Shown: positions 1 to 64,000 of the stretch, one piece after another
How the letters are laid out: each line of letters starts with the position of its first letter
Position numbering within the stretch: position 1 is the stretch's first letter
Assembly: GCF_013358405.1 (NCBI RefSeq)
Contig: NZ_CP054836.1
Location: 1,116,001 to 1,180,000 of the forward strand
DNA from: Oricola thermophila
GTDB taxonomy: Bacteria; Pseudomonadota; Alphaproteobacteria; Rhizobiales; Rhizobiaceae
Direction of reading: 5' to 3'
Length of the DNA: 64,000 bases
Program-made: the position numbers and the translations under genes
Notes under the pieces: model-generated
Told to the model about the DNA's origin: nothing
Database searches by the model: none
What the model saw: only the letters and a program-made list of their open reading frames with translations

Positions 1-1
1 G

Positions 2-859
2 TCCTCGGCAGCGTTTTCGCGCGGGGTTCTTACCCGTCCCGATCAGCCGCACCTGTGCTATGTGCACAGCCCGGTCCGCTACGCCTGGGACGAGCAGTTC
101 TCCTATCTCCAGCAGGGGCGGCTCGGTTTCGGCCCCAAGGGAATGCTGTTCCGCTACATGCTGCACAATCTGCGCATGTGGGATACGCGGACTGCGCACG
201 GTCCCAGCATGATGATCGCCAATTCAAGCTATGTGCGCTCGCGGATCCGGAACATCTACGGACGCAATGCGGAGGTCATCCATCCTCCGGTCGCGTGCCA
301 GGAATTCGAATGCGTGACCGAGAAGGACGACTACTATGTGTCGGCCAGCTTTCTAGCCCCGTACAAGCGTACCGACCTTGTGGTCCAGGCGTTCACGGAA
401 ATGCCGGACAAGCGACTCGTGGTGGTGGGCAGTGGCCCGCAGCTGAAGGAACTCCAGGCGATGGCCGGACCGAATGTCGAGTTCGCGGGTCATCTGTCGC
501 GCCGGGACTACATCCGGACGCTTTCGCATGCGCGCGCAATGGTCTTTGCCGGATGCGAGGATTTCGGGATCGCCCTGGCCGAGGCCCAGGCCGGCGGAAC
601 GCCGCTGCTCGCCTTCGGGCGTGGCGGCGCCCGCGATATCGTTCGTCCGCTCGGCAAGAGCGAGGACCCCACCGGCATCCTGTTCGATACGCAGTCGGTC
701 GATGCGGTCAAGGACGTTGTCGCGCGCTTCGAGCGCGATTCCGGCATGATCCGTCCGGAAGCCTGCACGCTGAATGCGGGGCGTTTCTCGGAACAGAGAT
801 TCGACCAGGCCGTCCTGAGGAGCGTCGGGGCCGTGCAGGCTACCTTCTCGGACTTCTAG
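2..859 (+). CDS. GT4-family glycosyltransferase, 5' end cut by the window edge
   Basis: The open frame is continuous from base 2, before any ATG, so the start lies outside the window. The visible 285 residues begin with a segment around CYVHSPVRYAWD, which is typical of the N-terminal acceptor domain of GT4 enzymes. They continue through YVSASFLAPYKRTDLVVQAF (start of the nucleotide-sugar domain), a VVGSGPQ strand, and an FAGCEDFGIALAEAQAGGTP motif carrying the E-x7-E pair that holds the donor. The enzyme probably adds one sugar to a lipid-linked exopolysaccharide repeat unit at the cytoplasmic face of the membrane. Its 3' end overlaps the convergent glycosyltransferase gene by 20 bp. Donor and acceptor cannot be deduced. 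Confidence 0.9.
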   Translation, partial: SSAAFSRGVLTRPDQPHLCYVHSPVRYAWDEQFSYLQQGRLGFGPKGMLFRYMLHNLRMWDTRTAHGPSMMIANSSYVRSRIRNIYGRNAEVIHPPVACQEFECVTEKDDYYVSASFLAPYKRTDLVVQAFTEMPDKRLVVVGSGPQLKELQAMAGPNVEFAGHLSRRDYIRTLSHARAMVFAGCEDFGIALAEAQAGGTPLLAFGRGGARDIVRPLGKSEDPTGILFDTQSVDAVKDVVARFERDSGMIRPEACTLNAGRFSEQRFDQAVLRSVGAVQATFSDF

Positions 860-1985
860 CGGCCGCCTGGGCAATCGGCGCGGCCCGGTCGGCAGACGGA
901 GCGGCCACGCCGTCGAGCTGGGCCATGAGTTCGAGATATTGTTGCGCGGTGGCGGTCCACCGGTAGCGGCGCGTCCGTGCCCAGCCTTTCATGATCATCT
1001 GTTCCCGAAGGCCCGTTTGCCGACGGAGCCTCATGAAATGCTCAAGCCATTCCTCGGGATTGTAGGGCGAGGCATAAAGCGCGGCGTCGCCGCAAACCTC
1101 CGGCATGCTCGCGGTATCCGAAACGACGACCGGACAACCGATCGCCATCGCTTCCAGGGGAGGGAGCCCGAAGCCCTCGACGAAGGAAGGAAATGCCAGG
1201 CAGAGGGAATCGCGCAGCAGGGCTGCAAATTCGCCGTCGCTTATCCGTCCGAGCCAGCTCACATTGGCCGCCACCGGGGACAGGCCGCTGTTGTTGTACA
1301 CGTGCCTGTCGATATTGCCGAGCACCGCGATCCGGAAACCGGCGCCTTCCAGCTTCCGGGCCATTCCGAGTATAAGGCCGACATTCTTGTGCGGAATGTT
1401 GCTCCCCATGAGTACGATGGTATCGGGGCCGGCGGCTGCGCGCGTTACGTCGGAATGGGTCGGTTGCCAAGCGGATGCGTGTTCATGGCCGTTCGGCGCC
1501 ACGACAACCTTGCTGCGTTGGCAGATTCCGTGGCGGTCGATTTCTCCGGCGGAATGGTTCGATACCGTGGTGATTACGCGGGCCGTTCTGCCCAGGAGCG
1601 GCAGGAGCAGGTGATAGAAAGACCTGAAGGCGACGGAATAGCTGTGCGGATAGTTCCGCGTGTTGACATCGTGGATGCAGACGACCTGCTTCCGCTTCAC
1701 GACCGGTCCGGTGTTGCACAGGCTGATCAGGCCGCCACGGGCATACAGGGGCAGTACGAACTGCTCCCATGCATGGCCGGTCATCGTGCCGACCTTGCGA
1801 ATGCGGATCGAGTTCAGTCGCAGCGTGTCTTGCGCATCCGGCGGTGCCAGGATCTCGATGACCGGGCTCTCATCCCGTTCGCCCGCAAGCCGGTCGAGCG
1901 CCTGGATGACTTCCCGGGCATAGCGTTGCACGCCGCTTGTCGACTGGCCGAGGAATCTTCCGTTAATCGCCCAATACCGCTGCAT
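840..1985 (-). CDS. GT4-family glycosyltransferase
   Basis: About 381 residues read from the ATG at 1985, chosen because the family-like N-terminus MQRYWAINGRFLGQ starts there; a longer frame to 2093 adds an Arg-rich stretch that looks non-coding. The N-terminal half contains HAWEQFVLPLYARGG and VVCIHDVNTRNYPHSYS, typical of rhizobial GT4 enzymes. The C-terminal half has FVEGFGLPPLEAMAIGCPVV with the donor-binding E-x7-E and SMPEVCGDAALY. It is predicted to be a cytoplasmic enzyme that adds a sugar to the polysaccharide repeat unit. It converges with the preceding glycosyltransferase (20 bp overlap) and diverges from the GT2 gene at 2304. Confidence 0.9.
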   Translation of the reverse strand: MQRYWAINGRFLGQSTSGVQRYAREVIQALDRLAGERDESPVIEILAPPDAQDTLRLNSIRIRKVGTMTGHAWEQFVLPLYARGGLISLCNTGPVVKRKQVVCIHDVNTRNYPHSYSVAFRSFYHLLLPLLGRTARVITTVSNHSAGEIDRHGICQRSKVVVAPNGHEHASAWQPTHSDVTRAAAGPDTIVLMGSNIPHKNVGLILGMARKLEGAGFRIAVLGNIDRHVYNNSGLSPVAANVSWLGRISDGEFAALLRDSLCLAFPSFVEGFGLPPLEAMAIGCPVVVSDTASMPEVCGDAALYASPYNPEEWLEHFMRLRRQTGLREQMIMKGWARTRRYRWTATAQQYLELMAQLDGVAAPSADRAAPIAQAAARSPRR

Positions 1986-2303
1986 GAATTTCCGTCGAAG
2001 TAATTGATGTAATGGAGCTTTTGGTTCGAATTGCCGCCGCAGCGGCAGCTTAGCACGCGTGCTGCCGGCGCGGTGACCTGACCAAAAGCCCAATCGCTAC
2101 GTCTTTCGGGAGCAGGGATTCTCCGCATCCCCCATCCGCCGGTGCATCGCGGGCATGAAAGCGGATGCCTTACCTCGATTGAAGGACCGGGCCCCGGCGG
2201 CTCGCGATGGTAGGATGCACCGCAATCCCGCCAAACCGGCGCGGTTCGTCCGGCGCTACCGGAGCGAATCTTGTGCACGGCGGTCAAGCCCGAGGAGCAT
2301 CGA
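1986..2303. other. Divergent intergenic region between two glycosyltransferase genes
   Basis: This 318-bp stretch separates the minus-strand GT4 start from the plus-strand GT2 start, so it must hold promoters for both directions. I see no convincing sigma-70 hexamers, no strong inverted repeat and no credible small ORF. The part next to 2304 supplies the GT2 ribosome-binding site. Confidence 0.5.
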
Positions 2304-3287
2304 GTGGCCAGTGTCGACGTCATCGTCCCGTCCTACAATTACGCCCGGTATCTTCCGGACTGCGTGGGAAGCGCGCTTTCCCAGCCGACCGATGACCTGC
2401 GTGTGCTGATAATCGACAACGCGTCGACCGACGAAAGTCTCGATGTTGCGCGCCGACTCGCGCGCGAGGATGACCGTGTCGAAATCGTCAGCCATGAGAC
2501 CAACCTGGGTCCGCATGCATCATTCAACGAAGGCATCGACCTTGCGCGCGCCGACTACATGATCGTGCTCTGCGCCGACGACATGCTGGCGCCCGGTGCG
2601 CTCGGCGCGGTCGTCGATCAACTCGAGGCCCGGCCTGATGCCGCATTCGCTTTCGGACCGGAGCTGAACATGGGTGAATTCGAACGGCAGGGCGTGACGG
2701 AAGGGGGAACACGCTGGTCTGTCGCGAGCGGTGGCCGATTCATCGAGCGTTGCTGCCATACCCTTGGTGTTGGTGTCGGTTTCGGTTCAGTGGTCGTAAG
2801 GACCTCTCTGCAGAAGAAGGTCGGACACTATGATGCGTCGCTTCCCTATACCGACGACCTCGACATGCTGCTGCGCCTCGCGCTGCACGGTCCGGTTATC
2901 GAGTGCAGCGCGCCGATCGGAATCAGGCGCGAGCACGACGCGAACATGTCGAAGATATTCCTGCGCAAGCGGGTTGCCGACCTTCGCGAGCGCGAAGTCA
3001 CATTCGACCGCTTTTTCGACAGGGCTTCCGGCGTGCTGGCCGATGCCGGGCGCATGAGGTCGGTGGCACGGCGGCGCATCGCAGAGGCGGCATATCTGTC
3101 GGCTGCATCTCACATGCTGCGCGGCTACCGTGCCGAGGCGGCCGAACTGTACCGCTATGGCCTGAACGTAAAGCCGTCATCGATGGTGCTTCCGCCCCTG
3201 GGGCATATCCTGCGCAAGCCCAACGCGCTGAAGCGCGCAGGTTGGGTGCTCGTCGAGGCTTTGACGCCCGGAAGCAAGACGTCCTGA
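2304..3287 (+). CDS. GT2-family glycosyltransferase
   Basis: The protein of 327 residues begins at a GTG preceded six bases upstream by GAGGAG; an in-frame TTG at 2271 lacks a comparable site. The N-terminus SVDVIVPSYNYARYLPDCV and IIDNASTDESLDVA, then YMIVLCADDML, are the GT-A nucleotide-binding strands of family 2, with the metal-binding acidic motif ADD. The C-terminal third is less typical and may bind the acceptor. It probably adds one residue to the lipid-linked repeat unit in the cytoplasm. It is transcribed in the same direction as the oxygenase-like gene 195 bp downstream. Confidence 0.9.
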   Translation: MASVDVIVPSYNYARYLPDCVGSALSQPTDDLRVLIIDNASTDESLDVARRLAREDDRVEIVSHETNLGPHASFNEGIDLARADYMIVLCADDMLAPGALGAVVDQLEARPDAAFAFGPELNMGEFERQGVTEGGTRWSVASGGRFIERCCHTLGVGVGFGSVVVRTSLQKKVGHYDASLPYTDDLDMLLRLALHGPVIECSAPIGIRREHDANMSKIFLRKRVADLREREVTFDRFFDRASGVLADAGRMRSVARRRIAEAAYLSAASHMLRGYRAEAAELYRYGLNVKPSSMVLPPLGHILRKPNALKRAGWVLVEALTPGSKTS

Positions 3288-3369
3288 CGAACGCCGGTCG
3301 CCGAACGGTCCATTCGGGTTGCCGGTTCCCGCATACTTCCAACGGATGATGCGCCGGCTACGGATTTGC

Positions 3370-3377
3370 CCAATAGG
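3370..3377. repeat. CCAATAGG motif, copy 1
   Basis: CCAATAGG lies in the 195-bp gap upstream of the oxygenase-like gene. The same octamer, in one orientation or the other, occurs in the gaps at 13692 and 15147, all within the exopolysaccharide locus. It may be a regulator site, but one or two copies are expected by chance in this length of DNA. The gap also carries a 10-bp direct repeat TGCGCCGGCT at 3350 and 3378 and a TATAAT-like hexamer at 3414-3419. Confidence 0.25.
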
Positions 3378-3482
3378 TGCGCCGGCTTCTGCCGGCTACC
3401 TCCCATTGGCCCCTATAATTCGGCGCCATCCTCATAGAAGCTTGGATACGTGCCATGAAACTTGCGGATATGGGAGGCTTGC

Positions 3483-4409
3483 ATGCTGGCTGTACATTTT
3501 GATCCGGCAGCGACCGATGAAGATCGCCGTTCGAAACTGTATGACGGGGATATCGTGATCCTCTCGCCCACGCCCGGTTCGAAGGCGTTGATCGAACTTG
3601 CCCGTGAAATGCTCGAGGAGGCGTTCAAGCCGCACGATCCGCGATATGTCGATCAGCACATGACGGCCGAGGAAGTCGCGGCCATCCTCGCGGTGTTAAA
3701 GCCGAAATTCATTCACCACCCGGAGTGCAAGAAGCTCATTCCGCAGATCATGGAAGAGCACGACGTCGACGTGGACAAGCTCTATTTCGACGTGCCCCGC
3801 CTGCGTTCGGCCTATCCGGAGGGTTTTCTTTCCTCGGGAATTGCCTACGCGTTCCATCCGCACCGGGATACCTGGTACTCGGCGCCGAATTGCCAGCTCA
3901 ACTGGTGGATGCCGGTCTATCCGATCCAGGCCGAGAACTCGATGGGGTTCTATCCCCGCTATTTCGACGAGCCGGTGGAGAACAATTCCGAGATCTACAA
4001 CTACTATGAGTGGAACACCAAGAACCGTGCCAGCGCCGCGAAATACGTGAAGAAGGATACCCGCGAGCAACCGAAGCCGCAGCAGGACCTCGATCCGACG
4101 ACAGTTCGCTTCCTGCCTCCGCCCGGCGGTATCATTCTTTTCTCCGGTGCCCAGCTGCACGAGACGGTGCCGAACCTGACCGGCGTGGCGCGGTACAGTA
4201 TCGACTTCAGAACGGTTCATCTCGATGATGCGAGCCGGCATCGCGGCGCGCCGAATGTGGACGCCCGCTGCACCGGCACGACGATGCGCGACTATCTGCG
4301 CGCTTCCGATCTGACACATCTGCCAGAAGAGGTCATCGCCCTGTATGACGATGACACTGCGGATGCCGAGAAGGTGCTCTATTTTGGCGAACGCCTGGCA
4401 AAGGTGTAG
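3483..4409 (+). CDS. 2-oxoglutarate/Fe(II)-dependent oxygenase-like protein (phytanoyl-CoA dioxygenase-like)
   Basis: The ATG at 3483 is preceded by GGGAGG at a spacing of five bases and gives 308 residues. Near residues 125-129, HPHRDT supplies the H-x-D metal pair of the double-stranded beta-helix oxygenases. LHETVPN near 226 supplies the distal His, and the Arg residues around 237-243 are candidates to bind 2-oxoglutarate. Aromatic-rich stretches (QLNWWMPVYPI, YNYYEWNTKN) line the middle. The family hydroxylates or otherwise oxidises small molecules, lipids or sugars. Its position among glycosyltransferases suggests it oxidises a polysaccharide building block or substituent. The substrate is unknown; the fold assignment rests only on these motifs. 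Confidence 0.65.
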   Translation: MLAVHFDPAATDEDRRSKLYDGDIVILSPTPGSKALIELAREMLEEAFKPHDPRYVDQHMTAEEVAAILAVLKPKFIHHPECKKLIPQIMEEHDVDVDKLYFDVPRLRSAYPEGFLSSGIAYAFHPHRDTWYSAPNCQLNWWMPVYPIQAENSMGFYPRYFDEPVENNSEIYNYYEWNTKNRASAAKYVKKDTREQPKPQQDLDPTTVRFLPPPGGIILFSGAQLHETVPNLTGVARYSIDFRTVHLDDASRHRGAPNVDARCTGTTMRDYLRASDLTHLPEEVIALYDDDTADAEKVLYFGERLAKV

Positions 4410-4493
4410 CCAAGGTCGCTGTATTCCTGCCATCCCAATGCGTACACCCCGCCGGCAGACAGTCGGCGGGCGATGTCTGCACGGAACTGACCG

Positions 4494-5606
4494 TCAGACC
4501 CGGTCGTTCGTTGCCCGGTCGGCCAGCAACTCCTGCGACAGCTCCACGTGCCGTCGGACGTAGGTCTGGCAGCCGAGTTTCCCGCCCAGGATGCGCCGCT
4601 GCGCGTTGCGCGCCAGTTCCAGCGCCTTGTCCGGCCGGTCCATCATCCGGTCGATCGCGGCGGAGATTGCTTCAGGATCCCGCGGCGGCACGTAGCGGAC
4701 CTCCGTGTCGTCGAAATATGCGTCCAGTCCACCGACCCTGGAGGCGATGACCGGCACTCCCATCAGGGCCGCTTCCTGCATGACGGTGGACCCGCTGACA
4801 TGCAGATTGGGCAGCAGCGGCATTACGAGAGCATTCGCGTCACGATAGGCCTGGAGTAGTTCGCCATTGTTGGCGACCGACCGGATATGCGCATTTTCGA
4901 TTCCGTGGACGAGGGCGGGATCGGCGGTTTGCGAGATGATCGTCAGCTCGACATCCTTCTTGCCGCGGACCGCCGAAATGACGGTCCTCCAGTCCCGGTG
5001 GCGGTCGTTGCCGACACACAGGACGCGAAATGGCAGACCGGGTTTCGTGACGGGTTCCTCGTGATACTCGGTCGGAATGCCGAACTTCACCAGTTCCGTG
5101 CGCGTTTCCGGGAATATCTCTCTCGACGCTGCCAGATTGAGCGGCGAATGCACTGTCAGGATGTCGACCTTGCGCATGAGGTGCCGGATGATCGCCTGCC
5201 GCAACGCGCCGAGCCGGGGCCAGTCATCCAGGAGCCATACCGTCTGGCCCAGAAGCCTCGGCCTTTCAGCCCCGGCGGTCAGTGCCATGAGTGCCGCAGC
5301 TCCGAGAAACTGGGATTCCGTGTGCGTCCAGACAATGTCGGCCTCCATCATCGCCTTTCTGTTCCGGATTGCGTGGACGAGATCGAATCCGAGCACGAAG
5401 CGGGTGCCGAGCCGGACCAGCTTCTGCGCGATGTTTTCCGGCGCGGATTCCGAGAAGGTTATGCTGCATCCCATCTCTTCCGCGCGCCCGTATCCGTAGG
5501 GAGTAGGATCGTTAATGCCTACGAGACTGCCTTCCTCCCATTTGACGCGCCAGCGCCGGGCATCGTGGGCATGGGCTAAATGTACGAATACGGCTATCTT
5601 TGCCAC
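4494..5606 (-). CDS. GT4-like glycosyltransferase
   Basis: I place the start at the GTG at 5606, where a beta-strand-like VAKIAVFVHLAH begins; the frame continues upstream to 5735 but that part is Arg/Pro-rich and unconvincing. The 370-residue protein has VWTHTESQFLGAAALM in its N-terminal domain. In its donor domain it has FRVLCVGNDRHRDWRTVISA, then MPLLPNLHVSGSTVMQEAALMGVPVIASRVGG, which corresponds to the E-containing GT4 donor loop although the first Glu is replaced. It is therefore a somewhat divergent family member. It diverges from the GH16 gene, with about 167 bp between the two starts. Confidence 0.8.
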   Translation of the reverse strand: MAKIAVFVHLAHAHDARRWRVKWEEGSLVGINDPTPYGYGRAEEMGCSITFSESAPENIAQKLVRLGTRFVLGFDLVHAIRNRKAMMEADIVWTHTESQFLGAAALMALTAGAERPRLLGQTVWLLDDWPRLGALRQAIIRHLMRKVDILTVHSPLNLAASREIFPETRTELVKFGIPTEYHEEPVTKPGLPFRVLCVGNDRHRDWRTVISAVRGKKDVELTIISQTADPALVHGIENAHIRSVANNGELLQAYRDANALVMPLLPNLHVSGSTVMQEAALMGVPVIASRVGGLDAYFDDTEVRYVPPRDPEAISAAIDRMMDRPDKALELARNAQRRILGGKLGCQTYVRRHVELSQELLADRATNDRV

Positions 5607-5773
5607 GTGAGGATGCCACCGGATTGGAACAACGGAAACGGGCGATGCCGGCGGCCGACACCGGATTGAAGTACCGGGAACCCCGGTTGAGGCCGGACCG
5701 GGTTGCCTTGGCAAGCCGGTGCCGCAAATCCGCAATGTCGCGGACGATCAGGCCCAGACAGGGAGATTTCACA

Positions 5774-6562
5774 GTGTCGCACCACGTCATGGCACGGGCG
5801 GCGATTGCAGCGGCAGCGACGCTGGCATTCGCGGTTCACTCCGATGCGGCGGAAATCGATCTGAGCAAATTCAGGATCGCATTCGCCGAGGAATTCGATT
5901 TCATCGACGTTTCCCCCTGGGGGGAAAACGGCAGTCGCTGGATCGCTCATACGCCGTGGAACGGGGACTTCGGGGATGCCCGCTTTGCCGATCCCGCGCC
6001 GGATCACCCATTTACCGTGAAGAATGGCATTCTCCGGATAGAGGCGCGCAGGAATGCCGAGGGCATCTGGGAATCCGGCCTTCTGGCTGGCGTCAATCGG
6101 GACTGGGAAGGTTTTACGCGGCGATACGGCTATTTCGAGGCGCGCATGAAGCTGCCGCCCGGTGACGGGGTCTGGCCCGCCTTCTGGCTGAACTCGCGGG
6201 AAGGTGTCGAACTGGATGTCGTGGAGTATTACGGTCACGATGACGACCAGTTTGCCTCGGTGTGGCATATCTGGGCCGATGAGGACGAGGGCGGTCACAG
6301 GAGCGACGCCAAGTGGACGGCAGTCGAGCCTGGCTCGCTGACGGACAGGTTCAACACCTACGGTGTCCTCGTGGAACCATTCAAGGTGACGTTCTTTTAC
6401 AATCGCGAACCCATTTGGCAATTCGAAGCTCCATGGGACGTCAACCCTTCCTTCTTTCCGCTGGTCAACCTTGCGCTCGGCTCCGGCTGGCCGATCGACG
6501 AGACGCCCGACCCCTCCTATCTCTATGTCGACTATATTCGCGTATACGAGCCGACGGACTAG
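5774..6562 (+). CDS. Secreted glycoside hydrolase family 16 (endo-beta-glucanase-like)
   Basis: The GTG at 5774 has GGGAGA seven bases upstream. The 262-residue product starts with a signal peptide (ARAAIAAAATLAFAVHSDAA) likely cut after Ala26. The GH16 signature ELDVVE occupies residues 146-151, with Glu146 as nucleophile, Asp148 assisting and Glu151 as acid/base, all present. GVWPAFWLN before it and YLYVDYIRVYE at the end are also typical of the family. Relatives in rhizobia (ExoK, ExsH) cut nascent succinoglycan to set its length. By context this one probably trims or releases the polysaccharide made here, in the periplasm or outside. It diverges from the GT4 gene at 4494-5606. Confidence 0.93.
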   Translation: MSHHVMARAAIAAAATLAFAVHSDAAEIDLSKFRIAFAEEFDFIDVSPWGENGSRWIAHTPWNGDFGDARFADPAPDHPFTVKNGILRIEARRNAEGIWESGLLAGVNRDWEGFTRRYGYFEARMKLPPGDGVWPAFWLNSREGVELDVVEYYGHDDDQFASVWHIWADEDEGGHRSDAKWTAVEPGSLTDRFNTYGVLVEPFKVTFFYNREPIWQFEAPWDVNPSFFPLVNLALGSGWPIDETPDPSYLYVDYIRVYEPTD

Positions 6563-6610
6563 CGCTGACGGTACCGTCTCACGGGCGGCGGCACAAAAGG
6601 TTGCGGGCTG

Positions 6611-6631
6611 CATCCCTTCCCCGAAGGGATG
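6611..6631. terminator. Hairpin between convergent GH16 and acyltransferase genes
   Basis: CATCCCTTC and GAAGGGATG pair as a perfect 9-bp stem around a CCC loop. It sits 49 bp after the GH16 stop and 27 bp beyond the acyltransferase stop, the usual place for a bidirectional terminator. No T tract follows on either strand, so intrinsic termination would be weak. Confidence 0.45.
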
Positions 6632-6657
6632 GCTCTCCTGGCCGGCGGGTGCAGTCG

Positions 6658-7779
6658 TCATCGGCCGAGGCTCGGCAGGGGGTGTGTGCGGAACATTGCC
6701 TGGCGGAGGAGATTTCGGAGCATCGGTTCCGGCCCGACCATGATGAGCCAGCTGCTCGACAGGATGATGAACAGCGAGAGCAACAGGACCCATCCGCCGT
6801 CGATCCCGAGGGCGAAGAGGCTCGGTACAAGAACCATGCCGAGGGCGTAGTGATTGAGATAGAGGGGATAGCTGAGCAGGCCCAGCTTCTTGACCGTATT
6901 CCTTCGCTCCGACAGCTGCTGCGCGATCCGATGGCGGTAGACGATGCTTCCGAGGATTGCCAGCAAGCCGGCGAGCCACAGTGCAATAGCGAGTGAAATG
7001 CTTGCATGAATGGCTTCCATAGTGATTCCGATCTCCAGCATGCCGAAAGCCGCGAAAAGACCGGGGATGGCGAGGCCGACGCTCCGGTCGTCTTCCATGA
7101 AGCGGACATAGAGCAAAATCCCGAGTGCAAAGAAGACGCCGTGGCGCAACAGGAATACCTTGAAGGGAAACCGCTCGAGGACCTGGTAGGCATACAGGCC
7201 GTCGGGATGATGCCGGGAGCAGGCGGCCACCGCGAACACCGTGAGGTAGGCGACGCTTGCAATGCCTATCATTGCCGCGATGCGTTTCAGGGGGAGTTTC
7301 GGCACGAGGAGCATGCAGGCGAAGATGAGGCCGTAGAACACGGCCTCCACGACAAGGCTCCATACGACGCCGTCAATGTAGGGGCCTTTTGGTGACAGCA
7401 CGACCGAGCGGAAATATGCCGCGATCATGGAGAACATGTCCTCGCCATGGGCTACGCGCGCGACCAGGGCGACGAGACTGCATATCCATAGCGCCGGAAG
7501 GATGCGCAGCGCCCGTTTCTTCAGAAACTCCATCGGTCCTGCGGTTTTCATGCTCATGGCGATGACGAAGCCGGAAATGACAAAGAAGACCTGCACGCCC
7601 ACTGCGCCAGGACCAGCCATGATCCCGAGCAGAGGGAACGCAGCCTCTTCGGCTGATCTTGCCTCTGCGGCGGCGGTTCGGTTGAAGACCGCGAAATGGT
7701 TTGACATCACCAGAAGCGCCGCCGCGATGCGGATCAGGTCAAGACCATCAATGTGAGACTTCAGATGCTTTCCGGTCAT
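6658..7779 (-). CDS. OafA/YrhL-type membrane acyltransferase (acyltransferase 3 family)
   Basis: The ATG at 7779 follows GGAG on the minus strand and gives 373 residues. The N-terminal LDLIRIAAALLVMSNHFAVF contains the conserved His of the acyltransferase 3 family, and VQVFFVISGFVIAMS is another hallmark. About ten hydrophobic segments follow, including WSLVVEAVFYGLIFACMLL. Such enzymes move acetyl or other acyl groups onto sugars at the inner membrane (ExoZ, OafA). Here it most likely acylates the polysaccharide repeat unit. The upstream frame up to 8751 is the shadow of the flippase gene. The start is 20 bp beyond the flippase stop, so the two genes form one minus-strand unit. Confidence 0.92.
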   Translation of the reverse strand: MTGKHLKSHIDGLDLIRIAAALLVMSNHFAVFNRTAAAEARSAEEAAFPLLGIMAGPGAVGVQVFFVISGFVIAMSMKTAGPMEFLKKRALRILPALWICSLVALVARVAHGEDMFSMIAAYFRSVVLSPKGPYIDGVVWSLVVEAVFYGLIFACMLLVPKLPLKRIAAMIGIASVAYLTVFAVAACSRHHPDGLYAYQVLERFPFKVFLLRHGVFFALGILLYVRFMEDDRSVGLAIPGLFAAFGMLEIGITMEAIHASISLAIALWLAGLLAILGSIVYRHRIAQQLSERRNTVKKLGLLSYPLYLNHYALGMVLVPSLFALGIDGGWVLLLSLFIILSSSWLIMVGPEPMLRNLLRQAMFRTHPLPSLGR

Positions 7780-7799
7780 CTCCAGCCTCCGTGTTTCGC

Positions 7800-9299
7800 T
7801 TACGTCACATCCTGTTCCGCGGCCAGATGAGCGGCGGTCGAGGAGGGCGGTGACGGTGAAGCCCGGCTCGCACGAATGTGGGCCATGGCATTGAAAATCT
7901 CTTTGCGCATCGGATGATCGGTCATCCACAGCCCCGCGAGCCAACCGGCGCCAGCTGCACAGACCGCGGCAACGGTCTGGCTGATGGAAAATTCGAAGGG
8001 AACATCGCTCGAAACGGCGATGGCAAGCGGGACGGCCACGGTCGTCGATGCTACAGCAAGACTGCGCCAAGTCGCGACTCCGATGTCGCGCCAACGCATC
8101 GACAGCCGCCGGCAGACGACGTTGATTGCGATGAACGCACGGAACGGTATCACGAACATGAGGCTCCACGCGGTCATCTCGAGACCGCCGATCAGCGCGG
8201 CGAGGGTGATCGCGACCATAACAACGGGAAACGTTATCAAGGCGCGGATGAAAACGTCCCTGACATGCCCGATTGCCATCAGCGCCGGATCGTTCAGTGC
8301 GAAGCTGAAGGAAAACAGCGATGCGATCGCGACAATTCGCACGATGGGTATGGAATCGTGCCACTGGTTGCCGAGGACGATGTCGACGACGGGGGAAGCC
8401 AGAACGGCAAGGACAAGCAAGGCCGGCCACTGCAGAACGGTTATGATTTCCAGCCCGTGCAGGTAAGCCTTCTTGACGCTGCGCCCTTCGCGGGCCTCCG
8501 AGGCAAGTGCGGGCAGGATGACGGGCACGGCCCCGCCTATGAAAATCTTCTCGGGGATCTGACTGATCGTGAGCGCGCGGTTGTATATGGCGGTCGCTTC
8601 CATGGACACGATCTTGCCCAGCAACGCATAGGGCAGATGTTCGGCCATCATGAAGAGCAGGTAGGACCCGCCATTGTAGCCACCGAAGCGAACCATTGCG
8701 CGGGCGCGGCGAAGCGACGGCCGATACATCCAGAGATGCGGCCTGAAACACACGGCCATCGCACTGGCGACAATGGAGGCGACCAGCCAGCCGAGCGCGA
8801 AGCTCATGTAGCTGAAGCCCTTGATCGCGAGGGTCACGGTAACGACCGCCGAGGTCAGTGCCAGCGTTGTATTGAGCACCGCAACCTTGCCGAACGCCAT
8901 TTCGCGCCGGAGAAGGGAGATCACGTGGGTCGACAGTGTGTCGATCAGGATGCAGCCCGATATGACCTTAAGGTAGCGATCGAGCCCCGGCTCGTTGAAC
9001 AGCTGGGCGAGCGGTCGCGAACTGATTGCCAGCGCCAACGCTATGACAAGGGTCAGGACGAGGATCACACCGAAGGCAGCGCGGATGTCTTCCCGGGTCA
9101 GTTCAGGTTTCTGGATCAGGAACTGCGAACTCGCGAATTCGCGAAAGGCCAGGGCTATTCCGATGATGGACATTCCGATTACCGACACACCGATCTCCAC
9201 CGGCGTGAGTATTCGCGAAACCAGTGCCAGCATCGCGAAGTTCACGGTAATGGTCAGATAGCGTTCACCGGTACTCAGCAGCAGTGCGCGTCTTATCAT
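7800..9299 (-). CDS. Wzx/MOP-type polysaccharide flippase
   Basis: The 499-residue protein is almost entirely transmembrane, with about 12-14 hydrophobic segments, a length normal for oligosaccharide flippases of the MOP superfamily. Near the N-terminus it has GERYLTITVNFAMLALVSRILTP, where such proteins usually carry a G-x-x-x-Q/R-x5-N pattern. It is predicted to turn undecaprenyl-diphosphate-linked repeat units to the periplasmic side of the inner membrane. A GGAG precedes the ATG by nine bases. It is co-transcribed with the acyltransferase gene and diverges from the pyruvyl transferase gene. The substrate cannot be read from the sequence. Confidence 0.92.
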   Translation of the reverse strand: MIRRALLLSTGERYLTITVNFAMLALVSRILTPVEIGVSVIGMSIIGIALAFREFASSQFLIQKPELTREDIRAAFGVILVLTLVIALALAISSRPLAQLFNEPGLDRYLKVISGCILIDTLSTHVISLLRREMAFGKVAVLNTTLALTSAVVTVTLAIKGFSYMSFALGWLVASIVASAMAVCFRPHLWMYRPSLRRARAMVRFGGYNGGSYLLFMMAEHLPYALLGKIVSMEATAIYNRALTISQIPEKIFIGGAVPVILPALASEAREGRSVKKAYLHGLEIITVLQWPALLVLAVLASPVVDIVLGNQWHDSIPIVRIVAIASLFSFSFALNDPALMAIGHVRDVFIRALITFPVVMVAITLAALIGGLEMTAWSLMFVIPFRAFIAINVVCRRLSMRWRDIGVATWRSLAVASTTVAVPLAIAVSSDVPFEFSISQTVAAVCAAGAGWLAGLWMTDHPMRKEIFNAMAHIRASRASPSPPSSTAAHLAAEQDVT

Positions 9300-9511
9300 T
9301 ATCTACTGCTCCGTCCGGCCCCCAGAACGTCACTGCTGACTACACGCAATCGGTGTCGCCCGTTCTTCTCCCTCTTCCTTCAATGTCCCGAATATTCCGG
9401 GGGGCGTCACCATCCACAATCGTCGGCTGGCAACCGACTAAAGCGGTATGCGGGGCATGTGGTCATCACAATGTGCGGCTTCGCGACCAATACGGACAGC
9501 GCTAGCTTGTG

Positions 9512-9541
9512 ACCGGCCGCCGGTTTCACCGGCCGGCCGGT
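9512..9541. repeat. GC-rich inverted repeat upstream of the pyruvyl transferase gene
   Basis: ACCGGCCG and CGGCCGGT form an 8-bp inverted repeat with a 14-bp spacer, ending 53 bp before the ATG at 9595. It lies in the 295-bp divergent gap between the flippase and pyruvyl transferase genes. It may be a leader hairpin or an operator. In such GC-rich sequence the significance is modest. Confidence 0.25.
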
Positions 9542-9594
9542 TCGTGCTCGGCAGGTAACAGGTGCCAGTTTGCACGGCAACGGAGTGTTCGGCC

Positions 9595-10851
9595 ATGAAG
9601 ATATTGCTTTTCGGACTGTTCGGGTGCGGAAATCTCGGCAACGACGGTTCGTTGGAAGCCATGGTCACGAGCCTGCGGCGCAGGTTGCCGGATGCAGAGA
9701 TCGTCGTGACCTGCTACGATGCGGCCAACGTTGAACCTCGCCTTGATGTTGCAACTCTGCCGCTGGCGCGTTCGCATACGCTTTCGCCGCGTGTCAGTCG
9801 GCTGGACAGGATGCTTCTCAGGTTTCCCAGCCGGATAGTCGACCTGTTTGCCGCGGTCAGCGCTCTTGGCCGATCCGACATGATGATCGTTCCGGGCACC
9901 GGATTTCTCGACGACTACGGCGAACGGTTCTACGGCATGCCGCTCACCATATTTCTCTGGACGCTTGCCGCTCGCCTGGTCGGCACCAAGATCGCGTTCG
10001 TCAGCATCGGCGCCGGGCCGATCAGGAACCGGCTCAGCCGGTTCCTGATGTTGCAGGCTGCCCGACTGGCCCACTACCGATCCTATCGCGACGAGATTTC
10101 GCGAAGCTTCATGAAGTCGTATGGCCTCGATACGTCCGGCGACGGGGTATTCCCCGATCTGGTATTCGGGCTGCCCGCTCCGGGGAGGGCGAGTCCGCAG
10201 AGAGCGCCGGGCGAGAAGCTGACGGTCGGCGTGGGCGTGATGAACTACAGCGGCTGGAAGCGCTTCGGACCGGAGGGTGGCGCTATCTACACGCGCTATG
10301 TAGACAAGCTGGTCGCGTTCGTCGCATGGCTGCTGGACCAGGGACATGATGTCAGGCTGCTCACGGGCGAAATGAACGATCAGGTGGCGGTGGATGACGT
10401 CATGAAGGGCGTTCTCGCCATGCATCCGGACACTGCGCGGTCGCGGATAGGTTCCGAGCCCGCCTATTCGCTCGAAGACGTGTTGCGGCAGCTTTCCGGC
10501 ACGGATATCGCGGTTGTCAGCCGGTTTCACAATGTTGTGTGCGCGATCATGACCGAGGTTCCGGTAGTGTCGCTGAGTTACGCGCCCAAGAATGACGTAT
10601 TGCTGGAAAGCGTGGGACTTGGGGAATTCAGGGAGGATATCGAACAGTTCAAGGTTGAACGGCTGAAATCCCGGTTCCTGGCCTTGGCCGCGGAGCGGGA
10701 GGCCCATGCTGTCATCCTGCAACGGAGGTTCTCGGATTTTCGAGAGAGTCTGCTGTCGCAGGAGGACGCTATCTTCGCAATGGTTTCTGCAGCCGCGCCG
10801 ATGGAGGTGGGCGCTTCGGGCACACTGGCGCGCAAGGCGGCGCCAGACTGA
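9595..10851 (+). CDS. Polysaccharide pyruvyl transferase family protein
   Basis: The ATG at 9595 follows CGGAG by nine bases. The 418-residue protein starts with KILLFGLFGCGNLGNDGSLEAMV, the glycine-rich N-terminus of the CsaB/WcaK/AmsJ pyruvyl transferase family. It has a C-terminal region with SRFHNVVCAIMTEVPVVSLSYAPKN, equivalent to the conserved RFH-containing motif. These enzymes put ketal-linked pyruvate from phosphoenolpyruvate on polysaccharide sugars, which gives them negative charge. It is isolated in orientation, with the flippase diverging upstream and an AT-rich regulatory gap downstream. Confidence 0.9.
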   Translation: MKILLFGLFGCGNLGNDGSLEAMVTSLRRRLPDAEIVVTCYDAANVEPRLDVATLPLARSHTLSPRVSRLDRMLLRFPSRIVDLFAAVSALGRSDMMIVPGTGFLDDYGERFYGMPLTIFLWTLAARLVGTKIAFVSIGAGPIRNRLSRFLMLQAARLAHYRSYRDEISRSFMKSYGLDTSGDGVFPDLVFGLPAPGRASPQRAPGEKLTVGVGVMNYSGWKRFGPEGGAIYTRYVDKLVAFVAWLLDQGHDVRLLTGEMNDQVAVDDVMKGVLAMHPDTARSRIGSEPAYSLEDVLRQLSGTDIAVVSRFHNVVCAIMTEVPVVSLSYAPKNDVLLESVGLGEFREDIEQFKVERLKSRFLALAAEREAHAVILQRRFSDFRESLLSQEDAIFAMVSAAAPMEVGASGTLARKAAPD

Positions 10852-11145
10852 CCTGCAAGAGCGCGTTCGCCTCCGGTTTCAATAATTCGCATTCGCTGAT
10901 GCTTATTCGGCTCCGCTTTGCGGACGCGCGGGGCCGAGGGTGCCTATTGTCCCGGCATCTGTACGGCGCGACAACGATGGCCGGTCGCTGCTCCTGTTCG
11001 CTCCCCCCGTAATCGAACCGATGCAGGCACGTTCCGATATGTGAGATTTTGCACAGGCAGGATGGTTTGATCCTGTCATTTCATTGCATGTGCAAATCAA
11101 ATCGAGTGTCGCGGTGTTGCGTCACAGTAAACCCAATTCAAGTAA

Positions 11146-11184
11146 ACAATAGACCGAGATTATAATAACCGCAAAGTCTATTGT
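11146..11184 (+). promoter_or_regulatory. Dyad ACAATAGAC-N21-GTCTATTGT spanning a TATAAT
   Basis: Nine-base arms at 11146-11154 and 11176-11184 are perfect inverted copies, and outward pairing continues with one mismatch (TAA versus TAT). A consensus TATAAT lies in the spacer at 11161-11166, and a weak TTCAAG at 11137-11142 is 18 bp upstream of it. A protein bound to both arms would cover the promoter. The next gene, 150 bp downstream, encodes a Crp/Fnr-fold regulator, so autoregulation is a reasonable inference. Confidence 0.45.
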
Positions 11185-11282
11185 ATAAAATCTGCATAAC
11201 TGTGCCAATTTGATACACGCTTGCCGCGAATGCGTAGCGTTCACCAATGTCTAAGGTTCGGTTTGACTTGTGAAAAATTATC

Positions 11283-11292
11283 TTGTTAACAA
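11283..11292. promoter_or_regulatory. Palindrome TTGTTAACAA before the Crp/Fnr-fold gene
   Basis: A perfect 10-bp palindrome lies 43 bp before the ATG at 11335, followed by an A run. Its half-sites resemble AT-rich operators but are shorter than a Crp or Fnr box. It could be an operator in the leader of the regulator gene. Confidence 0.3.
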
Positions 11293-11334
11293 AAAAGTAG
11301 CAATATTCATCTCCGGGGGCTGGTCGGCCAAATC

Positions 11335-12084
11335 ATGAATCAGGAAAACAAAACTCGGGGAATGATCGAGGGAATGCTCGCGGAAGGCGGACTCGCGCAG
11401 TTGCTTGGTATCATGGCGCCGGAGCAGGAGCTGGATGACGGGGAAGTGGCCTCCATCCGGCAGATTCAGCCGACAGTGAAGCGCTACGCACCGCGCGATG
11501 AGATAAGTGCCCAGGGAGACCCCAGCGATACGACCTATATCGTCATATCCGGTTGGGGATGCACGTATATCGACCTGCCGGACGGGAGCCGACAGATTGC
11601 CGATTTTCAACTCAGGGGCGACATTATCGGCCTGCGCGCGATAGGAGCGAACTGGGAAGAGTCGTTTCACGCCATTTCGGACATGGAGGTCCTGGAACTG
11701 CCGACCAGCGACCTGAACCGGACATTGAGCGCGACACCAAGTCTTGCCGTGCGCTTTCTTTTCGCCCTTGCTCGCAATTCGGCGATCCGCGGCGAGCACA
11801 TAGTGAACATCGGGCGCAGAAATGCTGCCGTCAGGCTTGCGCATCTCATGCTCGAGCTCGGCACGCGGCTTGAAAGCGTAGGACTGGCCGAAGCGGACGG
11901 ATACGATTGTCCCTTGACCCAGTACGATCTCGCCGATGCGCTGGGGCTGACGCCGATTCATGTCAACCGCATGCTTCGCGAGTTGCGCCAGTCGGATCTG
12001 CTGAGTTTTCGCAACGGCAGGGTGAAATTCGTGAACCGGGATGCCCTGGTGTCATTCGCCCATTTCGAGCCGGACTACCTCTAG
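11335..12084 (+). CDS. Crp/Fnr-family transcriptional regulator
   Basis: The 249-residue protein has a cyclic-nucleotide-binding-type beta-roll at about 40-125 and a winged helix-turn-helix at 196-216 (LTQYDLADALGLTPIHVNRML). The last part, RNGRVKFVNRDAL, is the usual wing. There is no N-terminal cysteine cluster, so it is not an oxygen-sensing Fnr. The region LPDGSRQIADFQLRGDIIGL replaces the exact cAMP-contact motif, so the ligand is uncertain. The ribosome-binding site is weak; an internal ATG at 11362 is the alternative start. The gene sits between polysaccharide genes and probably controls them. It ends in a 4-bp convergent overlap with the polymerase gene. Confidence 0.88.
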   Translation: MNQENKTRGMIEGMLAEGGLAQLLGIMAPEQELDDGEVASIRQIQPTVKRYAPRDEISAQGDPSDTTYIVISGWGCTYIDLPDGSRQIADFQLRGDIIGLRAIGANWEESFHAISDMEVLELPTSDLNRTLSATPSLAVRFLFALARNSAIRGEHIVNIGRRNAAVRLAHLMLELGTRLESVGLAEADGYDCPLTQYDLADALGLTPIHVNRMLRELRQSDLLSFRNGRVKFVNRDALVSFAHFEPDYL

Positions 12085-13553
12085 CCGGCAGGTCTGGCCC
12101 ACGGCACGATCGTGCTGTCCGGACGGCAGACCGGTCGCCACCCGGTCTTCCGTTTGGCTTCAGCGTCTGACAATCTTGCATTTTCTGCAACGTAAACGCG
12201 GCTTACCGCAATGACGGACAGCGCGACATAGAAGATCGTGCCCGGATCCGCATTGCCGCCAATAAGCGATGTTGAAACGATCCCCGCAAGGGCGCACGCC
12301 CGTATGCTGGCCACCGCGGTTTCCCCGTCGGGCTCCAGTCGCCCCGGCAGGCCGCGCATTCCTCGGGCCAGCACGACGATCTGGATCGTCATCAGAAACA
12401 GGCCTGCAACGCCGAGCTGCGATATGACCGCGATGGGCCAACTGGATGCGCGGGAACTGCCGAGGCCGACACCGAGGCCCGCCGTGTCGGAGAGAGACTG
12501 CAGGCTCTTTGCGTTCCAGTAGGCGCGTTCCTGCCCGGAATCCGAACTGGTCTTTGCCAGGATGGCCGAGTCGACCAGATCCACGACAGGCACCAGGGTC
12601 TGGGGCCTCACTACGGCAAGGGTCATCAGGCCGGTAACGAATGCGAGAAAGACCGCGATCACAAGAAGGTCCGTTTGTCGTGTCCGGCGGGCTGCCAGTT
12701 GGCGAAGCATGGAAAAGGCGACCGGAATGCAGAGAATGGCCAGACCTGCATAGGCCGTTGTCGAAGTCGACGCCAGCAGCAGGAAGAAGGTGATCGCGGT
12801 CAGCCAGAATGACTGCCGCGTCCGGCGCCGTCGCCAATAGGTGTAGGCGAATGCGAGACAGGCGAGGGAGGCCGCGCCGAACGCGGACGCCTCGGAAAAG
12901 CCGCCGGCAAGGCGCGCGAAGCCGGCCAGTTCCACATCCGTCAGAAGAGCGTAGTTCGCCGTGCGTATGGGAGCGAGCACATCGCCCAGCCCGCTGTATT
13001 TGCCGATCATGTCGATCATGCCGAGTACCGCGTTCAGCCAGGCGAACAGGAAGAAGCCGCGCAGCACGCCTTCCAGCCGAAATCGGCGGAGGAGCAGAAG
13101 GCAGACAGCGAAGAACGTCAAGCCGCTGAAGAGCAGGTAACCGGCCTGCGAGATGTTGCCGGACACGGGAGCCAGCGTCGTTTCGAAGACGCCATCCCGT
13201 TCGCGGGACGCCACGAACACATTCGTGCTGCCTGCGAACAGGCGCGGGAACACGATGGCGCTGAACCCGGAATAGATCATGAATGCTAAGACGATCCACG
13301 CGGTTCTTATGTTGCTGAAGATCGCGCCGAGCCGCCGGAATATGTCCGCTCGCAGGAAACTGGTTGCCAGGAATGCGAGCGTGAACACGACCGACACGAC
13401 CGGGGAGGCACCACCGAGGGACGGCAGGCTGACGATCGCCGTTGCTCCAAGGGCCTGGGACCCGACCAGGCCGGCCAGGAATCCCGCGCGCAGGAAAGCC
13501 AGCAGCATCAGCAGCACGGCGATCACGATCGCTCCAGCGACGGAAAATTCCAT
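12081..13553 (-). CDS. Wzy/O-antigen ligase-like polysaccharide polymerase
   Basis: The 490-residue protein has roughly a dozen transmembrane segments starting with AGAIVIAVLLMLLAFLRAGF. It has a long periplasmic stretch around 330-370 (SAILAKTSSDSGQERAYWNA), followed by SDTAGLGVGLGSSRASS, the region equivalent to the Wzy/WaaL catalytic loop. It probably polymerises flipped repeat units on the periplasmic face, as ExoQ does in succinoglycan synthesis. GGAG lies seven bases before the ATG. The soluble Arg-rich C-terminal tail after about residue 455 is unusual. It diverges from the small membrane protein at 13848. Confidence 0.87.
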   Translation of the reverse strand: MEFSVAGAIVIAVLLMLLAFLRAGFLAGLVGSQALGATAIVSLPSLGGASPVVSVVFTLAFLATSFLRADIFRRLGAIFSNIRTAWIVLAFMIYSGFSAIVFPRLFAGSTNVFVASRERDGVFETTLAPVSGNISQAGYLLFSGLTFFAVCLLLLRRFRLEGVLRGFFLFAWLNAVLGMIDMIGKYSGLGDVLAPIRTANYALLTDVELAGFARLAGGFSEASAFGAASLACLAFAYTYWRRRRTRQSFWLTAITFFLLLASTSTTAYAGLAILCIPVAFSMLRQLAARRTRQTDLLVIAVFLAFVTGLMTLAVVRPQTLVPVVDLVDSAILAKTSSDSGQERAYWNAKSLQSLSDTAGLGVGLGSSRASSWPIAVISQLGVAGLFLMTIQIVVLARGMRGLPGRLEPDGETAVASIRACALAGIVSTSLIGGNADPGTIFYVALSVIAVSRVYVAENARLSDAEAKRKTGWRPVCRPDSTIVPWARPAG

Positions 13554-13691
13554 GCTTCGGCTCCGCTCCCTGGTTCAATCTTGCCGTGCGCGTCGGCGTT
13601 CTTCGCGCAATGGCGGGAGATGTGATCCCGGCGCCCGGCCCGGTACACCCGGGCCGATCATCGTCCGAAGGGCCGCGAAACGTCAATCACA

Positions 13692-13699
13692 CCAATAGG
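13692..13699. repeat. CCAATAGG motif, copy 2
   Basis: This is an exact copy of the octamer at 3370, here in the 294-bp divergent gap between the polymerase gene and the small membrane protein gene. A perfect 14-bp palindrome lies 41 bp to its right. Confidence 0.25.
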
Positions 13700-13740
13700 A
13701 TGAAGCGCCATGCCTCCATCCGGAGAAGGTGCGGCGGGGC

Positions 13741-13754
13741 GCCTTTCGAAAGGC
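13741..13754. repeat. Perfect 14-bp palindrome GCCTTTCGAAAGGC
   Basis: The palindrome stands in the divergent gap between the polymerase and the small membrane protein genes, about 94 bp before the ATG at 13848. A symmetrical uninterrupted palindrome of this length is a plausible operator. No known consensus was recognised. Confidence 0.35.
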
Positions 13755-13847
13755 CGGCACAATCGTTTCGCAAGATTGGGGCGTTAACGTCATAAAAACG
13801 CCTGACCTTCACACTACCCGCTCCGAAACCCGTTCATTGGACACCTC

Positions 13848-14153
13848 ATGGCGTCTGTAATTACATTTCTTCCGCGAATCGTTTGGCTGATGCCGGAGGC
13901 GCAGGTGCTGACAAGCCTGGTAATAGTTGGCGTAGCCGGCATCCTGGCAGGGCTTTTCCTTCGTGTGCCGGCGATTCTTGCGGCCACGATGGTGGCGATT
14001 GCATTCGCCATCGTCACATCGATCTACGGGAACGCCACATTGTTCGAAACGCTGCTGTCTGTCGCGCTTCACGCGGGCGTGTTGCAGGCCGCATATCTCG
14101 CAACATCGGTAGCCGCCTCGCTGTGGGTGCGATCGAAGGCGCGTGACCGCTAG
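13848..14153 (+). CDS. Small membrane protein of unknown function
   Basis: The frame encodes 101 residues with two or three hydrophobic segments: VLTSLVIVGVAGILAGLFL, then PAILAATMVAIAFAIVTSIY, then a weaker one near residues 70-92. It ends in basic residues (RSKARDR). I recognise no family. No good ribosome-binding site precedes the ATG, which lowers confidence. It lies alone between the polymerase and priming transferase genes, both on the other strand, and ends 28 bp before the priming transferase stop. It may be an accessory membrane factor of polysaccharide synthesis, but that rests on location only. Confidence 0.55.
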   Translation: MASVITFLPRIVWLMPEAQVLTSLVIVGVAGILAGLFLRVPAILAATMVAIAFAIVTSIYGNATLFETLLSVALHAGVLQAAYLATSVAASLWVRSKARDR

Positions 14154-14180
14154 CTCCCCCGTGTTCGCACGACGGCCGCG

Positions 14181-14993
14181 TCAGCAGGTCTCGTCAGCGC
14201 GAATTACGGCATGGATCGTCCTGAACAGGATGATGAAGTCGAGAAGGAGCGACCATTCACGCACATAGGTGCTGTCCAGTGCCACGCGCTGGTCGTAGCT
14301 GAGGCGATTGCGGCCGCTGGTCTGCCAAAGTCCGGTCAGCCCGGGGCGCGTTTGCAGGTAGAGCGGGGCCTTGTCGCCGTAAAGGTCCAGTTCTTCGCGT
14401 GTTACCGGGCGCGGCCCGACGCAACTCATGTCGCCGCGAAGGATGTTGATCAGCTGCGGCAGCTCGTCGATGCTCGACCGTCTCAGGACGTGGCCGAAAA
14501 ACGTGATCCTGGGATCCTTCCTGAGCTTTCGGGTTTCTTCCCATTCTGTCCTGGCTTCGGGATTGGCCGCGAGATAATCCTGTAATGCCCTGTCCGGGTT
14601 CTGGACCATCGAGCGGAACTTCAGGCAGCCGAATGTCCTTCCCCTGAACCCGACCCTTTCGTGCACGAAAAATACCGGCCCGCCGGAGAGCTTCAGCACG
14701 AGGCCGACAACGAGCATCAGGGGCAGCGCCGACAGGAGCGCAACCGTTGCGATCACGATATCCAGGACACGCTTCATTCGCCCGCCGAGGGGCACGGAGG
14801 GCGTGTCGGCGACGCCGTCCTTCTCGGCCGCCGGATCGTGCCGGGCCTCAAGAGGGACCGAAGCCGGCTTTCTTGTCGGGAACACGGCCACCTTAATCGG
14901 CTTGACGCAGGTCGGGCCGGGTTCTGCTCCCGAAGAGTTCCTCCACTCCGTATTCCTTGCGAAGTCGGCTGTGTCTGACACGTTCTGTCTCAT
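14181..14993 (-). CDS. Priming sugar-phosphate transferase (ExoY/WbaP-like, polyprenyl-phosphate type)
   Basis: I start the gene at the ATG at 14993 (270 residues); the frame to 15242 adds a low-complexity Pro/Ser-rich leader. After about 72 variable residues comes the membrane re-entrant segment RVLDIVIATVALLSALPLML. Then follow the catalytic KFRSMV, SIDELPQLINILRGDMS with its Asp-Glu pair at 176-177, VGPRPVTREE, and RPGLTGLWQTSGR. The family moves a hexose phosphate from UDP-sugar to undecaprenyl phosphate, the first step of repeat-unit assembly. The N-terminal extension may be regulatory. It is likely the committed first enzyme of this pathway. Confidence 0.92.
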   Translation of the reverse strand: MRQNVSDTADFARNTEWRNSSGAEPGPTCVKPIKVAVFPTRKPASVPLEARHDPAAEKDGVADTPSVPLGGRMKRVLDIVIATVALLSALPLMLVVGLVLKLSGGPVFFVHERVGFRGRTFGCLKFRSMVQNPDRALQDYLAANPEARTEWEETRKLRKDPRITFFGHVLRRSSIDELPQLINILRGDMSCVGPRPVTREELDLYGDKAPLYLQTRPGLTGLWQTSGRNRLSYDQRVALDSTYVREWSLLLDFIILFRTIHAVIRADETC

Positions 14994-15043
14994 GAATCCG
15001 CATGGTTGATCGGTGCCCTTTCCGCAAATTGTTGCAATGCCTG

Positions 15044-15066
15044 TTTGCAGCCGCAAGAACTGCAAA
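15044..15066 (-). promoter_or_regulatory. Inverted repeat TTTGCAG-N9-CTGCAAA upstream of the priming transferase gene
   Basis: The arms at 15044-15050 and 15060-15066 are perfect 7-bp inverted copies, about 51 bp upstream of the minus-strand ATG at 14993. A centre-to-centre distance of 16 bp, about one and a half helical turns, is compatible with a dimeric regulator. The regulator is unknown; the two regulators in this locus are candidates. Confidence 0.35.
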
Positions 15067-15146
15067 AGGCGTAGGCCGGGTAGGGACGGGGGCTGCATTC
15101 GGAGACGGTTGCGGGTATTGCCCGTCGCAATGGGAGCGGGGGGTAT

Positions 15147-15154
15147 CCTATTGG
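15147..15154. repeat. CCTATTGG motif, copy 3 (inverted CCAATAGG)
   Basis: Reverse complement of the octamers at 3370 and 13692, here 154 bp upstream of the priming transferase start. The flanking bases TCCAATAGGA (minus strand) match copy 2 (ACCAATAGGA) at nine of ten positions. Confidence 0.25.
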
Positions 15155-15361
15155 ACCGATCAAGGCTCGCGGCTCCGCTGGGAGGCGGAGGGGTGCCCCC
15201 GAGTGGATCTCCTGGTTTCCTTCGGCTCACACTATTCGGCAACTTACAGAGGCATTTCCTTGTCGCGTAGTCTCAAGCGAGTACCGTGGGCCGACCGGCA
15301 GCGGAATGCGCGTTGACCGGATGGGCACCGCCGGACAGCGCCTTTGTTGAAGGGCACAGCG

Positions 15362-15574
15362 ATGCCGCGTTACTTTCTTGAAATGGAAAACGGCGATGAT
15401 CGGTACGTGGACGATATCGGCTGCGTGGCCGCGGACGAATGCGAAGTCCTGACCGCGCTTGTCGAGGTTATTGCCGAATTTCGTGCTGCACCGGACACTT
15501 CCGGGGCGCCTTCGCGTCTGCGGGTGCAGATCATCGACACCTCCGGTCAGACTGTCGTATCGCTAACGATGTAG
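15362..15574 (+). CDS. Small DUF6894-like protein
   Basis: From the ATG at 15362 the product is 70 residues and starts MPRYFLEMENGDDRYVDDIG. This resembles the MPRYFF-x-DG opening of DUF6894 proteins, which are common small proteins in Hyphomicrobiales and often lie near response regulators. A GAAGG lies about ten bases upstream. The C-terminal RLRVQIIDTSGQTVVSLTM completes the beta-rich fold expected. Function is unknown. It converges on the ExoP-like gene 70 bp away. Confidence 0.65.
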   Translation: MPRYFLEMENGDDRYVDDIGCVAADECEVLTALVEVIAEFRAAPDTSGAPSRLRVQIIDTSGQTVVSLTM

Positions 15575-15644
15575 ATTTCCGCCGCAGTGCGGTCGGCGGT
15601 TCGTTGCCAAATACGTCCGGCGGCCGAACCGGCCGGCTGTCTTC

Positions 15645-17612
15645 CTAGCGCAACTGCTGCGCTGCGGGCACTGGCATGCGGTTGTAGGCCCGTCTCGAAC
15701 GCACCCTCACGTCAGCGACGACGCAGCCCATGACAGGCGTGCCGATGGCGGCAAGCGTATTCAGGGCGTCGGCGAGGATGGCCATTCGGCTCTTTCCGTA
15801 TTCCGCGTAGAGCACAACGCCGTCCAGCATCTGTTCCAGGGGGAAAGCATCCATGCCCGGGCTGACGGGGGGCAATTCCACGACGATCATTTTGTAGTTC
15901 TGCAACTGCTCCGCCGCCGCTGCGTAATGGTCGGCGTCATTCAGCTGCTTGTAGAGTGCAGTTCCACCCGGCAGGAAATCGAAACTTTGTCCTGCCACCG
16001 CCCTGATTTGACCCGATACCTTGCTGTTCTTCCTCTTGTCTGCCGGTGTTGGCTTCGCGGCAAATGTCGTAGGCAGGTCCAGGGTCAGAGCCGAGTTCGA
16101 AGGGTCGGCATTCATGACAAGCGTGCGGATCCCCTTCCTTTCGTACATCGCGGCGAGGTGGCAGGCAAACTCGCCCTTGCGGGCTTCGGCGTCCCCCGAA
16201 GTGATCCCGATGCAGCGGATCGGAGCGGACCCCTCCATGAGGCGGAGGGTTGTGCCGAGCGCCATCAGCGCGCGTACATATTCGGACTTCGGGAAACGGG
16301 TGACCGTGTCAAAACGCGGCCTGCCCGGCCATTGGCGTGGCGGCCGGGGCAACTCGCCCAGGCAATTCAGTCCGATCTCGTTCCAAAGCTGTTGGGGGGT
16401 CCTTACGCGGTCGTCGAGCATCTGGCGGCCGAATGCCACGGCAATGCCCACCATCATGCCGGCGAAGGCGCCGAACGCCAGAAGCAATTTCATCCTCGGA
16501 TGACTGGGTTCAATGGCTGGAGAAGCCGGTGTGATGATCCTGGCATCCGCGGAGGGATAGGACTGCTGGCTGACCGAACTCATGTAGGCCTGCAGGACAC
16601 TCTCGTAGATCTTCCTGTAGGTATCTGCCGTCACTTCCAGCTCTTCGAGCGTGGGGCCCTTCAGCCGATCCTGGAGAATGGAGCTGATGTCCTTGCCCGG
16701 GAGCAGGTCCTCGCCCGGTATGTCGTCGACCTTGTCCGGGTCCACGCCGATGCTGTAGTCGTGCTTTGCACGGAATGCCTGCGCGGCCTGCGTGGCCAAG
16801 TTCATCTGGTTGCGCAGTTCCTGAAGCCGGGCCTCGAGCCAGCGGCTGCCTTCCTTGGCGCCGCGCGACTTGTTCTCGATCTGCTCGCGGACATAGGAAT
16901 TTGCCACGGCATTGGCTACATCCGCGGCCAGTTCCGGGCTGTGCGCATTGAACGAGATTTCAATGGCATATGAGACGCCTTCGCGGCGAACCGTCAGGCG
17001 GCGGGACAGCAATTCGATGGCCGAACGATAGCGTGCGTAGTCCGGCGAGACTCTCGTCTCGCCGGTGGCCGGGTCGACGGCGACGGCCGGTTCCGCGTTC
17101 GAGTTCGGGTCCGACGAAACGGCGTCCGGCGGGGTAACGGGATCATCGGTCGCCGCGTCCGGTGCCTCCAGCACCGCCGGGGAATTCGCGCCGGATACGA
17201 AGGATACGGCCCGGCGAAACCGGGCCAGCAGCGATGTTTCCCCCGACCTGAGGAATGCCTCGTTTTCAGTCAGGCGGAGCTGCTCCACGACCATGCTCGC
17301 GATCTTCTCGGACTTGAGCATTGCGATCTGGCTCTCGATCTGCGGCGTGTCGAGAGAGAGATTGATATCGGAAACGGCTTGCTGGAGCTGATGGATCTTC
17401 GGTTCGATAATGATCTGCGTTCGTGCGGAATAGAGCGTTTGAGAAGTTGCCCCGTAAAGCGCCGCGACGAGAATGCCGAGAATAACGGAGACAAGTATCG
17501 CCGCCGAATAGCTCTTGAGGAAATCGAGGACGCTGGCGAGGTCGATGAAGTCCGCAAACGCCCCGTCCGGGGCGGTGTCGACCTGTTCTGGTATGATGCG
17601 CACCGTGTTCAT
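15645..17612 (-). CDS. ExoP/Wzc-like polysaccharide chain-length protein with degenerate ATPase domain
   Basis: The ATG at 17612 gives 655 residues; the upstream frame to 17747 looks non-coding. TM1 (about 36-55) and TM2 (about 374-395) bracket a periplasmic Wzz domain. A coiled-coil-prone part (250-345) ends in the usual Pro-rich stretch before TM2 (ITPASPAIEPSHPR). The cytoplasmic domain aligns in layout with bacterial tyrosine kinases, but the Walker A position reads TSGDAEARKGEF instead of an E-G-K-S/T motif. The Walker A' strand reads TLVMNADP, and no C-terminal tyrosine cluster exists. It probably controls polymerisation and export as a pseudo-kinase. It is an unusual Pro/Ala/Asp-rich variant at residues 143-190. 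Confidence 0.88.
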   Translation of the reverse strand: MNTVRIIPEQVDTAPDGAFADFIDLASVLDFLKSYSAAILVSVILGILVAALYGATSQTLYSARTQIIIEPKIHQLQQAVSDINLSLDTPQIESQIAMLKSEKIASMVVEQLRLTENEAFLRSGETSLLARFRRAVSFVSGANSPAVLEAPDAATDDPVTPPDAVSSDPNSNAEPAVAVDPATGETRVSPDYARYRSAIELLSRRLTVRREGVSYAIEISFNAHSPELAADVANAVANSYVREQIENKSRGAKEGSRWLEARLQELRNQMNLATQAAQAFRAKHDYSIGVDPDKVDDIPGEDLLPGKDISSILQDRLKGPTLEELEVTADTYRKIYESVLQAYMSSVSQQSYPSADARIITPASPAIEPSHPRMKLLLAFGAFAGMMVGIAVAFGRQMLDDRVRTPQQLWNEIGLNCLGELPRPPRQWPGRPRFDTVTRFPKSEYVRALMALGTTLRLMEGSAPIRCIGITSGDAEARKGEFACHLAAMYERKGIRTLVMNADPSNSALTLDLPTTFAAKPTPADKRKNSKVSGQIRAVAGQSFDFLPGGTALYKQLNDADHYAAAAEQLQNYKMIVVELPPVSPGMDAFPLEQMLDGVVLYAEYGKSRMAILADALNTLAAIGTPVMGCVVADVRVRSRRAYNRMPVPAAQQLR

Positions 17613-18038
17613 GACTCTCGCAATTCGTTTGCCGGGCTTTCCCGGAGTTGGGACCGGCACTCCCGTGCCCGGACACTGACGGTACGGTCGGGCAGCCCGG
17701 TTCGCGCTCGGACGGCTTTCCGGTTCCGTCCGGGCTGTTCGAGCCATTGCTCGTTGGAGAAGCGCGCCGAAATCCCTGATCCCACCAATTGCATCCCGAA
17801 AGTCTGACCGGAGCCGGGCCGGTTCGTCCGTTCCTGGCCTTTAAGGGCCGTACCGGAAGCGTAGTTGCATGCTCGGTTTGCGAACAGGTCGCCAATCGGC
17901 TTATCGGTTCATCCTCATGATGCTGTTTCGGAGCCCCCTAATCGGTATTGCGCGGGCAACGAGCGGTAGAAGCTTTCGATGTGAAACGGATTAGCTTGCG
18001 CTGGCCGCAAGCGCCCAGCCTGCGCAATACAGATCGGC
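17613..18038. other. Gap upstream of the ExoP-like gene
   Basis: This 426-bp region has no credible gene. It should carry the ExoP-like promoter (minus strand) and the 3' end of the small minus-strand ORF at 18039. The only structured part I see is the nested inverted repeat at 17945-18030. Confidence 0.5.
17945..18030. repeat. Nested inverted repeats GTATTGCGC...GCGCAATAC around an inner hairpin
   Basis: Outer arms at 17945-17953 and 18022-18030 are perfect 9-bp inverted copies. Inside them GCTTGCG (17994-18000) pairs with CGCAAGC (18006-18012) across CTGGC. The whole could fold as one stem with an internal hairpin in RNA. It lies just beyond the stop of the minus-strand ORF at 18039 and upstream of the ExoP-like gene. 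It could be a terminator-like leader or an operator. Confidence 0.35.
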
Positions 18039-18383
18039 TCAGCCGTCGATCTTTGCGTTTTGCTCGGTCGGATAGCGGTCCAGCGCCTCGGCGGCCGTCT
18101 GCAATGCCATGTCCGAGCAGCTGGTGACGAGCCTGCTTGCAGACTTGGTGACGGGAAGTTCGCAGTCGGTGGCTGCAAGGCCCATCAGGATGTTCTGCAT
18201 CTCCTGGGCCTGCGCTTCCAGATAGCGAGACGTGTGCAGGGCGTATTCCGGAGAAATGCCCTTCAAGGAGGAAAAGACATCATCCGAGATCCGCGTGGCG
18301 TGGTCCGCCTTCTTTCTGAGCATCCTGACGAGATCGATCGGTACCATTGTCCTTGCGAGCCAATATCCCGAGTTAAATTCCAT
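18039..18383 (-). CDS. Hypothetical small soluble protein
   Basis: From the ATG at 18383 the product is 114 residues: a short aromatic N-terminus (MEFNSGYWLARTMVP), then helical, charged sequence (RKKADHATRISDDVFSSLKG, YLEAQAQEMQNILMGLAATD). The residue mix looks like a real protein, unlike the Arg/Pro-rich antisense frame. No strong ribosome-binding site is visible and an internal Met at 18350 is an alternative start. I recognise no family; the helical pattern loosely recalls phasin-like proteins. It lies upstream of the ExoP-like gene on the same strand. Confidence 0.45.
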   Translation of the reverse strand: MEFNSGYWLARTMVPIDLVRMLRKKADHATRISDDVFSSLKGISPEYALHTSRYLEAQAQEMQNILMGLAATDCELPVTKSASRLVTSCSDMALQTAAEALDRYPTEQNAKIDG

Positions 18384-18945
18384 GCCGACTGGTTCTTGTC
18401 GCAACTCTGGCTGCGCCCCATGTTTCCCGCGCTCTTTCGCGCAGGTATGGTTTTTGCGACCCAGTCCTGCCATCGCGCGGATGGAAAGCTATGAAGTGGC
18501 GGGACTGCTGTCCAGCCGACCGTCTGGCGTAGCATGCGCCCGCGGCATCCGTCTTTTAGTCCGGGGGCGCCGCCATGCGCTTCCGTGTAAAACCATTCGG
18601 GGACCTGTTGATCGTTACCGCCTTTGGATGAAGGCCATCATCCGCAAGGGGGCCGTCAATTCCGAAATACTCTCCGAAATTGCACCGTAGATCGGTAACC
18701 GAATGTCGAAAGTAAACGGAAAACACGTTTTATTTCCACATGTTAATTTAGGTTAGCAATAATAACTTAACTCTCGATTAACGTTCCTTAACGTCAATGC
18801 CAAGATTTCGTTGGCGTTGTCTGTCTAGGTGAATGTGGTGCAGCCGGAGGGGCAGTCGGCAAATGAGGGTATAGGGGCGCCTTCGGCATCCTTTCTTAAT
18901 GTCATCGCAAAATGCGTTGACGCTATCAGGGCTGGAGAAAGGACT
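18384..18945. other. Divergent gap upstream of the LuxR-type regulator
   Basis: This 562-bp region separates the small minus-strand ORF from the regulator start I prefer at 18946. Positions 18700-18800 are strongly AT-rich and contain the CtrA-like box at 18767-18781. An in-frame GTG at 18829 would extend the regulator by 39 residues, but it has no convincing ribosome-binding site. The left part (18495-18690) shows nothing recognisable. Confidence 0.5.
18767..18794 (+). promoter_or_regulatory. CtrA-type box TTAA-N7-TTAA followed by a third phased TTAAC
   Basis: TTAA at 18767-18770 and 18778-18781 are separated by exactly seven bases, the full CtrA recognition pattern of alphaproteobacteria. 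A third TTAACGT at 18788-18794 repeats TTAACGT of 18778-18784 with a 10-bp period. Three half-sites on one helix face in an AT-rich upstream region make a good case for cell-cycle regulation of the LuxR-type gene. The motif is short, so binding is an inference. Confidence 0.5.
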
Positions 18946-19710
18946 ATGGTTGATGCGCGCATTGAGGACGTCAGAAATGGCGACTTGAGTGAAATTGGTC
19001 AAACCTCGACGATCGGTTTGACCCGTCCGGCGGAGCGCGGTGACAAGTGCTCCCTGGTTTTCGTGGACAAGCGTGCCTTGAACAGGGAATGCTTTGTTCG
19101 CGTATTGAGGGACTACGGTCCCGATCTGGAAATCCTCGCATTCGATACATTGGATGATTGGAAGAAGGTCAGGGATTCCCATGGTCCGGCTGGTGCCGTC
19201 CTCGTGAGCGTGGGCGGTTCTCAACTCGGCGATGCAGGTTTCCTGGATTGGCTGCGTAAGACGACCGAGGAGATGCGGGATATTCCGGTCGTCGTGCTTT
19301 CTGATAGCGATGATCTTTCCAACATGGTCGAGGTCATCGATTGCGGAGCCCGGGGATATATTCCCACTTCGCTCGGTATGGCGGTTTGCCTCGAAAGCAT
19401 CCGGCTGGCGATGGTCGGAGGTACTTTCCTGCCGGCAAGTGCGGTCATGTCGATGCGCGACCGGTTCAGGACACGGAGCGAGGAAGACAACCCGATGGCC
19501 GGCCTGTTCACGCAGCGTCAGGCAGAGGTTGCACAGGCATTGCGCCGGGGTAAGGCGAACAAGATTATCGCCTATGAGCTCAATCTGCGGGAAAGCACGG
19601 TGAAGGTGCATATCCGCAACATCATGAAGAAGCTCAATGCCACGAACCGCACCGAGGTGGCGTTCAAGATCAACCAATTGATGGAGAAGGGCGGAAGCGC
19701 CTTGCAATAG
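18946..19710 (+). CDS. LuxR/FixJ-type regulator with a degenerate receiver domain
   Basis: The ATG at 18946 follows GGAGAAAGG and gives 254 residues; GTG at 18829 is an alternative. Residues 36-155 have the receiver layout: SLVFVDKRAL with the acidic-pocket Asp41, then AVLVSVGG where Ser88 stands at the phospho-acceptor Asp, VVVLSDSDD, and ARGYIPTSLG where Thr141 replaces the switch Lys. The C-terminal LuxR helix-turn-helix is intact (LFTQRQAEVAQALRRGKANKIIAYEL, ESTVKVHIRNIMKKL). It is therefore probably active without phosphorylation. Lying between the export gene and the sugar cassette, it likely controls exopolysaccharide genes. A strong terminator follows. Confidence 0.88.
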   Translation: MVDARIEDVRNGDLSEIGQTSTIGLTRPAERGDKCSLVFVDKRALNRECFVRVLRDYGPDLEILAFDTLDDWKKVRDSHGPAGAVLVSVGGSQLGDAGFLDWLRKTTEEMRDIPVVVLSDSDDLSNMVEVIDCGARGYIPTSLGMAVCLESIRLAMVGGTFLPASAVMSMRDRFRTRSEEDNPMAGLFTQRQAEVAQALRRGKANKIIAYELNLRESTVKVHIRNIMKKLNATNRTEVAFKINQLMEKGGSALQ

Positions 19711-19735
19711 GCCGATCCGCGTACAACCGGTCATT

Positions 19736-19772
19736 GCCGCGCCGCAGCACATGCGGCGCGGCTTTGTTGTTT
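19736..19772 (+). terminator. Rho-independent terminator after the LuxR-type regulator
   Basis: GCCGCGCCGCA (19736-19746) pairs perfectly with TGCGGCGCGGC (19752-19762) around a GCACA loop, followed by TTTGTTGTTT. It starts 26 bp after the stop codon, so the regulator is transcribed separately from the sugar cassette downstream. Confidence 0.9.
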
Positions 19773-20004
19773 GCGGCTTCGCGAATTCCGTCGGTCACAT
19801 CCGTTGTGCGGTGCGGCTGTTACTCTTTTTGGGGGAGCGAGCTACCGATTTCTTCGGCTTTTACACGTCCGGATCGCGGCGCTAGCATTTCGGCGCGGCC
19901 ATTCGACGGCCCATGGCGAATGCCGGCACACCCGATCTTGCCGGCCGGGAACTTTCCGGATCTCTCGGCCCGGCAAGGAACCAATGCACAAGGTGAATTG
20001 ACCG

Positions 20005-21342
20005 GTGAACGTTCCGTTCGACATCTACAGAGAGTCCAACCAGCTTCGCAGGCGCGCCAGATCCCTGATACCCGGCGGCTGCCACACCTATGCGAAGGGT
20101 GACGACCAGTATCCGGTCCTCTCGCCAGGCTTTATCGAGCGCGGTCTCGGCTGCCATGTCTGGGATGTCGACGGAAACGAATATGTCGAATACGGAATGG
20201 GCAACCGGGCGGTCAGCCTGGGACATGCCTATGAACCCGTGCTCGCGGCAGTCCGCGAAACGCTGGTATCCGGCTCGAACTTCACGCGACCGGCGCGGAT
20301 CGAGGTCGATTGCGCGGAGGCTTTTCTGGCGTCAGTTCCGACCGCCGAGATGGTCAAGTTCTGCAGCGATGGTTCGGATGCCACCTCGGGCGCGTTGAAA
20401 CTTGCCCGGGCCTATACGGATCGCGACCTGGTCGCGCGTTGCGCCGATCATCCGTTCTTCTCGACAGACGACTGGTTTATCGGCACGACCGCGATGGATG
20501 CCGGCATTCCCGAACAGGTCAAGGCGCTCACGCTTCAATTCCCCTATGGTGACATAGCCGCGGCGGCCGAGCTCTTCGACCGGTACCCGAACCGGATCGC
20601 CGCCTTCATCCTGGAACCCGCGCGGACCGATGACCCTCCGGCAGGCTATCTGCAGGCGCTTCAGCAACTGTGCCACGAAAACGGCGCGCTTCTGATCTTC
20701 GACGAGACCATCACCGGCTTTCGCTGGCATGCCAATGGCGCGCAGGCGCTCTATGGCGTCGTGCCGGATCTTTCGATCTTCGGCAAGGCGATGTCGAACG
20801 GCTTTTCCGTGTCTGCTCTTGCCGGAAAGCGCGAATACATGCGTCTCGGCGGGCTGGAGCACACGGACAAGCCGCGCGTGTTTCTCCTGTCCACCACGCA
20901 TGGAGCGGAAACGCACGCGCTTGCCGCGGCGATTGCAACAATGCGCACATACCAGACCGAGCCGGTTGTCGAGCATTTCGCACGCCAAGGCAGGCGCCTG
21001 CGCAAGGGGATCGGGGAGGCGATCGAACGGCACGGGCTGACGCCATTCGTCAAGGTCGTCGGTCGTGACTGCTGCCTCTTCTACTCGGCTCTCGACCCGG
21101 AAGGCAGGCCGTCGCAGGCCTTTCGCAGCCTTCTTCTGCAGGAAACGATAAAGCGGGGCGTCCTGGCGCCTTCGCTCGTGGTGAGCTACGCCCACGGCGA
21201 CGAGGACATCGACCGGACGATCGACGCTTTCGACGGGGCGCTGTCCGTCTACGCGAAGGCGATTTCCGACGGCGTGGAAAACTTCCTCGTCGGACGACCG
21301 TCGGATGTCGTCTTCCGCAGATTCAACACGATCCGGTACTGA
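20005..21342 (+). CDS. Class III PLP-dependent aminotransferase (glutamate-1-semialdehyde aminomutase-like)
   Basis: The GTG at 20005 gives 445 residues with AGGTG about ten bases upstream. The fold-type I motifs are clear: SDGSDATSGALKLARAYT near 121-138 (phosphate-binding region), LLIFDETITGFR with Asp233 contacting the pyridine nitrogen, and FGKAMSNGF with Lys261 as the Schiff-base lysine. HemL makes 5-aminolevulinate, but relatives in polysaccharide loci aminate other carbonyl substrates. Here it begins a sugar-modification cassette, so a keto-sugar or small acyl precursor is a likely substrate. It is transcribed with the SDR gene 208 bp downstream. Confidence 0.88.
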   Translation: MNVPFDIYRESNQLRRRARSLIPGGCHTYAKGDDQYPVLSPGFIERGLGCHVWDVDGNEYVEYGMGNRAVSLGHAYEPVLAAVRETLVSGSNFTRPARIEVDCAEAFLASVPTAEMVKFCSDGSDATSGALKLARAYTDRDLVARCADHPFFSTDDWFIGTTAMDAGIPEQVKALTLQFPYGDIAAAAELFDRYPNRIAAFILEPARTDDPPAGYLQALQQLCHENGALLIFDETITGFRWHANGAQALYGVVPDLSIFGKAMSNGFSVSALAGKREYMRLGGLEHTDKPRVFLLSTTHGAETHALAAAIATMRTYQTEPVVEHFARQGRRLRKGIGEAIERHGLTPFVKVVGRDCCLFYSALDPEGRPSQAFRSLLLQETIKRGVLAPSLVVSYAHGDEDIDRTIDAFDGALSVYAKAISDGVENFLVGRPSDVVFRRFNTIRY

Positions 21343-21550
21343 AGATTTCCACGGAGAACCGTATCCCGGCGTTGCTCCGGACATTCCGGAAGCCTGCTAA
21401 TGCCGTATGCGGCTTCATCCATTGGGTGGAGTCTCGGCGGTTTTCGGTAGCCGGTGGCGCATCGGTTGTCGCCCGATTAGCCGATCTGCCGTCTCGCCAA
21501 GCCGGGCATGAAGCCGGTACCTGTCACCGGAGCAATTCAGGAGTGGGATC

Positions 21551-22618
21551 ATGAAAGTTCTCGTCACCGGCCATCAGGGCTATATCGGGTCGGTCATGGT
21601 GCCGATGCTGATTGCCGCAGGGCATGAGGTCAGCGGCTACGATACCGACCTCTATGAACGGTGCACCTATGCCGGCGGCGGAACGAAGGTCGAGGTGCCG
21701 TGGCTTCGCAAGGACGTGCGCGACGTGACGCCTCACGATCTCGAGGGCTTCGACGCGGTGATCCATCTCGCGGCCCTGTCCAACGATCCGCTCGGCGACC
21801 TGAATGCCGGCCTGACCGAGGACATAAACTATCTCGCCAGCGTTCGCATGGCGAAGGCGGCCAAGGAAGCCGGCGTCAAGCGCTTCCTCTTCGCCTCGTC
21901 ATGTTCCAACTACGGCCAGTCCGGCAGCGACCTCATAGACGAGACCGGCGAACTCAATCCGGTCACGGCATACGGTCGTTCCAAGGTCGCATCGGAGCGC
22001 GCGATCTCGGAACTGGCGGACCGGAACTTCTGCCCGGTCTATTTCCGTCCGGCGACGGCCTACGGGGTTTCGCCACGCCTGCGTTTCGACATCGTTCTCA
22101 ACAACCTTGTCGCATGGGCGGTCACGAACGGCGTCATCCTGATGAAGTCGGACGGCACGCCCTGGCGGCCGATCGTCCATATCGAGGACATTTCCCGCGC
22201 CTTCATCGCGGGATTGACCGCGCCCCGGGATGCCGTCTGGAACGAGGCATTCAACGTGGGCCATACCGACCACAATTACCGTATCCGGGAGATCGCCGAG
22301 ATCGTAGCCAATGTGGTGCCCGGCTGCCGGCTGGAATTCGCGTCTGACGCCGGGCCGGACAAGCGGTCCTACCGGGTCAGCTTCGAGAAGCTTGCTCGCG
22401 TGATGCCGGAAGCCGTTCCGCAGTGGGATGCCAGGAAGGGTGCCGAGCAGCTTTATGCGGCCTACAGCGGTGCCGGCCTGACCGCCGCGGAATTCGAGGG
22501 GCCGCGATACCAGCGCATTGCGCATATCAGGTACCTTATCGCCGAGGGTATCCTCGACCAGCGATTGCGGCACGCATCCTCCCGCGAAATGGCACCCGAA
22601 CCGGCAGAAGCCGTCTAG
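21551..22618 (+). CDS. NAD-dependent nucleotide-sugar epimerase/dehydratase (extended SDR)
   Basis: The 355-residue product starts [14 protein letters not shown], the Gly-rich NAD-binding motif. The catalytic YGRSK (Y-x3-K) follows FASSCSNYG, and [25 protein letters not shown] matches the substrate-binding region of extended SDR enzymes. GGAGTGGG precedes the ATG closely. It probably epimerises or dehydrates a nucleotide-linked sugar. It does not clearly look like a CDP-glucose 4,6-dehydratase, although it is the only candidate in the window for that step. It is cotranscribed with the DUF4910 gene. Confidence 0.9.
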
Positions 22619-22634
22619 GCATGCGGGACAAGCG

Positions 22635-23948
22635 GTGAATGCTCCCCGGCAGTTGCGCCCGGTCGACGACCTGATCGCCGAAGGCGATCTCGGCGGTGCA
22701 TGCTATGCACTCGCTGCCGAGATCTATCCCCTTTGCCGGAGCATCACCGGAAACGGTGTTCGCCAGACGCTGGACATCCTGGCGCGACACATCCCGCTTG
22801 AACGGGTCGAGGTGCCGACCGGAACGCCGATGTTCGACTGGACAGCGCCTAGGGAATGGAACATCCGCGACGCCTGGGTAAAGGACCCGTCCGGCCGCAA
22901 GGTCATCGATTTCAAGGCGAGCAACCTGCATGTGCTGAACTACTCCGTTCCGGTGCACAAGAAGGTCTCGCTGGCGGAGTTGAAGGAGCACTGCTTCACC
23001 CTGCCGGATCAACCTGACCTGATACCGTATCGAACTTCCTATCACGCGGAACGATGGGGCTTCTGCCTGAGCCACCGGGCGCTTTCGGCATTGCCGGAGG
23101 GCACCTACGAGGTCTTCATAGATTCGGATCTCTCTGACGGCAGCCTGACCTATGGCGAGTATCTGCACGAGGGGCAGAGCGGGAGGGAGTTTCTGCTCAG
23201 CGCGCATATCTGCCACCCTTCGCTGGCGAACGACAACTGTTCGGGGCTTGCGCTCCTGACCCTGCTGGCGCGAACATTGCGCTCCCGCAAAACGCGCTAC
23301 AGCTACCGATTCCTGTTCGCCCCGGGCACGGTCGGTGCATTGGCATGGCTGTCGGCCAACGAGGACAGGCTTGCGATCGATCACGGGCTCGTCGTCTCCT
23401 GCGTCGGGGATTCCGGCGGGCCGACATACAAGAGCAGCCGGCGAGGGGATGCCTTCATAGACCGCGCCATGCGGCACGTGCTCGAGCATAGCGGCCTGGA
23501 TCCCGTCCTGCTGGACTTTTCGCCATATGGCTATGACGAGCGCCAGTATTGCTCGCCCGGGTTCGACCTGCCTGTGGGCCTGTTCCAGCGCAGTGCCTTC
23601 GGCACGTTTCCGGAATATCACACATCCGCGGACAACCTGGACTTTATCGCCCCCGAACACCTTCGGACATCGTTCGACATCATCATGAAGGTAATCGAGA
23701 TCGTCGAGGCGGATTACACGCCGGTGAACCTTTCTCCCAAGGGGGAGCCGCAGCTGGGGCGTCGGGGGCTTTACTCGTCGATCGGGGGCGATTCCGGCGG
23801 CGTGACCAGCGTGATGCCGCTTCTCTGGGTGCTCAATCTCGCCGACGGAAAACACACGCTGCTCGACATGGCGGAGCGGTCGGGGATGCCGTTCGGCGAA
23901 TTGCTCAGGGCCGCGCAATTGCTTCGGGAGGCCGACCTGCTCACCTGA
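22635..23948 (+). CDS. DUF4910 aminopeptidase-like protein
   Basis: The GTG at 22635 starts 437 residues, 16 bp after the epimerase stop; the frame to 22518 lies inside the previous gene. The protein follows the DUF4910 plan: an N-terminal part with YPLCRSITGNGVRQTLD, a DUF2172-like insertion (about 80-150), then zinc-peptidase-like ligand motifs SAHICHPSLANDNCSG and FPEYHTSADN. A small C-terminal winged-helix-like segment follows. Proteins of this group are frequent in surface-polysaccharide loci but their substrate is not established as far as I know. A role in trimming an amino-acyl substituent is a possibility. Confidence 0.85.
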   Translation: MNAPRQLRPVDDLIAEGDLGGACYALAAEIYPLCRSITGNGVRQTLDILARHIPLERVEVPTGTPMFDWTAPREWNIRDAWVKDPSGRKVIDFKASNLHVLNYSVPVHKKVSLAELKEHCFTLPDQPDLIPYRTSYHAERWGFCLSHRALSALPEGTYEVFIDSDLSDGSLTYGEYLHEGQSGREFLLSAHICHPSLANDNCSGLALLTLLARTLRSRKTRYSYRFLFAPGTVGALAWLSANEDRLAIDHGLVVSCVGDSGGPTYKSSRRGDAFIDRAMRHVLEHSGLDPVLLDFSPYGYDERQYCSPGFDLPVGLFQRSAFGTFPEYHTSADNLDFIAPEHLRTSFDIIMKVIEIVEADYTPVNLSPKGEPQLGRRGLYSSIGGDSGGVTSVMPLLWVLNLADGKHTLLDMAERSGMPFGELLRAAQLLREADLLT

Positions 23949-23955
23949 CGGGTGA

Positions 23956-24489
23956 TCAGCGGTCGGACAGCAGCGGCCAGGCCAGGTCCTTCCGCGACAT
24001 TTCGGTTGGCTCGAGCGGCCACTCTATACCGATTGCGGGGTCGTCGAACCGCAGCCCGCGCGCGGCTTCCGGCTTGTAGAACTCCGAAATGAGATAGTGG
24101 GTTACCGTGTCGTCCTCGAGCGTCTGGAAACCGTGTGCGAAGCCTTTCGGGATCAGGACCTGGTGCCGGTTTTCGGGCGTGAGCAGGAAGGACGCCCATT
24201 GCAGATAGGTCGGCGAGTCCGGCCGGTTGTCGACGACGACATCCCACATGGCGCCTGCGAGGCAGCGTACCAGCTTGACCTCTTCATGGGGCCGCGCCTG
24301 GAAATGCAGCCCGCGCAGCGTGCCGCGTTTCACCGAATGGGACTGGCTGTGCTGCACGAAATTCGTTTCCAGGCCGCGCGCGCCGAATTCCTCGGCACAA
24401 AATATGCGCGCGAACGAACCTCGCTCGTCCTCGATGGGAACCGGTTTCACGAGCCAGACGTCCGGCAGGTCTGTTTCCTGGAAATCCAT
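23956..24489 (-). CDS. rfbC: dTDP-4-dehydrorhamnose 3,5-epimerase family protein (RmlC-like)
   Basis: The ATG at 24489 gives 177 residues, with AGGGA upstream. The cupin motifs are present: RGSFARIFCAEEF, RGTLRGLHFQ with the catalytic His, VKLVRCLAGAMWDVVVDNR, IPKGFAHGFQTLEDDT and the catalytic Tyr region HYLISEFYKPEAARG. The family inverts C3 and/or C5 of a 4-keto-6-deoxy nucleotide sugar. In this cassette a CDP-linked substrate is at least as likely as dTDP, because rfbA, rfbB and rfbD are absent from the window. It is the only minus-strand gene of the cassette. Confidence 0.9.
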   Translation of the reverse strand: MDFQETDLPDVWLVKPVPIEDERGSFARIFCAEEFGARGLETNFVQHSQSHSVKRGTLRGLHFQARPHEEVKLVRCLAGAMWDVVVDNRPDSPTYLQWASFLLTPENRHQVLIPKGFAHGFQTLEDDTVTHYLISEFYKPEAARGLRFDDPAIGIEWPLEPTEMSRKDLAWPLLSDR

Positions 24490-24787
24490 GCTTTCGTCCC
24501 TGCTGATCGGGATGCCGGCCCCGCGATGCGGCAACCGCTTTTCCTACTGGTTACCCCAGTCGGGTCGTGGATACATACCTTGCCAAAAGTGGTAGCCGCA
24601 CGGCGGAGCCATCACCTTTGGTTGGCTGCATTCGCCAGATTGTCATCGTCAGTGAATTGCGGCGCGGACCCGCACGCGTGCGTTGCATCAATCGGATGAC
24701 CGTTTCGAACGGATAGGCATCTCGGCGGCAGGAACGTTCGTTTCTATCGTCACGGACTGGGTAGGGTTCGTTAGAGGTGGACATTTC
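24490..24787. other. Divergent gap between the 3,5-epimerase and C-methyltransferase genes
   Basis: This 298-bp region should contain promoters in both directions. It holds a perfect 10-bp palindrome GCACGCGTGC at 24674-24683 and a GAGGTGG ribosome-binding site for the gene at 24788. I see no other structure. Confidence 0.45.
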
Positions 24788-26077
24788 ATGGGTGCCGATT
24801 CAATCAGCCGGACGCGCGCGACGCAGGAAACCGACCGCATTCCGACCTGCAGGCTGTGCGGCAGCGATCTGCGACACACCTTTGTCGATCTCGGCATGTC
24901 CCCGCCTTGCGAGAACTTCATCAAGCGGAACGAGGTCGACCGGGTCGAGCATTACTATCCCCTTCATGTGCGCACATGCGAGGAGTGCTTCCTCGTGCAG
25001 CTCGACGAATATGTGAGCCCGGAGGAGATCTTCACCGAGTACGCATATTTCTCGTCCTACTCGACAAGCTGGGTCGAGCATGCGCGTCGCTATTGCGAAG
25101 TCATCGCGGAACGTCTCGATCTCGACGATACGAGCCTCGTCGTCGAACTGGCGAGCAACGACGGATACCTGTTGCAACATTTCCTGCCGATGAAGGTCCC
25201 CGTCATGGGCGTCGAGCCGGCAGTCAACGTTGCGCAAGCCGCGATCGACAAGGGAATCCCGACCGTCGTCGATTTCTTCGGTGTCGAGCTGGCCACGAAA
25301 CTCGCAGCGGAAGGAAAGAAGGCCGACCTTATTGTCGGCAACAACGTCCTGGCGCAGGTTCCCGACCTCAACGATTTCGTCGGCGGCATAAAGATCCTTC
25401 TCAAGCCGGAAGGCATCGTCACGCTGGAATTTCCCCACATCGAGAAGCTGATGGCGGAGAACCAGTTCGACACGATCTATCACGAGCACTTTTCCTATTT
25501 CTCGCTACTGACGGTTACGGAAATCGCGCGCCGCCACGATCTGAAGGTCGTCGATGTGGAAGAACTGCCGACCCATGGCGGATCGCTGAGGGTCTACCTG
25601 TCCCATCGCGAGGCCCGGGTGCCCGTGAGCATGCAGGTCGGCCAGCTTCTCAAGCGGGAACGCGACGGCGGGCTGAACGACATAAACGCCTATCTGTCCT
25701 TTGGAGAAAAGGCGAAGAAGGTGAAGCGCGACCTGCTTTCCTTTCTCATTGCCGCCAAGAACGAGGGCAAGACCGTCTGCGGTTACGGCGCGCCGGGCAA
25801 GGGCAACACGCTTTTGAACTATTGCGCCATCGGCACGGACTTTCTCGATTTCACGGTCGATCGCAATCCCTACAAGCACGGGCGCGTGACCCCGGGCATG
25901 CACATCCCCATCCTGCCGGTCGATGCGATCGACGAGGCGCGTCCCGACTACATCCTGATCCTGCCCTGGAACCTCCGGGACGAGATCATGCGCCAGATGC
26001 AGCATGTCAGGGAGTGGGGCGCGAAATTCGTCGTGCCGATTCCGAATGTCACCGTCTACGATCCAGCGGAGGATTGA
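24788..26077 (+). CDS. NDP-sugar C-methyltransferase (three-domain, SAM-dependent)
   Basis: The ATG at 24788 follows GAGGTGG by seven bases; 429 residues. The N-terminal zinc domain has CRLCGSDLRHTFVDLGMSPP and CEECF. The SAM domain begins VVELASNDGYLLQHF, with YHEHFSYFSLLTV carrying the conserved His-Glu-His used as catalytic base in TcaB9-type enzymes. The C-terminal domain has VCGYGAPGKGNTLLNYC. These enzymes methylate C3 of a 4-keto sugar to make a branched-chain sugar. It forms an operon with the cytidylyltransferase (2 bp gap) and PIG-L gene, which implies a CDP-linked branched sugar. Confidence 0.92.
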   Translation: MGADSISRTRATQETDRIPTCRLCGSDLRHTFVDLGMSPPCENFIKRNEVDRVEHYYPLHVRTCEECFLVQLDEYVSPEEIFTEYAYFSSYSTSWVEHARRYCEVIAERLDLDDTSLVVELASNDGYLLQHFLPMKVPVMGVEPAVNVAQAAIDKGIPTVVDFFGVELATKLAAEGKKADLIVGNNVLAQVPDLNDFVGGIKILLKPEGIVTLEFPHIEKLMAENQFDTIYHEHFSYFSLLTVTEIARRHDLKVVDVEELPTHGGSLRVYLSHREARVPVSMQVGQLLKRERDGGLNDINAYLSFGEKAKKVKRDLLSFLIAAKNEGKTVCGYGAPGKGNTLLNYCAIGTDFLDFTVDRNPYKHGRVTPGMHIPILPVDAIDEARPDYILILPWNLRDEIMRQMQHVREWGAKFVVPIPNVTVYDPAED

Positions 26078-26079
26078 GC

Positions 26080-26898
26080 ATGAAGGTCGTACTGTTCTGC
26101 GGCGGTCTCGGTACCCGTATCCGCGATTTTTCCGAGTCGATCCCGAAGCCGATGATTCCGGTGGGGCATCAGCCAATCCTGCGCCACGTGATGCAATACT
26201 ACAGCGATCACGGGCACACCGATTTCGTGCTCTGCCTGGGCTACAAGGCGAATGTCATCAAGGAGTTCTTTCTGAACTCGAAACCCCAGACATTTGCCGA
26301 CTGCGTGATCTCAAATGGCGGTCGCGACGTGCAGCTGCTCGACGAGGCTGCGGCCGAGGACTGGACGGTGACGCTCATAGACACAGGCATCTGGCGCAAT
26401 ATCGGGGAGCGCCTCTGGGCCGCGCGGGACTATGTCAAGGACGAGAAAATGTTTCTCGCGAACTACAGCGACGGCCTGACCAATGTGGATCTCGACGACA
26501 TGATCGCCAAGTTCGAGGAGAGCGGCAAGCTGGCCTGCTTCCTCGCTGTGCGGCCGCCGCTCACCTATCATATTGTTGACATGGCCGAGGACGGGGAGGT
26601 CCGCGAATTCCGTAGCTCTGACCGGTCGGATATCTGGATAAACGGCGGCTATTTCATATTGCGGCCGGAAGTCTTCGACTACATGCGCGAAGGCGAGGAG
26701 TTCGTGCTCGAGCCCTTCGAGCGGCTGATCGCCGACAACCAGCTCATGGCATACAAGCATGAAGGCTTCTGGCGTTCCATGGACACGCTGCGCGACTGGC
26801 AGACGCTCCAGGAGATGGTCGAGAAGGGCGAGATGCCGTGGAACATTCGCGAAACCGAGGAGCGGAAGCGTCTCGCAAAGGTGAGGGCGATAGGGTGA
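26080..26898 (+). CDS. rfbF: Glucose-1-phosphate cytidylyltransferase
   Basis: The 272-residue protein opens with MKVVLFCGGLGTRIRDFSES and KPMIPVGHQPILRHVM, the nucleotidyltransferase signature, and keeps the layout of RfbF including LIDTGIWRNIGERLWAARDYV and WINGGYFILRPEVFDYM. It should make CDP-glucose from CTP and glucose-1-phosphate, the entry to CDP-linked deoxysugars. GGAGGATTGAGC precedes the ATG. The usual partner, CDP-glucose 4,6-dehydratase (RfbG), is not obvious in the window. Its stop overlaps the next start (GTGA). Confidence 0.92.
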   Translation: MKVVLFCGGLGTRIRDFSESIPKPMIPVGHQPILRHVMQYYSDHGHTDFVLCLGYKANVIKEFFLNSKPQTFADCVISNGGRDVQLLDEAAAEDWTVTLIDTGIWRNIGERLWAARDYVKDEKMFLANYSDGLTNVDLDDMIAKFEESGKLACFLAVRPPLTYHIVDMAEDGEVREFRSSDRSDIWINGGYFILRPEVFDYMREGEEFVLEPFERLIADNQLMAYKHEGFWRSMDTLRDWQTLQEMVEKGEMPWNIRETEERKRLAKVRAIG

Positions 26899-27617
26899 CA
26901 CCGCTCAATCTCGTACCGGACGGGCGCGGCCTCGATGTCTTGTGTTTGGGCGCGCATTCCGACGATATCGAGATCGGCCTCGGGGGAACGATCCTCAGTT
27001 TGCTGGAAGCCGGCGCCATCCGCAGCATCCGGTGGTGCGTTCTCAGTGCCATTGGCCAGCGCGAATTAGAGGCGGAGCGATCCGCCCGTGACTTCCTCGG
27101 GGAGGCTTGCGAGACCAAGATACTGCTCGGCAAGTTCGAGGACACTTATTTCCCGGACCAGAGCAGGGCAATCAAGGAGTGGATGCTGAATCTGCGGCAG
27201 GGATACGACCCGGATCTGGTGTTCACCCACAGCCGCACGGATGCTCACCAGGATCACCGCGAGGTTAGCGCGCTGACATGGAACGTGTTCCGAAATAACA
27301 TGATCATGGAATACGAGATTCCCAAGTGGGACGGTGATCTCGGGCAGCCGAACTTCTATTTCCCGCTTTCCGCGGATGCGGTTGAGAGAAAGATCGAGTA
27401 CCTCGACCGCAACTTCGGCAGCCAGCGTTCGAAGGACTGGTTCGACGCCGAGACCTTTCGCGGACTGGCACGCCTGCGCGGAATGGAATGCCGCGCGCCG
27501 GAACGATATGCCGAGGCTTTCACCATTCGCAAGGTCGTGCTTTGCGCAGGCGTCGGCGCGGCGCATGAAGACGCGAAATCGGGCGAACACGAGCATCGCC
27601 TTCCGGAGCCAGCTTGA
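26895..27617 (+). CDS. PIG-L family deacetylase
   Basis: The gene starts at a GTG overlapping the rfbF stop by four bases, so translation is coupled. The 240-residue protein has GAHSDDIEIGLGGTI at 19-33, the H-x-D-D zinc/catalytic motif, and VFTHSRTDAHQDHREVSALTW with the second metal His cluster. The family removes acetyl from N-acetyl-amino sugars (as MshB and LmbE-like proteins do). Here it may deacetylate an intermediate of the unusual sugar. The last 25 residues are variable. The cassette ends here. Confidence 0.9.
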   Translation: MTPLNLVPDGRGLDVLCLGAHSDDIEIGLGGTILSLLEAGAIRSIRWCVLSAIGQRELEAERSARDFLGEACETKILLGKFEDTYFPDQSRAIKEWMLNLRQGYDPDLVFTHSRTDAHQDHREVSALTWNVFRNNMIMEYEIPKWDGDLGQPNFYFPLSADAVERKIEYLDRNFGSQRSKDWFDAETFRGLARLRGMECRAPERYAEAFTIRKVVLCAGVGAAHEDAKSGEHEHRLPEPA

Positions 27618-27925
27618 TCCCGGGATGTCGGGACATTCGGTTCCCGGCATCTCCGCCAGCGACATATTGCATAGCTTTCCCGGTTGATTCGCGTTCCTCT
27701 TCGGGAGGGTGAAGCGGGTTCTACAGCTCTGCGCAATCGGGTTCGAATTCCCGAAACGCAATGTCCTGTGAACTTTCCCGCATATTTTGGCCAATTGTGC
27801 ACTTGCGTAGAACGATCCCAAGGTCTAACCCGTGCACATCGGAACTGCGGCCAATGCACCCCTCGCGGGTTCGCTTCCACTTGTCGAATTGCCATTGGCC
27901 GCGCAGTGAATTGGTGAAACCAGTC
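27618..27925. promoter_or_regulatory. Upstream region of the complex I operon with repeated GGCCAAT and GTGCAC
   Basis: This 308-bp region separates the sugar cassette from nuoA and must contain the nuo promoter. GGCCAAT occurs at 27789-27795 and 27849-27855 (exactly 60 bp apart) and inverted as ATTGGCC at 27894-27900. The palindrome GTGCAC occurs at 27797-27802 and 27832-27837. They may be regulator sites. No clear sigma-70 hexamers, terminator or small gene were recognised. Confidence 0.4.
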
Positions 27926-28291
27926 ATGGACGCAGTCATCGCATCCTATCTGCCGATAATCCTTTTCCTTCTCGTATGTGCCGTCATTGGTGGCGCGCTC
28001 CTGATCGCGCCTTTCATCGTGGCCTACAAGAACCCGGACCCGGAAAAGCTGTCGGCATACGAGTGCGGCTTCAACGCCTTCGACGACGCACGCATGAAAT
28101 TTGACGTGCGGTTCTATCTCGTCTCCATCCTGTTCATCATCTTCGACCTCGAGGTTGCCTTCCTGTTTCCGTGGGCGGTGTCGTTCAGCGAGATCGGCAT
28201 GCTTGGATTCTGGTCGATGATGGTGTTCCTGGCCGTTTTGACCATTGGCTTCGTCTATGAGTGGAAGAAGGGAGCGCTCGAATGGGATTGA
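27926..28291 (+). CDS. nuoA: NADH-quinone oxidoreductase subunit A
   Basis: From the ATG at 27926 the product is 121 residues, the normal NuoA length, with three membrane helices. The conserved loop [22 protein letters not shown], containing the Cys near the quinone site, and [12 protein letters not shown] are intact. An in-frame GTG at 27914 is a possible earlier start. NuoA is a membrane subunit of the proton-pumping complex I, beside NuoH and NuoJ. First gene of the nuo operon; overlaps nuoB by 10 bp. Confidence 0.96.
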
Positions 28292-28857
28292 GCGATAACA
28301 CGCTCGTCGCGCCGCAGCCCAAGGGCATCATTGATCCAAAGACGGGCAAGCCCGTTGGCGCCGACGATCCTTTTTTCGGCGAGATGAATGATGAGCTGGC
28401 CGACAAGGGCTTTCTCGTTACCTCCACCGACGAGCTGATAAACTGGGCGCGCACCGGTTCGCTTATGTGGATGACCTTCGGCTTGGCGTGCTGCGCGGTC
28501 GAGATGATGCAGATGTCGATGCCGCGCTACGATGGCGAGCGCTTCGGTTTCGCGCCGCGCGGCTCTCCGCGCCAGTCCGACGTGATGATCGTCGCGGGCA
28601 CGCTGACCAACAAGATGGCGCCCGCGCTCCGGAAGGTCTACGACCAGATGCCGGAGCCGCGCTACGTCATCTCGATGGGGTCATGTGCCAACGGCGGTGG
28701 CTACTACCACTATTCCTATTCGGTGGTGCGCGGCTGCGACCGTGTCGTGCCGGTCGACATCTATGTCCCCGGTTGTCCGCCCACCGCGGAGGCGCTGCTT
28801 TACGGCGTTCTCCTCCTGCAGAAGAAAATCCGCCGTACCGGCACGATCGAACGCTGA
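28282..28857 (+). CDS. nuoB: NADH-quinone oxidoreductase subunit B
   Basis: The 191-residue product carries the N2 cluster ligands: the tandem Cys pair in [11 protein letters not shown] (residues 70-71), the Cys in [11 protein letters not shown] and the Cys in [22 protein letters not shown] precedes the ATG inside the nuoA end. NuoB passes electrons from the peripheral arm to ubiquinone. The N-terminal 45 residues before the conserved core are variable, as usual in alphaproteobacteria. Confidence 0.97.
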
Positions 28858-28887
28858 CGGGCCGCAGGGCAGGGAGCCGCATTCAAG

Positions 28888-29496
28888 ATGGCAACGACCG
28901 AAACACTACAGGATCTTGTCAGCACGCTCGCCGACGAGCTGGATGGCATCGACTACGAGGCGCATCTCGCCTATGGCGAACTGACCGTGACGACGGGTCT
29001 CGGCAGCCTGATACCGCTGCTGACCGCGCTGCGTGACAACGTCCAGCTGAAGTTTGTCTCGATCATCGACATTTCGGGCGTCGACTACCCGGAGCGCGAG
29101 CGGCGGTTCGACGTGGTCTATCACCTGCTGTCGCCGACGCTGAACCAGCGCATCCGTGTGAAGGTCGAGACGGACGAGGATACGCCGGTACCAAGTGCCA
29201 CGGGCGTTTTCCCCGGGGCCAACTGGTACGAGCGCGAAGTCTACGACATGTATGGCGTGCTGTTCTCCGGCCATCCGGACCTGCGTCGCCTGCTGACGGA
29301 TTACGGTTTCGAGGGGCATCCGCTTAGGAAGGATTTCCCCGTGACCGGCTTCGTCGAGGTGCGTTACGACGACGAGCAGAAGCGCGTGGTGTACGAGCCG
29401 GTGAAGCTGCGCCAGGAATTCCGCGATTTCGATTTCCTCTCGCCCTGGGAGGGCACCGACTACGTGCTGCCCGGCGACGAAAAGGCGAAACAATGA
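28888..29496 (+). CDS. nuoC: NADH-quinone oxidoreductase subunit C
   Basis: This 202-residue protein has the 30-kDa subunit signature around [29 protein letters not shown] and the following [21 protein letters not shown]. It belongs to the peripheral arm and binds NuoD. It is a separate gene here rather than the NuoCD fusion of enterobacteria. GGCAGGGAG lies upstream. The stop overlaps the nuoD start (ATGA). Confidence 0.97.
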
Positions 29497-30683
29497 CCGA
29501 GCACAACGTCCGCAATTTCACCATCAACTTCGGTCCGCAGCATCCGGCTGCGCACGGCGTTCTGCGCCTGGTGCTAGAGCTCGACGGCGAGGTCTGCGAG
29601 CGCGTCGATCCGCATATCGGCCTGCTGCATCGCGGCACCGAGAAGCTGATGGAGCAGAAGACCTACCTGCAGGCCGTGCCCTATCTCGACCGCCTCGACT
29701 ACGTGGCGCCGATGAACCAGGAGCATGCCTATGCGCTGGCCGTCGAGCGTCTCCTGGATATCGAGGTGCCGAAACGGGGCCAGTTGATCCGCGTCCTGTT
29801 TTCCGAAATCGGGCGTATTCTCTCGCACCTTCTCAACGTGACCACCCAGGCGATGGACGTCGGGGCGCTGACGCCGCCGCTTTGGGGGTTCGAGGAGCGC
29901 GAGAAGCTCATGGTGTTCTACGAGCGGGCCTGCGGCGCGCGCATGCACGCGGCCTATTTCCGGCCCGGCGGCGTGCACCAGGACATCCCGCAGAAACTTG
30001 TCGAGGATATCGGCAACTGGATCGACCCCTTCCTCAAGGTGGTGGACGATCTCGACGGGCTGCTGACCGACAACCGCATCTTCAAGCAGCGCAACGTCGA
30101 TATCGGCGTCGTCAAGCTGGAGGATGCGTGGGCCTGGGGCTTCTCCGGCGTCATGGTGCGCGGCTCGGGCGCCAGGTGGGACCTGCGCAAGGCGCAGCCC
30201 TACGAGTGCTACGACGAGATGGAATTCCAAATCCCGATCGGCAAGAACGGCGACTGCTACGACCGCTACCTGATCCGCATGGAGGAGATGCGCCAGTCCG
30301 CGAAGATCATGCGGCAGTGCGTGGATCGCCTGCTTGGCAAGGAATCGTCCGGTCCTGTCTCCAACACCTCCGCCAAGATCGTCCCGCCGAAGCGCGGCGA
30401 GATGAAACGGTCGATGGAGGCGCTGATCCATCACTTCAAGCTCTACACCGAGGGCTTTCACGTTCCGGCCGGCGAGGTCTACGCGGCCGTCGAGGCGCCC
30501 AAGGGCGAGTTCGGCGTCTATCTTGTCTCCGACGGCACCAACAAGCCGTACCGCGTGAAGCTGCGTGCGCCGGGCTACGCCCACTTGCAGGCGATGGATT
30601 TCCTCTGCCGCGGCCACATGCTGGCTGACGTCTCCGCCGTGCTCGGCTCCCTCGATATCGTGTTTGGTGAGGTGGACCGCTAA
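29493..30683 (+). CDS. nuoD: NADH-quinone oxidoreductase subunit D
   Basis: The 396-residue 49-kDa subunit starts with the conserved [26 protein letters not shown]. It has [16 protein letters not shown], with the His and the fold of a former Ni-Fe hydrogenase site, and [35 protein letters not shown] at the end. It forms much of the quinone-binding pocket with NuoB. Translation is probably coupled to nuoC (ATGA overlap), and its stop shares one base with nuoE. Confidence 0.97.
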
Positions 30684-31723
30684 TGTCCGTTCGTCGTCTC
30701 GCAGAAGAAAATCTTCAGCCGTCCGGCTTCAAGTTCAACCGGGCGATGGCCGCCGAAGCGAAAAAGTGGATCGCGAAGTACCCGAAGGGTCGCGAGCAGT
30801 CCGCGGTCATTCCGCTTCTCATGCTGGCGCAGGAGCAGGAAGGCTGGGTGACCCGCGCGGCCATCGAGCACATCGCCGCGATGCTCGGCATGCCGAAGAT
30901 CCGCGTGCTGGAGGTGGCGACCTTCTACACCCAGTTCCAGCTGCAACCCGTCGGCACCAGGGCGCACGTCCAAGTTTGCGGCACGACGCCCTGCATGCTG
31001 CGCGGCGCCGAGGAGCTGAAAAAGGTCTGCCAAAAGAAGATCAACAGGGATCCTTTCGCGCTCAACAGTGACGGCACGCTGTCGTGGGAAGAGGTCGAAT
31101 GCCAGGGCGCCTGCGTCAATGCGCCGATGGTGATGATTGGCAAGGATGCCTACGAAGACCTGACCCCGGAGCGGCTCGAGGAGATCATCGACGCATTCGA
31201 GGCCGGCAAGGGCGACACGATCACGCCGGGACCGCAGGTGGACCGCGTCTACTCCGCGCCTGTCGGCGGCCCGACGACCCTGCTCGAGGAACCTGCCGGC
31301 AAGCCCGCGCGCAAGGCTGCCGCGAAGCCGAAGGCACCCGCGGCCAGGACCGCGAAGGCGAGGCCCGCGGCAGCGAAGACAGCGCCGGCCAGGGCAGGCA
31401 AGGCCAAGGCAAAGGCCGAGCCGGCAGTAGCGGCCGCGCCTGATGACAAGAACCGGCCCGCCGCGATCAAGAAGCCGGCCCGGCCCGACGACCTGAAGCT
31501 GATCTCGGGCGTCGGTCCGAAGATCGAGGGCATCCTCCATTCGCTGGGTATCTACACCTTCAAGCAGGTGGCCTCGTGGAAGAAGGCGGAGCGCGAATGG
31601 GTGGACAACTACCTGAAATTCAAGGGCCGCATCGAGCGCGACGACTGGGTGAAACAGGCGAAGGCTTTGGCCAAGGGCGGCGTGGACGAATACGTCAAGG
31701 TATTCGGCAAGAAGCCGCGGTGA
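30683..31723 (+). CDS. nuoE: NADH-quinone oxidoreductase subunit E with C-terminal helix-hairpin-helix-like extension
   Basis: Residues 1-180 are the 24-kDa subunit with the N1a [2Fe-2S] ligands Cys99, Cys104, Cys140 and Cys144 (VQVCGTTPC, VECQGACVNAP). The protein runs to 346 residues instead of about 160-240. A Lys/Ala/Pro-rich linker (about 205-265) leads to a domain at 269-331 starting DDLKLISGVGPKIEGILHSL, a helix-hairpin-helix-like fold. That domain is 41 of 63 residues identical to the C-terminus of the protein encoded at 33124-33882. Extended NuoE proteins occur in Hyphomicrobiales; what the extension does is not clear. Confidence 0.95.
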   Translation: MSVRRLAEENLQPSGFKFNRAMAAEAKKWIAKYPKGREQSAVIPLLMLAQEQEGWVTRAAIEHIAAMLGMPKIRVLEVATFYTQFQLQPVGTRAHVQVCGTTPCMLRGAEELKKVCQKKINRDPFALNSDGTLSWEEVECQGACVNAPMVMIGKDAYEDLTPERLEEIIDAFEAGKGDTITPGPQVDRVYSAPVGGPTTLLEEPAGKPARKAAAKPKAPAARTAKARPAAAKTAPARAGKAKAKAEPAVAAAPDDKNRPAAIKKPARPDDLKLISGVGPKIEGILHSLGIYTFKQVASWKKAEREWVDNYLKFKGRIERDDWVKQAKALAKGGVDEYVKVFGKKPR

Positions 31724-31735
31724 GGGAACTGAACG

Positions 31736-33040
<1,305 letters not shown>

Positions 33041-33123
33041 CAATCGGCGGATTCAACCGCCGATACGAGGAAACGCAAAAGGCAGGGGAGCGAAACGGAC
33101 ACACGAAACCCAAGGAGGGTGAG

Positions 33124-33882
33124 ATGTCGAAGTTGGACGACCTGCAGGAACCGATGACGAAGGCCGACCCATACACCGCTTTTGCGGGTGAAATGATGGA
33201 GTTGCAGAACGAGGCTGCCCGATGGATGGCGGCCGCGACGCCGCGTTTCATGGGCATGTCAAACCTTGCGGCGCATCCCATGGGGGCGATGGCCGCCGCC
33301 TCCGCAATCGGTATGGGAATGGCGGGGCAGATCTGCGGAATGATGGCCGGTTCGATGGCTGGCGCGATGAGCGCCACCAGCATGCTTGCGAACGAAACCA
33401 CCGGCGGTCTGTCCGCTCCGTTCGGCGTATCGAATCCGATGAATTTCGACCTTGCGAGCGGCACGTTTGACGACGAGTCGTCCGATGATGCGAAGACGCG
33501 GTCGTTGTCGGATGTTGCCGAGGCATCGCCGGCTCAGCCTGCGTCCACCGCCGGGAAGAGGGAGGCGGAGCCCGTCGCGATCGAAGCCGAAGCGGAAGAG
33601 ACGGTCGCGAAGACTTCGGTTGTGCCGATCATGCCTGAGGACTTCGTGAAACCGAAGTCGATAGACAAGCCGGACCTGCCGGACGATCTGAAGGCGATTT
33701 CAGGCATCGGGCCAAAGCTTGAGGCGGTTCTCAATTCGCTCGGTATCTGGACTTACGCGCAGATCGCCGACTGGACGCCGAACGAAGTCGCATGGGTGGA
33801 TGACTACCTGCAATTCAAGGGGCGCATCGAGCGCGACGACTGGATTGCGCAGGCCGCCGAACTGGCGAAAAAGGCGAAGTGA
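33124..33882 (+). CDS. Extra nuo-operon protein with helix-hairpin-helix-like C-terminus, between nuoF and nuoG
   Basis: The ATG at 33124 is preceded by GGAGGGTGAG; 252 residues. The N-terminus (1-40) is amphipathic, and residues 48-90 are very rich in Met, Ala and Gly (GAMAAASAIGMGMAGQICGM, MAGSMAGAMSATSM), hydrophobic enough to contact membrane. An acidic linker (115-165) leads to residues 187-250, DDLKAISGIGPKLEAVLNSL, matching the NuoE extension, with FKGRIERDDW identical in both. The gene is inserted in an otherwise canonical operon. It is probably an accessory or assembly subunit of complex I that pairs with NuoE; this is inference. Confidence 0.9.
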   Translation: MSKLDDLQEPMTKADPYTAFAGEMMELQNEAARWMAAATPRFMGMSNLAAHPMGAMAAASAIGMGMAGQICGMMAGSMAGAMSATSMLANETTGGLSAPFGVSNPMNFDLASGTFDDESSDDAKTRSLSDVAEASPAQPASTAGKREAEPVAIEAEAEETVAKTSVVPIMPEDFVKPKSIDKPDLPDDLKAISGIGPKLEAVLNSLGIWTYAQIADWTPNEVAWVDDYLQFKGRIERDDWIAQAAELAKKAK

Positions 33883-33934
33883 GGTCCGTTGCGAATGGGT
33901 GTTGTGGACGAACGCACGGGCGGCAAGGGAAATA

Positions 33935-33956
33935 CCGGCAGCGGTGACGCTGCCGG
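33935..33956 (+). other. Hairpin with GTGA tetraloop ahead of nuoG
   Basis: CCGGCAGCG and CGCTGCCGG form a perfect 9-bp stem closed by GTGA, a GNRA-type loop in RNA. It lies 27 bp before the nuoG ATG, in the 101-bp gap after the extra gene. No T tract follows. It may be an mRNA processing or stability element. Confidence 0.4.
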
Positions 33957-33983
33957 CAATAACTGAAGGTTGGATTTCGCATC

Positions 33984-36071
33984 ATGGCAGTGATCAAGGT
34001 TGACGGCAAGGAAGTCGAGGTTCCGGACCACTACACGCTCTTGCAGGCGTGCGAGGAGGCCGGCGCCGAGGTGCCGCGCTTCTGTTTCCACGAGCGTCTG
34101 TCGATTGCCGGCAATTGCCGCATGTGCCTCGTCGAGGTGAAGGGCGGTCCGCCCAAGCCTGCCGCCTCCTGTGCAATGGGCGTCAAGGACATGCGCCCCG
34201 GTCCGAACGGAGAGCCGCCGGAAGTCTTCACCAACACGCCGATGGTCAAGAAGGCGCGCGAAGGCGTGATGGAGTTCCTGCTCATCAACCACCCGCTGGA
34301 CTGTCCGATCTGCGACCAGGGCGGCGAGTGCGACCTGCAGGACCAGGCGATGGCCTTCGGCGTTGATGCCTCGCGCTACCAGGAGAACAAGCGCGCCGTC
34401 GAGGACAAATATATCGGCCCGCTGGTCAAGACGATCATGACGCGCTGCATCCACTGCACCCGTTGCGTTCGCTTCACCACCGAGGTCGCGGGCATTTCCG
34501 AGCTCGGCCTGATCGGCCGCGGCGAGGATGCCGAGATCACCACCTATCTCGAGCAGGCCATGAGCTCGGAGCTTCAGGGCAACGTCATCGACCTGTGCCC
34601 GGTCGGCGCGCTGACCTCCAAGCCCTATGCCTTCCAGGCTCGGCCGTGGGAGCTGTCGAAGACGGAATCCATCGACGTCATGGATGCGGTCGGCTCTGCC
34701 ATCCGGGTCGATACGCGGGGCCGCGAGGTGATGCGTATCATGCCGCGCGTCAACGAGGCGGTGAACGAGGAATGGATTTCCGACAAGACCCGCTTCATCT
34801 GGGACGGACTGCGCACCCAGCGGCTTGACCGCCCCTATGTCCGCGGTGCCGACGGTCGCCTCCGGCCGTCGAGCTGGTCGCAGGCCTTTGCCGCGATCAA
34901 GGCCGCAATGGACGGCAAGCAGGGCGCCGACATCGGCGCCATCGCCGGAGATCTCGCCGGCGTGGAGGAAATGTTCGCGCTGAAGGGGCTGATGGAGTCG
35001 CTCGGCTCGCCGAACCTGGATTGCCGCCAGGACGGCGCTGCGCTCGATCCTTCGCTCGGGCGCGCTTCCTACATCTTCAACCCGACCATCGAAGGCATCG
35101 AGGAAGCCGATGCCATACTCGTCGTCGGATCGAACCCGCGCTTCGAGGCGGCGGTGCTGAACGCACGCATCCGCAAGGCGTGGCGTGCCGGGGACGTGAA
35201 GATCGGGGTGATCGGCGACTTCGGAGACCTGCGCTATGACTACGAGCAGCTGGGCGTCGGCCCGGAGACGCTCAAGGAGCTTGCCGACGGCACCCACAAG
35301 TTCTTCAGGAAGCTGAAAGCCGCGAAACGGCCGATGATTATAGTCGGGCAGGGTGCCCTGGCGCGCGGCGACGGTTCTGCCATCCTCGGGCTTGCCGCGA
35401 AGGTCGCGGACGCTGCCGGCGCGGTTACCAGGGACTGGAACGGCTTCGCCGTGCTTCACACCGCAGCGGCCCGCGTTGGCGGTCTCGACCTTGGCTTCGT
35501 GCCGGGCAAGGGCGGCAAGGATGCAGCGAAGATGCTCGCCGAAAGCGACGTGCTGTTCCTTCTTGGCGCTGACGAGATGGACATGCGCAAGCGCAAGCAG
35601 GGCGGCTTCACGGTCTATATCGGGACCCATGGCGATATCGGCGCGCACCATGCCGACGTCATCCTTCCGGCTTCCGCTTACACGGAGAAATCCGCCACCT
35701 ACGTCAATACGGAAGGCCGGGTGCAGATGACGACCCGGGCCGGATTCGCGCCCGGCGATGCCAAGGAAGACTGGGCGATCCTGCGGGCGCTTTCCGATGT
35801 GCTCGGGCACAGGCTGCCCTTTGATTCGCTGGAGCAGCTGCGCGCGAAGCTGTACGAGGCACATCCGCATTTCGCCCATGTCGACGGCATCGAGGCCGGA
35901 AATGCGGGCGATATTGCTGCACTCGCGAAAAAAGGCGGGAAATTGAACAAGTCAGCATTTGCATCGCCGGTCAAAGACTTCTATTTGACCAACCCAATTG
36001 CACGGGCATCCGCCGTCATGGCGGAGTGTTCCTCGCTCGCGCAAAAGGGTTTCGCGCAGGCCGCGGAATGA
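33984..36071 (+). CDS. nuoG: NADH-quinone oxidoreductase subunit G
   Basis: The 695-residue 75-kDa subunit begins with a ferredoxin domain carrying Cys34, Cys45, Cys48 and Cys63 (N1b). It continues with the His and Cys107/110/116 cluster ([16 protein letters not shown]5) and Cys155/158/161 ([11 protein letters not shown]4). The rest is the molybdopterin-like domain without cofactor residues. Length is the usual alphaproteobacterial and mitochondrial size, shorter than E. coli NuoG, and the N7 cluster motif is not seen. Confidence 0.97.
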
Positions 36072-36104
36072 TGCAGGCAAGAGGGCAGGAAACGGACAGC
36101 ATCC

Positions 36105-37139
36105 ATGTTTGATACCTATGTCATCCCCGGCCTGATTATCCTCCTGCAGTCGCTTGTGCTGCTGGTGGCGCTGCTGGTGTTCACGGCTTTCATCCTCTAC
36201 GCCGATCGCAAGATCTGGGCTGCGGTCCAGTCGCGGCGCGGACCGAACGTGGTCGGTCCATGGGGGCTGTTGCAATCCTTCGCCGACCTGCTGAAGTTCG
36301 TGCTGAAGGAGCCGATCATCCCGGCCGGCTCGAACAAGGGAATCTTCCTTCTTGCGCCCTTCGTCTCTGCCACGCTGGCGCTTGCCGCCTGGGCGGTCGT
36401 TCCGGTCGCCGAGGGATGGGCGATCGCCACCGTCAATGTCGGTATCCTTTACGTGTTCGCCATCTCCTCCCTCGAGGTTTACGGCGTGATCATGGCCGGC
36501 TGGGCGTCGAATTCGAAATATCCGTTCCTCGGCGCGCTGCGCTCCGCGGCGCAGATGGTCTCCTACGAGGTCTCGATCGGGTTCGTCATCGTCACCGTTC
36601 TGCTGTGTGTCGGCTCGCTGAACCTGACCGATATCGTGATGGCGCAGACCGACGGAATCGGCACCCGCATGGGGCTGCCCAACACGTTGCTCGACTGGCA
36701 CTGGCTCGGGCTGCTGCCGATGTTCGTGATCTTCTTCATCTCGGCGCTGGCCGAGACCAATCGTCCGCCTTTCGACTTGGTGGAGGCCGAGTCCGAGCTC
36801 GTCGCCGGTCACATGATCGAGTATTCGTCGACGCCGTACATGCTGTTCATGCTCGGCGAGTATATCGCGATCCTGCTGATGTGCGCCCTGACCACGGTGC
36901 TGTTCCTCGGTGGCTGGCTGCCTCCGTTCGATTTCGCACCCTTCACCTGGCTGCCCGGCGTGTTCTGGTTCGTCCTGAAGCTCTCGATGGTCTTCTTCAT
37001 GTTCGCAATGGTGAAGGCTTTCGTGCCGCGCTACCGCTATGACCAGCTCATGCGACTCGGCTGGAAGGTATTCCTTCCGATATCGCTGTTCATGGTGTTT
37101 GCCACCGCGGCGTTCCTGAAACTCACCGGCTGGGCCTGA
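36105..37139 (+). CDS. nuoH: NADH-quinone oxidoreductase subunit H
   Basis: The 344-residue membrane protein has about eight helices. It keeps the quinone-site signatures [55 protein letters not shown] and [22 protein letters not shown]. NuoH joins the peripheral and membrane arms and shapes the quinone channel. Gap to nuoG is 33 bp, consistent with one transcript. Confidence 0.97.
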
Positions 37140-37156
37140 GACCTGAGAGGCATGAA

Positions 37157-37648
37157 ATGAGCACGCTCGCACACGCCGCCAAGTCGCTGTTGCTGCTGGA
37201 ATTCATCAGCGCGTTCTTCCTGTCCATGCGCCGGTTCTTCGAGCCGAAGTTCACACTGAACTATCCGCACGAGAAGGGCCCAGTCAGCCCGCGCTTCCGC
37301 GGCGAGCACGCTCTGCGTCGCTATCCCAATGGCGAGGAGCGCTGCATTGCCTGCAAGCTTTGCGAGGCGATCTGCCCGGCGCAGGCCATCACGATCGAGG
37401 CCGGCCCGCGGCGCAACGACGGCACGCGCCGCACGGTGCGTTATGATATCGACATGGTGAAATGCATCTATTGCGGCTTCTGCCAGGAGGCCTGCCCGGT
37501 GGATGCGATTGTCGAGGGGCCGAATTTCGAGTTCGCCACGGAGACTCGTGAGGAACTCTACTACAACAAGGAAAAACTCCTGGAGAACGGCGACCGGTGG
37601 GAGCGCGAAATCGCGCGCAACATCGCGCTCGACTCGCCGTATCGCTAG
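37157..37648 (+). CDS. nuoI: NADH-quinone oxidoreductase subunit I
   Basis: The 163-residue protein binds clusters N6a and N6b through two typical ferredoxin motifs: [16 protein letters not shown] and [16 protein letters not shown]. The N-terminal amphipathic segment lies against the membrane. The size matches alphaproteobacterial and mitochondrial TYKY subunits. GAGAGGCATGAA precedes the ATG. Confidence 0.97.
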
Positions 37649-37666
37649 GGGAACTGACATTTCACG

Positions 37667-37686
37667 CGCCGCCCGTCCGGGCGGCG
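37667..37686 (+). other. GC-rich hairpin between nuoI and nuoJ
   Basis: CGCCGCCC and GGGCGGCG form an 8-bp stem with a GTCC loop, 19 bp after the nuoI stop and 58 bp before the nuoJ start. No T tract follows, so it is unlikely to end transcription. It may affect mRNA processing or nuoJ translation. Confidence 0.4.
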
Positions 37687-37744
37687 GAATGCCGGACTGG
37701 GGGCACGGCCGCCCGGAATGGCCAAGGAGATCGGGGAAGCGATC

Positions 37745-38368
37745 ATGATTACTGGGTTAGGGGCGGCGTTCTTCTACCTCTTCGCCTTCATCGCGGTTGC
37801 GAGCGCACTCATGGTGATTGCGGCACGCAATCCCGTGCATTCCGTGCTCTATCTGATCCTGACATTCTTCAACGCGGCGGCGCTTTTCCTGCTCACCGGT
37901 GCCGAATTCCTGTCGATGATCCTGCTGGTCGTCTATGTCGGCGCGGTCGCGGTTCTGTTCCTCTTCGTTGTCATGATGCTTGATGTGGATTTCGCCTCGA
38001 TGAAGCGCGGCGCGCTGGACTATGCTCCGATCGGCGCGTTGGTCGGCATCGTGCTTGCTGCAGAGTTGCTGATCGTGCTGGCCGGCAATGCGGCAACGAT
38101 TATCGCGCCGACCGATACGGCATTGCCTACACCGGATCCGGCGGTACGGCACAACACGGCCGCGCTCGGCGACATCCTCTACACGGATTACATCTTCTTC
38201 TTCCAGATCGCCGGCATCGTGCTGCTGGTCGCCATGATCGGCGCCATCGTGCTGACGCTGCGTGCGCCCCGTCCGCACGTGAAGCGGCAGAACATGGCCG
38301 CCCAGGTCGCGCGCACGCCGGCCGACGCGATCGAGGTGGTCGACGTCGAGACAGGCAAGGGGATCTGA
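37745..38368 (+). CDS. nuoJ: NADH-quinone oxidoreductase subunit J
   Basis: I start at the ATG at 37745 after GGGGAAG; an in-frame ATG at 37718 would add nine residues. The 207-residue protein has five membrane helices, with [30 protein letters not shown] and [20 protein letters not shown], the helix carrying the pi-bulge that couples quinone chemistry to pumping. The C-terminal 30 residues are soluble. Confidence 0.95.
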
Positions 38369-38373
38369 GGGCC

Positions 38374-38682
38374 ATGACAATAACCATTTCCCACTATCTG
38401 GCCGTTAGCGCGCTGCTCTTCGTCATCGGCGTTTTCGGCATTTTCCTGAACCGCAAGAACGTCATCGTCATCCTCATGTCGGTGGAACTCATCCTCTTGT
38501 CGGTGAACCTGAACTTCGTGGCGTTCTCCGCGCACCTGCAGGACCTGGTCGGTCAGGTCTTCGCTCTCTTCGTGCTTACGGTGGCCGCCGCAGAGGCCGC
38601 CATCGGCCTTGCAATTCTCGTTGTCTTCTACCGCAACCGCGGATCGATCGCGGTCGAAGACGTGAACATGATGAAGGGCTGA
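38374..38682 (+). CDS. nuoK: NADH-quinone oxidoreductase subunit K
   Basis: The 102-residue protein has three membrane helices and both conserved membrane Glu residues: one in [14 protein letters not shown] and one in [17 protein letters not shown]. Those carboxylates are part of the proton path next to NuoJ and NuoA. It starts five bases after the nuoJ stop. Confidence 0.97.
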
Positions 38683-38689
38683 CGGCACC

Positions 38690-40711
38690 ATGTATCACGC
38701 CATTGTCTTTCTGCCGCTGATAGGGTTCCTGGTCGCAGGGCTTTTCGGTCGCTCGATCGGGGCCAAGGCCAGCGAATACGTGACCTCGGGCCTGCTGGTG
38801 GTCTCCGCCGTTCTGTCGTGGATCGCCTACTTCTCCGTGGCCTTTTCCGAGGAGCCGGCCTTCACGGTGGACGTTCTGCGCTGGATCCAGACCGGCGGGC
38901 TGGATGTCTCCTGGGCCTTCCGCATCGACACGCTGACTGTTGTGATGCTTGTGGTGGTCAACACCGTCTCCGCCCTGGTCCACATCTACTCGATCGGCTA
39001 CATGCACCACGATCCGGACCGGCCGCGTTTCTTTGCCTATTTGTCCCTGTTCACCTTCGCCATGCTGATGCTGGTGACATCGGATAACCTCGTGCAGATG
39101 TTCTTTGGCTGGGAAGGCGTGGGTCTCGCCTCCTATCTGCTGATCGGTTTTTGGTACAAGAAGCCGTCGGCCAATGCCGCAGCGATGAAGGCCTTCATTG
39201 TCAACCGCGTCGGCGATTTCGGGTTCTCGCTCGGTATTTTCGGCGTGTTTGTCCTGTTCGGTTCGGTGAGCTTCGCCACCATCTTTGCCAATGCCGCCGA
39301 TTTCCTGCCCGCCGATACTGCGCAGGGAACGGCTGATGCCGGGACGGTTCTGAACTTCCTCGGATACGAGCTCGACAAGGCTCATGCCGTGACCGTCGTC
39401 TGCCTGCTTCTTTTCATGGGGGCGATGGGCAAGTCGGCTCAGTTTCTTCTGCATACCTGGTTGCCGGACGCGATGGAGGGGCCGACTCCGGTCTCCGCGC
39501 TGATTCACGCCGCCACGATGGTTACCGCAGGCGTGTTCATGGTCGCGCGCATGTCGCCGCTGTTCGAGCTAAGTCACACTGCGCTCACAGTGGTGACGAC
39601 CATCGGAGCTATCACCGCCTTCTTCGCTGCGACGGTGGGCCTTGTGCAGAACGACATCAAGCGCGTCATCGCCTACTCGACCTGTTCGCAGCTCGGCTAC
39701 ATGTTTGTCGCGCTCGGTGTCGGTGCCTACGGGGCTGGCGTCTTCCACCTGTTCACTCATGCCTTCTTCAAGGCGCTGCTCTTCCTTGGTGCCGGCTCGG
39801 TGATCCATGCCGTCTCCGACGAGCAGGACATGCGTAAGATGGGGGGGCTGAGAAAGCATATTCCGGTGACGTACTGGATGATGATTGTCGGCACGCTCGC
39901 GCTGACCGGTGTCGGTATTCCGGGTACGCTGTTCGGCACGGCCGGTTTCTTCTCCAAGGACGCGATCATCGAGAGCGCCTATGTCGGCCACAATCCCGCC
40001 GCCGGCTTCGCCTTCGGACTGCTGGTCATCGCCGCGCTGTTTACCAGCTTCTATTCATGGCGGCTGATCTTCATGACGTTCCACGGCAAGCCACGCGCTT
40101 CGGCGGACGTGATGCACCATGTCCACGAGTCGCCGCAGGTCATGCTGGTTCCTCTGTTCGTGCTGGCTGCCGGCGCACTGCTCGCGGGCTTCCTGTTCCA
40201 TGACTCCTTCATTGGTCACGCTGCGGAAGGCGCCCATCACGAGGGCTGGTACAACGAGTTCTGGCGCACTGCGCTTTATGCGGGGCCGGACAACCACGTT
40301 CTTGCCGAGTTCCACCATGTGCCCGCTGCTGTGAAATGGAGCCCGTTCATCGTCATGCTGCTTGGCCTGCTGACGGCGTGGTACATGTATATTCGCTCGC
40401 CGCAGACGCCGAAGGCGCTCGCGGCTCAGCACGAAGGACTCTACAAGTTTCTCCTCAACAAGTGGTATTTCGACGAGCTTTACGACTTCCTGTTCGTAAA
40501 GCCGGCGGTGCGCCTCGGCCACTTCCTCTGGAAGCGGGGTGACGGCTGGCTGATCGACGGCTTCGGGCCCGACGGTGTCGCGGCGCGCGTGCGCCAGGCG
40601 ACCGGTCGCGTCGTCAAGCTGCAGACCGGATACCTCTATCACTATGCGTTCGCGATGCTCATCGGCATCGCAGCGCTTGTCACGTGGATGATGCTCGGGA
40701 GCAGCGTCTGA
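38690..40711 (+). CDS. nuoL: NADH-quinone oxidoreductase subunit L
   Basis: The 673-residue antiporter-like subunit contains the key Glu in [19 protein letters not shown], the Lys in [36 protein letters not shown] and the Lys in [19 protein letters not shown]. The C-terminal region includes the long lateral helix and final membrane helix. Distal proton pump of complex I. Its stop overlaps the nuoM start (TGATG). Confidence 0.97.
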
Positions 40712-42231
40712 TGGCCGGTATGCCAATTCTTTCACTGGTTACGTTTCTGCCGCTTGTCGGCGTACTGATCATCCTTTTCATCAACGATGACAGCGAGATC
40801 GCACGCCGCAACATCCGCATGGTTGCGCTGCTCACGACGGCGTTCACCTTTGCCATTTCGCTGCTGATTTGGGCCGGTTTCGACAATTCGGATCCCGGCT
40901 TCCAGTTCGTAGAGAAGGCGGTCTGGCTGGATAGCGGGATTTCCTATCACATGGGCGTTGACGGCATCTCGATGCTGTTCGTCATCCTGACGACCTTCCT
41001 GATGCCGCTCGCGATCCTAGCCAGCTGGGAGGCAGTCCAGAAGCGGGTCAAGGCTTACATGATTGCCTTCCTGATCCTGGAAACGCTGATGATCGGCGTG
41101 TTCTGCGCGCTCGACATCGTGCTGTTCTATGTCTTCTTCGAAGGCGGCCTCATTCCGATGTACATCATCATCGGCGTATGGGGCGGCGAACGCCGTGTCT
41201 ATGCCTCCTTCAAGTTCTTCCTTTACACGCTGCTCGGCTCGGTGCTCATGCTCCTGGCTATCATGGCGATGTATTGGGATGCCGGTACCACTTCCATTCC
41301 GGACCTGCTGGCTCATGACTTCCCGGCCTCGCTTCAAACCTGGCTGTGGCTGGCCTTCTTCGCGTCCTTTGCGGTGAAAATGCCCATGTGGCCGGTACAC
41401 ACATGGCTGCCCGACGCGCATGTGGAGGCGCCTACGGCGGGTTCGGTCATACTGGCCGGCATTCTGCTGAAGCTCGGCGGCTACGGCCTGATCCGCTTCT
41501 CGCTTGCCATGTTCCCGCTGGCTTCGGCCGAGTTCTCCGGCCTTGTCTTCACGCTGTCCGTCATCGCGATCGTTTACACGTCCCTGGTCGCTTTGGCGCA
41601 GGAGGACATGAAGAAGCTGATTGCCTATTCCTCCGTTGCGCACATGGGTTACGTGACCATGGGCATATTCGCGGCCAACAAGCAGGGCGTTGACGGCGCG
41701 ATATTCCAGATGCTGTCGCATGGCCTCGTTTCCGGCGCACTGTTCCTGTGCGTCGGGGTCGTATACGACCGGATGCACACTCGCCGCATCGATGCCTATG
41801 GTGGACTGGTCAATGTCATGCCGCGCTATGCAGTGGCATTCATGATCTTCACGATGGCCAATGTTGGCCTCCCCGGCACCTCCGGCTTCGTGGGCGAGTT
41901 CATGACCCTGCTGGGCATGTTCCAGGCCAATACGTGGTTCGCGGCCATTGCCGCGCTGGGAATGATCCTGTCCGCTGGGTATGCGCTCTGGCTGTATCGC
42001 CGGGTCATCTTTGGCGTGCTGGAGAAGGAAAGCCTGAAGGCCATGCTTGACCTTTCCGTCCGCGAGAAGGCGATCCTCTACCCGTTGATCGTCCTTACCA
42101 TCCTCTTCGGCGTCTATCCGTCGCCGGTCTTCGATGTCACCGCCGCGTCGGTTGACGCGCTACTGTCCGACTATTCCGCGGCCATCGAGGCGGCTCGTGC
42201 CGCCGCCGATGTCGCGATGGCGGTCCACTGA
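40711..42231 (+). CDS. nuoM: NADH-quinone oxidoreductase subunit M
   Basis: From the ATG at 40711 the product is 506 residues, with 14 predicted helices. It has the conserved [17 protein letters not shown] (pumping Glu), [33 protein letters not shown] and [18 protein letters not shown]. It is an antiporter-like proton-pumping subunit between NuoL and NuoN. Coupled to nuoL by a one-base overlap. Confidence 0.97.
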
Positions 42232-42251
42232 TCCCGGGAGCCAACAGAATC

Positions 42252-43697
42252 ATGCCCGCCGAACTCCTCTCTTCAAGTCTCTCGCTGGCGCTGCCCGAGT
42301 TGATCCTTGCGATCGGCGCCATGGCGCTGCTGATGATTGGCGTGTTCGCCCCGCAAGGCCGCGCCAATGTCACGGTAAACGGCCTTGCCGTCGCGCTGCT
42401 CATCGGTGCGCTTGGCTGGATGCTGCTGATCGGCGGCGAGGGACAGGCCTTCAACGGCGCCTATATTCAGGACGGTTTCGCCGTCTTCATGAAGACTTTG
42501 ACTCTGATCGGCTCAATCGTGGCACTTGCCATGTCAGTGGGCTTTGCCCGGGCAGAGAAGTTCGATCGCTTCGAGTTTCCGATCCTGATCGTGCTGGCAA
42601 CCCTCGGCATGATGCTGATGGTATCGGCCAACAGCCTGCTGACCCTTTACATGGGGCTCGAGCTGCAGTCCTTGGCGCTATACGTCGTGGCCGCGATCAA
42701 TCGCGACAGCGTGCGTTCCACCGAGGCCGGCCTGAAATATTTTGTCCTTGGCGCCCTGTCGTCAGGCATGATGCTTTACGGCATATCGCTGGTATACGGC
42801 TTTACCGGCCATATCGACTTCGCCGGCATTACCGGCGCGCTCACCGGTACAGGGCGTTCGCTTGGCGTTCTGTTCGGCCTCGTCTTCCTGATCTCGGGAT
42901 TGGCGTTCAAGATTTCCGCTGTGCCGTTCCACATGTGGACGCCCGATGTCTACGAAGGCGCCCCCACTCCGGTGACGGCGTTTTTCGCTGCCGCGCCCAA
43001 GATGGCGGCAATGGCCATGTTCGTGCGGGTTGTCATTGATGCATTCGCTCCGGTGACTGCCGACTGGCAGCAGATCGTGGTGTTCATTTCCATTGCCTCG
43101 ATGGTACTCGGCGCTTTCGCCGCGATCGGCCAGCGCAACATCAAGCGGCTGATGGCCTATTCGTCCATCGGCCACATGGGCTATGCGTTGGTCGGGCTAT
43201 CTTCCGGCACGCTGGAGGGCGTCAAGGGCGTCATCCTTTACATGACGATCTATCTCGCGATGACGCTGGGAACGTTCGCATTCATCCTCGCTATGCGTCG
43301 CAAGGACGAGGGCAATGTCGAAAGCATCGATGACCTCGCCGGCCTTTCGTCGACGAATCCCGCCATGGCGACCGTGCTGACCATCCTGATGTTCTCGCTG
43401 GCCGGAATTCCGCCGCTGGCTGGCTTCTGGGCCAAGTGGTATGTATTTTATGCTGCCATCGGTGCTGGGCTGTATGCACTTGCCATCATTGGTGTTCTCG
43501 CTTCTGTCGTCAGTGCCTACTACTACCTGCGGGTCATCAAGCTGATGTGGTTCGACGAACCCGTCAGCGGTTTCGCGCCGGCAGCGGGCGAGCTTCGTCT
43601 TGTCATGGGCGTCTCCGCGCTGTTCGTGCTCGGATATGTCCTTGTCGGCGGTCCGATCGCCGCGACGGCGGAAACCGCTGCCCGGTCGCTGTTCTGA
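42252..43697 (+). CDS. nuoN: NADH-quinone oxidoreductase subunit N
   Basis: The 481-residue antiporter-like subunit has [59 protein letters not shown] and [20 protein letters not shown], the pumping residues and Lys-bearing broken helix of the family. Last structural gene of complex I; birA follows after 22 bp, and transcription probably continues. Confidence 0.97.
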
Positions 43698-43719
43698 TGC
43701 CAGGGGCCGGAAGCGGCGC

Positions 43720-44523
43720 GTGACGGGGGGCTCCATTGCAGGCGTGCCGGGCTGGCGGCACCTCGAGTTGCCCAGCGTCGGTTCGACCAACGCGGAGGCC
43801 ATGGCTCTGGCAGCGACAGGCGACCCCGGAAATCTGTGGGTCACGGCTGGCGAGCAGACGGCCGGTCGCGGACGCCGGGGGAGGGCGTGGGCATCTCCTC
43901 CGGGCAACCTCTACGCCTCGGCTCTGCTGATCGATCCCGCGCCGTTGAACCGCCTTGGCACCCTGCCGCTGGTTGCGGCAGTCGCGGTGCGCGATGCGAT
44001 CGAGGCCTGTGGTACTCCTAGCGGAACACGACTCGCCATCAAGTGGCCGAACGATATTTTGCTCAACGGCGCCAAGTGTTGTGGCATACTGCTCGAAAGC
44101 CAGGGGCTCTCCGACGGGCATCTTGCTGTCGTCATAGGCTGCGGCATAAACATCGTTTCCTTTCCCGAGCCCGGGCTCTACCGGGCAACGGCATTGAACA
44201 GGGAGGGCATATCCGCGACGCCGTCCTCGTTGTTTGCCGAGCTCGCAATTGCATTCGAGGCGGCACTGAAACTCTGGGACGGTGGCCGTGGCGTGGTGGC
44301 GATTCGCGAACGCTGGCTGCGGCATGCCGAGGGAATTGGCGGTCCGATTGCCGTCAACCTTGCAAAAGGGCGCCTGGAGGGACAGTTTGAGGGTATAGAC
44401 GCGGACGGCGCGCTTCTGCTCCGTACTTCCGATGGGACTCTCCGGCAGATTTCCGCCGGCGATCTCTTCTTCGAAATCTCAGGACATGGTGGCTCCGGTG
44501 CACCGGGGCGGGTACAAGAATGA
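43720..44523 (+). CDS. birA: Biotin-[acetyl-CoA-carboxylase] ligase
   Basis: A GTG at 43720 preceded by GGAAG gives 267 residues. The biotin-binding loop GRGRRGRAW at 49-57, the catalytic IKWPNDILLNGAKCCGILLE and the C-terminal SH3-like part are present. The N-terminal DNA-binding domain of E. coli BirA is missing, so this is a ligase only (class I). Placing birA after nuoN and before an RNase J gene is a regular arrangement in Hyphomicrobiales. Its stop overlaps the next start (ATGA). Confidence 0.93.
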   Translation: MTGGSIAGVPGWRHLELPSVGSTNAEAMALAATGDPGNLWVTAGEQTAGRGRRGRAWASPPGNLYASALLIDPAPLNRLGTLPLVAAVAVRDAIEACGTPSGTRLAIKWPNDILLNGAKCCGILLESQGLSDGHLAVVIGCGINIVSFPEPGLYRATALNREGISATPSSLFAELAIAFEAALKLWDGGRGVVAIRERWLRHAEGIGGPIAVNLAKGRLEGQFEGIDADGALLLRTSDGTLRQISAGDLFFEISGHGGSGAPGRVQE

Positions 44524-46196
44524 GCATGGACGAATTTGTTTTTGTGCCGCTTGGCGGCGTCGGTGAAATCGGAATGAATCTGGCGATGTACGGGTTCGGA
44601 CCGGCGGAGAAGCGCGAATGGATCGTTGTCGATTGTGGCGTCACCTTTCCGGGGCCGGCACTGCCGGGCGTGGATCTGGTACTGCCAGACATTCGCTTTC
44701 TGGAGTCAGAGCGCCACAATGTGCGCGCCATGATCATAACTCACGCCCATGAGGACCATTACGGTGCCGTTCTGGCGCTGTATCCGCGTATCTCGCCGGA
44801 AGGCACTCTGCCGGTCCATGCCACGGCATTTACGGCCGGTTTGCTTGAGGCCAAGGCGGAGTCCGAACCGGGTGCCCCGAAGGTCGCTGTCACCGTGTTC
44901 AAGCCGGGTGACACATTCCGCGCCGGATCGTTCGAGATCGAAACCGTCTCCGTAACCCATTCGATTCCAGAGCCGGTCTCTCTTGCGATTACCACTCCGC
45001 TTGGGACGGTATTGCACACGGGCGACTGGAAGGATGATGATGAACCGGCAATGGGGCCGCGGACTGACCGAAACGCTTTCAAGAAGATCGGCGACAGGGG
45101 CGTTTTGGCGCTGGTTTGCGATTCCACCAATGCCATGCGCGAGGGTGTCTCTCCCTCCGAGAAGGAAGTGGGCGAAGGACTTCGCAAGGTCATCGAGCGC
45201 GCCGAGGGCAGGGTGGCCGTGACGACCTTTTCATCGAATGTTGGTCGAATTCGCTCCATCGCCGAGGCAGCGCGCGATTGCGGACGCGAGGTATTGTTGC
45301 TTGGTCGCTCTATCAAGCGCGTTGTCGATGTCGCCACGGACCTCGGCTATTTCGAGGGACTGCCGCCGTTCCTCGCGGAAGAAGACTTCGCGCATGTGCC
45401 TCGCTCAAAGGTCGTCATTGTCCTGACCGGGTCCCAGGGCGAGTCGCGCGCCGCGCTGGCGAAGCTCGCGCGTGACGAGATGCGCGATGTCGCGCTGACC
45501 GCAGGTGACACGGTCGTATATTCCTCGCGGATGATTCCGGGCAACGAGAAGGCGGTTCTCGAAACAAAGAACCGGCTGATCGACATGGGCATCGAGGTGA
45601 TCGAGGACGGTGACGAACTGGTGCACGTGTCCGGTCATCCCCGCCGGAACGAACTGCGTGAAATGTACAAGTGGACGCGACCGGCCATCGGCATTCCGGT
45701 GCATGGCGAGGCAGCGCATTTGTCGGCACATGGGAAGCTGATGGCCGAGTGCGGCATCCGTGACGTTATTCCCGTTCGCAACGGTGACTTGGTTCGGTTG
45801 GCGCCCGGCGCGCCGGAAGTCGTCGACGATGTTCCGCACGGCCAGATTTTCAAGGACGGAAAACTTATCGGCGACGAAGAGGAACTTGGCGTCAAGGATC
45901 GCCGCAGGCTGTCCTTTGCCGGTCATGTTGCCGTGTCCGTCGTTCTAAACCGACATCATGAGATGATCGCGGATCCCGAGCTGGTCGCGATTGGTGTGCC
46001 GGAGACGGATGCCCTCGGCGAGGACCTGGAAGACCTGATGTACGATGCGGCGGTGGAGGCGGTCGAAAGCATTCCGCGGGCGCGGCGCCGGGACCTTGAT
46101 CTTGTTCAACGGGCGGTTCACAGCGCGGTTCGCGCCGTTGCACGGGACGCCTGGGGCAAGAAGCCACTGGTGACGGTGCTGGTGTCGAGCGCCTGA
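44520..46196 (+). CDS. rnj: Ribonuclease J
   Basis: The 558-residue metallo-beta-lactamase/beta-CASP enzyme has THAHEDHYGAV with His75, His77, Asp79 and His80 as zinc ligands, LHTGDWKDD for the later ligands, and a beta-CASP region with LTGSQGESRAALAKLARDE and VHVSGHPRRNELREMYKWTRP. RNase J acts as endo- and 5'-to-3' exoribonuclease in mRNA decay and rRNA maturation. Alphaproteobacteria commonly have one such enzyme. An ATG at 44526 is an alternative start. Confidence 0.94.
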   Translation: MSMDEFVFVPLGGVGEIGMNLAMYGFGPAEKREWIVVDCGVTFPGPALPGVDLVLPDIRFLESERHNVRAMIITHAHEDHYGAVLALYPRISPEGTLPVHATAFTAGLLEAKAESEPGAPKVAVTVFKPGDTFRAGSFEIETVSVTHSIPEPVSLAITTPLGTVLHTGDWKDDDEPAMGPRTDRNAFKKIGDRGVLALVCDSTNAMREGVSPSEKEVGEGLRKVIERAEGRVAVTTFSSNVGRIRSIAEAARDCGREVLLLGRSIKRVVDVATDLGYFEGLPPFLAEEDFAHVPRSKVVIVLTGSQGESRAALAKLARDEMRDVALTAGDTVVYSSRMIPGNEKAVLETKNRLIDMGIEVIEDGDELVHVSGHPRRNELREMYKWTRPAIGIPVHGEAAHLSAHGKLMAECGIRDVIPVRNGDLVRLAPGAPEVVDDVPHGQIFKDGKLIGDEEELGVKDRRRLSFAGHVAVSVVLNRHHEMIADPELVAIGVPETDALGEDLEDLMYDAAVEAVESIPRARRRDLDLVQRAVHSAVRAVARDAWGKKPLVTVLVSSA

Positions 46197-46216
46197 AGAC
46201 GCGATTGGAGATCACC

Positions 46217-46621
46217 ATGCTGGGTCGTTTGAATCATGTTGCCATCGCCGTCCCTGATCTGGAGGCTGCCGTGCGCAAGTACGGGAAAGTCCTGGGCGCG
46301 AAGGTTTCGCAGCCACTTGCATTGCCAGATCATGGCGTTACCGTCGTCTTCGTTGAGTTGGCGAACACGAAGACCGAGCTGCTGGAGCCGCTTGGCGAGC
46401 ATTCTCCGATCGCCGCGTTCCTGGAGAGAAACCCCTCCGGTGGCATCCATCACATGTGCTACGAGGTGGATGACATCATCGCCGCCCGAGACAGGTTGCG
46501 CGATCAGGGCGTTCGCGTGCTGGGTGACGGCGAACCCAAAATCGGCGCCCATGGCAAGCCGGTGCTCTTTCTGCATCCGAAGGACTTCGACGGCACACTC
46601 ATCGAACTGGAGCAGGTATGA
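46217..46621 (+). CDS. mce: Methylmalonyl-CoA epimerase
   Basis: The 134-residue glyoxalase-fold protein has the metal ligands His7 (LNHVAIAVPDLE), His78/79 (GGIHHMCYEVDD) and Glu130 (TLIELEQV). It interconverts the (S) and (R) forms of methylmalonyl-CoA in propionyl-CoA breakdown, ahead of the mutase. GGAG precedes the ATG. It overlaps the next gene by four bases. Confidence 0.93.
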   Translation: MLGRLNHVAIAVPDLEAAVRKYGKVLGAKVSQPLALPDHGVTVVFVELANTKTELLEPLGEHSPIAAFLERNPSGGIHHMCYEVDDIIAARDRLRDQGVRVLGDGEPKIGAHGKPVLFLHPKDFDGTLIELEQV

Positions 46622-46896
46622 GCTGGATCTCCGCACTCGCAATATTCTTTATTATCTGGTGGATCGTACTGTTCACGGTCCTGCCGATGGGGGTGCGAAG
46701 CCAGGTCGAGGACGACAACATTACACTCGGAACGGAACGCGGAGCACCTTCGAAGCACGGGCTGCCGCGCAAGATGCTGCTGACCACCGCGATTTCGCTC
46801 GCAATCTTCGCTGTCTTCTATCTGCTGACGGTCGTCATGGGCTATGGCGTGGACGATCTGCCCCGAATTGTACCTGAATTCCAGCCGCAAACATGA
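46618..46896 (+). CDS. DUF1467 family membrane protein
   Basis: The 92-residue protein has two membrane helices (ISALAIFFIIWWIVLFTVLPMGV and LTTAISLAIFAVFYLLTVV) separated by a short loop with RSQVEDDNITLGTERGAPSKHGLPRK, the pattern of DUF1467. Such proteins regularly lie between methylmalonyl-CoA epimerase and proS in this order of bacteria. Function is unknown. It is the last gene of the long nuo-to-DUF1467 series. Confidence 0.9.
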   Translation: MSWISALAIFFIIWWIVLFTVLPMGVRSQVEDDNITLGTERGAPSKHGLPRKMLLTTAISLAIFAVFYLLTVVMGYGVDDLPRIVPEFQPQT

Positions 46897-46900
46897 GCCC

Positions 46901-46934
46901 AAAAATCAAGTGGCAGGGTTCGCACCCTGCCACT
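46901..46934 (-). terminator. Strong hairpin with T tract on the minus strand
   Basis: AGTGGCAGGGT (46909-46919) pairs perfectly with ACCCTGCCACT (46924-46934) around a TCGC loop. On the minus strand the stem is followed by TGATTTTTG, a Rho-independent terminator for leftward transcription. On the plus strand it may still slow polymerase after the DUF1467 gene. No known gene on the minus strand needs it, except the short ORF at 46984-47145. Confidence 0.7.
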
Positions 46935-46983
46935 CTGAACCGGCCTGATTTTCATCCGCTGTTTCACCAGCGTCGCTGCTCGA

Positions 46984-47145
46984 TTACGAGCGCGGAAAAT
47001 CACATCCTCCCAAGACTTTGGCCGTGTTCTTGACCCCTTCGGTTTTAGCCGAGAAGAGCCAAGTCCTTTCGTAGCAATGCTTCGACCGGTTGTCATCAAA
47101 AAATTCTATCCATCCGTGCAACCAAGTTTTTTGCTCGGATGACAT
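46984..47145 (-). CDS. Possible 53-residue orphan ORF
   Basis: In a 372-bp gap between DUF1467 and proS, a minus-strand frame from the ATG at 47145 encodes 53 residues (MSSEQKTWLHGWIEFFDDNR at the start, GGCDFPRS at the end). Its composition, rich in Lys, Phe, Trp, Asn and Glu, differs from the Arg/Pro/Ala shadows elsewhere, and the DNA is lower in GC than its neighbours. A minus-strand terminator lies 50 bp beyond the stop. No ribosome-binding site is visible. It could be a small gene or the remnant of a lost one. Confidence 0.3.
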   Translation of the reverse strand: MSSEQKTWLHGWIEFFDDNRSKHCYERTWLFSAKTEGVKNTAKVLGGCDFPRS

Positions 47146-47268
47146 GTGAACGCCAGCGAAATGACAGAACCGTTTCCATTTGCAAGCAATCCCCTTTATG
47201 TACTCTGCCGTCAGGCCGAATGCCGGCCCGATTCTTGCAAGAGTCAAAGCTGATTTCTGGAACCCGCC

Positions 47269-48597
47269 ATGCGTTTGTCGCGTTATTTTCTGCCCCTTCT
47301 GAAAGAGAATCCCAAGGAAGCCGAGATCGTCTCGCATCGGCTGATGCTGAGGGCCGGCATGATTCGCCAGCAGGCCGCCGGCATCTATACCATGTTGCCC
47401 TTGGGCAAGCGTGTGCTGGACAAGGTTTGCGCCATAATCCGGGAGGAGCAGGACCGTTCCGGAGCAATCGAGATCCTCATGCCGACGATCCAGCCGGCGG
47501 ATCTTTGGCGGGAAAGCGGTCGCTACGACGACTATGGAAAGGAAATGCTTCGCATCGTGGATCGGCACGAGCGTGACATGCTCTACGGGCCGACCAACGA
47601 GGAGATGGTCACGGACATCTTCCGTTCCTATGTCAGGTCTTACAAGGACCTGCCGCTGAACCTGTACCACATCCAGTGGAAGTTCCGCGACGAGGTCCGG
47701 CCGCGCTTCGGCGTCATGCGAGGGCGTGAGTTCCTGATGAAGGATGCCTATTCCTTCGACCTCGACTATGAGGGCGCGAGAGCCGCCTACAACCGCATGT
47801 TTGTGGCCTATCTGCGCACGTTCGACCGGTGTGGCCTGAAATCGATACCCATGCGCGCCGATACCGGCCCGATTGGGGGCGATCTCAGCCACGAATTCAT
47901 CATTCTTGCCGATACCGGCGAGTCCGAGGTTTTCTGTGACCGCGCCTATCTCGAAATGGAAGTGCCCGGCGCGGATGTCGACTTTTCCAACGACGACGAG
48001 CTCGCGGCGATCGTCGGGAAATGGACCACGCCCTACGCGGCCACCGACGAAATGCACGACGAGGCGGTGTGGTCGAAGACGCCCGAGGATGCCAGGCTGT
48101 CCGCGCGGGGCATCGAGGTCGGCCACATTTTCCACTTCGGCACCAAGTACTCCGAACCGATGGGGGCGACCGTCATGGGACCGGACGGCAAGGAGCACCC
48201 GGTTTCCATGGGGTCCTACGGCATCGGGCCGACTCGCCTTATCGCCGCCATCATCGAGGCCTCCCATGACGACAATGGAATCATCTGGCCGGAAAGCGTG
48301 GCGCCATTTGGCGCGGGGATCATCAACATGAAGCCCGGCAATGCCGATTGCGACAATTGGTCGGAAGACCTCTACACCAGGCTTGCCAACGCAGGCGTCG
48401 ATCCGCTCCTCGACGATACCGACGAGCGCGCCGGCGCGAAATTCGCGGCCATGGATCTCATCGGTCTTCCCTGGCAGATCGTCATAGGTCCCCGCGGCAT
48501 AGGTAACGGGGTGGTCGAGGTGAAAAACCGTAGAACCGGCGAAAAGCAGGAGCTGACACCGGAAGCTGCCGTCAACCTCGTCGCCGGAGGTGCCTGA
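47269..48597 (+). CDS. proS: Prolyl-tRNA synthetase
   Basis: The 442-residue class II synthetase has [12 protein letters not shown], motif 2 as [26 protein letters not shown] and motif 3 as [16 protein letters not shown]. It lacks the about 180-residue editing insertion of the E. coli enzyme, as is normal for alphaproteobacteria, where it needs separate editing proteins. The anticodon-binding domain follows. Three bases separate its stop from lolC. Confidence 0.96.
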
Positions 48598-48600
48598 CCC

Positions 48601-49911
48601 GTGTCAGCCGTCGCCGAGACCGAAGCCGCTTCTCCGGACGCGTTGCGTAACGGCTCCGCGCGACCGTTTTCCGCGTTCGAACGGCTGGTTGCCTGGCGCT
48701 ACCTCAGGCCGCGCCGCAAGGAAGCAGCCGTTTCCATCGTGACAATGATTTCCCTTGTCGGTGTCACGCTGGGTGTGGCGGCCCTGATCATTGTCATGGC
48801 GGTTATGAACGGTTTTCGCGCCGAGTTGCTCGATCGCATACTTGGCCTCAACGGTCATCTCGTCATTTCCGCAATCGAGAGACCGCTGGACGACTATGAC
48901 GCGGTCTCGGAGCGGATCGCGGCTGTGCCGGGCGTGAAGCTCGTCACGCCGATCGTGGAAGGGCAGGCGCTCGCGACCGGCAATGTCGGCGCGGGGTCCG
49001 GCGTGCTCGTTCGCGGCGTTCGCGGCGAGGATTTCGTCAAGCTCGAGTCGATATCCGGCAATATCCAGGAGGGCTCGCTGGAGAGCTACCTGACGGGGGA
49101 CGGTGTCGCGATAGGAAGCCGAATGGCGGTCGATCTGGGCCTGATTGTCGGGGATCGTATCAAGGTCATCTCCCCGGAAGGTGACGTTACGCCCTTCGGC
49201 ACCACGCCGCGTGTGAAATCCTATCCGGTGCGCGCGATCTTCGAGATGGGCATGTCGGAATACGATCGCTCCATCATCTTCATGCCACTGGAAGAGGCGC
49301 AACTCTACTTCAACCAGGAGGGGATTGCGCAGGTCATCGAGGTATTTGTCGAGGATCCCGACGCGGTCGACAGCTACCGGCCGGAAGTCGAGAAGGCCGC
49401 CGGACGGCCAATCTACATCTCCGACTGGCGCCAACGCAATCAGGCCTTCTTCTCCGCGCTGATCATCGAGCGCAATGCGATGTTCCTGATCCTGTCGATC
49501 GTCGTTCTGGTGGCGTCACTGAACATCGTCGCCAGCCTGATCATGATGGTGAAGGAGAAGGCGAGGGGAGTCGCGATCCTGCGCACCATGGGGGCCACCC
49601 AGGCATCGGTTATGCGGATATTCATCATGGCCGGTATCGGTGTCGGGTTCGTTGGAACCGTGGCGGGTTTCCTGCTCGGATTGCTGGTGTGCCTGAACAT
49701 TCGGTCGATCCAGCGGCTGATGAACTGGATGGCCGGAGCCGATGTATGGGATCCGACCATACGCTTCCTGAGCGAAATTCCGGCGAAGATGAACCCCTAC
49801 GAGACGGTGGCGGTCGTCATCCTGTCGTTAAGCCTGTCTTTCCTTGCGGCGATCGTGCCGGCTTGGCGTGCGGCCAAGCTCGATCCCGTGGAAGCGTTGA
49901 GGTACGAATGA
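48601..49911 (+). CDS. lolC: Lipoprotein-releasing ABC transporter permease (LolC/LolE type)
   Basis: The 436-residue protein starts at GTG. After a short cytoplasmic part ([22 protein letters not shown]) come TM1 ([23 protein letters not shown]), a periplasmic domain of about 200 residues, and three further helices from residue about 290 with the FtsX-type [25 protein letters not shown] single LolC/E-type protein with LolD suggests a homodimeric (LolF-like) lipoprotein sorting transporter. Its stop overlaps lolD. Confidence 0.93.
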
Positions 49912-50603
49912 TGACGGCCTCTAGAACCGTTCTCAGGCTGCAAGGCGTCCGCCATGCCTACCAGGAGGTGGATCGCAAGCTCGAAATTCTGAAAGGCGCC
50001 GATTTCGAACTGAAGGCCGGCGAGATGGTTGCCTTGGTCGCACCATCAGGCGCTGGAAAATCGACGCTGCTGCATCTTGCCGGCCTTCTCGAACGGCCCG
50101 AGGGCGGGGAGATATACATTTCGGGCAAGGCCTGCGGCACGCTGTCAGACGGAGAACGTACGGCCAGGCGGCGCAACGACATCGGCTTCGTCTACCAGTT
50201 CCATCACCTGCTTCCGGAATTCTCCGCGCTGGAAAACGTCATGATCCCGCAAATGATCCGCGGATTGTCGAAATCGGTGGCAGCGGAGCGGGCGCGTCAG
50301 CTTCTCGACTACCTGCGCGTCGGCCCGCGTGCCGATCACCGTCCCGCCGAGCTATCTGGCGGCGAGCAGCAGCGCGTGGCGATCGCCCGGGCGGTGGCCA
50401 ATGCGCCGCTGGTGCTGCTGGCGGACGAACCGACCGGCAACCTTGACCCTGAAACCTCGGGGTATGTCTTCGAGGCATTGTCCGCATTGGCGCGGCAGTC
50501 GGGCCTCGCTTCGCTCGTTGCCACGCACAACCACGCGCTCGCCGAAAGGATGGACCGGGTTGTCACCCTTGAGGACGGCCTTATCGTTCCCTGGTCCGCG
50601 TAG
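49908..50603 (+). CDS. lolD: Lipoprotein-releasing ABC transporter ATP-binding protein
   Basis: The 231-residue ATPase has Walker A ([18 protein letters not shown]), the Q-loop in [23 protein letters not shown], the signature [14 protein letters not shown] and Walker [16 protein letters not shown], with the H-loop at ATHNHALAE. It powers release of lipoproteins from the inner membrane with LolC. The start is ATGATG overlapping the lolC stop; either ATG is possible. Confidence 0.95.
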
Positions 50604-50664
50604 TCCGCGATTTACTTGTCGTTAACCGAGAAGTCCGGCATTCCAGCCGCGAGACCCTGTCGTC

Positions 50665-50693
50665 TTGCAATCGGAACAGAAACAGAACATAAA
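50665..50693 (+). promoter_or_regulatory. Promoter with LexA (SOS) box in its spacer
   Basis: TTGCAA (50665-50670) and CATAAA (50688-50693) are separated by 17 bp. Between them GAAC (50674-50677) and GAAC (50685-50688) are spaced by exactly seven bases, the direct-repeat operator of alphaproteobacterial LexA (GAAC-N7-GAAC, or GTTC-N7-GTTC on the other strand). LexA bound here would block the promoter. The transcript would start near 50700 and reach the 28-codon ORF about 25 bases later. Confidence 0.7.
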
Positions 50694-50724
50694 GGGTATA
50701 GACGACAAACAAGGAGATCGAAAG

Positions 50725-50811
50725 ATGACTTTCCTGCTCCGCGACATTGCTTCGCTCGCTTCCGTTGCCGCATTCGTCATGACCTTCTCGCTCTGTATCA
50801 GCGCACTCTGA
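50725..50811 (+). CDS. 28-residue predicted membrane peptide, SOS-controlled
   Basis: An ATG with AAGGAG eight bases upstream opens 28 codons ending in TGA. The peptide starts MTFLLRDIAS and ends SLCISAL: a short polar start with Arg6 and Asp7, then about 21 mostly hydrophobic residues, enough for one membrane span. The promoter has a perfect LexA-type box. Known SOS-induced peptides of this size act in the inner membrane (Caulobacter SidA, 29 residues, inhibits division; E. coli TisB, 29 residues, depolarises). Similarity is in size, layout and control; I cannot show sequence homology. It lies alone between lolD and dnaE. Confidence 0.65.
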   Translation: MTFLLRDIASLASVAAFVMTFSLCISAL

Positions 50812-50830
50812 TTGGATCCATCCACAACCA

Positions 50831-50856
50831 AGCCCCGACGCTGCCGGCTTCGGGCT
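50831..50856 (+). terminator. Weak hairpin after the 28-codon ORF
   Basis: AGCCCCGA (50831-50838) can pair with TCGGGCT (50850-50856) with one bulged C, 20 bp after the small ORF. No T tract follows, so termination would be incomplete and read-through into dnaE is possible. Confidence 0.3.
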
Positions 50857-50948
50857 GGACCCGCGTCCGCTAGCCGATCATAGTTTCCTGTGCGACTCGT
50901 TAGACAGGTCGCGATCTTCATCCAGCGTGTCGGGAAGCGGGACAGGCA

Positions 50949-53900
50949 ATGGGCGATATGCCTTCGGACAGTGATGCCGGAACTCCGGATCTCACGGAAC
51001 CTCGATTCATCCATCTGCGCGTGCATTCGGCCTTTTCCCTGCTCGAAGGCGCGCTGCCTCTCAAGAAGCTGATCGGCTTTGCTGTCTCCAACGGAATGCC
51101 CGCGATAGGGATAGCCGATACCGGCAACCTTTTCGGCGCGCTGGAATTCGCGCAGAAGGCGTCGGGTGAGGGCGTACAACCCATTGTCGGCTGCCAACTC
51201 GATCTCGCATTCGGTGGAGATCTTGCGACCCCGCGTTCGGGCAGCGGCAAGAACACGACGGCGCGCCGTGCCGAGGCAGTCGTGCTGATCGCCGCCACGG
51301 AAGAAGGCTATGCCAATCTTGTCGAGCTGGTATCGAAATCCTATCTGGACACCGACGAGGAATGCCGTGCCCAGCTTGAGTTCGAGTGGCTCAGGGATCG
51401 TGCCGAAGGGGTGATATGCCTGTCCGGCGGTCCGCTCGGGCCGATCAGTCGGCTGCTGGCGGATGGGCACGAGCCGATCGCCGAACAGCGTCTCGTCGAG
51501 TTGAAGAAGGTGTTCGGCGACAGGCTCTATGTCGAGTTGCAGCGGCACAAGGGCTATGACCGGGCTGTCGAGCACGCGACCGTCGAGCTCGCCTACAGGC
51601 ATGAACTGCCCCTTGTGGCGACCAACGAGGCGTTTTTCCTCGAGCCCGGCGACTACGAAGCGCATGATGCACTGATCGCCATCGCGGAGGGATCCCTCCT
51701 TTCAATTGACGACCGCCGCCGCCTCACGCCGGATCACTGGTTGAAGCCGGAAGCGGAGATGGTCGCGCTTTTCGAAGACCTGCCCGAAGCGGTCGACAAT
51801 ACGGTCGAAATCGCGAAACGTTGCAGTTACTTCCCGCAGACCCGGAAACCGATCCTTCCGCGCTTTTCCGCCGACGCGAAAGGTGTCGGGCACGATGAGG
51901 CGGTCGCCGCCGAGGCTGCAGAACTTCGCCGGCAGGCCCGGGAAGGGCTGGACAGGCGGCTTTCCGAGCTGGGAATGAGCGAGGGTTATACCCGGGGCGA
52001 CTATGACGAAAGGCTGGAATACGAGCTCGGCATCATCGAGAAGATGCAGTTCCCGGGCTACTTCCTGATCGTCTCCGACTTCATCAAGTGGGCCAAGGCC
52101 CATGACATCCCGGTCGGACCCGGACGCGGTTCCGGCGCTGGCTCGTTGGTGGCCTGGGCGCTGACGATCACGGATGTCGACCCGCTGCGCTTCTCGCTTC
52201 TGTTCGAGCGGTTCCTCAACCCGGACCGCGTTTCGATGCCGGACTTCGACATCGACTTCTGCCAGGATCGCCGCGAGGAAGTGATCCGCTACGTGCAGGA
52301 GCGGTATGGCCGCGATCAGGTCGGCCAGATCATCACCTTCGGTACGCTGCAGGCGCGCGCCGTGTTGCGCGATGTCGGGCGCGTGCTGGAGATGCCCTAC
52401 GGCCAGGTTGATCGCCTGTGCAAGCTCGTTCCGAATAACCCTGCGAACCCGACCCCGCTCGCCAAGGCGGTCGAGGACGAGCCGAAGTTCGAGGAGGAGA
52501 AGCAGAAGGAGCCGATCGTCGGGCAGCTTCTCGACATGGCAATGAAGCTGGAGGGCCTTTACCGCCACGCCTCGACGCATGCTGCCGGCATCGTGATCGG
52601 CGACCGGCCGCTGTGGGAACTGGTTCCCATGTATCGCGACCCGCGGTCCGACATGCCCGTGACCCAGTTCAACATGAAATGGGTGGAACAGGCGGGGCTC
52701 GTGAAGTTCGACTTCCTCGGCCTGAAGACGCTGACCGTGCTGAAGACTGCCGTGAACCTGATCCGGCGTCGCGGTATCGATATCGAGTTGTCCAAGTTGC
52801 CGCTGGACGACCCGAAGACCTACGAGATGCTGTCGCGCGGCGAAACCGTTGGCGTGTTCCAGGTGGAATCGGCGGGCATGCGCAAGGCGCTTATCGGCAT
52901 GAAGCCGGACCGGATCGAGGATATCATCGCGCTGGTGGCGCTCTACCGTCCCGGTCCGATGGAGAACATTCCCACCTACAACGCCCGCAAGCACGGCGAG
53001 GAGGAAATCGCCTCGATCCATCCCAAGATCGACCACCTGGTGAAGGAGACGCAGGGCGTCATCATCTACCAGGAGCAGGTGATGCAGATTGCCCAGGAAC
53101 TGGCCGGCTACACACTCGGACAGGCGGACCTGCTCCGCCGCGCCATGGGAAAGAAGATTCGCTCGGAGATGGAGAAGCAGCGTGGCATCTTCGTTGCGGG
53201 CGCAACCGAGCGCGGCGTGTCGAAGCAGCAGGCCGACTTCATCTTCGACTTGCTGGCCAAATTCGCCGACTACGGCTTCAACAAGTCGCACGCCGCGGCC
53301 TATGCCATCGTCTCCTACCAGACCGCCTATCTGAAGGCGCATTATCCGGTGGAGTTTCTCGCTGCGTCCATGACCTACGACATGGCGAATGCGGAGAAGC
53401 TGAACGACTTTCGGCGCGACGCCATGCGCCTGGGCATCGAGGTCGTTCCGCCATCGGTCCAGACCTCCTACCGGCCGTTCGAGGTGGGCGAGAACAAGAT
53501 CTTCTATGCCCTGGCGGCCATCAAGGGAGTTGGCGAGGCTGCTGTCGATCACATTGTCGAGCGACGCGGCGACAAGCCTTTCGAGAGCCTGGAGGACTTC
53601 GCCAGCCGCATCGATACGCGCATTGTCAACCGCCGCACGCTGGAAGGCTTGATCGCTGCCGGTGCGCTGGACTGCTTCGGACACGATCGCGCGACGTTGG
53701 TCGCAGGCATTGATCGCATCATGGGGCTTTCGCAGCGTACCGTCGAACAGGCCGAAAGCGGGCAGGGTGACATTTTCGGCACGCTTGCGGCGGTGGAGCC
53801 GGAGCGCCTTCATCTGCCGCATGCAGAGCCCTGGATGACATCGGAAAAGCTGATGCGCGAGTTCCAGGCGCTCGGTTTCTACTTTTCCGCCCACCCGCTG

Positions 53901-54458
53901 GACGACTATGCGGATGTGCTCAAGAAAATGCGTGTTCAGCAATTTGCCGATTTTGCGCTCGCCGTGAGACGGGGGGCCACCGCCGGCCGGCTTGCCGGCA
54001 CCGTGGCGTCCAAGCAGATCCGACGTACCCGTACCGGCAACAAGATGGGTATCTTCGTGCTCTCGGACGCGACCGGCCAGTACGAGGTGGTTATGTTCTC
54101 GGAAGTCCTGCAGGCTTTCGAAGACCTGCTGGAGCCGGGATCCTCTGTTGTATTGGAAGTAGCGGCGGAGAACCGCGAAGAGGGCATCAGCCTGCGCGCG
54201 AACAAGGTCCAGCGGCTGGATGACGAGGCGCAGCGCCAGACCCACGCCATGCGCATCTATCTTCGGGACCAGAAGCCGGTGAAGAGCATCGCCGCCCATC
54301 TGAAGAAGAAGGGTGAAAGCCCCGTGTCCCTGATCGTTATAAAGGGCGAGGGGGGCGGCGAGGTCGAGATCGCGCTGCCGGACACCTACCAGGTTTCGCC
54401 GCCGATCGCCGGCGCCGTGAAGGCCATCCCCGGCGTGGTGGATGTGGAACTGGTCTAG
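50949..54458 (+). CDS. dnaE: DNA polymerase III alpha subunit
   Basis: The 1169-residue replicative polymerase (DnaE1 type) has an N-terminal PHP domain (FIHLRVHSAFSLLEGALPLKKL), the catalytic Asp pair in SMPDFDIDFCQDRREEVIRYV, and FVAG-containing thumb and finger regions. The C-terminal OB-fold begins near VASKQIRRTRTGNKMGIFVL. It starts at an ATG at 50949 with a second ATG at 50958. A LexA-controlled promoter 250 bp upstream could add to its expression. It ends in a 4-bp convergent overlap with the next gene. Confidence 0.96.
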   Translation: MGDMPSDSDAGTPDLTEPRFIHLRVHSAFSLLEGALPLKKLIGFAVSNGMPAIGIADTGNLFGALEFAQKASGEGVQPIVGCQLDLAFGGDLATPRSGSGKNTTARRAEAVVLIAATEEGYANLVELVSKSYLDTDEECRAQLEFEWLRDRAEGVICLSGGPLGPISRLLADGHEPIAEQRLVELKKVFGDRLYVELQRHKGYDRAVEHATVELAYRHELPLVATNEAFFLEPGDYEAHDALIAIAEGSLLSIDDRRRLTPDHWLKPEAEMVALFEDLPEAVDNTVEIAKRCSYFPQTRKPILPRFSADAKGVGHDEAVAAEAAELRRQAREGLDRRLSELGMSEGYTRGDYDERLEYELGIIEKMQFPGYFLIVSDFIKWAKAHDIPVGPGRGSGAGSLVAWALTITDVDPLRFSLLFERFLNPDRVSMPDFDIDFCQDRREEVIRYVQERYGRDQVGQIITFGTLQARAVLRDVGRVLEMPYGQVDRLCKLVPNNPANPTPLAKAVEDEPKFEEEKQKEPIVGQLLDMAMKLEGLYRHASTHAAGIVIGDRPLWELVPMYRDPRSDMPVTQFNMKWVEQAGLVKFDFLGLKTLTVLKTAVNLIRRRGIDIELSKLPLDDPKTYEMLSRGETVGVFQVESAGMRKALIGMKPDRIEDIIALVALYRPGPMENIPTYNARKHGEEEIASIHPKIDHLVKETQGVIIYQEQVMQIAQELAGYTLGQADLLRRAMGKKIRSEMEKQRGIFVAGATERGVSKQQADFIFDLLAKFADYGFNKSHAAAYAIVSYQTAYLKAHYPVEFLAASMTYDMANAEKLNDFRRDAMRLGIEVVPPSVQTSYRPFEVGENKIFYALAAIKGVGEAAVDHIVERRGDKPFESLEDFASRIDTRIVNRRTLEGLIAAGALDCFGHDRATLVAGIDRIMGLSQRTVEQAESGQGDIFGTLAAVEPERLHLPHAEPWMTSEKLMREFQALGFYFSAHPLDDYADVLKKMRVQQFADFALAVRRGATAGRLAGTVASKQIRRTRTGNKMGIFVLSDATGQYEVVMFSEVLQAFEDLLEPGSSVVLEVAAENREEGISLRANKVQRLDDEAQRQTHAMRIYLRDQKPVKSIAAHLKKKGESPVSLIVIKGEGGGEVEIALPDTYQVSPPIAGAVKAIPGVVDVELV

Positions 54459-54841
54459 TTGCGCCGAACCGCCGGGATAACGCCGAAGGCGATTTGGCCG
54501 GCGAGTCCCATGAGGCCCGGAAGCGTCGCGAATTGCGCTAAATAGGCGTTCGGCGGGAGACCCAAGGCCACATCTGCCAGCGTGAATTCCGCTGCCATCA
54601 GCAGGACGAAGGCAATCCCGCCCATGGCGATGCGCGTATTCAGGTCCTGCGCAACGGCAAACCGGCGGATCAGCCAGCCGCAGGCGAACCACGATATCGT
54701 CAGCATGACCGGCAATTCGATCAGAACGGCCGCAGTCTCGCCGACGGCAGGTTCCAGTACCAGCACGCGGATGGTGCCGAGCGCGAACCCTGCCGCGAAG
54801 ACGATGGCGAAATAGGCCGCGCCGACGCGAAGAGCGATCAT
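54455..54841 (-). CDS. Hypothetical four-helix membrane protein
   Basis: From the ATG at 54841 the product is 128 residues with four hydrophobic stretches: VGAAYFAIVFAAGFALGTIRVL, AAVLIELPVMLTISWFACGWL, RIAMGGIAFVLLMAAEFTLADVAL and LPGLMGLAGQIAFGVIPAV. Similar small proteins occur in Hyphomicrobiales; I know no function. Its start overlaps the stop of the NYN-domain gene (ATGA), so the two are translated together. Confidence 0.85.
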   Translation of the reverse strand: MIALRVGAAYFAIVFAAGFALGTIRVLVLEPAVGETAAVLIELPVMLTISWFACGWLIRRFAVAQDLNTRIAMGGIAFVLLMAAEFTLADVALGLPPNAYLAQFATLPGLMGLAGQIAFGVIPAVRRN

Positions 54842-55569
54842 TTCGCCTTCCCGTCCTTTGCCCGCTTCCTTCTGATCCTGATCGATCCGCCTTCGGGATG
54901 GTCTATCTCGAAGGCACCGGTCTTCTTCACGAGGTCCGACAGCTTGCGCGAGCCGAAGGTGCGTGGGTCGAAGTCCGAGGCGAGGGCGGAGAGCTGCGTG
55001 CCGACCGCACCGAGCGTCACCCAGGCATCTTCTTCCGCCTCGATCTGTTCCATTGCCTTCTCGATCAGCGGAATCGCATTGGACGCGGATTCGCGCTTGG
55101 GCGCCCTGTCCTGCGTGGAAACAGTCTCCGGCAGCAGGTTCTCGGTGTAGATGAAGCGGCGGCAGGCCTGCCGGAAACTCTCCGGGGTCTTCTTTTCTCC
55201 GAAGCCGTAGACATCCAGGCCCTGTTCGCGGATGCGCGAGGCGAGCCGGGTGAAGTCGCTGTCGGACGAGACGAGGCAGAAGCCGTCGAAACGGCCGGAA
55301 TGCATCAGGTCCATCGCGTCGATGACCAGAGTGATGTCGGAGGCATTCTTTCCGGTCGTGTAGGCGAATTGCTGCTGCGGCACTATGGCATGGCTGAGCA
55401 GGATCTCGTTCCAGCCCTTCATTCGCGGGCTGGAGAAGTCGCCGTAGATGCGCCTGACGCTTGCTTCCCCGATCTTCGCGATTTCCTCGAACAGGCCGTT
55501 GGCGATTTTCGGAGACGTGTTGTCGGCGTCTATCAGGACGGCTAGGCGCGGGGCGCGATCTTCGGCCAT
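54838..55569 (-). CDS. NYN-domain protein with C-terminal LOTUS/OST-HTH-like domain
   Basis: The ATG at 55569 follows GAAGGAA; 243 residues. The N-terminal NYN (LabA/Limkain-type) domain has VLIDADNTSPK, DITLVIDAMDLMHSG and FCLVSSDSDFTRLASRIREQG, the three acidic sets of PIN-like ribonucleases. The C-terminal AWVTLGAVGTQLSALASDFDPRTFGSRKLSDLV is a typical OST-HTH/LOTUS domain, which binds RNA. It is probably an RNA-cleaving or RNA-binding regulator; the targets are unknown. It forms an operon with the small membrane protein. Confidence 0.92.
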   Translation of the reverse strand: MAEDRAPRLAVLIDADNTSPKIANGLFEEIAKIGEASVRRIYGDFSSPRMKGWNEILLSHAIVPQQQFAYTTGKNASDITLVIDAMDLMHSGRFDGFCLVSSDSDFTRLASRIREQGLDVYGFGEKKTPESFRQACRRFIYTENLLPETVSTQDRAPKRESASNAIPLIEKAMEQIEAEEDAWVTLGAVGTQLSALASDFDPRTFGSRKLSDLVKKTGAFEIDHPEGGSIRIRRKRAKDGKAK

Positions 55570-55861
55570 GTGGCTGGTTCCTTCTTCCCGATTCACTTGC
55601 GCGAGGATAGCCGAGCCGCCCCGCACAGGCGAGGCGGGACGAAAGCGCGATAGCCTTGTCCATGCTTTCTCCCGGTATTCCGGGTGCCGGCACTTTCATC
55701 CGGTCCCGTTCTTCCATCAGGAGGAACATGTGTGTCCTGAATCTGCCGAACACAGGTGCGCGCGAACGCAATCCAGGCGTCAGGGCGGAATGGGCGCGGC
55801 CAATTGCCTGCCACCCCCTCCAGGTCTGGCGGATGCCCGGGCATCGGCCTAGAAAGACGGG

Positions 55862-57484
55862 ATGGTTTCGAACCTCATGGAGGCGGTCGGCGGCATCGGC
55901 CTGTTCCTCCTTGGCATGCTGTTGCTCACCGATGGCCTGCGCGCGATCGCGGGCGACGGTGTGCGCCGGCTTCTCGCCGCCTTCACGAAGAGCCCGCTGA
56001 CCGGGGCTGTAACGGGCGCAGCGACGACGGCCCTGATTCAGTCTTCCAGCGCGACCACGATGATCGCAATAGGCCTGGTAGGGGCTGGACTATTGTCCTT
56101 TTCCCAGTCGCTCGGGATCATATTCGGGGCAAATATCGGGACCACGATCACCGGATGGCTGGTTGCAGTGATCGGCTTCAGGTTCAAGCTTGGCCTTGCT
56201 GCCATGCCTCTGGTCCTTGCCGGAGTTGCACTGCGTATCTTTGCAACAGGCCGGTTGTCGCAGTTCGGCATGGGCGTCGCCGGTTTCGCTTTGCTGTTCA
56301 TTGGTATCGACATGATGCAGGCCGGACTTGCGGCGCTGGAAGGTGTCGTGACCCCGGACCGTTTTCCGGCCGACACCCTGTTCGGCCGTCTCCAGCTGGT
56401 GCTGATCGGAATTTTGATCACGCTGGTCACGCAATCGTCGAGTGCAGGCGTCGCGACGGCGCTCGTGGCCCTCCATGCCGGGGCAATTTCCTTTCCGCAG
56501 GCCTGCGCGATGGTGGTCGGCATGGATGTCGGCGCTGCTTTCAAGTCGGTGCTCGCCGTGCTCGGCGGTTCGGTCGCCATGCGGCGGACTGGCTATGCCC
56601 ACGTGATCTACAACCTGGCGACCGGGCTGATCGCCTTCGCGATACTGCCGCTCTATGTCTGGCAGGCGAAGGTCTGGCTCGCGGCAGGCGGAGATGCGCA
56701 GATCGCTCTTGTGGCGTTTCATACGCTGTTCAACACGCTCGGCGTGATCCTGATCCTGCCGTTCACGGCCCGGTTTGCCCGGGTTGTCGAGTGCCTCGTT
56801 GCGGAGGAGGGAGCGCCGCTGGTTGACCGGCTGGACGAACGCCTGCTGGACAGCCCTTCGGCCGCCCTCGATGCTGCCATATCGACACTGCGCACCGTAG
56901 CCCTGGAATTGGCGCAGATCGTAGCCGGGCTGCTGGGGCGAGATGGCACGAGAATGCCGGAGCCGGCTCGCATTCTGGAACTGCGCGATGCGCTGGAGAC
57001 GGTGCGCATGTATCTCGAGCGCATCGGGACAGGTCACGACAACGCCCGACTGCATGAGCGCTACCAGGCCGCCGTTCATCTGCTGGACCATTGCAATCGT
57101 CTGTTGAGCCGTTGCACCCAGACTGCGCGCATTCGGGCGCTTCGTTCCGACCGGAGGCTGCGGCGGCTGGGCGGCATGGTGTGCGAATTCTCGCGGCGTT
57201 TCGCGGAAACCGGGGATGCAGGGGCGCTTGCTCCGCGATTCGACAGGCTGCGCGTCCTGTTGCGGGCGCAGCGCCATGTGGTGCGCGAGAAGACAATCGA
57301 TCGCGCAGCACAGGGCACGCTAGGTACCGGCGCGACGATGTTGCGTTTGGACGCGGTGCGTTGGCTCCACCGCACGACCTACCATCTTTGGCGCATTGCG
57401 CATCACCTGACCGTCGCCGGCGGTTCCGGCAAGGGGCGCGAACCAGTGCCCGCGGGGCTGATGGACGACGACGTGGAGGATTGA
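55862..57484 (+). CDS. Na/Pi-cotransporter family protein with PhoU-like tail
   Basis: The 540-residue protein has two inverted NptA-type repeats, each with the QSSSA signature: QSSSATT at 60-66 and QSSSAG at 191-196. They lie within about eight or nine membrane helices (residues 1-310). The last 220 residues are helical and cytoplasmic, similar in layout to PhoU-like domains of the family. It may import phosphate with sodium or move another anion. The ribosome-binding site is poor. The 292-bp gap to the NYN gene shows nothing recognisable. Confidence 0.9.
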   Translation: MVSNLMEAVGGIGLFLLGMLLLTDGLRAIAGDGVRRLLAAFTKSPLTGAVTGAATTALIQSSSATTMIAIGLVGAGLLSFSQSLGIIFGANIGTTITGWLVAVIGFRFKLGLAAMPLVLAGVALRIFATGRLSQFGMGVAGFALLFIGIDMMQAGLAALEGVVTPDRFPADTLFGRLQLVLIGILITLVTQSSSAGVATALVALHAGAISFPQACAMVVGMDVGAAFKSVLAVLGGSVAMRRTGYAHVIYNLATGLIAFAILPLYVWQAKVWLAAGGDAQIALVAFHTLFNTLGVILILPFTARFARVVECLVAEEGAPLVDRLDERLLDSPSAALDAAISTLRTVALELAQIVAGLLGRDGTRMPEPARILELRDALETVRMYLERIGTGHDNARLHERYQAAVHLLDHCNRLLSRCTQTARIRALRSDRRLRRLGGMVCEFSRRFAETGDAGALAPRFDRLRVLLRAQRHVVREKTIDRAAQGTLGTGATMLRLDAVRWLHRTTYHLWRIAHHLTVAGGSGKGREPVPAGLMDDDVED

Positions 57485-57491
57485 TCGCGTC

Positions 57492-58790
57492 TCAGGCGTC
57501 CTGGTCGCGCCGCGGCTTGCCGCGGAGGCCGGTTCCGAAGGTGTAGCCGGTTTCCAGCGCGCGGGTGCCGAATTTCGCCCTTACCTTGTCCATGGCCGCC
57601 TCGGCCCGGGCGCGCTGCTCTGCCGCCGTGTCTATCAAGTCCGACGGATCGGCCGTTGCGTCCCTGGCAAGATCCGAGACGCCTACGCCGAGCAGGCGGA
57701 ATTCGGTTCCGTCGAGTTCCTTTTCCAGCATCGGGAGGGCCGTACGAAAGATCCGGTCGGCTAGCCGCGTCCGGTCTGCAAGCTGGCGGTTTCGCGTGCG
57801 CGTCCTGAATTGCCTGTCCTTGAGTTTCAGGGTGACGGTACGGCCCGCGAGGTCCGCTGCTTTCAGTCGTTGCGAGACCTTTTCCGACAATGCGCGGAGG
57901 ACAGGCACCAGGTCGTCGGCGGTGGAGTAGTCCCGATTGAACGTGGTCTCCGCCGAAATGCTCTTGGCTTCGTGGTCGGGTTGGACTTTGCGGTCGTCGA
58001 TGCCGCGTGAAAGATGATAGAGCCGGCGCCCCATCACGCCGTAACGCTTCATCAGCACGGACTCCTCCATGGATTGCAATTGTCCGATGCTTCGGATGCC
58101 GTCCTTTTCAAGCGTCGCGGCAAATGCCTTGCCCACGCCCCATACCATGGTCACGGGCTTGTCGTGCAGGAAGGAACGCGCCTCCGCCGTGCCGATCACC
58201 GAGAAGCCGCGGGGCTTTTCGAGGTCCGAGGCGACCTTGGCGAGGAACTTGCAGTAGGAAAGACCGACCGACACGGTGATGCCGATCCGGCTTTCGACCC
58301 GCTTGGCGAACTTGGCGAGTACGCGTGATGGTGCTTCCTTGTGCAGTCGCTCGGTTCCGCTGAGGTCGAGAAACGCCTCGTCTATGGAAATCGGTTCGAC
58401 CAGCGGCGTAAGTTCGCGCATCATGTCCCGCACCTCGCGGCCGACGCGGGCGTATTTCTCCATTTCCGGCTTTATGACCACGGCATCAGGGCAGGCCTTC
58501 AGTGCCTTGTACATCGGCATTGCCGAACGCACGCCGTTGATGCGCGCGATATAGCAGCATGTGGAGACAACGCCTCGCTTGCCGCCGCCGACGATGACCG
58601 GTTTATCGCGCAGTTCCGGCCGGTCGCGCTTCTCGACCGACGCATAGAATGCATCGCAATCAATATGGGCAATCGACAGCGTGTCGAGTTCCGAATGACG
58701 GACGATGCGCGGGCTGCCGCAGGCAAGACAGCGCTTTTCCCGCCCCTCGATCGGGCGCAGGCAATCGCGGCAAAATCCCGAAGCCGGCAT
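57492..58790 (-). CDS. dinB: DNA polymerase IV with N-terminal zinc-ribbon-like motif
   Basis: I prefer the ATG at 58790 (432 residues) because the LexA box and the presumed transcription start lie just upstream; ATG at 58808 would be nearly leaderless. Cys7, Cys10, Cys21 and Cys24 form a zinc-ribbon-like C-x2-C...C-x2-C before the catalytic core. The core has [41 protein letters not shown] and [17 protein letters not shown] motifs with the metal-binding acids. The enzyme copies past damaged bases in the SOS response. Confidence 0.93.
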
Positions 58791-58814
58791 GTTGACAGTT
58801 TCCGTCATCGGTGT

Positions 58815-58835
58815 GAACATACCATGAACATTATG
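58815..58835 (-). promoter_or_regulatory. LexA (SOS) box and -10 element of dinB
   Basis: GAAC at 58815-58818 and 58826-58829 are separated by seven bases; on the dinB strand this reads GTTC-N7-GTTC. Immediately upstream on that strand is CATAAT (58830-58835), a good -10. LexA would therefore sit over the start point. The box is 52 bp upstream of the divergent acetyltransferase gene, which may share the control. Confidence 0.8.
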
Positions 58836-58880
58836 CACGAAACATCCCGTAGGTTGTTATCACCAGGCCAGGAAGACGTC

Positions 58881-59459
58881 ATGGCAAAGTTGGACGTTGT
58901 ACCGCTGACTGTCGACCGGTGGCGGGATTTCGAGCGGCTCTTTGGTCGGCAGGGCGCTTGCTACGGCTGCTGGTGCACCTATTTCCGCCTCGCTCCGAAA
59001 CAGCGCAAGGCAAATTCCTCGGAAGACAACAAGGCATTCATGCGCGCGCGCATCGAAACGGGTCCGCCGCCGGGGCTGCTGGGCTATTCGGATGGTGAGC
59101 CGGTTGTCTGGATGCAGATCGGCCCGCGCGCCGACATACCTGAATTCAACAATCCGGGCCGTGTTTCGGCGCCGCTGCCGGACGGTCCCGCGGACGCAGC
59201 GGAGATTTGGGCGATTTCATGCTTTTTCGCCCGGCGTGACCTGCGCGGGCAGGGGCTTTCGCACCAGCTGGTCGCAGCCGGAATCGACCATGCGCGCCGG
59301 AACGGTGCCCGCCTGCTGGAAGCCTGCCCGATGGACCGGTCCAAACAGGCGCAATCGGTCGGCCTGTTTGTCGGCTCCACCAGCGTTTTCCTGAAGGCGG
59401 GCTTCGAGCAGGTGGCATTGCGCAAGGCCGGCCGGCCGCTCATGCGCTGCGTGCTCTGA
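58881..59459 (+). CDS. GNAT-family acetyltransferase
   Basis: From the ATG at 58881, with GGAAG upstream, the product is 192 residues. The acetyl-CoA loop [22 protein letters not shown] (118-139) is preceded by the beta-strand WAISCFFA. Near the N-terminus [13 protein letters not shown] (27-39) is a cysteine-rich motif seen in a subgroup of bacterial GNAT proteins. The substrate is unknown. It is transcribed away from dinB, and the region between them contains a LexA box, so damage induction is possible. Confidence 0.88.
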
Positions 59460-59464
59460 AGCTG

Positions 59465-60130
59465 TCAGCAAGCGAGGTTCGACAGGTGTTCGGCGATCGC
59501 CTCAGCGGCTTCCGCCCAGCTTTCAACCGTTCGTACGCCTTTGGGCATCGGCGGCAGAAGCGCCCTGAGTGGCCGATAGGCCATCAGGTGCAATGCGAGC
59601 GCGTCCGGTACCGTTTCCAGCACGCTGACATGGTTGGGAGGCAGATCGTCGATGAACGCGACCGGACGCCGGGGATGGTGGCGGATCAACGTGGCGACCG
59701 CCGCACCCTTTGCTTCCTCCGTCGCGATCATGGGATGCGGGAAACCGTGCCGGTCGAGCAGAGCACGGCGGCGCGCGTGATGGCGCGGCGGCATGGCGGT
59801 CAGGTAGACGATGTCGACGCCGTGCTTCGCCTCGATCGTCGCCAGTGTCTCGCGCGCACCCTCGGCCGGTTTCTGCCAGGAATCGTGTTCGTTGAAGAAG
59901 CGTTCCAGAAATTCGGAAATTGTAGCTTTGTCAGCCGGTTCTCCCGTTTTCTTGAAGTAGACATTCCCGGTCAGCTGGAACGAGTCGGTGCGCAACTCAT
60001 GGTCGTGGCTTTCCAGGAAGGCCATGAAGGGCGAGACGAATTCCAGCACCACTTCGTCAATGTCGCAAATGATGAGCGGACGCTCCGAGCGCGCCAGGGC
60101 CTCGATGCGGTTGCGCTCCGCAGGTGTCAT
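59465..60130 (-). CDS. HAD-like hydrolase
   Basis: The ATG at 60130 overlaps the stop of the DUF3572 gene (ATGA); an ATG at 60142 would add four residues. The 221-residue protein has [12 protein letters not shown] (Asp23, Asp25 of HAD motif I), [19 protein letters not shown] in the motif II region and [16 protein letters not shown] as motif IV. It may be a phosphatase on a small substrate. It is the second gene of a minus-strand pair. Confidence 0.8.
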
Positions 60131-60423
60131 GCCGAAAGCCATTCGTTGCCGGGATTGCCCATCAACGTTTCTCTCGCGCGCTGGACGAGTTCCGGATCGG
60201 TCTGGGTTTCGTTGCAGAACGCCATCAGGCTCGGCTCGTGCGCCAGCAGGAAATCCAGCACGCCGGCCAGAAAGCCCGGCTCGGCCGCGGCCCGGCGGAT
60301 ATGGCCGGCCTCTATTCCGGTCAGCGCCAGGAACCGGGTCAGCATGTCCTCGTTACCGGCAATCCATGCAAGCGCCGAGACCGCCACTGCCTCGGCTCCG
60401 GTATCAGCCGTATCGTCGGTCAT
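60127..60423 (-). CDS. DUF3572 family protein
   Basis: The 98-residue acidic protein has [32 protein letters not shown] and [23 protein letters not shown], the signature of DUF3572, a small alphaproteobacterial family. It is regularly found upstream and divergent from divK-pleD. Function is unknown. It is cotranscribed with the HAD-like gene. Confidence 0.9.
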
Positions 60424-60538
60424 CGCGTGTCCGTTCGTTATTTCTCAATGGAATCGCGTTATAGCCTTGCAAAATGGCAATTTCGACACCGGTTTGCGGG
60501 CCGGCAGGCGAGGCGGGAAAACCGTGCGGGGTAAAGCT

Positions 60539-60913
60539 ATGGCGACGAAGACGGTGATGATCGTTGAGGACAACGAACTCAACATGAAGCTGTTCCGCGA
60601 CCTGATCGAGGCGAGCGGCTACGAGACGGTGCGCACCCGGAACGGACTGGAGGCGCTGGATCTGGCTCGCGTTCATCGGCCCGATCTCATCCTCATGGAC
60701 ATCCAGTTGCCGGAAGTTTCGGGGCTGGAAGTGACCAAGTGGCTGAAGGAGGATGACGAACTGCACACCATCCCGGTGATCGCCGTCACCGCCTTTGCCA
60801 TGAAAGGCGACGAGGAACGGATTCGCCAGGGCGGCTGCGAGGGATACATCTCCAAGCCGATATCCGTTCCTAAATTTATCGAAACCATTAAGTCGTATCT
60901 TGGCGACGCATGA
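60539..60913 (+). CDS. divK: Single-domain cell-cycle response regulator DivK
   Basis: The 124-residue receiver begins [20 protein letters not shown], has the phospho-acceptor Asp54 in [17 protein letters not shown], the switch Thr in [22 protein letters not shown] and the Lys in [10 protein letters not shown]. DivK acts in the CckA/CtrA phosphorelay that controls division and polarity. Its place directly before pleD is the standard arrangement in alphaproteobacteria. Confidence 0.95.
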
Positions 60914-60936
60914 CTCCATGAACAGGACCGCGTCCC

Positions 60937-62316
60937 ATGACAGCGCGCATACTAGTAGTTGATGACATCGAGGCGAACCGCAGCCTGCTCGAAACGCGGC
61001 TGACCGCCGAATACTACGATGTCATCACAGCGGAAGACGGCCAGCGCGCGCTCGATATCTGCGCATCGTCGCCGGTCGATCTCGTGTTGCTCGACGTGAT
61101 GATGCCCGGCATCGACGGTTTCGAGGTCTGCCGAAAGCTGAAGGCCAGTCCGGAGACCTGCCACATCCCGGTGGTCATCGTTACCGCGCTTGACGAGATG
61201 GCCGACCGCGTGCGGGGACTGGAGGCGGGCGCCGACGATTTCCTCACAAAGCCGGTCAACGACATGCAGCTTCTGGCACGGGTGCGCAGCCTGTTGCGCC
61301 TGAAGATGCTGACCGACGAGCTTCGCCTGCGGGCCGTCACCGCGAGGGACATCGGCCTGGACAAGCTGTTCGACGCGGATGGCGGAGACGAAGGGGGCAA
61401 GAAGCCCGAGGTTCTGGTCATCGAAGAGCGTCAATCATCCTTCGACAGCCTCGTACGGCCCATGCGCCGGGAGTTTTCCGTCAGTCGGGGCGAAGACCCG
61501 CAAGCCGGCGTGTTCACCGCGGTCGAGGGGGATTTCGACTGCATTTTCGTCGCGTCGCGATACGAGAACTTCGATGCGCTGCGCGTCTGTTCGCAACTGC
61601 GTTCGCTTGACCGCACGCGCTTCGTCCCGGTCATCCTGGTAGCCGATGCCGATGATGATGAACTGGTCGGACGGGCGCTGGAACTCGGCGTCAACGACTA
61701 CATAGTGCGACCGGCGGACCCGAACGAACTGATCGCTCGCCTGCGCACGCAGGTGCGTCGCAAGCGCTATCATGACGGCCTGCGGGCGAATATCGCCCAG
61801 TCAATCGAACTTGCCGTCATCGACGGCCTGACCGGGCTCTACAACCGGCGCTATCTGGAAACCCATCTCGAGACGCTGGTCGCTCGTGCGCGCAGCCGGG
61901 AACGGAACCTGTCGCTGCTGATTACCGACATTGATCGGTTCAAGACCGTCAACGATACCTACGGACACGACGCCGGCGACGATGTGCTGCGCGAGTTTGC
62001 CCGGCGGCTGCGTGACAATGTGCGCGGCATGGACCTCGCCTGCCGCTACGGGGGAGAAGAGTTCGTCATCGTGATGCCTGACACCTCTGCGGAGGTCGCC
62101 GCCGATATCGGTGAACGCCTGCGCGAGCAGATCGAGCGCGATGCCTTCCTTGTCGCGAACGGCGCAGACAGCCTGCCCGTGACGGTCAGTGTCGGCGTGG
62201 CAACGCTGAGCCGCGATGGCGACGAGGATGCCAGGGCGCTGGTCAAGCGTGCAGACGAGGCGCTCTACGAGGCGAAGGCAGCCGGGCGCAACCGGGTGGT
62301 TTCCGACGCGGCATGA
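60937..62316 (+). CDS. pleD: Response regulator diguanylate cyclase PleD
   Basis: The 459-residue protein has REC1 with Asp53 (LLDVMMPGIDGFEV), a second receiver-like domain (about 158-275) that lacks the Asp (IFVASRYE instead), and a GGDEF domain with active-site GGEEF at 372-376. The RGMD at 363-366 is an RxxD inhibitory c-di-GMP site. Phosphorylation of REC1 leads to dimer formation and c-di-GMP synthesis at the cell pole. In this genome c-di-GMP could also affect exopolysaccharide output; that is inference. Confidence 0.95.
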   Translation: MTARILVVDDIEANRSLLETRLTAEYYDVITAEDGQRALDICASSPVDLVLLDVMMPGIDGFEVCRKLKASPETCHIPVVIVTALDEMADRVRGLEAGADDFLTKPVNDMQLLARVRSLLRLKMLTDELRLRAVTARDIGLDKLFDADGGDEGGKKPEVLVIEERQSSFDSLVRPMRREFSVSRGEDPQAGVFTAVEGDFDCIFVASRYENFDALRVCSQLRSLDRTRFVPVILVADADDDELVGRALELGVNDYIVRPADPNELIARLRTQVRRKRYHDGLRANIAQSIELAVIDGLTGLYNRRYLETHLETLVARARSRERNLSLLITDIDRFKTVNDTYGHDAGDDVLREFARRLRDNVRGMDLACRYGGEEFVIVMPDTSAEVAADIGERLREQIERDAFLVANGADSLPVTVSVGVATLSRDGDEDARALVKRADEALYEAKAAGRNRVVSDAA

Positions 62317-62386
62317 CCGGTTGCGCGTCGCCGGCGGTGTGTTTCGGTCGGGGCGGCATGAATCACTTTCACGATAGCCTGGACAT

Positions 62387-62417
62387 CAAAAAACCGCCGG
62401 TCGCGAAACCGGCGGTT
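62387..62417 (-). terminator. Rho-independent terminator of rpmG
   Basis: AACCGCCGGT (62392-62401) pairs perfectly with ACCGGCGGTT (62408-62417). On the minus strand the stem is followed by TTTTTT. It lies 26 bp beyond the rpmG stop and between the convergent genes pleD and rpmG. Confidence 0.9.
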
Positions 62418-62442
62418 AGGTCGTGCGCTGCTGCTGAAAGCC

Positions 62443-62610
62443 TTATTTGATCTTGGCTTCCTTGAACTCAACGTGCTTCTTGGCGATCGGATCGTACTTC
62501 GTCTTCACCATCTTCTCGGTGAAGGTACGGCTGTTCTTCTTCGTCACGTAGAAGTAGCCGGTGTCCGCCGTGGAAAGCAGCTTGATTTTGATCGTCGTGG
62601 CCTTTGCCAT
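62443..62610 (-). CDS. rpmG: 50S ribosomal protein L33
   Basis: From the ATG at 62610 the product is the usual 55 residues: [20 protein letters not shown] with the [24 protein letters not shown] core. The typical zinc cysteines are absent (C-minus form), as in most alphaproteobacteria. A clear terminator follows. Confidence 0.97.
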
Positions 62611-62730
62611 GATGTGTACCTGTCTTTTTATATGAGAGCGTGCCGAAGACGGGTCACTGGAAAGACCGTCGGCGAATTTCTCGCGGAACCTACGGATTGC
62701 GGGCCAAAAGTCAAGCTTCAACCGGCCGTT

Positions 62731-63465
62731 TCATTCGAAGGTCTGGAGGAAACGCCGATTCTCCACGCGAATGAATGGTACAGGCATGTCGCGCGAAAGG
62801 TCCGGATCGTCTTTCAGCCGGTCCGCGAGAAGATCTAGGATCGCGACCGTGATATCCGGAACCTTGATGCCGTCGAAGTCGCCGAAGCGAATCCAGCGGA
62901 CCTCGTCGAGCTCCTCCTCGGGATTGGCGATCAGTTCATCCGGATTGAACACATGGCGGGCGTCGGCAGCGAAAAAGCGGGTGTCGAAACGTCGCGGCCG
63001 CCCCGGCGGCGTGATGGCGCGCGCGATGTAGCGAATCGCCGAAAGATCGGGAACCACGCCGGCACGGGCGAACGCGTCCCATGATCGCGGCGCTTGCACC
63101 CGGTCCGATCCAGCCTGTCTGCCGATCAGAAGGCCGGTTTCCTCCTGCGTTTCGCGGATCGCGGACATCGCCAGTGCTTCCGCGCGACGAAGGCTCCCCT
63201 TCGCGCCCATGCCCTTGACCAGTCGCTCCGCGTCTCCGGCATGGAGGCTGCCGGTGCGCGGCGCCGTCAGGTCGGCACGTTCTGTCCGTCCGCCGGGAAA
63301 CACGAACATGCCGGGCATGAAGACGAGATTCGCGTTCCGCTTGCCCATCAGGACTTCCGTCCTTCCGGCATTGCGTCTCAACAGTATAAGCGTCGCCGCA
63401 TCGCGCGGCCTTGTATAGGAAGCCGGACCGTAAGGTTTGATCCTCTCGGTGAATTCGGGCTTCAT
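62731..63465 (-). CDS. Nudix hydrolase
   Basis: The 244-residue protein has VFMPGMFVFPGGRTERADL and, after an insertion of about 36 residues, AMSAIRETQEETGLLIG, a Nudix box (RE-x2-EE-x-G) with the Gly-containing start separated from the helix, as in NUDT19-like members. It would cleave a nucleoside diphosphate derivative, possibly a CoA ester. It starts 10 bp after the DUF983 stop and forms an operon with it. Confidence 0.9.
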   Translation of the reverse strand: MKPEFTERIKPYGPASYTRPRDAATLILLRRNAGRTEVLMGKRNANLVFMPGMFVFPGGRTERADLTAPRTGSLHAGDAERLVKGMGAKGSLRRAEALAMSAIRETQEETGLLIGRQAGSDRVQAPRSWDAFARAGVVPDLSAIRYIARAITPPGRPRRFDTRFFAADARHVFNPDELIANPEEELDEVRWIRFGDFDGIKVPDITVAILDLLADRLKDDPDLSRDMPVPFIRVENRRFLQTFE

Positions 63466-63474
63466 GGTCCTGTA

Positions 63475-63918
63475 TCAGACGCCTTGTTCGGGATGGTTTT
63501 CCGGCATGTCGTCCTCGCCGCCGAACCCGTGCATGTAGTTGGCCCACTGGAAGCCGATCACGGCGCCCTTGAGCGGCTGCATCAGGACTACCGCCATGAA
63601 CAGCATGATCGGAATCCAGATCGCGAGATGCACCCAACCGGAAAGATCCGTCATCGCTTCCGCCATCGTGAAACCGCCGACGCCGACATGGCCGACGATC
63701 ACGACGTTCAGGTATGCCGGGAAATCGTCGGCGCGCTGGTGGGTCATGTCCTCGTCGCAGACAGGGCAGGAATCGACCGGCTTGACGAAGGCCCGGAACA
63801 GCCGTCCTTCCCCGCAATGCGGGCACTTCCCGGCGAAGCCGCGCTTGATGGCCGCGAAGACCGGACGCTTCGGGCGAACCGGCTCGTCGTGGTCGTGTAG
63901 AAATGTCAATTCGCTCAT
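63475..63918 (-). CDS. DUF983 family membrane protein
   Basis: The 147-residue protein has two zinc-type pairs, KCPHCGEGRLF and SCPVCDEDM, followed by two membrane helices (YLNVVIVGHVGVGGFTMAEA and VHLAIWIPIMLFMAVVLMQPL). This is the DUF983 pattern. Function is unknown. Its ATG overlaps the stop of the preceding gene (ATGA). Confidence 0.92.
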   Translation of the reverse strand: MSELTFLHDHDEPVRPKRPVFAAIKRGFAGKCPHCGEGRLFRAFVKPVDSCPVCDEDMTHQRADDFPAYLNVVIVGHVGVGGFTMAEAMTDLSGWVHLAIWIPIMLFMAVVLMQPLKGAVIGFQWANYMHGFGGEDDMPENHPEQGV

Positions 63919-64000
63919 CGTCTGCGTCCCGATCCGGGCCGTTTTCCTGCGGCCTTCCCGCGCCTGCCGCGTGCAGCCGCACGCGCACCCTTCTTGGCCT
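63915..64000 (-). CDS. rnr: 3' end of a gene, probably ribonuclease R
   Basis: Reading leftward from the window edge, an open frame encodes 27 residues rich in Lys, Ala, Arg and Gly (AKKGARAAARGRRGKAAGKR, then PGSGRRR) and stops at 63915, overlapping the DUF983 start by four bases. A basic tail of this kind ends RNase R proteins, and rnr-DUF983-Nudix-rpmG is a known order in Hyphomicrobiales. The identification rests on tail composition and gene order only. Confidence 0.55.
   Translation of the reverse strand, partial: AKKGARAAARGRRGKAAGKRPGSGRRR

Follow-up and report, generated by a model that had tools for sequence, protein, structure and literature searches.

The open reading frame at positions 50725–50811 of the analysed 64-kb stretch of DNA (hereafter the window) is probably a gene of the SidA family, the peptide of which would block late cell division after DNA damage. 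Direct support comes from sequence comparisons, namely the conservation of the coding frame, the LexA-type box and its place in the promoter, the synteny and the similarity of profiles to peptides of the Caulobacteraceae. The features of the locus are as follows:

49911–50603, forward strand: lolD, the upstream neighbour (best match TIGR02211, 249.2 bits, under the curated cut-off of 307.75)
50665–50670, forward strand: −35 element TTGCAA, read directly, with a 17-base spacer to the −10 element
50674–50688, forward strand: putative LexA operator GAACAGAAACAGAAC, of the form GAAC-N7-GAAC, from a motif scan
50688–50693, forward strand: −10 element CATAAA, its first base shared with the LexA-type box
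50711–50716, forward strand: ribosome-binding site AAGGAG, eight bases 5' of the ATG at 50725
50725–50811, forward strand: 28-codon ORF of a predicted single-span membrane peptide, the probable SidA homologue, with the TGA stop at 50809–50811
50949–54458, forward strand: dnaE, the DNA polymerase III alpha subunit, the downstream neighbour (PRK05673, 1505.4 bits, cut-off 1002)

A sequence-only reading of this DNA had described the promoter, the LexA-type box, the AAGGAG and the 28-codon ORF, all of which were found at their positions by direct reading, and had placed them between lolD and dnaE, which agrees with the profile matches of both neighbours and with the synteny kept in relatives. Its statement that the box lies exactly in the promoter spacer needs a small correction: the box does fill the spacer, but its final C also serves as the opening base of the −10 element, so that it is not wholly inside. 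The −35 element begins 9 nt ahead of the first GAAC, and the stop codon of the ORF is separated from the start of dnaE by 137 nt. The encoded peptide, MTFLLRDIASLASVAAFVMTFSLCISAL, exhibits one hydrophobic span covering approximately residues 8–28 (judged by eye). A TTG-started ORF of 48 codons also spans positions 50665–50811; the conserved form is, instead, the 28-codon one starting with ATG.

Taken alone, the box in the window is weak evidence, because GAAC-N7-GAAC is seen there five times against 2.08 expected, and five or more matches were reached in 5 of 100 shuffles; the previous estimate of one to two chance direct repeats per 64 kb was thus a fair one. It is conservation, rather than the count of boxes in the window, that on the sequence evidence decides the case. 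The stricter pattern GAACAN6GAACA has 10 sites in the entire 4.0-Mb genome (three for the reversed control pattern), five of which are located at the window peptide, lexA, recA, dinB and an ImuA-like gene, the match of the last being 48 bits, i.e. under the curated cut-off of 150. The boxes at lexA, recA, dinB and the ImuA-like gene support the motif as the probable LexA operator in this organism. Concerning dinB (DNA polymerase IV; ORF 57492–58838), the second LexA-type box of the window, GAACATACCATGAAC, is positioned at 58815–58829, six bases before the likely ATG (58808, minus strand), or, if translation begins at an in-frame ATG further upstream, overlapping that codon; nearby, a divergent ORF without an NCBIfam match also starts. 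The gene dinB may be under SOS control in this organism; for Caulobacter dinB, an excerpt of PMC1839093 reports no evidence of SOS control. The three additional GAAC-N7-GAAC matches in the window (40298–40312, 42856–42870 and 59477–59491, minus strand) are probably due to chance.

With regard to the peptide itself, its window sequence, used as a query against 61 genomes, was matched in 25 of them (E up to 1), most of the loci adjoining lolD and dnaE. A profile of 23 members matched, at E up to 0.1, 179 of the 199 sampled genomes of the window's family—in most of them once per genome and mostly at one locus—and nine of the 20 genomes without a match are 2.0 Mb or smaller. At the level of the order, 141 of 297 genomes were matched by a 32-member profile at E up to 0.1, weak and uncertain rows included, and 66 of 297 by a narrower profile. 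For closer inspection, 80 further loci were fetched, 60 chosen from the rows of the family search and 20 from those of the order search; the choice did not take all rows and, for the order, passed over those with very long open frames. All 80 encode a peptide of 25–38 residues starting from ATG. Among six congeneric sequences, dN/dS ranges from 0.08 to 0.44 in 15 pairs, and the columns varying at the first, second and third codon positions number 11, 5 and 22 of 27, respectively; judged by these substitutions, the frame of the peptide is under purifying selection.

Asp7 and Phe17 are invariant in all 81 distinct 28-residue members, these having come from profile searches with their bias toward conserved residues, and both positions vary outside this set, Glu7 being usual in Caulobacteraceae and Val17 being present in locus L141. 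Residue 10 is Ser or Ala, and residue 24 is mostly Trp (39 of the 81 28-residue members), its place being taken by Cys in the window peptide. A conserved face of the helix was tested and found not significant (p 0.061). Pfam holds no family for the window peptide and none for the Caulobacter-type peptide. Plasmid collections, searched with two family peptides, and phage collections, searched with one, gave no hit with E of 1 or less, such short queries having little power there. A few copies of the peptide (loci L297, L298 and L027; MRDLIEDIAGFVAVSTFIATFAVWAGYLAEKVG in L298) are situated away from lolD and dnaE and lack the strict LexA box; they are possibly carried by mobile elements, the L298 peptide having no match in the phage or plasmid collections.

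The operator is retained together with the peptide. A strict GAAC-N7-GAAC is found within 120 nt upstream of the ATG in 67 of the 80 fetched loci (53 of 60 from the family, 14 of 20 from the order), and the number rises to 74 of 80 when one mismatch is allowed, i.e. of the 13 loci without the strict form, six are also without the one-mismatch one. As a background, the rest of the same loci contains 11 boxes per 468,220 strand-bases, corresponding to 0.0025 per upstream interval and to approximately 0.2 expected in 80. A TTG hexamer precedes the box in 56 of the 67 boxed promoters, and in 43 of the 67 it starts at precisely the 9-nt distance from the first GAAC that the window also shows. Neither of the two checks in relatives proposed by the sequence-only reading has refuted it, the reading frame being kept with a synonymous-biased pattern and the LexA box far exceeding the background. 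It should be mentioned that in 11 of the 80 loci two strict boxes are found 11 bases apart, i.e. three GAAC half-sites in a row (L060, L061, L063, L064, L266, L276 and L279 are among them); such triple half-sites might accommodate a pair of LexA dimers or allow repression to be graded.

As for the neighbourhood, dnaE follows on the same strand within approximately 1.5 kb in 49 of the 80 loci, lolD precedes in 51, and at least one of the two is present in 67. In 31 loci no dnaE was found within approximately 1.5 kb downstream, and in two of seven inspected loci (L276 and L272) the next gene, LipB-like by eye, is on the opposite strand, with both the peptide and the box being kept. These counts bear on an alternative that we regard as unlikely, in which the ORF is a leader (uORF) of dnaE, so that the SOS-controlled translation of its 28 codons tunes dnaE and the peptide has no target of its own. 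Such a role would agree with the start of dnaE 137 nt past the stop and with the 49 loci having dnaE close downstream, as well as with the apparent lack of a consistent terminator after the ORF (z < −2 in 17 of 83 cases vs 4 of 83 control stretches; −0.1 in the window) and with sORF25 of Sinorhizobium meliloti, which is translated in the dnaE1 5'-UTR, an excerpt of PMC10117765 allowing that some 5'-UTR sORFs could be uORFs. It is weakened, however, because the peptide and its box are also kept where dnaE was not found close downstream (31 of the 80 loci), in two inspected cases beside an opposite-strand gene, and a place in a dnaE leader is apparently not universal. It is also difficult to reconcile with selection on the amino acids, Asp7 and Phe17 being present in 81 of 81 members, since a regulatory uORF needs neither. 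Independently of this, strong hairpins just past the peptide stop were observed in the congeners L002, L003 and L005 (z −3.2, −3.9 and −2.4, respectively), not in the window.

The probable relationship of the window peptide to SidA emerges from class-wide searches. The first of them, run with a profile lacking any sequence of the family f115, matched 21 of 385 genomes, mostly with pieces of long ORFs. Seven of 20 new loci had an open frame shorter than 80 codons; two of these do not combine a place by dnaE with a strict box, and the other five (L083, L085, L086, L090 and L102, two of them from f115) exhibit both dnaE and GAAC-N7-GAAC near the start, neither having been used in the search. In f115 itself, counting weak rows, 88 of 99 genomes are matched (E up to 0.3); dnaE is present in all of the 47 loci read, and 45 of these yielded the peptide, the remaining two loci being incomplete. 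The peptide is 29 residues long in 37 of the 45, and a strict box is located within 120 nt in 33, the other 12 being without it. The family is taken to be Caulobacteraceae because the dnaE of an uncultured Caulobacter sp., preceded at 126 nt by a 29-residue peptide with a LexA box, is 93% identical to the dnaE of the f115 genome G964.

This single-contig, Caulobacter-like genome was scanned for ORFs of 27–31 codons near its 97 GAAC-N7-GAAC sites, the far side being covered to only approximately 100 nt for 67 of them. The dnaE-adjacent peptide, with an 18-residue mean hydropathy of 2.09, is the sole ATG-started ORF of that length above 1.5 near a box; a lax filter of 1.2 gives five other rows, four of them weak (1.23–1.46, one ATG-started) and one TTG-started with 1.68. 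Because there is a single strong ATG candidate near the G964 boxes, the Caulobacter-type dnaE-adjacent peptide is very probably SidA, as judged by its length and locus, its LexA site and the elimination of other ORFs. According to excerpts of the respective papers, SidA is the SOS-induced, inner-membrane division inhibitor of Caulobacter, having 29 residues and binding FtsW (PMC4211646), its gene is under LexA control (PMC12700426) and carries the locus tag CCNA_02004 (PMC11034885), and Caulobacter dnaE and recN are CC1926 and CC1983 (PMC1839093). Since recN also appears as ccna_02062, i.e. with an offset of 79, dnaE would be found at approximately CCNA_02003 to 02005, beside sidA, by arithmetic on locus tags taken from these excerpts rather than from a map.

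The two sets of peptides can be aligned as profiles: hhalign of 17 Caulobacteraceae peptides with the 32-member set gave 95.2% with an E of 2.6e-8 over residues 1–21, and the profile score of 31.42 was reached by none of 100 column permutations (at most 16.9), although permuting columns 8–28 alone (100 permutations) gave up to 28.12. The window peptide and the Caulobacter-type one share only 25% identity. The comparison with SidA drawn in the sequence-only reading has gained substance, and a likeness beyond analogy is supported by the shared locus, the usual 29-residue length in Caulobacteraceae, the LexA linkage (strict box in 33 of 45) and the alignable profiles.

The profile similarity to the Caulobacteraceae peptides is also of importance for another alternative, which we consider more doubtful still than a dnaE leader, i.e. 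an SOS toxin resembling TisB, many copies of which would depolarise the inner membrane and leave the cells dormant. The LexA-type box, the similar length and the one membrane span are what such a toxin would share, but the helix of the window peptide contains no charged residues after the R6-D7 pair, unlike the amphipathic TisB, and the gene is mostly found as one match per genome at one locus. The window, moreover, has no Rfam match and, therefore, no described IstR-type RNA, although an undescribed antisense RNA may be present. A membrane-active peptide of this kind is less likely than one resembling SidA. As to a chance ORF next to a chance box, for which only the unimpressive box count in the window could be invoked, it may be dismissed as practically refuted by the conserved frame, box, spacing and place.

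Concerning the spread over other lineages, the peptide with a strict box was found in four of 35 mostly alphaproteobacterial dnaE loci (L175–L209, some of them cut short upstream of dnaE), originating from Caulobacter sp. (L175), Maricaulis sp. (L178), a Hyphomicrobiales bacterium (L196) and an alphaproteobacterium (L186), in the last case approximately 680 nt before dnaE; a fifth locus, from Oceanicaulis sp. (L177), has the peptide without the strict box. In 45 loci mostly from gamma- and betaproteobacteria (L210–L254), the sequence ahead of dnaE, covered over as much as 900 nt (approximately 30 nt for L253), contained no strict box. A wider profile matched 109 of 385 genomes of the class at E up to 0.3, mostly as long-ORF noise. 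Among 29 new loci from this search, 17 have an open frame of up to 125 codons, 12 of which combine a strict box with dnaE, five being already in the profile and seven, from four families, being new; of the rest, one has dnaE but a misparsed peptide, one is an incomplete locus and three are without box and dnaE. Taken together, these searches show a gene that is widespread both in the family of the window and in Caulobacteraceae and frequent in the order, with only scattered finds elsewhere.

The SidA-like reading suggests the following course of events. In undamaged cells, RNA polymerase would be blocked by LexA bound to GAACAGAAACAGAAC in the space from the −35 to the −10 element; upon DNA damage, the activated RecA would lead to cleavage of LexA, the promoter would fire and the 28-residue peptide would be made. 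It would then enter the inner membrane as one helix, its short N-terminal tail bearing the R6-D7 pair, and, like SidA, would hold the late division complex FtsW/FtsI/FtsN inactive until the DNA has been repaired. We infer the identity of the Caulobacteraceae peptides with SidA and also that the window peptide is induced and inserted in this way, acts on this target and affects division. In Caulobacter, mitomycin C brings about strong expression from PsidA (PMC5189948), and the loss of LexA results in filamentous cells via SidA (PMC12700426); the effect of SidA overproduction is suppressed there by FtsW(A31K) (PMC4211646).

On balance, we favour the view that SidA represents an old alphaproteobacterial SOS division checkpoint instead of a Caulobacter speciality, one that was fixed between lolD and dnaE before the split of Caulobacterales and Hyphomicrobiales and that some further lineages have retained, each with a form of its own; it would be easy to overlook, since genes of fewer than 30 codons often go unannotated. 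Where dnaE follows at a short distance, its expression may also be raised from this LexA promoter, so that the division arrest would be coupled to the supply of polymerase. Hyphomicrobiales include nitrogen-fixing symbionts and known pathogens. No SOS division inhibitor named for this order, and no report of SidA outside Caulobacter, was found in searches of the open-licence PMC literature. The conserved SidA homologue would be a direct candidate for such an inhibitor in Hyphomicrobiales, and the natural variation of the peptide, with Asp7 and Phe17 fixed among the 28-residue members, offers a route to how a short helix may switch off FtsW/FtsI/FtsN.

With regard to known systems, a small ORF translated just upstream of the replicative dnaE is found in the same order, namely sORF25 of S. 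meliloti 2011, detected by Ribo-seq as described in an excerpt of PMC10117765; it may be the orthologue of the window peptide. The orthologue could, instead, be SEP6 of the same species, which has fewer than 30 residues, a predicted membrane helix, a presence in the P100 fraction and conservation in Hyphomicrobiales (same paper). Within the main text of that paper, neither LexA nor SOS is mentioned, and the main text of the S. meliloti promoter map (PMC3616915) contains no occurrence of LexA or dnaE. DidA, SosA and YneA are comparable at the level of function, all being small proteins that stop division after DNA damage; DidA differs in being SOS-independent and binding FtsN (excerpt of PMC4211646). 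TisB from E. coli resembles the window peptide in being a LexA-controlled membrane peptide. It is approximately 29 residues long, its helix is amphipathic, with charges distributed all along it, and it is paired with an antisense RNA (IstR), whereas neither such a helix (by sequence) nor such an RNA (by Rfam, in the window) is seen for the window peptide. SidA, for its part, binds to FtsW/FtsN and stops division while the Z-ring stays assembled. The window peptide departs from it by the absence of Trp19-Met20 of the Caulobacter type and by Asp7 replacing the usual Glu7, and resembles it in having 28 residues (29 in SidA) with one span judged by hydropathy, a LexA-type site in the promoter as read from the sequence, the box recurring in 67 of 80 relatives, a locus by dnaE and often lolD in both Caulobacteraceae and Hyphomicrobiales, and a profile similar over residues 1–21 to that of the Caulobacteraceae peptides taken here as SidA.
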